Shown piece by piece: positions 1-64,000 of a stretch of DNA of 64,000 nucleotides. This DNA comes from Physcomitrium patens (taxonomy: Eukaryota > Streptophyta > Bryopsida > Funariales > Funariaceae), in the NCBI RefSeq assembly GCF_000002425.4, contig NC_037271.1, positions 12,098,786-12,162,785 on the forward strand, in the 5' to 3' direction. The position numbers and the translations under genes are program-made. Numbering within the stretch: position 1 is the stretch's first letter; each line of letters starts with the position of its first letter. Under the pieces are notes generated by a model. The model was not told the DNA's origin and made no database searches. It saw only the letters and a list, made by a program, of their open reading frames with translations.

Positions 1-1647
1 TCGTTAAGCTCGTTAGAGCATGTCTTTATCAAGATTCGAATTCAAGATCACTTATCGATTGGAAAAACATCAAGGTTTGTCAGATGCCTTGTGTACACAT
101 TCTTATTTTGCACCAAAAGAAAGAGATGTAGCTTTTGAGCAACAACGAATGGTTTTCTTGAAGCTAGAGCAATTTCATCTTTGAGCAATAAAATCAACAT
201 TGACTATTGATTTAACTTTTCTCAAACAAGTCTAGTTAAGTATGTCTTCAGACCCTCTTCTTCATGATATCAAGAATAATTCTTCTAAATATCATAATCC
301 CTCTAAATTCGAATTGAAGAACAACCTACCATATTTCGAAGATTGTCTATATGTTCCACAAGGAGAAGCACGTTTATATATTCTTCAAGCTTGTCACGAC
401 TTCCCAACAGCCGGACATTTTGGATACAATAAGACTTTGGACCTGATATCTAGGGATTTTTGGTGGCCTCAAATGTGGAAGGCAGTCAAAGTTTTTGTAC
501 AATCATGTGATATTTGCTCAAGATCAAAAACTCCTCGTCATCGACCTTTTGGACTTCTTCAGCCATTACCCATTCCAGAACAACCATGGTCTTTTGTTTT
601 TATGGACTTCATCACGGATCTTTTAATCTCAAATTCTTATGACTCTATATTCGTGATAGTAGATCGTTTTATCAAGATGGTACATTTTGTACCATGTACA
701 AAACCTATTACAAGTAAAGAAACAACTAAGCTCTTTCTTGACAATATCTATCGCTATCATGGATTACCCAAGGATATTATATCAGATAGGGAAACTCAAT
801 TTGTATCATGATTTTGGTGGACTTTTTTGAAGATTCTAAAAGTAGATATAAAACTATCTTTGGCATTCCATCCTCAAACTGATGGACAAATGGAGCATGT
901 TAATCAAATTTTGGAGCAATATTTAAGATGTCCCATTAACTACTAACAAGATAATTGGACAACTCTTTTGTCATTGACAGAGTTTGCTTACAATAACATG
1001 GTACATTCTTCTACAAAACAAACACCTTTCTTAGCTAATTATGGTTATTATCAAGACTTGATACTTTTAACTTTTCAAAAGTTGATAATCCTACAGCGAA
1101 AGATTTGGCAATTCATTTGTCAGAGCTACTTGCAACGATGAAGGCGCAGTTAAAAGAAGCTCAAGAACAACAAAAGGTCAATGCGAATGTCTATTGAAAA
1201 GAACAACCACCATTCCATTTGGGTGATAAGGTATGGCTACTTCGTCACAATATCAAGACCACTCATCCTTGTAACAAGTTGGACTATCGAAGGCTGGGAC
1301 CATTTTCTATTTCTGCACAAATCAATCTAGTTGCATATCGTTTACATCTATCGGAGTCAATATAAATCCATCAAGTATTTCATGTGTCTCTTCTTGAACC
1401 ATACAAGATAGTGGACATACCAAGAAGACTACAAGCTCCACCTCCTCCTATAGAAGTGGACAATAATGAAGAGTTTGAAGTAGAGGAAATCTTAGATTCA
1501 AGGCGACACCGAAATAAATTAGAATATCTTGTCTATTGGCTCAGATATGATATTAATGAACACACATGGGAGCCAGTAAAGAATCTTGCAAATGCAGCAA
1601 AGGTGGTGGAGGCTTTTCATCGATGACATCCATCAAAATCAAGATGA
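1..1647 (+). pseudogene. Decayed pol: RNase H end, integrase and chromodomain (element E)
   Basis: The first 120 bases match the RNase H C-terminus of element D. From 242 the frame shows the integrase zinc region (H-x-H then C-D-I-C at 512-523), the first catalytic Asp in MDF (602-610), the second in SDRETQF (about 784-804), and the DGQ/glutamate region near 880-900. Stops at 809 and 945 and an indel near 1050 break the chain. The frame from 1384 carries the C-terminal HVSLLEPYK-like tail and the chromodomain (EFEVEEILDSR, then YLVYWLRYD and TWEP), about 1460-1590. The final stop is TGA at 1645-1647. It cannot make a working integrase. Confidence 0.9.
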
Positions 1648-1740
1648 AAACCTTCTTTATTAAAGAAACAACATCTATGTAAGATAACATTCTACTTTCA
1701 ATCCTTGTTTATAGCTTCTTTGTAGTTGTCACGTTGAAAG

Positions 1741-2163
1741 ATGGAGAACCAACAACCAGCAGATTCGACTTAAGAGCCTTTATTTGCTGACCTACCGGAC
1801 GAGACATTATGATTGTCACAACCTTCAAGACGACGTAATCAAGATGAAGATCTTCAAGAACGATATGTTCTTCCTTGAATAGATGGCAAAATATAATGCG
1901 TTTGGTATCATGACTTAGGAAGGGACTCCCGATGTTTGGTGATTTTACTAGAGGTAGGAACAATTCCTGATGGTGTTCCAAATATTCTATTCGAAGGAAG
2001 TTATGAAGGCATCAACAATGATCAAATAATTGAGTGGTCTTCCCGCCCTGGTATGGGACACTACTGATGGTTGAGAGGCCCTATCAATCATCTTCGAAGA
2101 CTACAAAGATTAGAGTATGTGACAAATACAATTCGTCGCATCATAGATTTCTTCAACATATGA
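1741..2163 (+). pseudogene. Unassigned third ORF (ORF3) of element E, 423 nt with internal stops
   Basis: The frame runs from ATG (1741) to TGA (2161), exactly 141 codons, between the chromodomain stop and the polypurine tract. The same frame, with identical length, occurs in the four other copies (31724-32146, 36592-37014, 47477-47899 and, on the minus strand, 38437-38859). In this copy it is broken by in-frame stops that match CAA or CGA in sister copies, so they look like C-to-T changes. Conserved pieces include LFADLPDETL near the N-terminus, RDSRCLVILLE in the middle and WLRGPINHLRR near the C-terminus. No signal peptide, membrane segment or known catalytic motif is visible. I do not recognise the family. 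Confidence 0.75.
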
Positions 2164-2190
2164 TGACAGCTCCTTGTGAAACTCGTCCCT

Positions 2191-2204
2191 AGAAGGGGGG
2201 ATAA
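2191..2204 (+). other. Polypurine tract of element E
   Basis: AGAAGGGGGGATAA lies directly before the TGTCAC start of the LTR. The same string lies before the 3' LTR of element D. In LTR retrotransposons this is the primer for plus-strand DNA synthesis. Confidence 0.85.
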
Positions 2205-2766
2205 TGTCACGAACATACTCATGTAAGCTAGTAATTACATATATAAATAGGTAGAAGTAAGTAAATATAGATAAAAGTAAGTTAATTCTATAGTATTTGA
2301 TATGGAAGCTTCTTAGAAGCTTCATAGACGCTGTTTTGACTTTATAAGTGTCTTTAATTGACTTTTTGGATTAGAAACGTGGTCAACAAGTTGGCCATAT
2401 GCCACACATGTTGTTAGCTTGAAGACCAAGTTAACAATGTGGCCCACACATAGAAAAACTTGCCTTGTAAGTCAAAGCATGTATCCTACAAAGTCAACAC
2501 TTATTAGAGGTCCTATAGAACGTCGCCACATAGCCCCTAATTAGATAGTATATATAGAGACAAGAGTGAAGCCTTCTTCACTCTTGTCAACTTCTTTCTT
2601 GCTTCGAGTGTAGTTTCAAGGGTCTCTAGTTTTCTTGTCTTTTGGCAATAGCCTTTTTAGTTTCTCTTTTAATATACATACTTGTTTATTTATATTTTGT
2701 TACCTTTCTTTGAGTGAAGGCTCACTTGTCTGAATTTATTTTTCATCAAGTTCTTGTCCTTAAATA
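2205..2766 (+). repeat. 3' LTR of element E
   Basis: It starts TGTCACGAACATAC after the polypurine tract and ends near CTTGTCCTT, where the usual TTGACA end has mutated, so the right border is good to about 5 bp. TATATATA is at 2549-2556. ACTCTTGTCAA, the predicted 5' end of the RNA, is at 2580-2590, 31 bp from the start of the TATA box, the same spacing as in the other copies. A short inverted repeat (CAAGAGTGAAG ... CTTCACTCTTG) spans the predicted start site. Confidence 0.88.
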
Positions 2767-3847
2767 CTTAAAGGCTTAGCAATCAAGCTTATGCTCTTAA
2801 GAAATTTTTTTTATTAATTTTTCAAACTAAAAAAAGTCCAAAATTACATAGTATCAATTAATATCAAGATTTTTTTGTAAGGTATCTATTTTTATATATT
2901 ACATGTCAATACTTATTGGAACAATCATATGGCCCAAGCATAATAATTATTTGTGGTCAAGTGAAAGTGAATAAAATCTAATTAAAATAATATTCAAAAT
3001 AATTCAAGAAGTTTTTATTTTTTTATTTTAAACTATTCTATTTTAATCTACTATACCAAAAATTGAAGAAGATGATATTATTTTCAAGTCAAAGATGAAA
3101 AATCTAAACACTTCTAAGTCAATCTATCTCTCACACCATGAAGAAGGAATCCAGAAATGCAAGTGTGTATAGAAAAAATTTTGAAATCTTTACTAAAAAG
3201 CTATTTACCATAGCCAAGCAAAATCTTATAACAAATGTTTTTTCTCTTTCAAAACCACTCATAAGATTTGTCTTAATAAAAATGTCAAATCAAAGAGATT
3301 TTTTTACTTGAGTCTTTAAACCTTATTTGATAATAATAAGATCAACTAACAAAAAAATGTTAAGTGTATGAAAATACACTAAATTAATTAAATTAGATTA
3401 TATATATTTGACAAAATTTGATACTTTATCACATGAAAAAATGATAAATTAACATAGTTGATATTTTATTCTTTTCTTATATAAATAAATTGATTTTTAT
3501 AGTAAAAATATATATTTTTTATTTTATTACAAAAAATAATATTTACATTAATAATCTTTATATTTTTTAAAGCTAATTTGTATAAAATTATTTTTTTTAT
3601 TTATTAAAATCTTATATAAATAAAAAAATTAAATAATTAATATATACACACATATAGGAGGAGAAAGACAACAAAACAGGTGTGGTTTCTACAAAAAAAT
3701 CAATCTCAATGCAATCAATATTAAAGTATTATCAAGATATTATCATGGTAATATAATAGTGTGGTAATGTTGCATAATGCCCAATTTCCTTCATGTTCGC
3801 CCTTCATCATATTATTTGGTAAAGAAAAGTGCAAATCTTCTTCCTCT

Positions 3848-3880
<33 letters not shown>

Positions 3881-5172
3881 TTTCATAACATTATTGTATT
3901 GGAAGACAGCATAATATATAAAAATAATATGAAATAATATAAGAGTTTGGATTGTAATTAAAAAAATAAAACTAAAAATAAATTAAATACTTATTTAATT
4001 TGTTTAAGTTTATAATTTATAATTTATAATTAAAGATAGAAGTTGTAGGATTTATTGGTAAGGAGTTTAGAAGGGCTTTGGTATCAAGGATATAATATTT
4101 TGACTTCTAGGCCATCCCATGTAAATAGATAAGATAAGTTGATAGAAGAGTGCATTCCCATTAATTGAAGGTCATATCTAATGGACTTAAAGATGTTATG
4201 TGAGACCATATTGGGATTTGAGGCCACTTCAAGACATCCATTTGAAGTTTAGAGATTAAAATTTATTAGCTTGTATTGAATGCTATAATTTTTGTACAAA
4301 AATCAAGGAATTTGGAGTTTTTATGAGAAAAAAATGGATTCTTGAAGTTAGGATCTTGAAATTGTACCTATAGCGACTATTTTTGAGTACAAAGAGTTAT
4401 GTAAGAGCTTTTAGAGATTGAAAAGTGAAATTCAAAAGCTAATTTAAGGAACTACATTTTATATAAAGGTTTTGATATATTCTGATTTGGAACAAAGGAG
4501 AAAGAGTTGTTGGAAGTTAGTGCTTCAAAACTAGAGTTTGTAAGTGAGTTCTTTTCATGTTGGTTTTGATTTGGACCATAACTTGAGTTTATGAATGAAT
4601 TTTTAACTCAAAATTTTCACAAGTGCAGATGACTATGTTAAAAAGCTATATATAAAATTTCATGGTATTTGAATGCTGGGATTTTTAAATATGGTGGATT
4701 TACTACATGGATATTTGAAAATTAACATGTTTAGCATCTGCTAGGAATTAAGCAATATCTGAAGGTTTGTCACAAATTTATGGTTGATTTTTTTATAGAG
4801 GTAGTTAAGAATATTAGTTAACTTGTAGATAAATTTAAGTATGACTGGCAATTAGATTGGAAGTTATTGGGTGATAGAAATTTAAAAAGAATCTCCATAA
4901 ATATAGAAGTGGTTTTAAGATATCTAATCACATCTTGGAAACTCTTGTACATCCAAGACTTGTATATTTGAAGTAATCATCTTCATGAGGACAAGCTATA
5001 AATAAGATTTGTGTTTTATAAACTTGCAACTTGTTTGAGCAATTAGTGGCAGCCAGATGCCTAACATTTGTGTTTTTTGATGCAAACTCTCTATGTTATG
5101 ACAATGTTCAAAGCATGTTCCACGAATTGGGAGGCCCTTTCAAATTTTTTTTCATGTGACCCTTCAACCATA

Positions 5173-5203
<31 letters not shown>

Positions 5204-5989
5204 AATATTCATATATTGAGAAGGCTAAAATGGAAGATCAAGGCGTTATTTTTCCTATTAATAAAGAAAGCTTATTGATTGAAGAGAAAAGTTGTAATTC
5301 TCAAGTGATAAATGTCCATCTCCAATCAATATCATTTTTTTATTTTTTAAAAATATCAAATAAAATAAAATAAAAAATAAAAAAATGATATTGACTTTTT
5401 ATATATAAAAAATAAGTGAAGATGAATGAAAAGTCAATATCAATTTTTTTATTTTTTATTTTATTTTGAATGATCAGAAAGTTGTTAGGAATATATAAAA
5501 ATAAAAATCCAAGTAATAACCTTTTTAGCCAAGTTAATTAAAAATAAAAGAAATCATGTATACACCCACATAACTTCTTCGCATCTAGTCTTAAAAAAAA
5601 TCATCTTATATTCCACAGCATCCACACATTGAGTCACAACTTTCAGTATATTTTTTCTCCCACCACTAAACAGCATTGCGTAAAACCAACTCTTCGAACC
5701 CACAAGACCCAAACATCTTTACAAATCCACACATTTCTTAGCAAAACTCTTCATCCTTTCCTGCATTTGGTTGTATATTGTGAGCAGTTTTTCGAACCTG
5801 AAACTGGGTGGAACCACAACATGTGATAGGCAAAACCTGTGCAGTTGATTAGCACAACTGGGTAGGATTAGAGCAGTAGCAAATCAAAGCCAACCAAGCC
5901 GGCTGACTAATGCAAATGGGGCAGGATTAGGACAAAATCTCACAAGCAAATCGCCGAAGAGTGTATTTGAGAGACAGTCTGTTTTTTCT
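2767..5989. other. AT-rich intergenic DNA between element E and the SOSEKI gene
   Basis: No coding frame is supported here. It contains an (ATT)n microsatellite at about 3850-3881, a (TA)n tract at about 5177-5203 and an inverted repeat at 5361-5467 (listed separately). Base composition becomes richer in GC from about 5990, where the leader of the next gene begins. Confidence 0.7.
5361..5467. repeat. Inverted repeat, two arms of about 39 bp
   Basis: The arms 5361-5399 and 5429-5467 are reverse complements with one mismatch, each carrying GTCAATATCA next to a long A/T run, around a 29-bp spacer. As RNA this would be a strong hairpin. A shorter related copy of the same words sits just upstream at about 5325-5350. 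It could be a small MITE-like element or a replication-slippage palindrome. No transposase or clear target duplication is seen. Confidence 0.6.
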
Positions 5990-6886
5990 GTGGGATTGTC
6001 GGTGGGCCGCCTCGTCACCGTCTACATCGGACCGTTCACGGCGTTGCTTCAGAGAGCTATGAAAGCGCGCCCAGAAATCATGCAACCTCCCTCCCCTTGC
6101 AAGTTAAAACGGCGGCGGAATTCCCAAGGCGGAGACAAAGGGCCCTCTCATCATAACCCGCTTGCAGCTCACAGCTCCTCACGAAGCGCACGCACACACA
6201 CACACACAGCCTCATACACACTCTTATACTTCCTCATTTTCTCTCACTTGCTGTCGCCGCCACTGGCACCCGCCGGCGCCTGTTTCAGCAGCAGCAAGCA
6301 CCAGATCTGTGACAGAGATGGCCTACACTTGAAGTTAGTATGCGCGGGCGCGCGGCCCCCTCCCCCGATGAGTGGCGCGCGCGGGGACTGTCACGCAGCT
6401 GAATGGTCAGATCCGGGGTGCGGCGCATGGGATTGTACAATTGCAGTTGAGCTGGAGGACTGGGATTGTCATGGATCCAAGGGGACCACCTGACGACCCT
6501 ATTATCCTGTGGGGTGGGGTGTTATTGGTACAAGCGCTATGACTTGTGGGGAGAGAGATCTTTGCAGGTAGACATGGAAGGAGGTTGATCGTTGTGATTG
6601 TGGTTCCGTGGGCTATGGTTTTGGGTAGGTTTGAGATCTGAAAACTTGCTGGGGTCGGTGAAGGGTCCTTGTTACGACTGAGCTTTCGAATCCAACTCTG
6701 TGTATCGTCAGCTTTGGTGTGTGTGTATGTGGTATCAATGCTGCCCTGGCCCAATCGTTGCTGCATATCATTGCTCGATCACGTCGTGTGGGTGGATCAT
6801 CTTCTCGGTGTGTGATAGCTGGTGCTGTACATTTGCAAGGAGGGAAGAGGAAATTTGTTTGGAGGGAGGCTTGCGTAGAGAAAAGC

Positions 6887-6924
<38 letters not shown>

Positions 6925-7840
6925 GATTACTGGATGAGGTCTTGTCAATTTTGGGGAGGGGGGATTTTGATGCGCATCGTGGCGCATTCATGAGCGGCGT
7001 GGGATGATGTTTGTCGTGGGGAGATTGATTATCGACATTGATGTGGAAAGATACTAGATGCTCTCAACGCGTATCTGGGGTGAGGTTGGTGCGAGCGGTA
7101 GTAGACTTGTGATGGGATGCAGAGGTTGTCACATCTCGTTTTTCAGCTGCTTTCTTTCGTTCATTTTCACTTCTTTTCTTAGAGAAGTGCATCTTTCACG
7201 CCTTCTGAAGTGGGGTAGTTGAGAATTTAATGCAACGATGAAGTTCTGCTCCGCGTGACTCGTGCAACTGGTTTTTCGCATTGAGGGTGGTGGAGGTATT
7301 TCCACTGTCAGACTTCTTGACAAAAATTGAATTTGACGCGTTCTCACTTAATGCATTCCTACAATAGATTCCGTTATACCCTTCCGCAGTCCAGTTTTAA
7401 ACCGTTAAAGACTGTAATTTCTGCTGTGAAGAAGTGCACTGAATTGGTCAATTTCCAGGATTAATAGTTAGTTACGCGGTTAGATGGTGTGAACTGGTCG
7501 GCTTTGATCTCCTCTTTGCTATTCGGAAGATTGCATTTTGTTTTTCAGTCGCTTGATACTCTCAACAAGCAGGAGACCTTCTCTTGTGCATGGTTTTCAC
7601 AAACAATTGATTCATTTCGTGAACACAAGTACAATTTTCCTTCCATCAAGAACTTGCTTCATCACAAACCACTTTTGTGTCAATACGCAGGGATTTGAAT
7701 TTACTCGAATGCGGAATCAGATTTCATGATATCCATAAATTCTTCGTATATCTGATTGTTTTTGTGAGGTTTTAGCGTCCAACATTGAGATTGAGACGCC
7801 TGCGACTCAAGTCGATTGAGTAAAAACACTGCAGTTCAAA
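5990..7840 (+). promoter_or_regulatory. Probable promoter and long 5' leader of the SOSEKI gene
   Basis: This block is markedly richer in GC and CpG than the flanks and leads into the ATG at 7841. It holds a (CA)n run at 6191-6207 and a (GA)n run at about 6886-6929. Several short upstream ATG frames are present but none resembles a protein. The CT- and CA-rich stretch near 6180-6250 is a plausible start region for transcription, though no TATA box is obvious. A leader intron is likely but its borders cannot be set from sequence alone. The last sequence before the ATG, CTGCAG then TTCAAA, could be a splice acceptor. Confidence 0.45.
6886..6929. repeat. (GA)n microsatellite in the SOSEKI leader
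   Basis: About 44 bases of GA repeats are interrupted by single GGG steps. GA/CT repeats are common in plant 5' leaders and promoters, where GAGA-binding (BPC-type) proteins can act. Regulation here is inference. Confidence 0.7.
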
Positions 7841-10800
7841 ATGCCTAGTCTGGGAGCCGTGAGACGCTCAGGCAGCATGGAGACCTTACGTCAATCCCCA
7901 TCTCTTTGTCGCGCTGCCGACGTGCTTTATTTGCTCGGTCGTGGCGCCCAGCTTGAGCATCTTCACATGATAAATGTACAGTATGCATCTCATCAACCGG
8001 GCCCTACTTTTAAAGGTATTCAGCCTACACCCATTTTTTATAAAAATCATTTAGTCACTTTTTTTAATCTTTTTTCTATTTTTTTCGCATCTAGACTGGA
8101 TTTCTTTTCACAGCTAGACTACATTTCTCTTCAGAGACATGAATTCATGTTTGGAGTTGTGTTTTATAAAATCTCGCTCTATCTTTTTCTCTCGCGCGCT
8201 CGCGCGCACGCACACTCACACACACGAACATATATATATGCCTGATTTTCTTGCAAGTGGTGGTTTCTGTGAGTTTGTCGATGACGTATACCTGCTATGA
8301 GAATGAGCGGACTTGTGCTTAAACACTGGCTTAAAGATTATTGGGCTTCTGTGCTCCACAATTAAGACTTTTTGGCGTTTCAGATGTAAAAAATCGTTTA
8401 ATCGCGCTGCGCGGCAGCGGAATGCCAGGCTCGTTTTCTTGGTCTTACAAAAGGTATTAATCTCCTTTTAAATTCGAACCCCCTTGTTTGTTTTTTGAGT
8501 TGATCTCATTGAATGACGAGGTAGACTGAAACTAGGTAATTTCAACGTGTGAATGGGTTGCTAAATTATCAAAAACAGTTCTGCTTAAATTGGCACATCC
8601 TCTTGTGACCTACAACTGTGAGGTCCTTGATGATGAAACAGGAATTACAAGGACACGTTCATCTGGTGCGATTTGTTCGACGATGATTTCATTCTCCCTC
8701 TTTGCGAGACTGGCGAGTATGTCTTGAAAGCTTTGGAACTCTTCAATGCGTCGCAAGGTGCGTTAGAGAATGAAATTTGCTGGTTTATCACAGCCTGCAA
8801 TAGATTATGATTGATTCTCTGTGGCATGATTTTTCAACTAGCTTGCACAGGGAAAGCAGATATAGTACGACTTATTCTCTGTTTCTCCTTTGCGCTGTGG
8901 CAGATAAAGATGTCGAATGTAAAGAGTTACACATGCCAACACAATCCCTGCCCATTAGGAATTCTAGAGTCAGTAGCCCAGTCAAGCCATTAAGATCTTC
9001 TACTTGGGAAGAGCAATTTGACTTAGAAAGCGAAGTCTCCATGGCAATCAAGAAGAGTTTGATCCTCATTAGTGATGCTGGTAATGTCACCTTTGACAGC
9101 AGCTTGAACTTGAGCAAGCAGACTATGAATAAACTTTCTCATAACAAGAGAGCGCTTGAAGTTGGTCACTTAGATCATAGTGATATCTCCAATACTGGCA
9201 CATACGCCTCACTCGACGCAGTTGAGAACCAGCAGTTTCCTGATCAGCAAAGATCCAAGTGCAATGCAGCCAGAACAGAAAAGGCCACAGAGGCTAAGCC
9301 GTGCTATGCAAGATCGCAAACTGTGCACAGAAAGACTTCAATTCAAAGGGGTGCCTGTAGCAGAGGCATATCTCCTGCAGTAGGAAATCCAGGCGAGGAT
9401 ACGGACTATCCAAGAAATGAAATGAGGGGCGTTGTACCCATGGCTGGAAATTCTTTAATAGCAAATCAATGTAGTGCGGGCTCACAAACGTCTTTCAGAG
9501 AGACGTCGCTACAGGGGGGAGTTGCGAAGGATTGCAACGAGTTGGTAGACCGTTCGGCAGCCGCAATCATCAAGAAAGATGAAATGTTAGCCTTTTCTTC
9601 CTCTCCGACCACGATCCCAAATGCGAAGAGAAGAACGTGGGAGAAGGAGATTAACAAAGACAACATGTGTACAGGACTTAGCCAAAGTAAAAGCTCCGAC
9701 GATGAGCATCTCAGCCCTCATAGGGAAGTCCATAAATCAAGTTCGCCATGCTTATCTGCTTCCGATGATCCGTTCTTGTACAACGTATTGCGAAAGGCAA
9801 CCAGGCTGGGAAGTCCTAGGCCGCGGATGTGCAGAGGAGTTGATGTCGTTAATTCAACTCGAGCCAGGACGAAGATGCACTTCAGAAGCAAACCAAGGGA
9901 AGTTGGCATTGAAGTCTCTAAGAAGCCTGAGAGGCAGCCAAAATGTTTGGTTGATGAGACTTCAAAGAACAACAATTCCTGTTCAAAATCTCCAAAGATA
10001 CATAGCAGCTACACCTCTTCAGAAAGGCCTGCGAAAGAACTCAAGTCACTCTCCCATTACTTTGAGACCAGGGAGAGAACTTCATCCGTTATCAAGCTTA
10101 TGAGTGAAACGCCATCCATAGAAGAAAAACCTAGGCAGCAGTTGATCAGCGTTCAAGCAGACCCTCAAGCACTTAGTGATGCTGCTCTTGCTACTAACCC
10201 ACCTCGCCCAGAATTCCGATCTTCTGGCAATGACGCTCTTGATGCTTCTTACAGGAAAACTATGGAAGTCCTTGCCAAACTTCCAGTTCGAGGAGTAAGT
10301 TAAGTTCACACAACTCCTCAGAGAAATAATTGCAGATGCAGTGATACGTGTAGTGTCAGAAGCAGAGGAACACAGGTTCAGATCCGAATTGGAAGGCAGT
10401 AAGCAAGGGCCGAAATTTGACACGAAGAGCTCCATGGCGTGTGCGCTTTCACCCAGGCAAGTCCCCGCACCAAGGGTTGAACATGATGCTCACAATTCAT
10501 GCTCTATGCACAACACGCACGGTAGAACTGCTGCAATAACCCTAGAGGAGTCCTCAAAGAACAAGTCTTCGAGGCAGAGAAGACCAAATTCCAAGAAACC
10601 TCTAGGAAAAAAAAATAGTAGCTCACTGCATTTGATTTCCAGGTATGGATTACTCAGTCCTTGAGTCACGATAAACTAATCCAAATACAATTTAGGAAAA
10701 AATGGAATCAATGTTAAAAGAGGATTATTGACCACTCAAAGAAGGTTTAAGACAGCATCTTTACAGGCACTCTGTTGTGACATGCATTAAAAAGAGACTG

Positions 10801-11807
10801 ATTATTCTAAAGGCTCATTATGATAACAGGGCTACTTGTTATCCCATGAGCAAGTACGGTACGATTGAATAACAACCGCTTCAATGTTGTCTGGAAATAA
10901 ACAGCCAAAGGTCTGACGTTACCTTGAAGATCCCTGATGAGAGGACGATTAAAATTTCTAGGAATTCGAGCAAGGAGTCTTCTCCCAAGCACTGTGCTGA
11001 ACAATCAAACACGGAGAAAACGTCAATCATATCTCAGCTCTCGGAAAGCTTTTTGTTGGATTCCCGTACTTCACATTCCAGTAGTGGTATCGAATTGGGG
11101 TTGACGCGGTCCATTCAGATAGCAACCAAGGCAGATACCACTGCTGTAGCCATTCCAGAACAGCCTTCACACGAAGTCTCAAAAGAATGTCCTTTTGACC
11201 AGCCTGGCAAGCCAAAAGATTACAAGAGTAGAGAAGACAGGTGAGTCTAGGTTATTATTCACTTTCTTGTACTGCTCCATGCTTTTAATTCAACGTACTG
11301 ATCAAAATTATTGTGGCTCTCTTTTGAAATATCAAAGGATATTTTTATTTTTCAATATACTATAACGATGCAGTGTGACCTTTCGTGGTAGGCTGTTGAC
11401 TCCAGGTCTAACGCAAATGGATCGGGAAAAGTCGCTTCAAGATGCAGTCATGAAAAGCGAACCTCCTATGAACTTGGTTTTACATGAATGCTCGTAAGTA
11501 AACGCAGTCCCTGATTGAGTTAAAGCTCACCATTAGTATTAAGATTCTATATGTCTTCTAGACTGAATTAAACGTACACTTATAAATTAAAGTAAAAGGT
11601 ACGAGTTGAAAGCAGCCTGTTCAACACTTTGTGTGCAGCACCGAGACAATTACAGCCGTTCCTACCGCCGGATTGCCATTTTATAGCAGCAGAACTGTTG
11701 ACCCTTCAGTCCTCTTGCAGCCAAGTTTTGAGTTGTATACGATATTTATTTATCTATACACGAAATTCTTACCAAACTTGAATTCAAGCGCAGAGCATCG
11801 ATTGTAA
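7841..11807 (+). CDS. SOK: SOSEKI family protein (DIX-like domain, DUF966), with an apparent frameshift
   Basis: Exons read by eye: 7841-8015, 8384-8453, 8642-8757, 8904-10294, then after a break 10299-10642, 10905-11240, 11374-11493, 11639-11807; splice phases agree at every other junction. Residues about 28-120 match the SOSEKI DIX-like domain: VLYLLGRGAQLEH, DVKNRLIALRG, GSFSWSYKR, WCDLFDDDFILP and GEYVLKALELF. Family knowledge: SOSEKI proteins polymerise through this domain at cell edges and mark polarity in land plants. The large exon 4 (about 460 residues) is Ser/Lys/Arg-rich and probably disordered. Reading continuously from exon 3, exon 4 ends at a TAA (10301-10303), giving about 586 residues. 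Coding-looking sequence resumes in another frame 4 nt on and runs through four more exons for about 320 residues. Either a 4-nt insertion truncates the protein, or the sequence has an error there. The last exon is the least certain. Confidence 0.85.
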
Positions 11808-13966
11808 AACCGAGGACTTCTCATGTTTCATGTGTATAAATATTTCAATTTGCGTCTCACTCTTCTGAAAACCAAGATCTAAGAAATATACATCTTATGT
11901 GGAAGACTTTTAATTTCAGTCCGATTTGATATGGATATGTGGGAATATAACCCGATTGCCCGAGGTTAAGAGGGTTGCATTGTATTGACGCAGGCAATGT
12001 GGGAGGACCTTCAAGCCCGAGTCATTGCAGGTACATATGCGGGGTTGTCACTCAATCAATAAGTCCAAGTTGTCCTCGCGGAGAAGGAAAGCATCTGTTT
12101 AACTTCTAGAAATCAACTCACTCTATGCAAGAATGCCTCCCTCATTGACAACAATTGTTAGTTTTTCCTCTATCTCTGAATTTTGCGTCCAAGTATCTTA
12201 CAACTTAGAGCTTCATACATGACAGCTCCCAACAAGAGAACAGAATTGTAAGCAGCTGGCTCTTGAGCTGCTCCCACTTTCTCATGAATCGAACCGTGTA
12301 GTTCGGATACAGCTCCTTTAATGAAGTTGTCTCGCAAGGTATTCTGTATATAATGGGGCGTAACAGTCGATTGCTTTCCTTGATTTGAAAGGAACGGAAA
12401 GCATCTATTATTGCGTATCTGGCTTGTGCGGAAAGTCCATTACTCGTGTCTGTCTTCACTCTTATAATTTCCTCTTCTGCCTAGTGGAGCCAATCGACAT
12501 TCTGTCATTCCGAACTCTATTTTCTTTTTTATTGTATCTGAAATATAACATTAAAAGGTATTGCTCAAAAGATTGTATATATGTTACATAAAAACTTCAG
12601 ATTGTCACTTGCACTTCCTGCGGCTAGTTAATCAAAATGAGCACCTTAATAAACTCATGGCGCGCTTCTAAATCCTTCATCTGTGCTGGTGAAGAAACAG
12701 CAGCAAGCTGCCCCATCCCCGTGAGAGCGATGCTACTGAAGGAAGCCGACCCATTCTAGACCACTCCCCATTTCCTACTTACTTACTTGTTAAGTTTACA
12801 GCGTTTTTTTTTTTTGTTTTTTTTTTTTTTAATTTTATCAAGGAAAAGTGTTGGAGGAGCTGGTTGAATTCCAGTTACCTCATTCACATATCATCCTTAG
12901 TTAGCATAAAATTAGGTGAAGCTTGATAGCTAACTAGGTGTCACACTTCTTGATTATGGGAAAGGAAGATTTTCAAATTTTGTAACCCATCACTGATCAG
13001 AATTAGGATGACTTGAATGTTAGATTTGGGTGAAAGATCCTTCTAAAAACCTCTTGATTTCTACTTTATTACAGGGCATATTTTTCTTTCATTTTCACAC
13101 TGACTGCAAATATGCTTAAATGCTTAAGTTATCGGAAATGGGTCAACTGCCTTAATTATTGCGTATACCAAGCACAAACTTGTTGTTAAAGCCTCCAAAT
13201 CCAGAACTGTTTGGGACAATATCCAGGGAGCTAAATTGTCCATCAATCCCCTTCACTCTCATGCTTCAAGTTTTTCATTTGCAAATGCATGTTATTATCA
13301 AATATCACGACAAACTAAAATTCCGGTAAAATGTAGGTCGGTGCTGAATGAGCAGGGTAGTACACCATTTGCAATTTCTCAGTTCCACCGTATACGTAAT
13401 AGTATAAAAAGAGCTTGACGCCTATAGAGCATATTGTCATTGACATACCACATCCAGACTTTTACCAATGAAGGCATGCCATCAGTGAGCAGAGTTGTCC
13501 GTATGTCTACAAGAGTGTCAAAAATCAAACCTTAGCTTCACAGCTAAGGTTGTGTAAGACTATGTAAGCCATGCAAAAGGTTTCAACTATCCACAGAGTT
13601 GTATAAGAGACAATCTGGACAGTTCAACTGCATATCTCCAAAATAGACATCGACTAAACTAGCAAGATTAGCCAATACACAAGGTCAAGGACAATGTCTT
13701 CTTAGTTGAAGAGTTTAGAATTTCTTAAGTGAACTTTAAGCTGGCAATAATCCAGCGAACAACCGTTTCTCTGGAACTCTGGTTGGCAGAGACCAGGAAT
13801 GTTAAAAGATAACACCCATGACTTAATTGATGGATTCAGGTACGCACAGATTTTACACTTTCTCAGACCCGATACTTTTGTAAGATAACCTGAAGCTCCT
13901 AGAGTACTACCGAAAGAACTTTAAGAAGGCAGCAAGTTATAACAGTCACCAGTGGGATCTTTCAGA
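11808..13966. other. Intergenic region between convergent SOSEKI and prolyl hydroxylase genes
   Basis: The two genes end towards each other, so this stretch should hold both 3' UTRs. AT-rich candidate processing signals occur near 11835-11850 for the plus-strand gene. A long T-rich run lies at about 12804-12831. No frame here has codon structure or a recognisable domain. Confidence 0.6.
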
Positions 13967-16056
13967 TTAAAATTTGTCGGTATTGCGTATCCACTTCGTG
14001 GCGACCCATTTTTCGCCTTTGATAACTGGACAGCTTCCATGCAATGCGGTCTGTTGTTGGGAAGACATTAGAACAAGAAGGTTTGCACGTTCATCGCCAA
14101 GCATAACCAAAGCACAAACAACTGATGTAAGGAGGGTGTTAAGAAATAATTTTCTTTATGTTATGTCGAAAGAAACCGAAAATTCATTTGGTTGAATCAA
14201 ACGAGGGTTTCTCTTTTATGAACTCGAACACAGAAGCATCATTCGACTCCCTTGTAACATAGTATTCATACGAACAACTGAAAGGAAGACTCCAAGCAGA
14301 CCAGCTGGCATCACAATTTGAGTAAGTTCGATGAGCTTCATTGAATAAAAGAGAAAGAATTGCTAAATTTCATCATAGAACTGAAGCCAAAGAAAAGGAC
14401 CTTTACCTTGTCAAATGTACCGTTAGGATGCATTGAATAGAAAAGAAGAGCATCGCCTTGGCGGGGTTTCACTTTCAACCCAATACAGTCCTTATAATTA
14501 TAGCCTGTGTTCATATTTTGAAAGTTCTGTTGCATTCATGACTATATATTAGATGAGCGTATTGAAACTTGCTAAATTAGAAAGTCTAGAAAGTAAGACG
14601 AAATACCTCAACCAACGCTAGAAAAGATTGAATCAGATAACCTGGAAAAACTTACTTCGAAGGGAAACATCGTTTCTCCGCCCTCTTCGACGTCTGATAA
14701 ATAAAGGAGAAAGGAAGCCATCTGAGCAAGACAAGAAAAACTATAACCAATGAGGGATGGCCTGAAGGATAGCTGAATAAGACTTAAATTGATACATTTC
14801 ACTGGACGTATTAAGGCTGGCAAATCTAAGATCATGCACAGTTAAAATATGTAAACATCGACAGTTGTTCGTGGAGGATATATTCACCATATTCTCTCAA
14901 TCAGTAACAAAATGTTACGAGACAGTTGTTTCAGAACACAGGGATCAGCAAAATAGATCACATCAACTACCCACATCAAGTCTCAAAACCTACATGAGAG
15001 TGTAAAAGGATTACCCGCTGGCTTGGTTGAGGACCATACTCAGCTGGATCAAAAACATCATAGTGACAATCGTATTTTTGACCTGGGTTGTACCGCAACA
15101 CATTAAAAGCCTGTAGCAGCCACAAATTCGATCCAATGAAGATGAGAAGGGAAAAGAAAATTTTAACATTTTAAGGACGTTCACCAGTACATGACATGGT
15201 AAACAAATAGTCTTCAAAGCAAGCAAAAGTCTACGTTATCAACGGAAAGTGATACAAACCTCCCCATTCTGCCGAGGTATCATGGTTGCTCTGGCCATCT
15301 TCTCCTCAACCTCCGCTAAACTCTGTGTTTTATCTTCACTGGCTCTCAAGAAAGTTCCAGAACTGCCTCGAAAGCACACCCACCGAAGAAGAACATTAAT
15401 TCCAAGTAGCAGGCAAGTTGCATTTATCAGACAGTAGAACCGATCTTTCAAAGTCAAGTAAACCCTAACAGGATGTTAAAACTTCCACCCACCTAGTTCT
15501 GATTTCTTTCGTTGTGGCTTCACTCTCCCCTTTCCTCAAAGCCAGACCAGAAGGAGCAAGACGTGTCCTCGCAAGCTTGATGATGGCTTCACATTGCTCT
15601 TTGCTTGCAAAATTCGGATACAAAAGGGCACGTGGTTTCCAACTTAACACCTGAATCAAAAAAAACATATACCACCACCATCCCACATGTAGACATCAAG
15701 CATCTGTGACCAAAGCTTCAGAAGTGATACCTGAAGAACAGCCCGAGAAGAAAAGAACACACGCTACACGAGTAATTCGTAGAAAGAACAAAAATGTTCA
15801 TACCGAAGACAAGAAAACACACGGGTTATCTGCCACTTATAAGAGTCATCAAACTGTAAAATACCTGGAAAGGAATGTCAGTAACAGAACTGTCTCCAGT
15901 ACGGCCATGTTCGAACACAAGTTTCTCATTGGTGACGGGGTCAATCACCACATGTTTTTCTTCCTGAAAACAAACGCATGGCTTTACATCCAGTCCGTCT
16001 AAAATTCTGAATAGGCTAAGCTCATGGATTCTACAAGAAACCAATGAAAAAAAAAG

Positions 16057-16091
<35 letters not shown>

Positions 16092-16476
16092 AGGATTGCG
16101 TAGTCTGTATGGGAGAATTTTCAGCAGACCACCAAGAAACATTCTATAAGCAATTACAACAACAAACCGGTACACTAAGCTCTATGCAGAAAGTGCTTTT
16201 TCAGTAGAGAGGTTTTCAGAAAAACTGTCAGCTCAATTGAGAGGTAAGTAAACTTGTGTCATTGAATAATTAAACTTGTGCCAATCCAAATTCGTGTCTA
16301 GCATATAACATCAAAGAGTAAAAAAATTTCATGTATACGAACTATACCTTGGAGAGGGAATTGGAACCGTAAAAGCCGACCAAGAAGAAGAATGTGCAAC
16401 ACAAGAGCACCAGAGGAAAACCAAGCTTGTATCTTAAAGGGTTTGCACTCCTTGCCCGGACCTTTGGCGTTTTCAT
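13967..16476 (-). CDS. Prolyl 4-hydroxylase, type II membrane protein (2OG-Fe(II) oxygenase)
   Basis: Eight exons in transcription order: 16476-16348, 15963-15865, 15650-15493, 15362-15260, 15110-15015, 14721-14656, 14526-14407, 14050-13967, giving 284 aa, the usual length for plant P4Hs. The start MKTPKVRARS precedes one hydrophobic segment at about residues 18-37, a signal anchor for the ER/Golgi. Family hallmarks are WKPRALLYPNF, RTSSGTFL, the iron site H179-x-D181 in the CHYD motif, LYLSDVEEGGETMFP, the second iron ligand H261 in LHGSCPV, and the 2-oxoglutarate lysine K271 in GEKW. By homology it hydroxylates proline in secreted hydroxyproline-rich proteins. All catalytic residues are present, so it looks functional. 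The ATG lies out of frame with a longer overlapping ORF, which was discarded. Confidence 0.95.
16057..16091. repeat. (AAC)n microsatellite in intron 1 of the prolyl hydroxylase gene
   Basis: About eleven AAC units follow an A-rich run. It lies between exon 2 (ending at 15963) and exon 1 (16348-16476), so it is intronic. Length polymorphism is likely. Confidence 0.8.
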
Positions 16477-17820
16477 GTCTCAACCGTTTATAATCGGTGT
16501 CAGCCTTCCTGTTCTTTGCACGCAAGGAGATTAAAATAAGGCACGGACTGCCTGGGAGGCAGTGTCTTCACTCAAGGGTCGGAATATAGAGGGCCTAGCA
16601 GACCCTACATTTAGCTACTGAAAATCGATTCAATCCATGTAAATCATTGCAGATAATTGCGCCAAATTGTTATTGAGACTGTCCTTGAAAACAAGATAAG
16701 TGACACTTTAAAAAACCGATTCTTTGGAATAATCCTTCTCCGTTTCCAGCCTCAAAAGCTTCCTGGAACCACCAAGCAAGAAACAACTCAGAAAAATGCA
16801 GCTAGGAAGTCACGCGATGGAGCTATGGCAAGCTGTCTCACACATGTCAAAATTTCGATCTCACACGAACACAAAAATATTGATCGGCGACGTAAAAGTC
16901 CGCTAAGAAATGAACACAACCAGTGTGAAAAATTGAACACAAGTGGCACAAAATCGATATCCCTCAATTGAAGCTAAAAACACACACCACCGATCTCCAG
17001 TGCAGAGGGAAGAAAAATTTGAAACCCACTCTCAAAGCTCTCTCACTATATGACATGATGACACGATTGAAGAAAAGAGAAGATACAACAGAATGAAGCA
17101 GTGAAAGTGTTATTGCCCATTGCTTAATACCCATGAGAAGATTTCCTCCATTCAAATTACCGACTAATCACAAACCACTGGCCCTTTACCCACTACCCTG
17201 TTTCCTCTATTCCAAACCCCTAAACGAAGATTAATCTCTACAATGCATGTCCACCACCAACTGCAACACAAGCAGCAAAAAAAACACAGCAATCGTAGAG
17301 GGCTAGAAGTAGCTTGATAGCCATAATGCTCCTCGCCGACGGAGAGCATTCTCCCGCAGTTAACTAAGTTCCACTTAGACTACAACCCACATACTTCAAT
17401 TCCAACACAGCTCGGCAAGGGAGCGATTGCGTACTAACAAGACCGACTCCGCATGAACAAAGACAACCCTTAAGCCTCTTCAATCCCCTCAGGAAGGGGG
17501 ATGGGGGCTCCGCGTCTAACATGAAATCGATCGATCGCAACAAAAGCTTCAAGCAAACTTTCACTTCTCACCGTGAAAACTCTGTCAGGAGCGATTTCCG
17601 AGTCGGAGAAGGAAACCCACAAGCTCAATCCACACGAAACCCCAACAAATGGATCCACTGATGAACCAAATGCCTCGAGGTTGATGAATTTGTGTAACCT
17701 GCAGAGATGGCGTTGAGATGAAAGTTCATGGAATCAAGCACCGAGCGCAGGAGCGAGACGACGGTGCCAAATCGTCGTTTAGAGCTCCGCCCTCGGCACC
17801 CAGAGAGCTAAAAAGTTAAA
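16477..17820 (-). promoter_or_regulatory. Upstream region and probable 5' leader of the prolyl hydroxylase gene
   Basis: Composition stays moderate in GC up to about 17810 and then drops sharply to AT-rich DNA, which suggests the leader and promoter of the minus-strand gene reach about that point. Short ORFs on the minus strand (for example 17470-17658) have no recognisable domain and are most likely leader sequence. No TATA box or start site can be fixed. Confidence 0.4.
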
Positions 17821-18758
17821 CATAAAAGCACAATGAGGACGGAAACATTTAGATAAGGACGAAAATGTTTGGATGGTGACGGAAAAGTAAACGTGCCTGG
17901 CTCTCAGGGGGCTTTTCTGATTTTCTTCCCAGTGATACGTTCTCTTTTTTTTGTATCAGAGTGTGAATTAATTTTATGGTATGGAAATTTCATTTTACGT
18001 TTTATGTTTTATGTTTTATGTTCTTTTTTCTTCTTTTTTTTCAATATCTTTATGAATCTATGTTAGTTTGTGAATTAAAAATTTTCAATTTGAATACTTT
18101 GTAATGCAATTCAAATGAGATTCTAAAAATAATCAAAATAGATATGTTTGTTATTTTATTTATGGAAAATATGGATAATAATTAAGGATGTAACACGATT
18201 CATACAATCTTTAACGTTAAATTGTAAATAAAAATACATTTTTGAAGAATGAAAATCTAGGAAAATTTCTAGTAATGTAAATGAAGTGATTTATCAATTG
18301 TAGGTCATTTCTACGTGCAGTTGAAGTTTAATATTGCAGATAATTAAATACCACCCAAAAAATTGTAAACTTCAGATGTTATTTTAGTTAAAAACAGATG
18401 AAGAAATAAAAATAATTTTTGATATAATTTTGTTCTCATTTTTAAATATCAAAAAAGGAAAAAAGAATTGTGTGAAATTTAACTAATTCAACCTTCACTT
18501 GATATATATATATATATATATACATACATACATACATATACATACATGGTGTTGCTAATGCCACCATAGTTCATGCTATTGTCACCACTACCAACTAAAC
18601 AAAAAACATTTAGTTCTATATTATTTTAATATACATATATATTTTTAAAACTTTCAGCATATTTTATTCAATCTACATAAATTAAATAATTTAAAATCTA
18701 TATATTTATATTTTTAAAATTTGTCAAGTTGGTGGTTGATTGTGATGACATTAGCAAT

Positions 18759-18804
<46 letters not shown>

Positions 18805-20063
18805 TAAACATGAATTATTACTGTTATTTATTTAATTAACTTGTAAGCTTCTTAATGAACTGTGTAACTCATGCTCAATTCAACAAAAAGAGATAATTTG
18901 AGTTGAGTATGAACCAGCAAGACTGAAGTAGATTAGGTCATTTCCGAGCAAACCATGTTACATTATTTTAAAGGATTTGACTTGAGTGAATGTTGAGCAT
19001 GGTTGACAAATAAAATTTGTAGAAAAGGATGAAAAAGTATATAAAACACTCACTAAGAGTTACCTCAACAAAAACTTGTTATTATGGATGTAAAATTTCC
19101 TTTTTAGAAGTGCTGCAGGACCAAGTCAGGTTCACTTAAAAAATTAAAAAGTTGGTTAACATTATTTGTCGAGAATTTTACATAAACTTTGTTAGAACTA
19201 TTTTAAAGTAGCAGAAAAATAAGGATTAATACAACGCTGTCAATTTTACTACTGATTTTCTAAAAGTTGAAACTTTCCGGCCTTTTGATATCCTGGCATG
19301 AAAATGTTAACGTCTCAACATAATTAGTCTTCTCGACATAAATTTGTGTGATAACCTTCCAAGATATTCATAATTTTTTTGTACAACTTCTGTGGGTCAT
19401 TTAAGAATTTTATCAGATAATGCATCAAATATGAACAAGCTATGATTTTCATAATAACAATGATGGTAATATGAAAAGACTAACACAAGCATGAATGAAG
19501 TCCCATCAGAATTACTTATAAATAAAAATATGACAGCGATTTATATAAATGTAATTACAAAATGAAACAATAAGGAGAATTTTGATAATATTTATACAAT
19601 TTTGTAGAAATAATGATAATGAATATAACTTTGAGTCACAAAATAATCATACAGATATTTTAGTAGGAGTTTAAGAACCTTTCTGTAAGGATTTCAGTAA
19701 CAAACTATCCAAATTTTTGGTTGATTTTTTTTTAAAAAAAAAAAATTAATTTAAAAATCAATGGAAAGATAAACTTAATATTTGAATGAGCATTTAGTTG
19801 TACAAATGTTAGAACTGTGTTCAATAGAGACATTGCACTTTCATTAATAAAACTATAAAATCCATCCTCAAATGTTCAACTGAAATATAAGTGTATGTTT
19901 GCAGAAAACATGAAATATAATTCTTAATTAGAAACATAATATATACAGAGAGAGAGAGATATAGATATAAACATAAATATAGACCTTACACAATTGTATT
20001 CCCATGTTGTGTAACCACGATTCTCTGTATTAAAACTTAATTTCAAGAAAGTGAAGCGTCGAC
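17821..20063. other. AT-rich intergenic DNA with microsatellites
   Basis: No gene is supported. It contains a (TA)n tract followed by ATAC steps at about 18504-18545, and a compound (TA)n(GA)n tract at about 18760-18804. The remaining frames are short and biased by composition. Confidence 0.65.
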
Positions 20064-20135
20064 GGGAACTTGGTCTAGGGGTATGATTCTCGCTTCGGGT
20101 GCGAGAGGTCGCGAGTTCGATTCTCGCAGTTCCCC
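20064..20135 (+). tRNA. tRNA-Pro, anticodon CGG
   Basis: A 72-nt cloverleaf: acceptor GGGAACT pairs with AGTTCCC at the 3' side. The D arm has GGTCTAGGGGTATGATT. The anticodon stem CTCGC/GCGAG encloses the loop TTCGGGT with anticodon CGG at 20096-20098. The T arm is CGCGAGTTCGATTCTCG-like with the internal promoter B box TTCGATTC. CCA is not encoded, as expected for a nuclear tRNA. A run of five T at 20149-20153 is a suitable RNA polymerase III terminator. It reads CCG codons. There is no intron. Confidence 0.97.
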
Positions 20136-20148
20136 ACAAAGCTGTGAC

Positions 20149-20153
20149 TTTTT
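20149..20153 (+). terminator. Pol III T-run after tRNA-Pro
   Basis: Five consecutive T residues 14 nt after the tRNA end, a normal distance for RNA polymerase III termination. Confidence 0.7.
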
Positions 20154-23100
20154 CTTCTCGAGGCTTCAGATTATTTTTAGTGATAACATGTGCCTGCCAG
20201 CCTTCCAGGCGACTTTCAACTGAATTCAGAGTGGCAACACAATCTCCCGTTTGCGGGTTCCACTGTTTGAACGGCTCTTTCAGCTTAAACATTTCAATCA
20301 GTGTCATGGAGAGTACTCACAATTTTGCTAAGCATGGAGGAAATCAGGAATGGTTAACTCCACGCCACCAAACATATCTCTCAACTTTATGGAACAAATT
20401 GCTTTGGAATATGTACATATGCAAAGTGATTGTCAAGGTACCAAGCTCTAAGCACATGGGTACCAACGAATAAGCATGCATTTTATACATGAGCATAGCA
20501 ACTATTGTTCTTACACCACAGAATTCAATGGACAATATTATCCAACATTGGGTCCTCCTTTAAAATGGAATAGCTTCTATTAAACATAACAAAAGAAAGC
20601 AATACATTGTTTCCTCTATTCTTATACCAAGAAGGAGATGCATCAAAAGACTATAAGATGGGGATGTATTTGAAGGATTGTGTCTTTTTGGTATTCAAAC
20701 CAATAGACTATTTCCATTTAGATATTTCAAATACTTCCAATAGTAAATAAGATTGTGACTTTTATCTTGGTTTTTCTCAAATAAATTCTTATTTAGTGGA
20801 TGTTAACATTAGTGTAGTAAGGACTTGTATTTTCATCATCTCTGTTTTGTTTCTTTGTTATTTTTTATGTGTTGCAATTGCATGTAAAAGTTATTGGTTC
20901 TTGCTTTGCTTCTCATAACATTGATGGCAATAAGGTTCTGTAATACAACAATGTTGATTATAGTCTGTTGCTTTTCATTTTGATTTATCCATAATCTTAA
21001 TTTTTCTCATTTTGGTTGTATGTTGAAAATGAGACCTTGTTTGTCAAAGATTGGAATATAATTTATATAGAATTTTAACTAGTTATTTTTAAAAATTTAT
21101 AGCAATTATCAATTGTGATGGTATTTGGTTTTTTTATGAGATTTGTTTTGCAACTTATTTTGTAGCATAATAATTTAATTGTTCAAATTGAAGATTTTTT
21201 TACCACCAAGTCTACTATTAAAGATATTTCTTTTAATAAATTGTCTTATGGTTGGTGCTTTTAATTATTATGAGTATCTCTTATAATTTTAAATGTAATT
21301 AAGGAGTAATACACAATGTAATAGTTTTATCAATTTATACTTATTACCATTGTTTATAAAGAATTTTATTATTTTCAAAAACTATAATATATATGTTGAT
21401 AAAATATCTAATTATTAGAAAATATATTTTATACATATAAATATTTATATAGTTCAAAAAAAATATGAAAAATTTCGTCTTCATAAGTGTAAAATTTTAT
21501 AAATGTAATGAATATCTATACTAATCAAGTAAGTAGAAATATATTTGTTAGAAAAAATCTCCTTTAAAAAACTTTTAAAAGGTTTTTTAAATACAAGTTA
21601 GATCTTTAGACTCCTCTAGATATATCATGTGGCTATTAAAAATTATTCTACAAGTACTACACTTCAAGAAGATTTACTAAAAGCAACCTACAACTTGGAT
21701 GCCTAAATTGTAAGCCTTATGGTCATAAAAAAGCTTCTACAAGGTATTCTTGGTAATTAGAATATATATATATATATATATATATATCGAATATTGAGCT
21801 TATCTTTGATCTTTTCAACATCTTTGTTACATACCAATCTTAGTTTAAAGCCTTCTAGTATTTTTATATTTAGTAATAATAATTTAATTATTTAATATCT
21901 TATATTTATCTTTTCTTTAATTTTTTTTTTAATAATACATAAGTATATTGTCTTATAGAGTTTTATTTGGATTAATGTCTTTTATAATAATTAATTTTTT
22001 TAGAAGTACCATGATTAGTTTTTTAGTACAAAAATATATTATATAGATGTATGTTAACTTTAGAATTTTAAATTATTTTTTAATAATTAAAAATAACTTT
22101 ATTAAAAAAATTAGAGTATAATATGATGACTTCTATTACATTGACATATTTTAATATAAATATTAGATTAAAAAAATAAAAATAAAAAACCTAATTTTAA
22201 AAAATTAATTAAAAAATTATCATTTGATTTCTAAATTATAGATAAAAAAATAAAAAGAAGTAGAAAACTATTTTTTATGTTGTTTTTTTTTTTTTTTTGT
22301 TAAAATAGCTATTATTTACTTTTTAGGATCATAAATAAGACATGTCAAGGCAAATTAAAAAAAAATAAAATACTCTAGACATCTTTAGATGAAAGTAAAG
22401 ATTAATTTCTAGCAAAAATTAACTAAATAAATATTAGATTGATACCAAAAGAAGATTGGTTGTAAACTAAGATCGATTTAAGACTCTAAGGTATAAAATT
22501 GCATGTCCACAAGAAATGAAGAATTTTTAGTTTCACTAATGAATGGAATCAAAAAAATAAAAATTAGAAGGTTTCTACATACATAAAGTTTAAGCAGTTT
22601 GAACTTCGAATAATTTAATAAAAGATATGAAAATTTAAGATTAGATTCAAAAGATTCTAGTTTGCTGGTTATTGAAGGTTTTTAAGATCTTTAGCAATCC
22701 ATTAGTTGGATTGAAGTGAAATTTTGTAAGTTGGTAGTATCTTATATTCTAAAATGTACACAAATTTTGAGAGCTAATTAATAAGGCAAGAAGTAGATAT
22801 CAATGCTAGGATCTCAATACAAAGATTGGAGGCTGCTTTATACTCTATTATTAATTTGTTAATTTAATTCTTTTTAATTTTTATAAATCTATTATTAACT
22901 AAAAGATTAATAGGTATAAAATATTTAAAGCAAATTCAAGTATTAATCAAAAATTTAGAAAGATTTTATGCTGTTATAAAATTAATTTAAGAGTAATTAT
23001 GACATGCTAGGATTTATTTTGGATTTGAATAAGATTTCTTTAAATTTTGGTCATAATTATTTAGAATTTCTTGAGAATTTATTTAGAATTTGGCTAAAAT

Positions 23101-24021
23101 TTAATTAAAATTTAAATAAAGTTTCTTTAATTTTAATTTGAATTGATCAAAATTTCTTAATTATTTTTTAAAAAATTGATTAAAACTAATTCAGAATTTT
23201 ATTAGAATTTAATTAGAATTTTGACAGAATATAATAAAAATCTAATAAATGTTTTTTTAGGATTCAATTAATATTTAATTAGAAATTTTTTATAATTTAT
23301 AAATTTATCTAAATATGTTTTAAGAATTATTTAAGGCTATTTAGGAATTGATTAAAATTTGATAAGATATATTTGTGATTTGTTTTAGGATTAATAAGGT
23401 ATATTTAGAATATTTCAGAACTTACTTAGATTATTTATGATTATAAAGTAAGAATTTATCATTCTATTAAAAAATTTAAGTATATATATATATATATATA
23501 TATATCAGAGAATGTTAAAATAACCTTAGTTTTTGTAAAATTGACCTATATGTCCAAACCATCATTGCACTTCTCTCGTCTTCCATTTTCATTCCTCACA
23601 TTCTCTAAGTTTCCAAATCCCACTGCAACCCTTCTTTGTTCCTGGTTCCATATTATGAATAATCATTGTTGTTCTTGTTGTCCCTTCAATTCTTAGTTCT
23701 GATATTTAATTCAAATCTTGCCATGAATGTTAAACATAATACTACACTTTGCACCTCAATAAAATTGTTTATCAGTCTTTTTTATCAAATGAACATATGT
23801 TGAAGAATTCTTAGTTTTTAATGTGAATTAGATTGAGTTGAAATTGGTCAATATAAGTATACATAATATTTTTTTATGTTTTTTTTGTTTGCTTATTTTT
23901 TGGACTTGGCCATCATATCTTTATGCCTTTCAAAAAAATTATACATTAAAATGTTTTAGAGGTTTATCATAGTAAAATGATTATATATATATAATATATG
24001 AAAAAATATTTATGAATTTAT
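20154..24021. other. AT-rich intergenic DNA left of the retrotransposon nest
   Basis: No coding frame is supported. Long (TA)n tracts occur at about 21764-21787 and 23483-23505. A worn LTR remnant may lie at about 21540-21960 (listed separately). The rest shows no structure I can name. Confidence 0.6.
21540..21960 (+). repeat. Possible worn LTR remnant related to the nest elements
   Basis: After a long TA run (21764-21787), where the other LTRs have their TATA box, the sequence TTGATCTTTTCAACATCTTT and the following AATCTTAGTTTAAAG resemble the R/U5 start of the family LTRs in the same order and spacing. The rest is too diverged to set borders, and no internal region is attached. Confidence 0.35.
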
Positions 24022-24548
24022 TTTCATAGACATACATATTTATTCTAATATTTATCTTTATGATTAAATAGAAGTAGGTAAAAGTATATTTATTTCATAA
24101 TTTTTTCTAAAAAAACTTTCTAGAAGCTTTATAGATGTTGCTTTGATTTTACATGTGTTGTAGTTGATTAATAGATTAGAAACTTAGTCAACAAATTAAT
24201 CACCTATTGATAGATTGCAGAACAAGCTAACTATGTGATGCATATATGGAAAACTTGCCTTCTAAGTTAAAATATGTATCTTACAAAGTCAACATCTTTT
24301 GGAGGTTCTATAAAATACTACGATATAGCTCCTAATTAAGAGTATATATAGAAGCAAGAGTGAAGCCTCCTTTACTCTTATCAATGCCTTTCTAGTCTTT
24401 AGTCTTATTTCAAGATTTTCTAGTCTTCTTATCTTTGGAATAGCCATTTCAATTTAATACTATACCATCTTTGAGTGATTTTTTAGTCTTTTTGAGTGAT
24501 ACATGAGCGTAGTGAGGTTTTCTTTCTTTGAGATTTATGTCCTTGACA
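24022..24548 (+). repeat. 5' LTR of element A
   Basis: It begins with a mutated TGTCA-type end (TTTTCATAGACATAC) and ends CCTTGACA. TATATATA is at 24343-24350 and the predicted RNA start ACTCTTATCAA at 24374-24384 (one change from the family 11-mer), again 31 bp from the TATA box. Its 3' partner is 47941-48465. Confidence 0.85.
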
Positions 24549-24550
24549 GT

Positions 24551-24561
24551 TTGACAAGAGT
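24551..24561 (+). other. Self-primer binding site of element A
   Basis: TTGACAAGAGT starts 2 nt after the 5' LTR. It is the exact complement of ACTCTTGTCAA, the family's predicted RNA 5' end, and it is intact even in this oldest copy. It does not match a tRNA 3' end. Confidence 0.7.
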
Positions 24562-25328
24562 GTTTATTCATTGTTCTTGTCTTGTTTTAAAAATAAGTGA
24601 ATTACTCTACTTCTATTTTTATATTTTGAAGGTTGTGGATTATTGACTTTTAAATAAACTATTTAATTTTCTAATATTGATATCTTCTTTAAAAAAAATG
24701 GATTATTTTTTTTTGTAGAAATTTTTAATTGATATTAGAAATTATAAATTAGCTTCTTTTAATTTAACTTATGGATTTATTAAGGAAAGAAAACATTGTA
24801 GATGCTATGCTTGGCAAAAGTAAGAATAGATTTGTAACTATTACTAATCTTTAAGAACTTATTAATTCTCTTAGAATAGAAATTTTATGCATCACAAGCG
24901 CCAACTATGGAATTACTAATCCTACGCTTATAAAAAAATATTTAGAGTCTATGTCAAGAAGTTATAAAATTGAAGAAAGAAAGTAAATCAACCTCATAAC
25001 AAAATCCAAGAAATTTTACTTTTATAAGTACAATAGGGACAAAGATTAGTATACTTAAGAAGTTTGATGGAATAAGATTAAAATTTTGAGGATTTTTGTA
25101 ACAAGTCAAGCTCTATCTAAAGTTGCATCTCTTCTAATACTTTGATGGATTTATTCAAGTTAGATTCATAAATATACTTCTATCTAGAAGTATTCATTTT
25201 TAGTTTGTACCTTTGATGGAAAAAAATTCATGACTCTTTTATAATCTTAATTCATTCTTAGTTGTGTTTATAGCCACATTTAAAAAAATTGATTAAAAAA
25301 GAGTAATAGAGATCAAAAAAGATTAATA
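24562..25328 (+). pseudogene. Decayed gag fragment of element A
   Basis: Pieces resemble the Gag of element D, such as KFDG (about 25061-25072) followed by a FxGF-like stretch, and a QVRFI-like piece near 25150-25180, with many stops and shifts. The part matching the Gag middle up to the zinc knuckle is missing at the junction with element B. Not functional. Confidence 0.6.
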
Positions 25329-25526
25329 GAGCCTTCTCTAGTCTTGTCAACTCGTTTCTTATTTCCAATCTAGTTTCAAGAGTCTTCATGTTTTCTAGTC
25401 TTTGGCAATAGCCATTCCAGTTTCTCTTTCAATATACATACTTGTTTATTTATATTTTTTTACCTTTCTTTGAGTGAAGGCTCACTTGTCTAAATTGCTC
25501 TTTTCATCAAGTTCTTATTCTTGACA
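25329..25526 (+). repeat. Truncated 5' LTR of element B
   Basis: Only the R/U5 end remains, starting within CCTTCTCTAGTCTTG and ending TTCTTGACA. It matches 37408-37605 of the 3' LTR. About 350 bp of U3 with the TATA box is missing. The primer site TTGATAAGAGT (one change) follows at 25529-25539. Confidence 0.85.
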
Positions 25527-25735
25527 AATTGATAAGAGTACACTTATAATATCAGAGCTTTGTTTTTTCTTGATAAAGAGTAGATTATCCCTTTTTCTTG
25601 ATAAGACATAAGCATATTAAGAGTTGCGGATTACCCTCTTTTAAACTGATATTATTTTTAGTATTTTCTTTGTTCTCAAGTCCGTTCTCTTACTTGTCTT
25701 GAGCATTATTAGACATTTTTTTTCTAGGTTTTATC

Positions 25736-26380
25736 ATGGCAGAGCTTGTCGAATTGAAGAGTGTAATGACACAAATGTAAGAACAATTGAGGCAATTAAT
25801 GCTTGTGATGCATCAACTTAATTCACCAATAGAAAGAGGAACAAGAATAATAGAAAGTGGAGATGTAGAGATGGTCAGAGCTGCCTCAACATCTACACCG
25901 AATCATCCCCTTCTCCCATGGTGGAACACCATTCAAATGCTAGAGAACCAAGAATTGCCTTACCCGAGAAATTTGATGGTACAAGATCAAAGTTTTGAGG
26001 ATTCATCAATCAAGTACAATTGACAATCGAACTTCAACTCCAAAGCTATCCAATTCCAGGATCACAAATCAGGTTTATTTGAACATTACTTTTCGGTTGT
26101 GCATTATCATAGTTTTCATCTTTTCTTGAATGACAAGGTCCAATATTGGATAATTTAGAAGCTTTCTTGGTAAAATTTCTATCTATGTATGGATAACATG
26201 ATACAGTTTGTGTTGTAACAAATAAGATCCATATCTTGCGACAAGAAAATCAATATGTAACAACATATCTTTCATAATTTTGACAACTTGCGATTGATAC
26301 CAAGTGAGATGATGCTGCACTCATTAGCCAATTCATTTATGGACTACAATATGAGGTAAAAAAATTGATGCTCAATTTAC
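25736..26380 (+). pseudogene. Gag, first part (element B), interrupted by element D
   Basis: It starts ATG at 25736 (MAELVELKS) and soon meets TAA where sister copies have CAA. The frame then shows the Gag core seen in element D, including FDGTRSKF. It stops at 26380, where element D begins, and resumes at 32731 with the DPQT-like piece. The joined gene is still broken by stops, so it gives no product. Confidence 0.85.
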
Positions 26381-26918
26381 TGTCACGGATATACATATAA
26401 TTATCTACAAGAGTCGATAAAAATATGTAAAAGTAGATAAAAGTAGGTTAATTATGCAATATCTTCTAGAAAAGCTTCCTAGAAGCTTCATAGATGCTGT
26501 TTTGACCTTATAGGAGTCCATAGTTGACTTTTAGGTTAGAAACTTGGTCAACAAGTTAGCCATGTACCACACATGTTGGTAGCTTGAAGGACAAGCTAAC
26601 TACGTAGTCCACTCATAGAAAACTTGCCTTGCAAGCAAAGACATGTGGCCTAGAAAGTCAACACATATTAGAGGTCTTATAGAATATCGCCACGTGGCTT
26701 CTAGTTAGATAGTATATATAGAGGCAAGAGTGAAGCTCTCTTCACTCTTGTCAACTCCTTTCTTGCTTCTAGTCTAGTTTCAAGGGTCTTTAGTTTTCTT
26801 GTCTTTTGGCAATAGCCATTCCAGTTTTTCTTTCAATATATATATTTGTTTATTTACCTCTCTTTGAGTGAAGGCTCACTTGTCTGAATTATTTTTCATC
26901 GAGTTCTTGTCCATGACA
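26381..26918 (+). repeat. 5' LTR of element D
   Basis: 538 bp, TGTCACGG to CCATGACA. TATATATA is at 26713-26720 and the predicted RNA start ACTCTTGTCAA at 26744-26754. An 11-bp inverted repeat, CAAGAGTGAAG (26725-26735) and CTTCACTCTTG (26740-26750), spans the start site around a 4-nt loop. Confidence 0.96.
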
Positions 26919-26920
26919 GA

Positions 26921-26931
26921 TTGACAAGAGT
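26921..26931 (+). other. Self-primer binding site of element D
   Basis: TTGACAAGAGT lies 2 nt after the LTR and pairs over all 11 nt with the predicted RNA 5' end (26744-26754). This is the arrangement of the Tf1 self-priming mechanism, in which the first 11 nt of the transcript are cut off and used as the primer. Function here is inferred from position and complementarity. Confidence 0.75.
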
Positions 26932-27129
26932 ACACTTACAATATCAGAGCTTTGTTTTTCTTGAGTAAGAGTGGATTACTCCTTTCTCTTGACAAGACAT
27001 AAGCGTATTAGAAGTTTGAGGATTACCCACTTCTAAACTGATATTGTTCTTAGTATCTTCTTTGTTATCAAGTCTTTCTTTTCTTTTGTCTTGAGGAGTA
27101 TCAAACAAATTTTTCTTCTTATTGTCATT

Positions 27130-28134
27130 ATGGCAGAGCTTGTTGAAATGAAGAGTGCAATGGCACAAATGCAAGAGCAAATGAGGGAGTTAATACTTGC
27201 GATGCATCAACTCAATTCACCAATACAGGAAAGAACAAGAATAGCAGAAAGTGGGGATATAGAGATAATCGGAGCTGCTTCAACATCTGCAACAAATCAT
27301 GTTCCTTCTCCAATTGTACAACACCCTATAAGCACTAGAGAACCAAGAATTGCCTTACCCGAGAAATTTGATGGTACGAGATCAAAGTTTCGAGGGTTCA
27401 TCAATCAAGTACAATTGGCAATCGAACTTCAACCGCAAAGCTATCCAACTCCAGGATCACAAGTCAGGTTTATTGGCACTCTACTTTCTGGTTCTGCATT
27501 ATCGTGGTTTTCGTCTTTTCTTGAACAACAAAATCCAATATTGGATAATTTGGAAGCTTTTTTGGCGGAGTTTCGATCTATGTATGGTGAACACGATGCA
27601 ACTCGTGTTGCAACAAATAAGATCCAAATTCTGCGACAAGAAAATCACTCAGTAACAGTGTATGCTTCACAATTTCGACAACTTGCAATTAACATCAAGT
27701 GGGATGATGCTGCACTCATCAGTCAATTTCTTTATGGATTGCAATACGAAGTAAAGAAATTGATGCTCAACTTACCTGATCCTCAAACTTTGAGTCAAGC
27801 AATCGATTTTGCGGTAAAATGTGATAATCAACTTTTCAAATTTTGATCCGAGAATCATTCACGGGAACCTCAACGTTATTACTCAATGGCAACATCAACA
27901 TCTTTGCCTAACGTACATTTGGAAGTAGAAGACATGCAAATTGACGCGGTACGTTTTAAACCCCTAAATGAGCAAGAAAAGATTCGTCGTCGTCAAGAAG
28001 GATTATGTTTATATTGCGGAGAACCTAAGCACACTGCTCAACATTGTCCAAAGAAACGATGCAACTATAAAATGAGGGTTACGACGGTCAAAGAAGAGAA
28101 CATGTCGGAAAACGGATTCGTCCAGCTACAATAG
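27130..28134 (+). pseudogene. Gag (capsid and nucleocapsid) of element D, one premature stop
   Basis: ATG at 27130 (MAELVEMKS) is conserved in copies B and C and was preferred to the longer in-frame start at 27091. The capsid part (KFDGTRSKFRGFINQ, ALSWF, DPQTLSQAIDFAVKCD) is the retrotransposon Gag type. TGA at 27844-27846 replaces a CGA seen as CGA in B, so capsid and nucleocapsid are separated. After it, the zinc knuckle C-x2-C-x4-H-x4-C (CLYCGEPKHTAQHC) lies at about 28009-28050. The Gag frame ends at TAG 28132-28134, which all well-preserved copies share. The protein coats the RNA in virus-like particles. Confidence 0.92.
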
Positions 28135-28139
28135 GGACC

Positions 28140-31100
28140 ATGCAGCTGGAACCTTGTACAATTCCTAATGAAGGTCCTATCCTCTCCTCAGAACCCTCTC
28201 CTTGTTTTATAATAGACTTATATTTAGGACCTAAGAATTACAAAGCCTGTGCTTTATTAGATTCGGGAGCCTCAACATGTTTTTTAGATGAACAATTTGT
28301 TAAAAGTCGTAAAATACCTTTTGTACAGAAACCTAAACCAGTACATGTAGAAGTCATAGATGGTCGTCCCTTGTCTTCTGGAGATGTCACTCATAAAACT
28401 CATCCTATAAAAGTAACAATAGACGGTCATGATAGCTATATAGCTTTTAACATAATTAAATCCCCGTCCAATCCAGTTATTTTAGGTTTATCCTGGCTAG
28501 AAAAATATAACCCTCGAATAGATTGGAATTCACGTAAACTTGACTTTTTCCAGAGCGTTATTAATAGTTCTATCAACCAAGTAAAAAAATTATAAGTCTA
28601 GTATAGTAAAACCCGTACTGATAGGTACAAAAGTATTTATACACGCAGCAAAAGAAGGATCAACTTTTGCTATTTATGCTGCACCTATTTTTGAAAACGT
28701 AAAGACTTCAAGTGGCATTCCAAGTCAATATCAGGAGTATCAAGACGTTTTTGAAAAAAAGAATGCAGATATTCTTCCTGAGCATCGCCCATATGATTGT
28801 TCAACCGACCTCAAGGAAGGAACTCAACCACCATTTGGATCAATTTACAGTTTATCGCAAGATGAGATGGCTGAACTTAAGACATATATTGACGAGAATT
28901 TAGCGAAGAATTTCATACGCCATTCAAAATTTCCAGCAAGAGCTCCAATTCTATTCATAAAGAAAAAAGATGGATCTTTACGAATGTGTGTTGATTATCG
29001 AGAACTCAACAAGATCACAATCAAGAACAGGTATACATTACCTTTGATATCAGGACTCCTTGACCAGTTGAATCAAGCTAAGATCTATACAAAAATAGAT
29101 CTAAGAGGAGCATATAATCTAGTACGGATCAAAGAAGGAGATGAATGGAAGACTGCGTTTCGAACCAGGTATGGACATTTCGAATATAATGTCATGCCCT
29201 TTGGACTCACGAATGCACCAGCTGCTTTTCAACATCTCATGAATGATGTATTTCATGAATTCTTAGACAATTTTGTCGTGTGCTATCTAGACGATATCTT
29301 GATCTATTCTAAGAACGTCGAAGAACATGAAATACATGTTCGTCAAGTATTACAAAAACTTAGAGATGCAGGATTGTACGCCAAGATGGAAAAGTGTGTA
29401 TTTCACACTACTCAAGTTGACTTTTTAGGATATATTATTTCAAATGATGATCTCATGATGGATTCTAAGAAAGTCCAAACAATCATGGATTGGAAGATTC
29501 CAAGGACAGTAAGAGATGTCGAATATTTCTTGGGATTTACCAATTACTATCGGATCTTCATCAAAGATTTCTCACGAGTTATAGCTCCACTTACATGCTT
29601 GACTAGTAGAGACAAATTCCAATGGAATCAAGAAGCGGAAGTAGCATTTGAAGCCTTGAAGACATCGTTTGTCTCTGCACCAGTCTTATATCGTGTTGAC
29701 TTTTCCAAGGCATTTTTTATGGAAACAGATGCATCAGATTTTGCCTTGGATGCAGTTTTATCACAAATGGGAACAGATGACAAACTTCATCTGATAGCTT
29801 TTCATTCAAGAAAATTCTCAGCAGCCGAGATCAATTATTAGATCCACGATAAAGAACTTCTTGCGATCATGGATTCTTTTCAAGAATGGCGTCATTATCT
29901 AAAAGGCGCTTCTAGTCTAGTCACTGTGTATACAGATCACAAGAACCTCGAGTATTTCATGTCAGCACACATGTTGAATCGTCGTCAAGCTCGTTGGAGT
30001 ATGTCTTTGTCAAGATTCGAGTTCATTATCACTTATCGACCAAGAAAACAACAAGGTTTATCTGATCCCTTATCTAGACGTTCTTATTTTGCACCAAAAG
30101 AAGGAGATGCACCTTTTGAGCAATAAAGAATGGTCCTCTTGAAACCGGAGCAATTTCATCTCCAAACAATGAAATCAACATTGACTGTTGATTCAACTTT
30201 TCTCAAGCAAATCCAATCCAGTATGTCCTCAGACCCTCTTGTTCATGATATCGAGAATAATTCTTCCAAGTCTCATGATCCTTCTAAGTTTGAATTCAAG
30301 AATAATCTATTATATTTTGAAAGACGCCTATATGTTCCAGAAGGAGAAGTACGTTTACATGTTCTTCAAGCAGGTCATGACTTTCCAGCAGCAGGGCACT
30401 TTGGATATAATAAGACTTTGGAACTCATATCAAGAGATTTTTGGTGGCCACAAATGTGGAAGTCAGTCAAAGACTTTGTACAATCATGTGATATTTGTTC
30501 AAGATCAAAAATTCCTCGTCATCGACCTTACGGACTTCTTTAGCCATTACCTATACCACAACAACCATGGTCTTCTGTTTCTATGGATTTCATTAGAGAT
30601 CTTCCAAGCTCAAGATCTTATGATTCTATATTTGTGATAGTAGATCGTTTCACCAAGATGGCACATTTTGTGCCATGTACAAAATCTATCACAGGTGAAG
30701 AAACAGCTAAGTTTTTCATTGATAATATCTATCGCTATCATGGATTACCTAAAGATATCATATCGGATAGGGGAACTCAATTTGTGTCAAGATTCTGGAG
30801 GACCCTTTTCAAGATTTTAAAAGTGGACATAAAGCTATCTTCGGCTTTCCATCCTCAAACTGATGGACAAATAGAGCGCGTAAACCAAGTCTTGGAGCAA
30901 TATTTAAGGTGTACTATCAACTATCAACAAGATGATTGGACAACCCTTCTGCCATTGGCAGAGTTTGCTTATAATAATACGGTACATTCTTCCACGTAAC
31001 AAACACCTTTCTTTGCCAATTATGGCTATCATCCACGACTTGATACTTATGATTTTTCAAAAGTTGATAATCCTACAGCAGAAGATATGGCAAATCGGTT

Positions 31101-31629
31101 GTCAGAGTTACATGCAATAATGAAGACGTAATTGAAGGAAGCTCAAGAACGACAAAAGATAAACGCAGATCTATATCGTAAGGAGCAACCACAACTCAAC
31201 GTGGGTGATAAGGTATGGCTACTTCGTCGCAATATCAAGACTACTCGAACTTGTGACAAGTTGGACTATCGTAGGCTTGGCCCCTTTTCTGTTTCTGAAC
31301 AGATCAACCCAGTTGCATATCGGTTACATCTACCGGAGTCAATGAAGATCCATCATGTATTCCACGTGTCTCTTCTTGAACCATATAAGACAGTGGATAT
31401 AGAAGGAAGAAGACAAATGCCACCGCCTCCTATAGAAGTAGATAATAATGAAGAATTTGAGGTGGAAGAGATATTAGACTCGAGGCGGCGCCGAAATAAG
31501 CTGAAATATCTTGTTGATTGGCGCGGATATGATATTAGTGAACGCACATGAGAGCCATCCAGGAATCTAGCAAATGCATCAGCTAGAGTCAAAGTTTTTC
31601 ATCAACGACATCTATCAAAATCAAGATGA
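28140..31629 (+). pseudogene. Pol polyprotein of element D: protease, RT, RNase H, integrase, chromodomain
   Basis: Pol lies in the -1 frame relative to Gag. Domains: aspartic protease with LLDSGAS (about 28254-28274); reverse transcriptase with the catalytic YLDD at 29284-29295; RNase H from METDASDF (about 29720) to 30060; integrase with its zinc region (about 30380-30510), DDE core (about 30580-30910) and GPF-type module (about 31285); then a chromodomain (about 31450-31600) with EFEVEEI, YLVDWRGYD and E-R-T before the lost Trp, keeping F/W/Y at the aromatic cage positions. Breaks: a one-base insertion in the A-run near 28587-28592, and stops at 29839, 30124, 30541, 30997, 31129 and 31549, most of them C-to-T or G-to-A. 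The natural end is TGA 31627-31629. Confidence 0.93.
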
Positions 31630-31723
31630 TAATCTCTCTTATAAAAGAGACAAGATTGAGGCAAGATAACATTCAATTTCCTATCCTTGTTTGTAACTTC
31701 TTTGCATTTGTGATGCTAATTAG

Positions 31724-32146
31724 ATGGAGAGCCAACAACTAGCGGATTCAACTCAAGAACCTTTGTTTGCTGACTTACCGGATGAGACATTGCGATTGTC
31801 ACAACCTTCAAGATGACGCAACCAAGATGAAGACCCTCAAGAACGACATGTTCTTCCTCGAATAGATGGTGAGATACAACGCATTTGGTATCTCGACCTT
31901 GGAAGAGATTCTCGATGTTTGGTGATATTACTGGAGATAGGAACGACTGCTGATGGTGTTTCAAATGTATTATTTTAAGGAAGTTATGAAGGCCTCTATA
32001 ATGATCAAATAACAGGGTGGTCTTCTCGCCATAGAATGGGACACTATCGATGGCTAAGAGGACCCATCAACTACCTTCGAAGAGAACAGAGATCAGAGTA
32101 TGTAGCAAATACAATTCGCCACATATTAGACTTTCTCAACATATAA
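31724..32146 (+). pseudogene. Unassigned third ORF (ORF3) of element D, 423 nt, two internal stops
   Basis: From ATG 31724 to TAA 32144-32146, 140 codons. It begins 94 nt after the pol stop and ends about 28 nt before the polypurine tract. This is the least damaged copy in the window: one stop is TGA where a sister copy has CGA, and one is TAA where sisters have GAA. It is rich in charged residues. Conserved pieces are LFADLPDETLRLSQPSR, RDSRCLVILLE, GHYRWLRGPIN and the C-terminal DFLNI. No signal peptide, transmembrane segment, zinc motif or enzyme signature is visible, which speaks against an envelope protein. Unknown function. Confidence 0.78.
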
Positions 32147-32173
32147 TCACCGCTCCTCGTGGAACTCGTTCCT

Positions 32174-32187
32174 AGAAGGGGGGATAA
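32174..32187 (+). other. Polypurine tract of element D
   Basis: AGAAGGGGGGATAA directly abuts the TGTCACGG of the 3' LTR and is identical to the tract of element E. Confidence 0.9.
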
Positions 32188-32725
32188 TGTCACGGATATA
32201 CATATAATTACCTATAAGAGTCGATAAAAGTATGTAAAAGTAGATAAAAGTAGGTTAATTATGTAATATCTTCTAGAGAAGCTTCCTAGAAGCTTCATAG
32301 ATGCTGCTTTGACCTTATAGGAGTCCATAGTTGACTTTTAGGTTAGAAACTTGGTCAACAAGTTAGCCATGTACCACACATGTTGGTAGCTTGAAGGACA
32401 AGCTAACTACGTAGTCCACTCATAGAAAACTTGCCTTGCAAGCAAAGACATGTGGCCTAGAAAGTCAACACATATTAGAGGTCTTATAGAATATCGCCAC
32501 GTGGCTTCTAGTTAGATAGTATATATAGAGGCAAGAGTGAAGCTCTCTTCACTCTTGTCAACTCCTTTCTTGCTTCTAGTCTAGTTTCAAGGGTCTTTAG
32601 TTTTCTTGTCTTTTGGCAATAGCCATTCCAGTTTTTCTTTCAATATATATATTTGTTTATTTACCTCTCTTTGAGTGAAGGCTCACTTGTCTGAATTATT
32701 TTTCATCGAGTTCTTGTCCTTGACA
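32188..32725 (+). repeat. 3' LTR of element D
   Basis: 538 bp, TGTCACGG to CCTTGACA, followed by the target duplication TTTAC. TATATATA is at 32520-32527 and ACTCTTGTCAA at 32551-32561, spacing 31 bp as in the 5' LTR. Confidence 0.96.
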
Positions 32726-32730
32726 TTTAC

Positions 32731-33003
32731 CTGATCCTCAAACATTGAGTCAAGCAATTGATTTTGCTGTAAAATGTGACAATCGACTTTTTGAATTTCG
32801 ATCTGAGAGTCACATAAGTAGGCTTCAATATTATTACAATTCAATGGCAACACTTATCTTCAGAAGAAGGATTGTGCTTATATTATAGAGAACCTAAGCA
32901 CACTGCTCAACATTGCCCAAAGAAGCGACACAACCATAAAATGAAGAGTACGGTAATCAAAGAAGATAGCATGTCAAAAAACAAAGTAGTCCAGCTACAA
33001 TAG
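32731..33003 (+). pseudogene. Gag end of element B with -1 slippery heptamer
   Basis: Continues the B gag after element D. It keeps the end of the zinc knuckle (EPKHTAQHC), but the first CxxC is damaged (TATTATAG) and about 90 nt before it are deleted. The in-frame heptamer A-AAA-AAC at 32976-32982 is followed after six codons by the Gag stop TAG at 33001-33003. Pol (from about 33009) is in the -1 frame, so this is a textbook position for Gag-Pol frameshifting. Confidence 0.8.
32976..32982 (+). promoter_or_regulatory. Putative -1 ribosomal frameshift site (A AAA AAC), element B
   Basis: The heptamer fits X-XXY-YYZ in the Gag frame. Slipping back one base joins Gag to the open Pol frame without meeting a stop. 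Element C has A AAA AAT at the same place (42468-42474, minus). Element D has a degraded form (CGGAAAACG at 28106-28114). Confidence 0.65.
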
Positions 33004-36000
33004 GGACCGTGCAGGTTGAACCTTGTACAATGCCTAGTGAAGGTCCTATCCTCTCCTCAGAATCCTCTCCATGTTTTATGATAAATGTTATTTTAGGATC
33101 TAAACATGACAAAGCCTCTACCTTGTTAGATTCAGGAGTCTCAACATGTTTCTTAGATGAAGAATTTATTGAAAGACATAGCATATCTTTAATAAAGAAA
33201 ACTAAACCTATTCATGTAGAAGTCATAGAAGGTCGTCCATTATCTTCTGGAGATATTAATCACAAAATCCTTCCTATAGAAATAATAATCAATGGTCATA
33301 ATAGCTTTGTAGTATTTAATATCATTAGATCTCCCTCTAATCCAGTCATTTTAGGTTTATCGTGGGTAGAAAAATACAACCTTCAAATAGATTGGATTTC
33401 TCGAACTCTTACTTTCTTTAAAAGTATAACTAATAATATAGTTAATCAAGTAGAGAGTCATAAGTCCAGTTCAATTAAACCTGTATTTATAACTGTAAAA
33501 ACTTTCTTGCATGCTACTATGAAAGAATCACCATATATTATTTATGCCACACTCGTTTCTAATGGTGCAAAGACTTCACATGGCATTTCAAGCCAATATC
33601 AAGAATTTATAAATGTATTTGAAAAAAAGAATGCGGATACAGTTTTGAAACATCGTCCCTATGATTGCTTAATTGACCTTCAAGAAAGAGCACAATCGCC
33701 ATTTGGACCAATCTACAATTTATCACAAAATGAGTTGACTGAACTCAAGGAGTATATTGAAGAAAATCTAGCCAAGAATTTACTACGCCATTCTAAATCT
33801 CTGGCAGGAGCTCTAATTCTATTTGTGAAGAAAAAAGATAGATCATTGCGGATGTGGGTTGATTATTGAGGACTTAAAAAGATTACCATCAAGAACATGT
33901 ATCCACTACCTTTAATATCTAGACTTCTTGATCAGTTGAATCAAGCTGAGATCTATACAAAAATAGATCTTCGGAGAGCATACAAACTAGTATTCATCAA
34001 AGAAGGAGATGAATGGAAGACTGTGTTTCAAACTAGGTATGGATATTTGGAATACAACGTGATGCCTTTTGGACTTACAAATGCACCAGCAGCTTTTTAA
34101 CATCTAATGAATGATATTTTTTGAGAGTTTTTGGACGATTTTGTGGTTTGTTATCTAGACGACATCTTGATCTATTGTAAGAATCCAGAAGAATATGAAC
34201 TTCAGATTGGTCATGTGTTACAAAAATTAAGAGATGCAAGACTCTATGCCAAGATAGAAAAGAGTGTATTCTATACTACTCAAGTCAATTTCTTAGGTAA
34301 CATCATTTCAAATGATGGACTTATGATGGATCCTAAGAAAGTTCAAACTATTATAGATTGGAAGATCCCAAAAATGGTAAGAGATGTCCAATACTTTTTG
34401 AAATTTGCCAACTACTATCGGATCTTCATCAAAGACTTCTCTCAAGTTGCAGCTCCACTTACATGTTTGACTTGTAAAGACAAATTCCAATTGAATCAAG
34501 AAGCAGAAGTTGCTTTTGAATCTTTAAAAACAATATTTGTTTCTGCATGAATCTTATATTGTATTGATTTTTCCAAAGCGTTCTTTATGGAAACAGATGC
34601 ATCAGACTTTTCTTTGGATGTGGTTTTGTCACAAATGGAAACAGATGACAAAGTTGATCTAATAGCCTTTCATTCAAGAAAATTCTCAGTAGCAGAAATC
34701 AATTATGAGATCCATGACAAAGAACTTCTTGCAATTGTGGATTCTTTTCAAGAATGGCATCATTATCTAGAAGGCGCTTCCAGTCCAGTCACCGTATATA
34801 TGGATAATAAGAAACTCAATTGTCTCATGTTAGCACATGTATTAAATCATCGTCAAGCTTGTTGAATCATGTTTTTATCAAGATTTGAGTTCATCATCAC
34901 TTATTGGCCAAAAAAATAATAAGATTTGTCTGATGCCTGATCTAGGCATTCTTATCTTGCACCAAAAGAAGGAGATGCAGCTTTTGAGTAACAAAGAATG
35001 GTTCTCTTGAACCTGGAGCAATTTCATCTCCGAGAAATAAAATCAACATTGACCGTTGATTTAACTTTACTCAATCAACTCTAGTTATGTATGTCTTTAG
35101 ATCCTCTTGTTCATGATATCAAGAATAATTGTTCTAATTCTCATGATCTCTCTAAATTCGAGTTCAAAAACAACCTATTCTATTTTAAAAGATGCCTATA
35201 TGTTCCACAAGGAGAAGCACGTTTACGTGTTCTTTAAGCTCGTCATGACTTCCCAACAACAGGGTATTTTGGATACAATAAGACTTTGGACCTAATATCT
35301 TTGAATTTTTGGTAGCTTCAGATGTGGAAGACAATCAAAGATTTTGTACAATAATGTGATGTCTACTCAAGATCAAAAATTCTTTGTCATCGACCTTTTG
35401 GTCTTCTTCAGCCATTACCCATTCCAGAACAACCATGGTCTTTTGTTTCTATATATTTCATTACGAATCTTCCAATCTCAAGTTCTTATGACTCTATGTT
35501 TGTGATAGTAGATCGTTTTACCAAGATGGCACATTTTATACTATGTACAAAATCTATCACATGTGAAGAAATAGCTAAGCTCTTTCTTAACAATATCTAT
35601 CGCTATCATGGATTATCCAAAGATATTATATCAGATAGGGGAACTCAATTTGTATCAAGATTTTGGCGGACTTTTTTGAAGATTTTAAAAGTAGATATAA
35701 AACTATCTTTGGCATTCCATCCTCAAATGGATGGACAAATGGAGCGTATTAATCAAGTTTTGGAGCAATATTTAAGATGTACCATTAACTATTAACAAGA
35801 TGATCGGACAACTCTTTTATCATTGATAGAGTTTGCTTACAATAACACGGTACATTCTTCTACAAAACAAACACCTTTCTTTACTAATTATGGTTATTAT
35901 CCAGAACTTGATACTTTTGACTTTCAAAAGTTGATAATCCTGCAGCAAAAGATTTGGCGATTCATTTGTCAAAGCTACATGCAACGATGAAGGTGTAGTT

Positions 36001-36496
36001 AAAAGAAGCTCAAGAACAATAAAAGGTTAATGCAGATGTCTATAGAAAAGAACAACCACCATTTCACTTGGGTGATAAAGTATGGCTACTTCGTCACAAT
36101 ATCAAGACCACTCGTCCTTGTGATAAGTTGAACTATCGAAGGCTTAGACCATTTTCTATTGCTGCATAAAGCAATCCAGTTGCATATCATTTACATCTAC
36201 CGGAGTCAATGAAAATCCATCTAGTATTCCACATGTCTCTTCTTGAACCTTATAAGATAGTAGACATACCAAAAAGACTACAAGCTCTACTTCCTCCTAT
36301 AGAAGTAGACAATAATGAAGAGTTTGAAGTAGAAGAAGTCTTAGATTCAAGGCGACGCCAAAATAAATTAGAATATCTTATCCATTGGCACGGATATGAT
36401 ATCAATGAATGCACATAGGAGCAAGTAAAAAATCTTAAAAATGCAGCAAAGGCGGTGGAGGCTTTTCATCGATGACATCCATCAAAATCAAGATGA
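33004..36496 (+). pseudogene. Decayed pol of element B
   Basis: Protease (LLDSGVS, about 33124-33144), reverse transcriptase with YLDD (about 34149-34160), RNase H (METDASDF near 34587), integrase (SDRGTQF near 35630) and chromodomain (EFEVEEVLDSR near 36322) are all present in order. Frames are cut by stops, for example TGA 33867-33869, TAA 34099 and TGA 34546, and by small indels. The tract about 35406-35890 is nearly identical to the opposite-strand element C (39565-40045), although the flanks differ strongly. Confidence 0.9.
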
Positions 36497-36591
36497 AAAC
36501 TTTTTTTTATAAAAGAAACAAGATCTAGACAAGATAACATTCTACTTTCAATCCTTGTTTATAACTTTTTTGTAGTTGTGATGCTAAGGAG

Positions 36592-37014
36592 ATGGAGAAC
36601 CAATAACTAGCATATTCGACTCAAGAGCCTTTATTTACTGACTTGACGAACGAGACATTACTATTGTCACAACCTTCAAGATGATGCAATCAAGATGAAG
36701 ATCTTCAAGAACGACATGTTCTTCCTTGAATAGATGGTGAGATACATTGTGTTTGGTATCATGACTTGGGAAGGGATTCTTGATGTTTGGTGATTTTACT
36801 AGAAGAAGGAACAATTTCAAATGGTGTTCTAAATGTTCTATTTGAAGGAAGTTATAAAGGCCTCAACAATGATCAAATAACTGAGTAATCTTCCTACCCT
36901 GATATGAGACACTATCGATGGTTAAGAGGCCCTATCAATCATCTTTGAAAAGAACAAATATCAAAGTATGTGGCGAATATAATTTGTCACATCATAGATT
37001 TTCTTAATATATGA
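36592..37014 (+). pseudogene. Unassigned third ORF (ORF3) of element B, 423 nt with internal stops
   Basis: Same length and position as the other copies: ATG 36592 to TGA 37012-37014, with no net indel. Stops have replaced CAA, CGA and TGG codons. Conserved pieces such as DLGRDS, EGSYKGLNNDQIT and RWLRGPINHL are readable. Unknown function. Confidence 0.72.
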
Positions 37015-37055
37015 TGACCGCTCCTTGTGGAACTCATCCCTAGAAGAAGGGATAA

Positions 37056-37605
37056 TATCATGGACATACTCATGTAAGCCAGTAATTATATATATAAATA
37101 GGTAGAAGTAAGTAAAAGTAAATAAAAATAAATTAATTCTATAATATTTGGTATAGAAGCTTCATAGATACTACTTTGACTTTATAGGTATCTTTAATTA
37201 ACTTTTGGATTAGAAACGTGGTCAATAAGTTGGCCATGTGCCACACATATTATTAGCTTGAAGACTAAACTAACAATGTGGCCTATACGTAGAAAAACTT
37301 ACCTTGTAAGTCAAGGCATGTGTCCTACAAAGTCAACACATATTGGAGGTCCTATAGAACGTCGCCATGTAGTGCCTAATTAGTTAGTATACATAGAGAG
37401 AAGAGTGAAGCCTTCTCCAGTCTTGTCAACTCCTTTCTTGTTTCCACTCTAGTTTCAAGAGTCTTCATGTTTTCTAATCTTTGGTAATAGTCTTTCCAAT
37501 TTTTCTTTAAATATACATACTTGTTTATTTATATTTTGTTCCCTTTCTTTGAGTGAAGGCTCACTTGTCTGAATTGCTTTTTTCATTAAGTTCTTGTCAT
37601 TGACA
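37056..37605 (+). repeat. 3' LTR of element B
   Basis: It begins TATCATGGACATAC (TGTCA mutated) after the purine tract AGAAGAAGGGATAA and ends TTGACA at 37605. It is more diverged than the LTRs of D. The right flank is GTATT; the left duplication is lost with the truncated 5' LTR. Confidence 0.9.
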
Positions 37606-37835
37606 GTATTGTCCAAAGTAGTAATACAATCACAAAATGAAGAGCACAATTGTTGAAGAAGAGAATGTATTGAAAATCAAGTTTCGTTAGCTATTATAGA
37701 GACTAAGTAGCTAAAATCATATACAACATCTAAGTAAGGTCATATTCTCTTTTCAAATCTGTCACCCTGTTCTACAATAGATGTATATTTATAACCTAAA
37801 AAGTACAAGGTCTTTGCATTATTAGGTTGAAGAGT
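37606..37835 (+). pseudogene. Element A: gag zinc knuckle end into protease start
   Basis: GTATTGTCCAAAG continues the CP(K) of the zinc knuckle. The sequence then follows the Gag-Pol junction of D and B (KEEN-like, then a proline-rich piece) and breaks off at ATTAGGTTGAAGAG, the place of LLDSGAS in the protease. Element C is inserted there and the frame resumes at 44225. Confidence 0.75.
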
Positions 37836-38395
37836 TGTCAAAAATAAGAACATGATAAAAACTAATAAATAAGTGAGACTTCCCTCAAAAAAAGATGAAA
37901 AAATAGAAATAACTTTATATGTATATTAAGAAAGAAATTGGAATGGCTATTGCTCAAAGCCAAGAAAACAAGAGACCCTTGAAATTAGACTAGAAGCAAA
38001 AAAAGAGTTGACATGAGTGAAGAAGGCTTCAATCTTGTCTCTATATATACTATCTAACTAGGAGCTACGTGGCAATATTCTATAGGACCTCCAATATATA
38101 TTGACTTTGTAGGACACATACCTTGACTTACAAGGCAAGTTTTTTTTACGTGTGGGCCACATAGTTAGCTTGGTCTTCAAGCTAACAACATGTGTGGTAC
38201 ATGGCCAACTTCTTGATCACATTTTTAATCCCAAGAAGTCAATTAAAGACACCTATAAAGTCAAAGCAACGGCTATAAAGCTTCTAGGAAGCTTCCATAT
38301 TAAATACTATAGAATTAATTTACTTTTATCTACTTTTACTTACTTTAACTTATTTATATATGTAATTACTAGCTTACATGAGTATGTTCGTGACA
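37836..38395 (-). repeat. 3' LTR of element C
   Basis: 560 bp. On the plus strand it starts TGTCAAAAATAAG and ends GTGACA, the reverse complement of the family TGTCAC...TTGACA ends. The predicted RNA-start 11-mer has one change (TTGACATGAGT at 38009-38019 on the plus strand). Confidence 0.9.
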
Positions 38396-38436
38396 TTACC
38401 TCCCCTTCTATGGACGAGTTCTATGAGGAGCGGTCA

Positions 38437-38859
38437 TTATATGTTGAAAAAATCTATGATGCAATGAACTATATTCACTTCATACTCTGATCTTTGTTCT
38501 CTTCGAAGATGATTGATAGGGCCTTTCAACCATCGATAGTATTCCATACTAGGGCGGGAAGACCACCCAGTTATTTGATCATTGTTGAGGCCTTTATAAC
38601 TTGCTTCAAATAAAATATTTAGAACTTTGTCAGGAGTTGTTTCTACCTCTAGTAAAATCACCAAACACCAAGAGTCCCATCCAAGGTCGTGATACCATAT
38701 GCGTTGTATCTCACCATCTATTCAAAGAAGAACATGTTATTCTTGAAGATCTTCATCTCGATTTCATCGTCTTGAAGGTTGTGACAATCGTAATGTCTTG
38801 TTTGTCAAGTCAGCAAATAAAGACTCTTAGGTCAAATATGCTAGTTATTGGTTCTCGAT
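38437..38859 (-). pseudogene. Unassigned third ORF (ORF3) of element C, 423 nt, start codon lost
   Basis: The frame begins at 38859, where ATG has become ATC, and ends at TAA (38439-38437), again exactly 423 nt. Internal stops sit at positions that are Gln or Arg in sister copies, and the TGA before ID is shared with B and E. A frame on the opposite strand (38601-38867, plus) is open but is read as a shadow. Confidence 0.7.
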
Positions 38860-38953
38860 CTTCCTAGCATCACAACTACAAAGAAGCTACAAATAAGGAT
38901 TGAAAATAGAATGTTATCTTACTTAGATCTTGTTTTTTCTATAAAGAAGGTTT

Positions 38954-41900
38954 TTATCTTGATTTTGATGGATGTTGTCGATGAAAAGCCTCCACTGCCT
39001 TTGCTACATTTTTAAGATTTTTTACTTGCTCTTATGTGCCTTTATTAATATCATATCCTTGCCAATGGACAAGTTATTTCAATTTATTTCGGCGCCGCCT
39101 TGAATCTAAGACTTCTTCCACTTCAAATTCTTTATTATTGTCCACTTCTATAGGAGGAGGTGGAGCTTGTCTTCTTCTTGGTATGTCCACTATCTTGTAT
39201 GATTCAAGAGGAGACATGTAGAATATTGGATGGATTTTCATTGACTCCGATAGGTATAAACAAAATGCAATTGGATTGATTTGTGCAGAAATAGAAAATG
39301 GTCGAAGCCTTTCATAGTCTAATTTGTCACAAGGACGAGTGGTCTTGATATTGCAATGAAGTAACCATAGCTTATCATCCATATAAAATGGTAGTTGTTT
39401 CTTTTGATAGATGTCTACATTGACCTTTTGTTGTTCTTAAGCTTCTTTTAATTGCACCTTCATCATTGCATGTTGCTCTGACAAATGAATTGCTAAATCT
39501 TTTGCAAGAGGATTGTCATTTTTTAAAAAGTTAAAAGTATCAAGTCGTGGATAATAACCATAATTAGCAAAGAAAGGTGTTTGTTTTGTAGAAGAATGTA
39601 CCGTGTTATTGTAAGCAAACTCTATCAATGATAAAAGAGTTGTCCGATCATCTTGTTAATAGTTAATGGTACATCTTAAATATTGCTCCAAAACTTGATT
39701 AATACGCTCCATTTGTCCATCCATTTGAGGATGGAATGCCAAAGATAGTTTTATATCTACTTTTAGAATCTTCAAAAAAGTCCGCCAAAATCTTGATACA
39801 AATTGAGTTCCCCTATCTGATATAATATCTTTGGATAATCCATGATAGCGATAGATATTGTTAAGAAAGAGCTTAGCTATTTCTTCACATGTGATAGATT
39901 TTGTACATAGTATAAAATGTGCCATCTTGGTAAAACGATCTACTATCACAAACATAGAGTCATAAGAACTTGAGATTGGAAGATTCGTAATGAAATATAT
40001 AGAAACAAAAGACCATGGTTGTTTTGGAATGGGTAATGGCTGAAAAAGTCTATAAGGTCGATGACGAGGAGTTTTTTATCTCGAGCAAACATCACAAGAT
40101 TATACTAAATCTTTGACTACTTTTCACTTTTAGGGCCACCAAAAGTCCCTGGATATTAGTTCCAAAGTTTTATTGTACACTAAATGTCCTACTGCTGGAA
40201 AGTCATGATGAGCTTGAAGAACACATTATTGAGCTTCATCTTGTGGAACATATAGGTGTCGCTCAAAATATAGTAGATTCTTCTTGAATTCAAACGTAGA
40301 AGTATCATGAGACTTTGATGGATTTCTCTTAATATCACGAATAAGAGGATTAGAAGACATATTTGACTAAACTTTCTTAATGAAAGTTGAATCAATAGTT
40401 AGTGCTGATTTCATTGCTCGAAGATGAAGATGCTCTGGCTATAAGAAAATTATCCATTGTTGATTCAAAGCAGCATCTCTTCTTTTGATGCAAGGTAAGA
40501 TCGTCCAGAGAGTGCATCTGACAAACCTTATTGTTTTTTTGGTCGATAAGTGATCTTGAATTCGAATCTTGACAAAGACATACTCCAATGAGTTTGGCAA
40601 TGATTCAAAATATGTGTTGACATAAAATATTCAAGGTTCTTATGATTCATATACATGATGATTGTGCTAGATGCACCTTCTAGATAATGGCACCATTCTT
40701 GAAATGAATCCACGATTGTAAGAAGTTCTTTGTCGTGGATCTCATAGTTCATCTGGGCTGTTGAAAATTTTTTGGAATGAAAAGCTATTAGATGAAGTTT
40801 ATCATCTAATCCCATTTGTGACAATACGGCACCCAAAGCAAAGTCTGATGTGTCTATTTTCATAAAAATTGGTATAGAAAAATCGACGTGATATAAGATT
40901 GGTGAAGAAAAAAAGGCTGTTTTTAAAACTTCAAATGCTACTTCCACTTCTTGATTCCATTGGAGTTTATCTTTACAAGTCAAATATGTAAGTGGAGCTA
41001 CAACTTGAGAGAAGTCTTTGATGAAGATCCAATAGTAGTTGGCAAATTCCAAAAAGCATTGGACATCTTTTACCGTTTTTGGGATCTTTCAATTTATAAT
41101 AATTTGAACTTTCATAGGATCGATCATAAGTCCAACATTTGAAATGATGTATTGTAAGAAGTCGACTTGAGTAGTGTGAAATACATAATTTTCTATTTTG
41201 GCATAGAGTCTCACATCTCTTAGTTTTTGAAATATATGACACACATAAAGTTCATGTTCTTCTGAGTACTTAGAATGGATTAAGATGTCATCTAGGTAAC
41301 AGACAACAAAATCATCTAAAAACTCTTGAAAGACATCATTCATTAGATGTTGGAATGCTGTTGGTGCATTTGTAAGTCCAAAAAGCATGATGTTATATTA
41401 GATATATCCATACCTTGTTCAAAATACAGTCTTCTATTCATCTGCTTCTTTGATGTGGACCAGATTGTATGCTCTTCATAGATCTATTTTTATATAGATC
41501 ATAGCTTGATTCAAGTGATTAAAGAGTCTAGATATCAAAGATAGCGGGTACCCATTTTTTAGAGTGATTTTGTTGAGTCCTCGATAATTGACACACATTT
41601 GCAATGATTTGTCTATTTTTTTCTCAAATAGAATTGTAGCTCCTGCTGGAGATTTAGAATAGTATATGAATTTTTTGGCCAAATTCTCTTTAATATACTC
41701 TTTGAGTTCAACCAACTCATTTTCATATAAATTGTAGATTGGTCCAAATGGTGGTTGTGCTCTTTCTTGAAGGTCAATTGAGCAGCTATAGGAACAATGT
41801 TCTGGAAGAGTATTGGCATTTTTTTTCTCAAATATATCTTAAAAATCTTGATATTGGCTTGGAATGCCACTTGAAGTCTTTCTACCAATAGAAACAGGTG

Positions 41901-42446
41901 TGGCATATATGACACAAGGTGATCCTTTTTTTGCAGCATGCAAGAAAGCACTTGCACCTTCAAATATAGGTTTAATTATATTAGACTTATAACTTTCTAT
42001 TTGATTAACTATGCTCTTAGTTATACTTTCAGAAAAGTCAAGACTACGAGAAGTCTAATTTATTTTAGGATTATATTTTTTTAGCCATGATAAACCTCAA
42101 ATAATTGGATTAGAAGAAGATCTAATAATATTAAATATTACAGAGCTACTATGACCATTAGTTGCTATTTCTATAAGAAGGGTTTCATGAACAACATTTC
42201 GTGAAGACAACGGACGACCATCTATGACTTCTACATGAATAGGTTTAGTTTTCTTCACTAAAAATATATTATGTCTTTTAGCAAATTCTTCATCTAAGAA
42301 ACATACTGAGGCTCCTGAATCTAGCAAGGCAGAGGCTTTATGATATTTAGGCCCTAAAATAATATTTATCGTAAAACATGGGGAGGGTTCTGAGGAGAGG
42401 ATAGGACCTTCACTAGGCGTTGTACAAGGTTCTAGCCGCACGGTCC
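38954..42446 (-). pseudogene. Decayed pol of element C
   Basis: From right to left: protease (LLDSGAS, about 42319-42339), reverse transcriptase with YLDD (about 41290-41301), RNase H (about 40870-40530), integrase (SDRGTQF near 39810) and chromodomain (EFEVEEVLDSR near 39140-39100). The final stop is TAA (38956-38954). Many stops and shifts separate the pieces. The integrase core at 39565-40045 matches element B almost base for base. Confidence 0.9.
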
Positions 42447-43454
42447 CTATTGAAGCTGGACAACTTTATTTTTTGACATGCTATCTTCTTTGATCGTCGT
42501 ACTCCTTATTTTATGGTTGCGTCGCTTCTTTGGGCAATGTTGAGCAGTGTGCATAGGTTCTCCACAATATAAGCACAATCCTTCTTTACAACAACGAGTC
42601 TTTTCTTGCTCAGTAAGAGGTTTGAAACGTACCGCATCAATTTACATATTCTCTACTTTCAAATGTATGTATTGAAGAGATGTTGGTTTTGTCATTGAAT
42701 TATAGTAACATTAAAGTCTACTTGTACGGTTCTCAGATCCGAATTCAAAAAGATGATTGTTGCACTTCACAGCAAAGTAAATTACTTGACTTTATGTTTG
42801 AGGATCAAATAAGTTGAGCATTAATTTTTTTACCTCATATTGTAAACCATAGAAAAATTGGCTAATAAGTGCAGCATCATCCCACTTGATATTAGTTGTA
42901 AGTTGTTAAAATTATGAAGCATACAATGTTACTGATCCATTTTGTTGTCGTAAAATATGGATCTTATTGATTGCAATATGAATTCCATCATGTTTTCCAT
43001 ACATGGATCGAAACTCTGCCAAAAAAGCCTCTAGATTATCTAATATTGGATCTCGTCATTCTAGAAAAGATGAAAATCATAATAATGCTGAACCTGAAAG
43101 AAGCATACTAATGAATCTAACTTGCAATCCTTGAGTTGGATAGCTTTGGGGTTGATGTTCAATCACAAGTTGTAGTTGATTGATAAATCCTCTAAACTTT
43201 GATCTGGTGCCATCAAACTTCTCAGGTAGGGCAATTCTTGGTTTTCTAACATTGGAAGGGTGTTTCAACATAGGAGAAGGGACATGATTTGGTGTAGATG
43301 TTGAAGCAGCTCCAATCATTTCTATATCTTTACTTCTTGGCAATCTTGTTACTCTTTATGGTGGTAAATTGAGTTGATGCATTACAAGCATTAACTCCTT
43401 CAATTGCTCTTATATTTGTGCCATTGCACTCTTCATTTCAGCAAGTTTTGCCAT
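42447..43454 (-). pseudogene. Decayed gag of element C with slippery heptamer
   Basis: The start is ATG at 43454-43452 (MAKLAEMKS). Gag core pieces (FDGTRSKFRGFINQ) are clear at 43240-43170. The zinc knuckle CLYCGEPMHTAQHC is at about 42574-42533. The heptamer A AAA AAT lies at 42474-42468 and the Gag stop TAG at 42449-42447, the same arrangement as element B. Stops and shifts make it non-functional. Confidence 0.85.
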
Positions 43455-43666
43455 GATAACACTTAGAAAAGAGGAGACGTCTAATATTGCTTAAGACAAA
43501 TAAAAGAAAGGACTTAAGAACAAAGAGAATACTAAGGACAATATCAGTTTAGAAGAGGATAATCCACAACTTCTAATATGCTTATGTCTTATCAAGAGAA
43601 ATGGATAATCCACTCTTCATCAAGATTAGACAAAGCTTTGATATTGTAAGTGTACTATTATCAATC

Positions 43667-44224
43667 TATCAAGGACAAAAATATGATAAAAATAAATAAA
43701 TAAGTGAGGCTTCTCTCAAAAAAAGATGATAAAATAGAAATAATTTGATATGTATATTAAGAAAGAAATTGGAATGGCTATTGCCAAAAGCCAAGAAAAC
43801 TAGAGACCCTTGAAATTATACTGGAAGCAAGAAAGGAATTAACAAGAAAGAAGAAGGCTTCACTCTTGTCTCTATATATACTATCTAACTAGGAGCTACG
43901 TGGTAATGTTCTATAGGACCTCTAGTATGTGTTGACTTTGTCGGACACATGCCTTGACTTACAAGGCAAGTTTTTCTATGTGTGGGCTACATAGTTAGCT
44001 TGGTCTTCAAGCTAACAACATGTGTGGCACATGGCCAACTTATTGACCATGTTTCTAATCAAAAAAGTCAATTAAAGACACCTATTAAGTCAAAGCAGTG
44101 TCTATAAAGCTTCTAAAAAGTTATTATAGCAAATATTATAGAATTAATTTACTTTTATTTATTTTTACTTATTTCTACCTATTTATATATATAATTACTG
44201 GCTTACATATATATATCCGTTACA
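43667..44224 (-). repeat. 5' LTR of element C
   Basis: 558 bp, ending TCCGTTACA on the plus strand (mutated GTGACA). The self-primer site follows inside the element at 43664-43654 (TTGATAATAGT on the minus strand, two changes). The RNA-start 11-mer is also worn (43849-43839). Confidence 0.9.
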
Positions 44225-47200
44225 AGAGCCTCAATTTTTTTTTATAAATATTGACTTTGTTAAGAAACAAGAAATGTCTTTAGTTAAGAAAACTAAATCC
44301 ATACATGTAGAAGTCATAGATGGTTGTTTATGGTCTTTTGGAGATACTACTCATGAGACTCTTCCTTTAGATGTATCAATTAAAGATCATAATAGTATTG
44401 TAATATTAAATGTGATAAGATCTCCCTCCAATCTAATTATTTTAGGATTGTTGTGGTTAAAAAAAATATATCTTTCAAATAGATTGGATTTCAAGTCACA
44501 TTAATTTTTTTTTTAGTTTAATCCAAAATTTTGATAGTGAAATAAAAATAGATAAGCTTAATTTATAAAAATCCTTAATAAGAGATATAAGAGCTTTTAT
44601 GTGTGAAAAAAAGGACCATCTTTTGCTATATATTTTATATCCATTTGTACTAGTGGAAAGACATCAAGTCATATTCCTAGCCACTATTTAGATTTTTAGG
44701 ACGTTTTTTAAAAAAAAATGAAGATAATTTTTGGAAGATCTGATCCTATGATGATTCAATTGATCTACAAGAAGATGCTCAACCATCATTTAAACCTATC
44801 TATAGCTTATGGTAAAATGAGTTGTCTACACTAAAATAATACATTGACTAGAACTTGGCTAAGAACTTCATATACCACTCAAAATTTCCAGTAAGAGTTC
44901 CTATCTTATTTATGAAGAAAAAAGATGGATCTTTGTGGATGTATATAGACTATCAAGGACTTAATAAGATTACTATCAAGAATAGGTATCTCTTACCTTT
45001 GATTTTAAGACTTTTTGACTAATTCAATCAAACAAAGATCTATACAAAAATAGATCTATGAAGAACATACAATCTAGTCCGCATTAAAGAAAGAGATGAG
45101 TAGAAGATTATTTTTTGAACTAGGTATGGACATTTTGAATATAATATCATAGCTTTTGGACTTACAAATGCATCAACTACTTTCCAACATTTCATGAATG
45201 ATGTCTTTCATGAGTTTTTAAATGATTTTATTATCTATTATTTAAATGATATTCTAATCTACTCTAAGAACACAAAAAAATATGAACTTTATGCTTGTCA
45301 TGTATTACAAAAACTTAGAAATGTAAGATTATATGAAAAAATAAAAAATTATATATTCTATACCACTTAAGTTGATTTTTTTGGATACATTATTTTTAGA
45401 AAAAGATTAATAATGGATCCTAAGAAGGTCCAAATTATCATGGATTGGAAGGTCCCAAAAACAATCAAAGATGTGTAATTTTTTTTGAGATTTGCTAATT
45501 ATTATCAAATCTTTATCAAGAACTTTTCTCAAGTTGTGGTTCTTCTTACATGTTTGATATGTAATAAAAAACTTAAGAGAGCAAAGAAACAAAATTATCT
45601 CTTGAAGACATTATTTATTTTTGTACTAATTTTATATTGTATTGATTTTACTAAGGCATTCTTTATAGAAATAGATGCATCAAAATTTACTATGGATGCT
45701 ATTTTATCACAAATGGGAGAAAATTATAAACTCTAATTGATTACTTTTTATTTCAAGAAATTTTCATCAAGATTTGATTTTAAGATGACATATACATTCT
45801 AAAAATAATAAGGTTTATTAGATGTCCTTTCTAGAAATTCTTATCTTAGACCAAAAGAAAGAGATGCACCTTTTGATTAATAAAGAATGATTTTCTTGAA
45901 GTTAAAGTAATTTCATCTTTGAGCAATAAAATCAACATTGATTGTTGATTCAACCTTTGCCAAGCAAATTTAATTAAGTTTGTGATCTGATCTTCTTATT
46001 CACAATATCAAGAATAAGTCTTATGATACCTCCAAGTTTGAGTTTAAAATAATCTATTCTACTTTGAAGGAAAATTATATATTCCAAAAGATGAAGTATA
46101 ATTACATATTCTTTAAGTATATCATGACTTTCTAGTAGCTGGACATTTTAGATATAACAAGAGTTTGGAATAAATATCTAGATATTTTTGGTGGCTTCAA
46201 ATATAAAAGAGAGTCAAAGACTTTGTAAAATCGTGTGATATTTGTTCAAGATCCAAAATTCCTTATAATTGATCTTATGGACTTCTTCAGCTATTACCTA
46301 TCTCAGAACAATCATAGTCTTTTGTTTCTATAGATTTTACCATGAATCTTCTAATCTTCGATTTGTATGATTCTATATTTGTGATAGTAGATTATTTTAC
46401 CAAAATAATATATTTTATATTATATATAAAATCTATCACAAGTAAAAAAATAGCTAAGCTTTTTCTCAATAACATCTATTGCTATCATAGATTATTTAAA
46501 GATATTATATTAAGTAGAAGAATTCAATTTATATCAAGGTTTTAGAAAACCCTTTTTAAGATTTTAAAGGTGCATATTAAGCTTTCTTCAGCTTTTCATC
46601 TTCAAATTGATGGACAAAAAAAATTAGTGAATTAAGTTTTAGAATAGTATTTGAGGTCGTTCAAAAATTATCATTAAAATGATTAAACAATTCTTTTGCC
46701 ATTAGCAAAGTTTGTATACATTAATTCAATATATTCATCTATTTATTTATTTATTTTTTTGCCAATTATGGTTATCATTCATGATTTGATACTTTTGATT
46801 TTTCAAAAGTTTATAATCCTATGGCAAAAGATTTGGCAAATTTTTTGTCAAAATTACATGCAACAATGAAGGTGTGATTAAGAAAACGTCAAAAACAACA
46901 AATATGAATGCAGATGCCTATTGCAAGGAACAACTACAATTCAATATAGATGAGAAGGTATGGCTACTTTGTCGTAATATCAAGACTATTCATCTTTATG
47001 ATAAGTTTGACTATTATAGGCTTAAACCTTTTTTTAATAGTGAACAAGTCAATATTTTTGCTTATTGATTAAATCTATTGGAGTCTATGAAGATCCATCC
47101 CATATTTCATATATCTCTTCTAGAGCCATATAAGACAATAAATGTCTCTAGAAGAAGATAAATGCCACTTCTTCCTATAAGAATAGACATTAATCAAGAA

Positions 47201-47375
47201 TTTAAGATAGAAAAAGTCTTAGATTCAAGGAGGGGCCATAATAATTTAAAATATCTTATTCATTGGCACAAATATGATATTAGTGAATGCATATAGGAAT
47301 CAATAAAAAATCTTATGAATGCAAGAAAGAAATTTGATTTTTTTTATTAATGATATTTATTCAAACCAAAATTAA
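44225..47375 (+). pseudogene. Decayed pol of element A, after the element C insertion
   Basis: Resumes at the protease (CCTCAA after the active site), then reverse transcriptase (MKKKDGS near 44915; the YLDD place reads YYLND near 45237), RNase H (about 45660-45720), integrase (about 46100-46620) and a worn chromodomain (about 47200-47330). It has far more stops and A/T drift than B, C or D, as expected for the oldest layer. Confidence 0.85.
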
Positions 47376-47476
47376 GAATAGCAAATCTTTGCTATAAAAG
47401 AAAAAAGATCTAAAAAAGATAGAATTCTATCTTTTATTTTTGTTTGATACTTTTGTGTATTTGTGATACTAACAAG

Positions 47477-47899
47477 ATGAAGAAACAATAACCACTAGAT
47501 TCAATTGAAGAACTATTACTTGTTGACTTATCGAAAAAAATATTGTGATTGTTACAACCTTGAAGATGATGTAATTGAAATGAAGATCCTCAACAACAAC
47601 ACGTTCTTCCTCAAATAGGTGGCGAGATACAACATGTTTGATATCACGACTTTAGAAGAGACTTCTAATGTATGGTAATTTTATTAGAGGTAAGAACAAT
47701 TCTTGACAATATTCTAAATATTTTATTTGAAAGAAGTTACGAAGGCCTCAATAATGATTAAATAATAAGGTGGTCTTCCTGCCTTGGTATGAAATACTAT
47801 CAATAGCTGAAAGGACTTATTAACCATCTTCAAAGAGAATAAAGATCAGTATATGTGGCAAATATAATTTGTCGCATCTTGGATTTTCTCAATATATAA
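47477..47899 (+). pseudogene. Unassigned third ORF (ORF3) of element A, 423 nt with many stops
   Basis: ATG 47477 to TAA 47897-47899, again exactly 141 codons, in the copy with the most decay elsewhere. About ten internal stops are present, yet the frame has no net indel and can be followed codon by codon (HVLPQI, SYEGLNND, INHLQRE, DFLNI). Confidence 0.7.
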
Positions 47900-47940
47900 T
47901 GATTGCTCCTCATAGAACTTCTCTCTAAAAGGAGAGGTAA

Positions 47941-48465
47941 TATCATGGATATACATATTTATTCTAATATTTATCTATATGATTAAATAGAAGTAAAAAA
48001 AAATATTTATTTCATAACATTTTTTAGAGAAACTTCCTAAAAGCTTCATAGATGTTGTTTTGACTTTACATATATTTATAATCAATTTGTAGGTTAGAAA
48101 CTTCGTTAATAAGTTAACCACCTATTGATAGCTTATGAAACAAGCTAACTAAGTGGTACATATATAAAAACCTTGCCTTCAAAGTTAAAATACATGAATT
48201 GCAAAGTCAACACATTTTGGAGGTTCTATAGGACATTGCCACAATTCCTAGTTAAGAATACATATGGAGGAAAGAGTGAAGCTTTCTTCAATCTTATCAA
48301 CACCTTTTCAATCCTTAATCTTGTTTCAAGATTTTCTAATCTTCTTGTCTTCGGTAATAGCCATTCTTATTTAATACTATTCCATCTTTGAGTGATTTTC
48401 TTGTCTTTTTGAGTAACACAAGGGTGTACTAAGGTTTTCTTTCTTTTAAATTCATATCCTTGATA
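47941..48465 (+). repeat. 3' LTR of element A
   Basis: It begins TATCATGGATATAC after the purine-rich AAAAGGAGAGGTAA and ends CCTTGATA. It shares with 24022-24548 features not seen in the other LTRs, such as the ATTCTAATATTTATCT stretch near the start. Confidence 0.85.
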
Positions 48466-49313
48466 TGTATTTAATATTTTTTTATAATTAATAATTTATT
48501 AATTTAATTAAATATTTTATTATAATTTTATTTTTAAGTCATATTAAAGATGATAGATATCTAACTCTAATTTAAAATTTTACACAAATAAAAATTTTAA
48601 GATGATATTTAATTAAAAACTAATACAAATAAAATTTTAAATTGTTACAAATGTGTTGAAATGTATTCCTTTTCTATTTTTTTTAAAAAATATGTTATTA
48701 AAAATATTGATATTATTCAATGAGCACAAGTAATATAAATATTTATAAATAAAATTAATAAATAATATTTTTAATAAGAAATGGTAAAAGAATTTAGATA
48801 AAAATAGGATCTATGGATATATAATAAAACCATAGTAATTTTCTTAAAAAGTTTTCTATTTCCTAAAAATCATTGTAGAAGCATCTTAAAAATTATTCAT
48901 TTTATCTCCATGTTTAACAATCCATAATAAGCTTCGAAATGATCGTTTTTTAGCTAATATATAAAAGTAAGATTGAAAATATCCTCAATCTTATCAAAAT
49001 ATATCTTATATTCTAATCTTATTTTAAAACTTATTATAAACTTGATCTTTAACTATAATTATTCTAATAACTCTTTAGTTTATAAAATATATTTTATTTT
49101 GGTTTAAATTCTTTATTCTTGGTTTTATATGAATATTTTGTCTTTTTTTAATTTTCTTAAATTCATATTTTTAATTTTTCGACAAGACTAATAATTGTAA
49201 GATTAGAGCTTAATATTTCTTTGAAAATAATAAATTTATATGATTTCCTTAGAAGCTTCAAATGACTATAAAAACTTTTATTTAACTTCTATTAAATTAA
49301 TATGATGACCATC

Positions 49314-49373
<60 letters not shown>

Positions 49374-50340
49374 AATTTTTTTATTAAATTTATTTATAGA
49401 AAAGTATAAGAATATATAAAGCAAAAATATAAGAATATATAAAAGAATTTTAGCAATGACAATCAACATATAGAATAAATAGTTATAAAAACACAAAGAT
49501 CTTGCAAGTTTTTACATCAATTGTTCTATCATTAGTGATTTGTTCTTATTGTAAGTCATTAACAAAATATAACAACATATATTAAGAAGTATATTTTTTT
49601 ATTATAGTTTTTAAAATTTTAAAAAATAAAATTTAATTTATAATTTATTTATAAAAAAATCAAATGATATATTTATATATATATATACACATAAAATATT
49701 TTAGAATTATTTTTTATTATAATTTAATTTTAAATATGATAATAAAATAAAATTAATTTTTTTTAAGGTAAATATAATATATTTTAATTAGATATAATAT
49801 TATTATAAATATATACAAATGATTGGATTTATTCTATTTATTCTTAAAAGACAGATCTAATCTAGTTATAGATTAACTTGATTATAAAAATCTCAAATAT
49901 TAATTGTCAATAAGAATCTTTAATCATTTTTTGTTTTTTATAGTATATATTTTATACAATTTTTATTTCATATTACATATTGTTCTTGAAATGAAAAAGA
50001 ACAATTATTAATATAATTCAAATATCTTTGCCTTCTACCAAAAGAAATTCCATATATAGTGAGTATTATTATTATAATTTTTTAAATCTAAAAATTTACA
50101 TCTTTTATTCAAGACATGAATGAGAAAAAAACTTCAAGAAGACTCTGCACATTTATTTTATTGAAAGAGAGAAAGTATATATAAAAAATAGATATAAAAT
50201 AAAAATATAATAAAATAGTTGTGCCAATTGTAAAGATCTTAAAGAATTTTAAACCAAGATTAGAATACAAAAAATATGTTAATAAGATTAAAAATGGCCT
50301 TTGTCTTATTTTCCAATGTAATAATTATTAAGAAGGTTTA
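48466..50340. other. AT-rich DNA with a worn LTR remnant
   Basis: No gene is supported. At about 48780-49175 there is a probable old plus-strand LTR: TATATAAA at 48958, an AATCTTATCAA word at 48987-48997, and, after the LTR end, TCGACAAGACT at 49179-49189 followed by TAAGATTAGAGCTT, which resembles the sequence just inside the 5' LTR of D. A long (TA)n tract lies at about 49317-49371. Confidence 0.5.
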
Positions 50341-50848
50341 TATCAAGGTCATGAATCTTAAAGAATTAAAATATTAATACAGTCTTTTGTCATTCGAAGA
50401 TGATATGGCATTAAACTAAAATGGCTATTATTAAAGACAAGAAGACAAGAAAGTTTTGAAACAAGACTAAGAATTAGAAAGGTTTTGACAAGAGTGAAGA
50501 AGGCTTCACTCTTGCCTCCATATATACTCTCAATTAGGAGCTAAATGGCAATGTTTTACATGACCTCCAAAACATGTTGACTTTAGAAGACATATATCTT
50601 TACTTGCAAGGCAAGTTTTCTATATATTCACTACAGAGTTAGCTTGGTCTTCTAGCTACCAACAAGTAATTAACTTGTTGACCAAGTTTCTAAGCTATTA
50701 ATCAATTATAAATACATGTAAAGTCAATACAACATCTATGAAACTTCTAATAAGCTTTTCTAAAAAATATTATGAAATAAATATTCTTTTATTCACTTTT
50801 ATTTAATCATATAGGAAAATATTAGAGTAAATATTCATGTCCATGATA
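50341..50848 (-). repeat. Solo LTR of the same superfamily
   Basis: 508 bp. On the plus strand it starts TATCAAGGTCATG and ends CCATGATA. It is closest to the LTRs of element A. The RNA-start 11-mer is perfect (TTGACAAGAGT at 50485-50495 on the plus strand) and lies 31 bp from the TATA box (start at 50526, minus). No internal region is attached on either side, so it is a solo LTR left by recombination. Flanks GTTTA and GTCTT match poorly, so a target duplication is not proven. Confidence 0.82.
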
Positions 50849-51221
50849 GTCTTGTAGAAGCTTTTACATAGACTACTAGGCTTATTTCTTAAGCATGAAG
50901 TTGTAGATTGCTTTTAATTCAACCTTTTAATAGCAAGAATATTATTGGATAAGTTTCAATAAGCATGCAACATATCATTATAATTCAAAATATCTAATCC
51001 ATCTCTATAATACTTCTTAAATGCTTCTTAAGAAATATAATATCTATTTAATATATTTCTACCTATTTTTTTTTAGTTCTATTTATTTCTATTTTCTTAA
51101 ATAATATAGACATCCATTATATCTTTAAAGGATATAGATATAATAGATATTTATAACATTTAAACAAATAGAAATAAGTAGAAGTAGATAAAAACACACT
51201 AAGTAGATAAAAACTTTCTTG

Positions 51222-51252
<31 letters not shown>

Positions 51253-52753
51253 TCAAATGTGTATTAAATCTATAGATTATTTTAAAATTATCAGGTATTT
51301 ATAGAAACTTCTTTTATAATTTTTTCACATTTAGAAACCTCTTATAGGATTGATTTACAACTAAGTTGCTTAAACTACAAATCTTTGATTTTTGGGAACT
51401 TTTACAAAAAAAGATACTATATATGAAAGCAAGATTATGGCCATCTTTGATTATGTCTTTGCATTCTTTGTATTTTGGTTTAATTCAAGTTTCTCTTATT
51501 ACTTTTCATTTAATAATATTTACAACATGTTCATCAAGTTCTAAGTCGGTTCCTTCCAACCTCAACTTTCTTTCACAAGTCAAAAAGAATAGAAAAGAAA
51601 ACAAACAAACAAACAAAAACCAAATTGGGTTCAATGGAGAGCATCTTTTGCCACTTTTGAACTTAGCAACATATCAAATTGGTATTCAAGTGCTTCACAT
51701 CAGTTGCTAAAGCACACAACAAGAGAAGAAGCTGGTGGTAATTCCTTGCATGAAAATGCAACACTCTCCAGCTCCTCATTAATTGAAACAATGCCATCTC
51801 TTGTTTCGACCAACAGCACTATATCTTAGAAGAGGATTCAGGTGAGCAAGGTGAGGAAGAAAAACATGATCAGGTCCAAATCTCTCGACGTGTGAGCTGA
51901 TCAGGAAAATCAGTAGCTTAACGTGCAGAATGGAGGAGAAAATTGCACCGTTTTATGCTGTTTCTTATCTTGTTGACAAAATTGTATTTTGTGATGACGT
52001 TTTAGCGTTGCCGTCTAGTAGGATCACTCAGGCCCTGCAAAGGACTGTATTCATGGGTGTCCTCCGAGAACAGAAGGTCTGTGCATCATGTGTCAGACTG
52101 TTGATTACAAGCTTTCAAACCAGCTTTCGAGCGTTGGTTGTTGTAACAGTCGCATGCAGTTCAATGGACTCCTCCATGAGGTCAACTGGGTTGGGAATAT
52201 CATTGAAGAATATCGGCAGTTGCTCGCTATCTGGTGCCTCTGGTAGTTAAAATCTTGAATAGTGTTTCGTCTCGTCAGTTTCGCTCACTGTCCCTTTGCT
52301 ATCACATAAATAACTATGTCAGTTTTCAGGTGCTTTGAGTGTCTTATGCAAGGGTGGGCAATGTCAGTTAAGGGCTCAATCCACGTAGGGGATCTCAGTG
52401 CATCGGATTAATGTGAGCGACAGCCTCAAGAGGAGCCAAACATTTTGCATTCACAGCCAATTCGCTTTTCCATCACGGAGATTGCAAAACTTTATTTATA
52501 TGTTCTTACAGCTATGTAGTTTTTATAAATCCGCACGGACCGAGACAATATGGGTGTCGCCAAACATCTTGTGCACACGGCGACAAAGTTCTGTATGCAC
52601 TTAGGTTGACTATCGATCGTCTGGCTTAATCTATAGAGGACATATCTCCAGTTCTGTAAACTTAGAAATCAAAACGCAGCAACACACCAACTGTCCGACG
52701 TAAGAGTAACATGCGTCGCGGCGCAAATGTTTCTATATTGATCGATATCAACA
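50849..52753. other. Intergenic DNA between the solo LTR and the nsLTP gene
   Basis: AT-rich to about 51700 with a (TA)n run at about 51226-51252, then moderate GC, probably including the 3' UTR of the minus-strand nsLTP gene near its right end. A minus-strand stretch 52239-52115 reads as 41 codons of normal composition after a splice-acceptor-like site, but it has no known homologue that I recognise (see findings). Confidence 0.5.
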
Positions 52754-53217
52754 CTACTGGCCTCCTGGAATGACGACACCTGCACATATGATAACGGATC
52801 GACCACGTTCGTCATGTCACATTGCGCATGAGATAACGGAATGTGCAAAAACAAGACATGAGAACACGAAGGTGAACGACGAGGTTGTAAGACAATCGTA
52901 CCGTTGCACACGATGCCAGCCTTGTAGGTGAGTTGGCACTTCTGAGGAATGTATTTTGCGAACTCCACTTTGGCGCCTGACTGCTGTTGGCTACTCGCGG
53001 CAGCGCAAAGGCAGTCCTCGCCGGTGTTCGTGGCGAAGGAACTCAATGCTCTGCAGCATGCTGCGGAGGGTTGGACGTTCGCTTTCGCCGCCGGCAAGCA
53101 CGGCGCTAATATCGACAGATTTCTGCCTCCGCATTGCGCTTGGGATTCGACGTTCACCACGGCGCTGAGTCCCACCAGCACCACTAGCAGCAACACGACG
53201 TTCATTTTCATCGCCAT
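52754..53217 (-). CDS. Non-specific lipid transfer protein, 113 aa
   Basis: Two exons, 53217-52902 and 52779-52754, with a 122-bp GT-AG intron. They join in phase to give a C-terminus VCNGVVIPGGQ typical of the family; unspliced reading gives an unrelated 69-residue tail, so the splice is preferred. A signal peptide covers about residues 1-27 (MAMKMNVVLLLVVLVGL...). The eight-cysteine motif is complete: C29, C40, C54-C55, C69-x-C71, C94, C104, forming four disulfides around a lipid cavity. It is secreted to the cell wall; members carry fatty acids or phospholipids and serve in cuticle formation or defence. It is divergently arranged with MCM4. Confidence 0.94.
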
Positions 53218-53749
53218 GATCTAGATCCTAGCAACAGGAATACGCAGACAATAACAAGCAATCGATCACAGCTTGAAGATCTCCTACTGCTCCAGTTGCA
53301 CCAAAGCTGATATTCATATTTATCTCCGTTACAATCGCTAAGGTTGGTCGACTTTCACATCTTTCAGGATCGTCGAGGTACCACTTACAGACAACTCAGT
53401 CACTGTAATGCTAAAGAGCCACCCTACCGATCGCGACACTATTACAGTAATCGTACTCTAAATGTCTAGATTGCAGGATTCATGGCGTCACTTTAGCCTC
53501 CATCAAAATTCCAATTACTGAACTGCTTTCGCTATTGCATCAGAAATTTCGTGAAGTACTCACCGTCTGTGACACAGTGCGCCTGTTTTAGCCCGTGGAT
53601 GGCCGCTGTGCGGGGTACACTTGCGATTGATTTGTGGTGCCTTACTACCCGAAGGATTTAATAATCTGAGTCAGACTGATCCATGGCCCGTTTCGATTTA
53701 ATCTACCTTAAGGAATCGCTGATGGCCATGGAGTCGACCAGCCGTAGCC

Positions 53750-53757
53750 TTCCCGCC
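53750..53757 (+). promoter_or_regulatory. E2F-type site
   Basis: TTCCCGCC fits the E2F core TTSSCGSS. It lies upstream of MCM4, a known class of E2F target. Confidence 0.6.
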
Positions 53758-53810
53758 TTTTATGGGACGCCTACGTGGATGCCAGATCGGATTTTTCAGG
53801 GGGTCATCTT

Positions 53811-53820
53811 GGCGGGAAAA
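53811..53820 (-). promoter_or_regulatory. E2F-type site
   Basis: GGCGGGAAAA is the reverse complement of TTTTCCCGCC, a perfect E2F consensus, 53 bp downstream of the first site and in opposite orientation. Confidence 0.68.
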
Positions 53821-54246
53821 GTTGCCCTCCCTTCGTTCCCGTTTTGCATGCTTTGAGCAGAGGATTATCGGTTTTGCTTAGAAAACCTTTGAGTTTTCAA
53901 GGTTAGTTGCTGCGAGCATCCAATTGTAGCAGGCGTAGCGAAATGAAATGCCAGTGTAGAACTTGCTTGCCTCGCAACCGAGTGGTGGTTTTAAGAATTT
54001 GGGCCGTTTTGGAGTGTTTATGGTAAACTCGGCAGCTTCGCATTCTGGTTCAAGCTTGGATCAAACCCTATTGTGGGTTTAACAAGACTTTCGGAGGGAG
54101 CATCGGTGATGCACTCACGTGAGGAATTGCACCTCCTTGTTCTGCGACGGTTCCATTCTTTTTGGTTTTTAGTTTGCAAATCTTGATCGTGGAGTTGAGA
54201 AAAAGGGCGGTTCGTTGTCTTGAGGTGTTCTTGTTGATTGTTCGTC

Positions 54247-61302
<7,056 letters not shown>

Positions 61303-64000
61303 GACAGTTTCTAACTGTTCGAATCCATGAGCTATAACTCTGAACGAAAGGGAAAACCTCCAGTTTCCCATGCGCAATTCCCAGGTAGAAATGCTAAATT
61401 CGACTCTTATGAAAGCTGTGCTGGATCATTAAGTAATATGCGGCTTCAAGGTTCATCTCTTCAAACTTTTGGGTGGAGGAATAGTCCTTCTGTTCTCTAG
61501 GATTTTAGGTCCGCACAAGAGGATTCTTCCGGGTAGTGTTAAGGCTTAGAGCAGCAACTGTTCTGCAATCCTATGTCTGGATTTTCGTGTACAAATGTGT
61601 GTCATTTTTAGTGCTTTCAATTTACGAGTCTTGAATGTTGGCTTCTGTGCTACTGGTGATTTGACTTTGTCAGTGATGATTTTCAGAATGAAGTTATGCC
61701 TTCGGTGCATGTTGAAAGCCTTTTTTAGTGTATATTTTTTGGCTTATAATGGCGGAATATGTATTTCCTTCTTTCTTGAGTAAGTTGCAATCCTCTTTAC
61801 AACACACATTTTTATTAAAGCACTTCTTTCTTGAGTAAGTGCTTTATCTAAAATCGGACTTTTGATTAATTAAAAATTGCTGTGTGTTAACTTGCCTATT
61901 TATTTACTTTTAAAAAATAAAATTTATCATATTTATAAATATTTATTTATGCATATATAGTGATAAAATCATGTCAACAAACTATTTACAATTATAATAA
62001 TTGCATCTACTAAAACTTTTATTATAAGAATAAAAGTATTGCATTTTATATTAATGTATGGTGCACACAAATAGGTACATATTTATAATTTTATACTATA
62101 GAACTACATATTTATAATTTTATACTATAGAACTACATTATTATAATTCTATATTACATACTTAAATTATTGTATACATCACACTTTAGTTTATACATGA
62201 TAAATTTTATTTTTCATTAAAGTTGTGACATATGTTATTCAGGTTTTATCATTGTTATATCATATGTATTATATACAATATATATATTATTAGTATATAT
62301 TATATATAATAACAATGCTTTAATATTAAATATTTAGTATTCTTTTATTTTTTGTAACAATATATCTTTGTCTTTTTATCATGATTTATTTCATATATTA
62401 TAATATATGTTGTATTAATTACTTATATTAAAAAAATTATTTTTTTATAATTTTAGAATCTATTGTATTGATTATGTATTAAAATATTTTTTTAAAATAT
62501 AACATATCTTAGTCAAATATACAATATTTATATTATTATCTTTATTTTGTGATTAAACATGTAAATCTTAGATAGGACTTGCTTTATTGAGGAGATAAAT
62601 CATGACAAAACCTTAAAAAAATAATTCATTCTTGTATCATTGAAAGAAAGAAAGTAGACAAATAAAAAATAGAGATAAGAGAAAAAGAAATAAAATGGCT
62701 ATTATCATATCTAAAGTACCTAGAAAATCTTGAAGATAGATTGGAACACAAGAAAAGTATTGACAAGGCAAAAGATGGTCTCAATTTTGCTTCCATATAT
62801 ACTAGTTGTTAAAAAGGTCTAATAGAAGCTTTTTAGGGACTACAAGGCTTGCAGCTCAAGCATCGATTTGTAGGCTATGCAACTTTTTATCTTATTTGTA
62901 AAACTTTCTAAAGGTAAGAAACTTACAGAAACTTATAGAAGTTTCTATAAGTCAATAGCCATATGACATATCTATAAAAGTCTAAATATCTAATCTATGT
63001 CTAGCTTCTTGAAAAATAAATTTCTTTGAGAACTTATTTTTTTCATTAGACATGTGCATAATATTACTTTTATCTATAATATCATCACTTGTATTTGATA
63101 GAAACTTGACAATGTTAATGATGTCATTTAGAATATGAAAGCCAACCACATATAATGCACTTTGTAATAAATAAATTGTCAAAATGTTTTTAGAATATAA
63201 TATTTTTATTATTTATTTTTAAAATAATATTTTATTAGTTTGTAATAATTTGTATATAATCATATTATGTCATTAAAATATAAAAATATCATTTTATATC
63301 AAAATATTTTTAGAATATAAAAAATATCAATTATATCTATTATTACTAATTTTAATAAAATAAATTATATATAATAAATTTTGAAGTTTGTTTATAAATA
63401 TTTTATTATAACTTCAAAAATATAAAATATTAGAAGAATTATACTTCCAAAGCTCCTAAATCATCAATTTTATTTCTATCAAATTAAAATATAATATCTA
63501 ATTCTATAAATAAAAATATTTTTAAAACTAAAAAAAAAAGTACAACATATGCAATGCTTATTTTTTTATTATTGCTATTGTTAAGGATATACGATACAAA
63601 AGACCAAACAAAAAGTTGAATAGAAGAGTTTCAATAAGAAAGCTAGTATGAACTTGATTAATCTAGATGAGTACAAAGATCAATACTAAGAAAGGTATGA
63701 TAAAGCTCTAAGAGATGTATTGTTAAGACTAAGGATCTCCTCAGCCTTGATTCTAATATATACTAGATATTAAGAAGCTTCTCAAGAATTTTTTATATTA
63801 CTTGAAGATAAATCAACCTTAAAAAGCTTCTCAAGAAGTTTCCATATTGCTTGAATATAAAGCAATCTTAGAAAGCTTCTCAAGAAGTTCCTATATTGCT
63901 TGAAGACAAAGCAATCTTAAGAAGCTTCTTAAATAATTTCCTTAATCATCTTAAAACTTTTTTAGAATCTATTAGAATATTTTGAAACCTTTTAAGATCT
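61303..64000. other. MCM4 3' UTR and AT-rich intergenic DNA with LTR remnants
   Basis: Moderate GC continues to about 61780, probably 3' UTR, then the sequence is very AT-rich with no supported gene. A short tandem duplication of ACATATTTATAATTTTATAC lies near 62088-62130. Two minus-strand LTR-like remnants are suggested: about 62580-62820, with TTGACAAGGCA (62760-62770) beside CATATATAC, and about 63580-63790, with TTGTTAAGACT (63721-63731) beside ATATATAC. Both keep the RNA-start and TATA-box order of the family. Confidence 0.5.

Follow-up and report, generated by a model that had tools for sequence, protein, structure and literature searches.

An open reading frame under purifying selection between pol and the 3' LTR of moss chromoviruses

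Do the chromoviruses of mosses carry a protein-coding gene downstream of pol? The question is raised by a window of 64,000 nt of the Physcomitrium patens genome (the whole stretch of DNA that was analysed), in which an earlier note, made from the letters alone, described five copies of a 423-nt frame, here called ORF3, and took it for a new accessory protein of one element family. All five copies are present (Table 1), and their MAFFT alignment has 423 columns and 0 gaps. As the note had stated, the ATG is found in four of the five copies, with ATC in its place in the minus-strand copy, and TAA or TGA stands at codon 141 in all of them. When the window was searched by profile in all six frames, with X standing for stops and E allowed up to 10, only these five places came up; each is the 3' end of a copy of the same Ty3/gypsy element.

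Table 1. Coordinates of ORF3 and of the parts of the youngest element copy within the window.
Feature	Position	Strand	Remarks
5' LTR, youngest copy	26381..26918	+	98.5% identity to own 3' LTR over 541 nt
Self-primer stretch within LTR, 11 nt	26744..26754	+	complementary to nt 3-13 past LTR, 26921-26931
gag region	27130..28119	+	Retrotrans_gag, Ty3_capsid (27121-27846); end approximate
pol region	28140..31629	+	protease, RT, RNase H, integrase, SH3_Tf2-1, chromodomain
Candidate internal promoter TATAAAAG, pol-ORF3 spacer	31640..31647	+	84 nt upstream of ATG
ORF3, youngest copy (c31724), 140 codons	31724..32146	+	two internal stops, codons 31 and 85
Polypurine tract, upstream of 3' LTR	32174..32187	+	
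3' LTR, youngest copy	32188..32725	+	
ORF3, second copy (c1741, subfamily B)	1741..2163	+	five internal stops
ORF3, third copy (c36592)	36592..37014	+	six internal stops
ORF3, most diverged copy (c47477)	47477..47899	+	ten internal stops
ORF3, inverted copy (c38437m)	38437..38859	-	start lost, five internal stops

In the youngest copy a spacer of 94 nt separates the chromodomain from ORF3, behind which comes the polypurine tract. Its pol contains stops and runs over more than one frame, and the Pfam domains were found on separate pieces. Integrase followed by a chromodomain, as expected of a chromovirus, was found in the window pieces and in locus L041 (Chromo E 3.4e-17). After the 5' LTR the element carries the self-priming signature of the Tcn1 clade, with a pairing of 11 nt in the window (0 of 2000 controls were as long) and of 11-12 nt in three copies of a second element group. 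We refer to the window's protein family as group 1 and to this second, Physcomitrium/Ceratodon family as group 3. The named protein matches come from P. patens and Ceratodon purpureus, in keeping with the non-seed plant or fungal hosts of the Tcn1 clade.

In all four copies examined for self-priming (the window copy and L061-L063) the pairing begins 2 nt past the LTR, and its letters differ between group-1 and group-3 elements on both pairing sides. The three group-3 copies also keep TGGTATCAGAGC 23 nt past the LTR, which we take to be the plant initiator-tRNA-Met primer site; together with the self-primer pairing this gives two adjacent priming signals in these copies. The leader (26919-27129 in the window, 1308-1600 in L061) is partly conserved between group-1 and group-3 elements, and contains repeated AGAG..TGGATTACCC..TCT-type motifs, which might fold into hairpins. 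Elsewhere the window holds a lipid-transfer-protein-like host gene (52669-53217, minus strand; LTP_2 E 5.9e-11) and a 498-aa open frame (8807-10303) for which a Pfam match was absent at E 0.001.

The window copies are open to the reading that ORF3 is non-coding and has stayed open by chance or slow decay. Internal stops occur in all five of them, and frame 0 holds 3-11 stops per copy, the terminal one included, against 8-13 in the other two forward frames; one antisense frame is equally low, with merely 2-6. The earlier observation that the stops face CAA, CGA, TGG or GAA in sister copies applies to 17 of the 19 internal codon positions, where the sister codon (CAG was also seen) is one base away, and breaks down at positions 29 (TCA) and 32 (CGN/TGN). 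The argument formerly drawn from missing indels proved weak, since the element bodies carry few gap openings: relative to the youngest copy there are 2 in 2,207 nt of c1741, 7 in 4,194 nt of c36592, 14 in 5,270 nt of c38437m and 26 in 3,694 nt of c47477, within whose ORF3 frame blastn places one compensating gap pair. The absence of indels from ORF3 is poor evidence because indels are scarce throughout c1741 and c36592, and because 14 openings in 5,270 nt predict just one per 423 nt. We posit that single copies decay neutrally after insertion, which would leave stop-ridden copies like those of the window.

The genomic copies, however, speak against a chance frame. Of the 40 genomic copies that match c31724 best, itself among them, 24 encode the full 140-aa frame and 25 are stop-free in frame 0, whereas every one of the 40 has a stop in each of the other five frames, antisense included. 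With c1741 as the query, 40 copies were scored and 30 fetched; once the window's own is set aside, 29 remain, of which 10 likewise encode the full frame. Both sets hold the best-scored of 5,767 (c31724) and 8,663 (c1741) first-look candidates, so that these are not whole-family fractions.

Between intact copies of subfamilies A and B (240 pairs) dN/dS has a median of 0.09 (range 0.05-0.18; dS 0.56, dN 0.053), in the kind of comparison that the earlier note had proposed. A permutation test with methylation-context-matched mutations that keep the mutation spectrum (64 pairs, 300 shuffles each) showed amino-acid changes to be in deficit in frame 0, where P did not exceed 0.003 in any pair, and not in frames 1 and 2 of the A x B pairs. 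For seven A copies, in a comparison that overlaps the intact-copy set, dN/dS was 0.10 for ORF3 (29 B copies) versus 0.25 for the 3' piece of pol (integrase/chromodomain; 25 of the 29 B copies, four gapped ones being dropped). Stop-free copies gave 0.09 for ORF3 (4 x 10) versus 0.23 for the pol piece (4 x 8). Because the figures for all pairs and for stop-free copies are so similar, the selection signal is not created by the choice of intact copies.

Within the window, the youngest copy compared with three others shows frame-0 selection (P <=0.0215 in both directions); none was found in pairs with c47477 or among the older copies. One off-frame window pair gave P 0.0085 in frame 1 in one direction and 0.063 in the reverse. 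Among the 40 near copies, shared variants showed no more than a trend (P 0.07) and singletons no signal. Between the subfamilies ORF3 is under strong purifying selection, and we regard it as very likely to be a selected accessory gene. The neutral look of changes among the older window copies and the general scarcity of indels would suit a frame left open by chance or slow decay, but the deficit of amino-acid changes confined to frame 0 and the shared core of diverged homologues make such a frame most improbable.

These homologues fall into three groups. The search that yielded groups 1 and 2 retained 276 of 280 candidates at E<=1, of which the best 120 became entries; group 2 comprises entries P0026-P0120 plus P0236 and P0238-P0240, and is known here from proteins alone. 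Two further searches, which brought in group 3, retained 49 of 49 and 126 of 1,427 candidates at E<=10, the entries of the latter being the best 120 of 126. Among the matches listed, three entries are named C. purpureus, a moss of a different subclass from P. patens, and P. patens UniRef 'Predicted protein' entries match the window ORF3 at up to 86%. Most group-2 proteins have 136-169 aa, with a mean identity of 82% within the group and of 37-39% to group 1; in group 3 the full-length entries that bear the name of P. patens or C. purpureus have 115-117 aa, and their relatives reach 151 aa. The database record of one moss-like ORF3 protein (P0016), from a 549-base contig, names the bacterium Kitasatospora herbaricolor as its source, probably through contamination.

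Profile comparison connects all pairs of the three groups at 99.3-99.9% probability. Their common core reads LVI(L/V)(L/F)xV ... GHYRWLxGP(I/M)xxL, and they also share a W and a C-terminal stretch predicted as helix. Between groups 1 and 3 the identity of ORF3 averages 33% (40% at most), versus 65-79% for the integrase/chromodomain pieces; ORF3 therefore diverges faster between groups, though it is tightly held within one. The notion of a new accessory protein is supported by selection and by intact homologues, and its restriction to the one element family has to be given up.

In other P. patens chromoviruses this position is taken by the diverged sister group 3. The best-ranked 150 of its 14,516 candidates were scored, and a stop was counted by eye in 12 of these 150 rows. 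All of the 20 best loci, each encoding a protein identical to the query, show the same-strand order chromodomain, spacer, ORF3, purine tract and LTR start TGTCA. The same order is present in seven of eight group-1 loci, among them the window's own, and the eighth misses only the strict purine pattern. With 20/20 and 7/8 loci, ORF3 lies between pol and the 3' LTR and is kept in many copies, as is characteristic of a sense 3' aORF. In Ceratodon, too, it would appear to precede an LTR, as read from the end of one protein (P0124) and not from DNA; a search of genome contigs and viral contigs for the ORF3 context elsewhere gave no locus. RLG1 elements reportedly account for 47% of class I space in P. 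patens and are expressed in protonema (PMC7466625); the abundance of the group-3 element suggests that it is RLG1. The self-priming signature and the host point to the Tcn1 clade, and we are highly confident that ORF3 serves such moss chromoviruses as a functional accessory gene.

What kind of protein does this gene encode? Profile searches agree with the earlier view that no known domain is present: Pfam (best E 0.027 in one member) and a PDB sequence search (best E 0.28) gave nothing above noise for ORF3 proteins, and NCBIfam gave 0 matches for five of them. Two AlphaFold models, with mean pLDDT values of 43 and 56, gave no usable fold. No catalytic signature was recognised. An envelope-like gene might be expected from the location between pol and the 3' LTR, where env-like aORFs are described (PMC7264820). 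However, none of the four proteins tested has a membrane-spanning hydrophobic segment (top 19-residue hydropathy 1.39), as the earlier note had said, and together with the small size of 115-151 aa and a Pfam search with nothing above noise this renders an envelope-like gene extremely unlikely.

Since ORF3 follows the chromodomain, it might also have been split off or duplicated from the end of integrase (its C-terminus) or from the chromodomain itself, and SM1-Galahad is described as having its chromodomain in a separate short ORF (PMC3350952). Yet a chromodomain match is present beside ORF3 in 20/20 group-3 and 8/8 group-1 loci, and comparison of ORF3 with chromodomain profiles gave 0.33% probability (with only two, identical, chromodomain rows); we consider such an origin very unlikely. 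A captured host gene fragment, passively carried, would be in line with the heterogeneous extra ORFs of plant elements, which probably have several origins (PMC6317226). It is hard to reconcile with strong selection between subfamilies and with match names that, among the matches listed, are only hypothetical, predicted or uncharacterized protein without a Pfam domain, and we give it very little credence. A single-copy host relative may exist.

With regard to expression, the distance from the pol stop to ORF3 is 94 nt in the window copy and 126 nt in L041. The frame of ORF3 differs from that of pol in the window copy, and in L041 it is the same but lies behind further stops. ORF3 thus needs its own start, because the pol stop and spacer and either a frame change or further stops precede it. 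We posit that a separate short RNA would serve for its translation, the simplest source of which would be a TATA-box promoter in the spacer. In 38 of the 40 near copies TATAAAAG stands 84-85 nt ahead of the ATG, TATAAA is found in the spacer of 28 of 29 subfamily-B copies, and the spacer block at the would-be start site is well conserved. The spacer of L041 has CATAAAAAGG alone, at about -97. The statistics for a spacer promoter are modest, as shuffling one spacer 5000 times produced TATAAA in 503 cases, and equal conservation between subfamilies is seen for 13 of 89 six-column spacer windows. In the youngest copy (31635-31650) the TATA motif lies inside an inverted repeat, TCTCTT-ATAA-AAGAGA.

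Alternatively, ORF3 could be a nucleic-acid-binding helper of nuclear import or RNA export (Rev-like), spliced to the AG before its ATG. An AG abuts the ATG in all five window copies and in 29/29 subfamily-B copies, TAG precedes it in 38/40 near copies, and a bipartite NLS pattern is present in 49 of 59 group-3 proteins. The same pattern, however, is found in 0/13 group-1 and 0/99 group-2 proteins, the AG of group 3 sits two or more bases ahead of the ATG, and the donor-like GTAAG of the youngest copy's leader is not kept in two other copies (by eye). Expression by splicing may still occur; a Rev-like, spliced helper as a whole is rather unlikely.

As to the role of a selected ORF3, its product may be a small adaptor without enzymatic activity, which would contact host factors and most likely ease silencing or nuclear steps for the element. 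A host-facing role fits because ORF3 diverges faster than integrase between groups; the sequences of the three groups do not jointly point to a nuclear role, the NLS pattern being limited to group 3. We put forward the small host-facing accessory protein, with silencing or nuclear steps as its most likely target, as a tentative reading that has somewhat less than an even chance of being right. The more far-reaching idea, in which ORF3 founds a retrotransposon-specific family with its own internal promoter, counters silencing or steers nuclear life and helped to fill the P. patens genome, is speculative and on balance improbable.

The titles and abstract openings found in the literature make no mention of ORF3. 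A large plant survey of 2019 counted extra ORFs from 250 codons up, a cut-off by which ORF3 would be missed (PMC6317226). An 'add. ORF' of unknown function appears in a figure legend that does not state the element (PMC2864245), and this may be an earlier sighting of ORF3. The earlier statement that chromoviruses carry no further gene was too strong, as the cited passages describe a 5' aORF in Tekay elements (PMC11728184) and two short ORFs past gag-pol, one of them its chromodomain, in SM1-Galahad of Selaginella (PMC3350952). Extra chromovirus ORFs are thus already known from Tekay, and ORF3 is a further variant. It matters as a selected gene that seems to have escaped notice in a model plant, where the retrotransposons carrying it are very abundant, and its elements offer a tractable system for studying what LTR elements need beyond gag and pol.

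Among known systems, the Tcn1 clade (PpatensLTRs of P. patens and SM-Tcn1 of Selaginella) likewise combines a chromodomain, a moss host and self-priming (PMC2864245; PMC6317226). The cited passages of these papers describe gag and pol, whereas the ORF3 elements have a third gene, and by the lengths given about 140 nt are left in the lycophyte SM-Tcn1, seemingly without room for ORF3 (PMC2864245). The 5' aORF of Tekay is likewise an extra conserved chromovirus protein, and an NLS is reported for it; by its description it differs from the small, 3' ORF3 in its 5' position, its length of about 400 aa in sunflower and its long disordered regions (PMC11728184). The sense 3' aORFs of plant LTR elements share the orientation of ORF3 and its place between pol and the 3' LTR. 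As far as the cited passages describe them they are env-like, in contrast to ORF3, which is small, lacks a membrane segment and forms one family spanning several element groups (PMC7264820).
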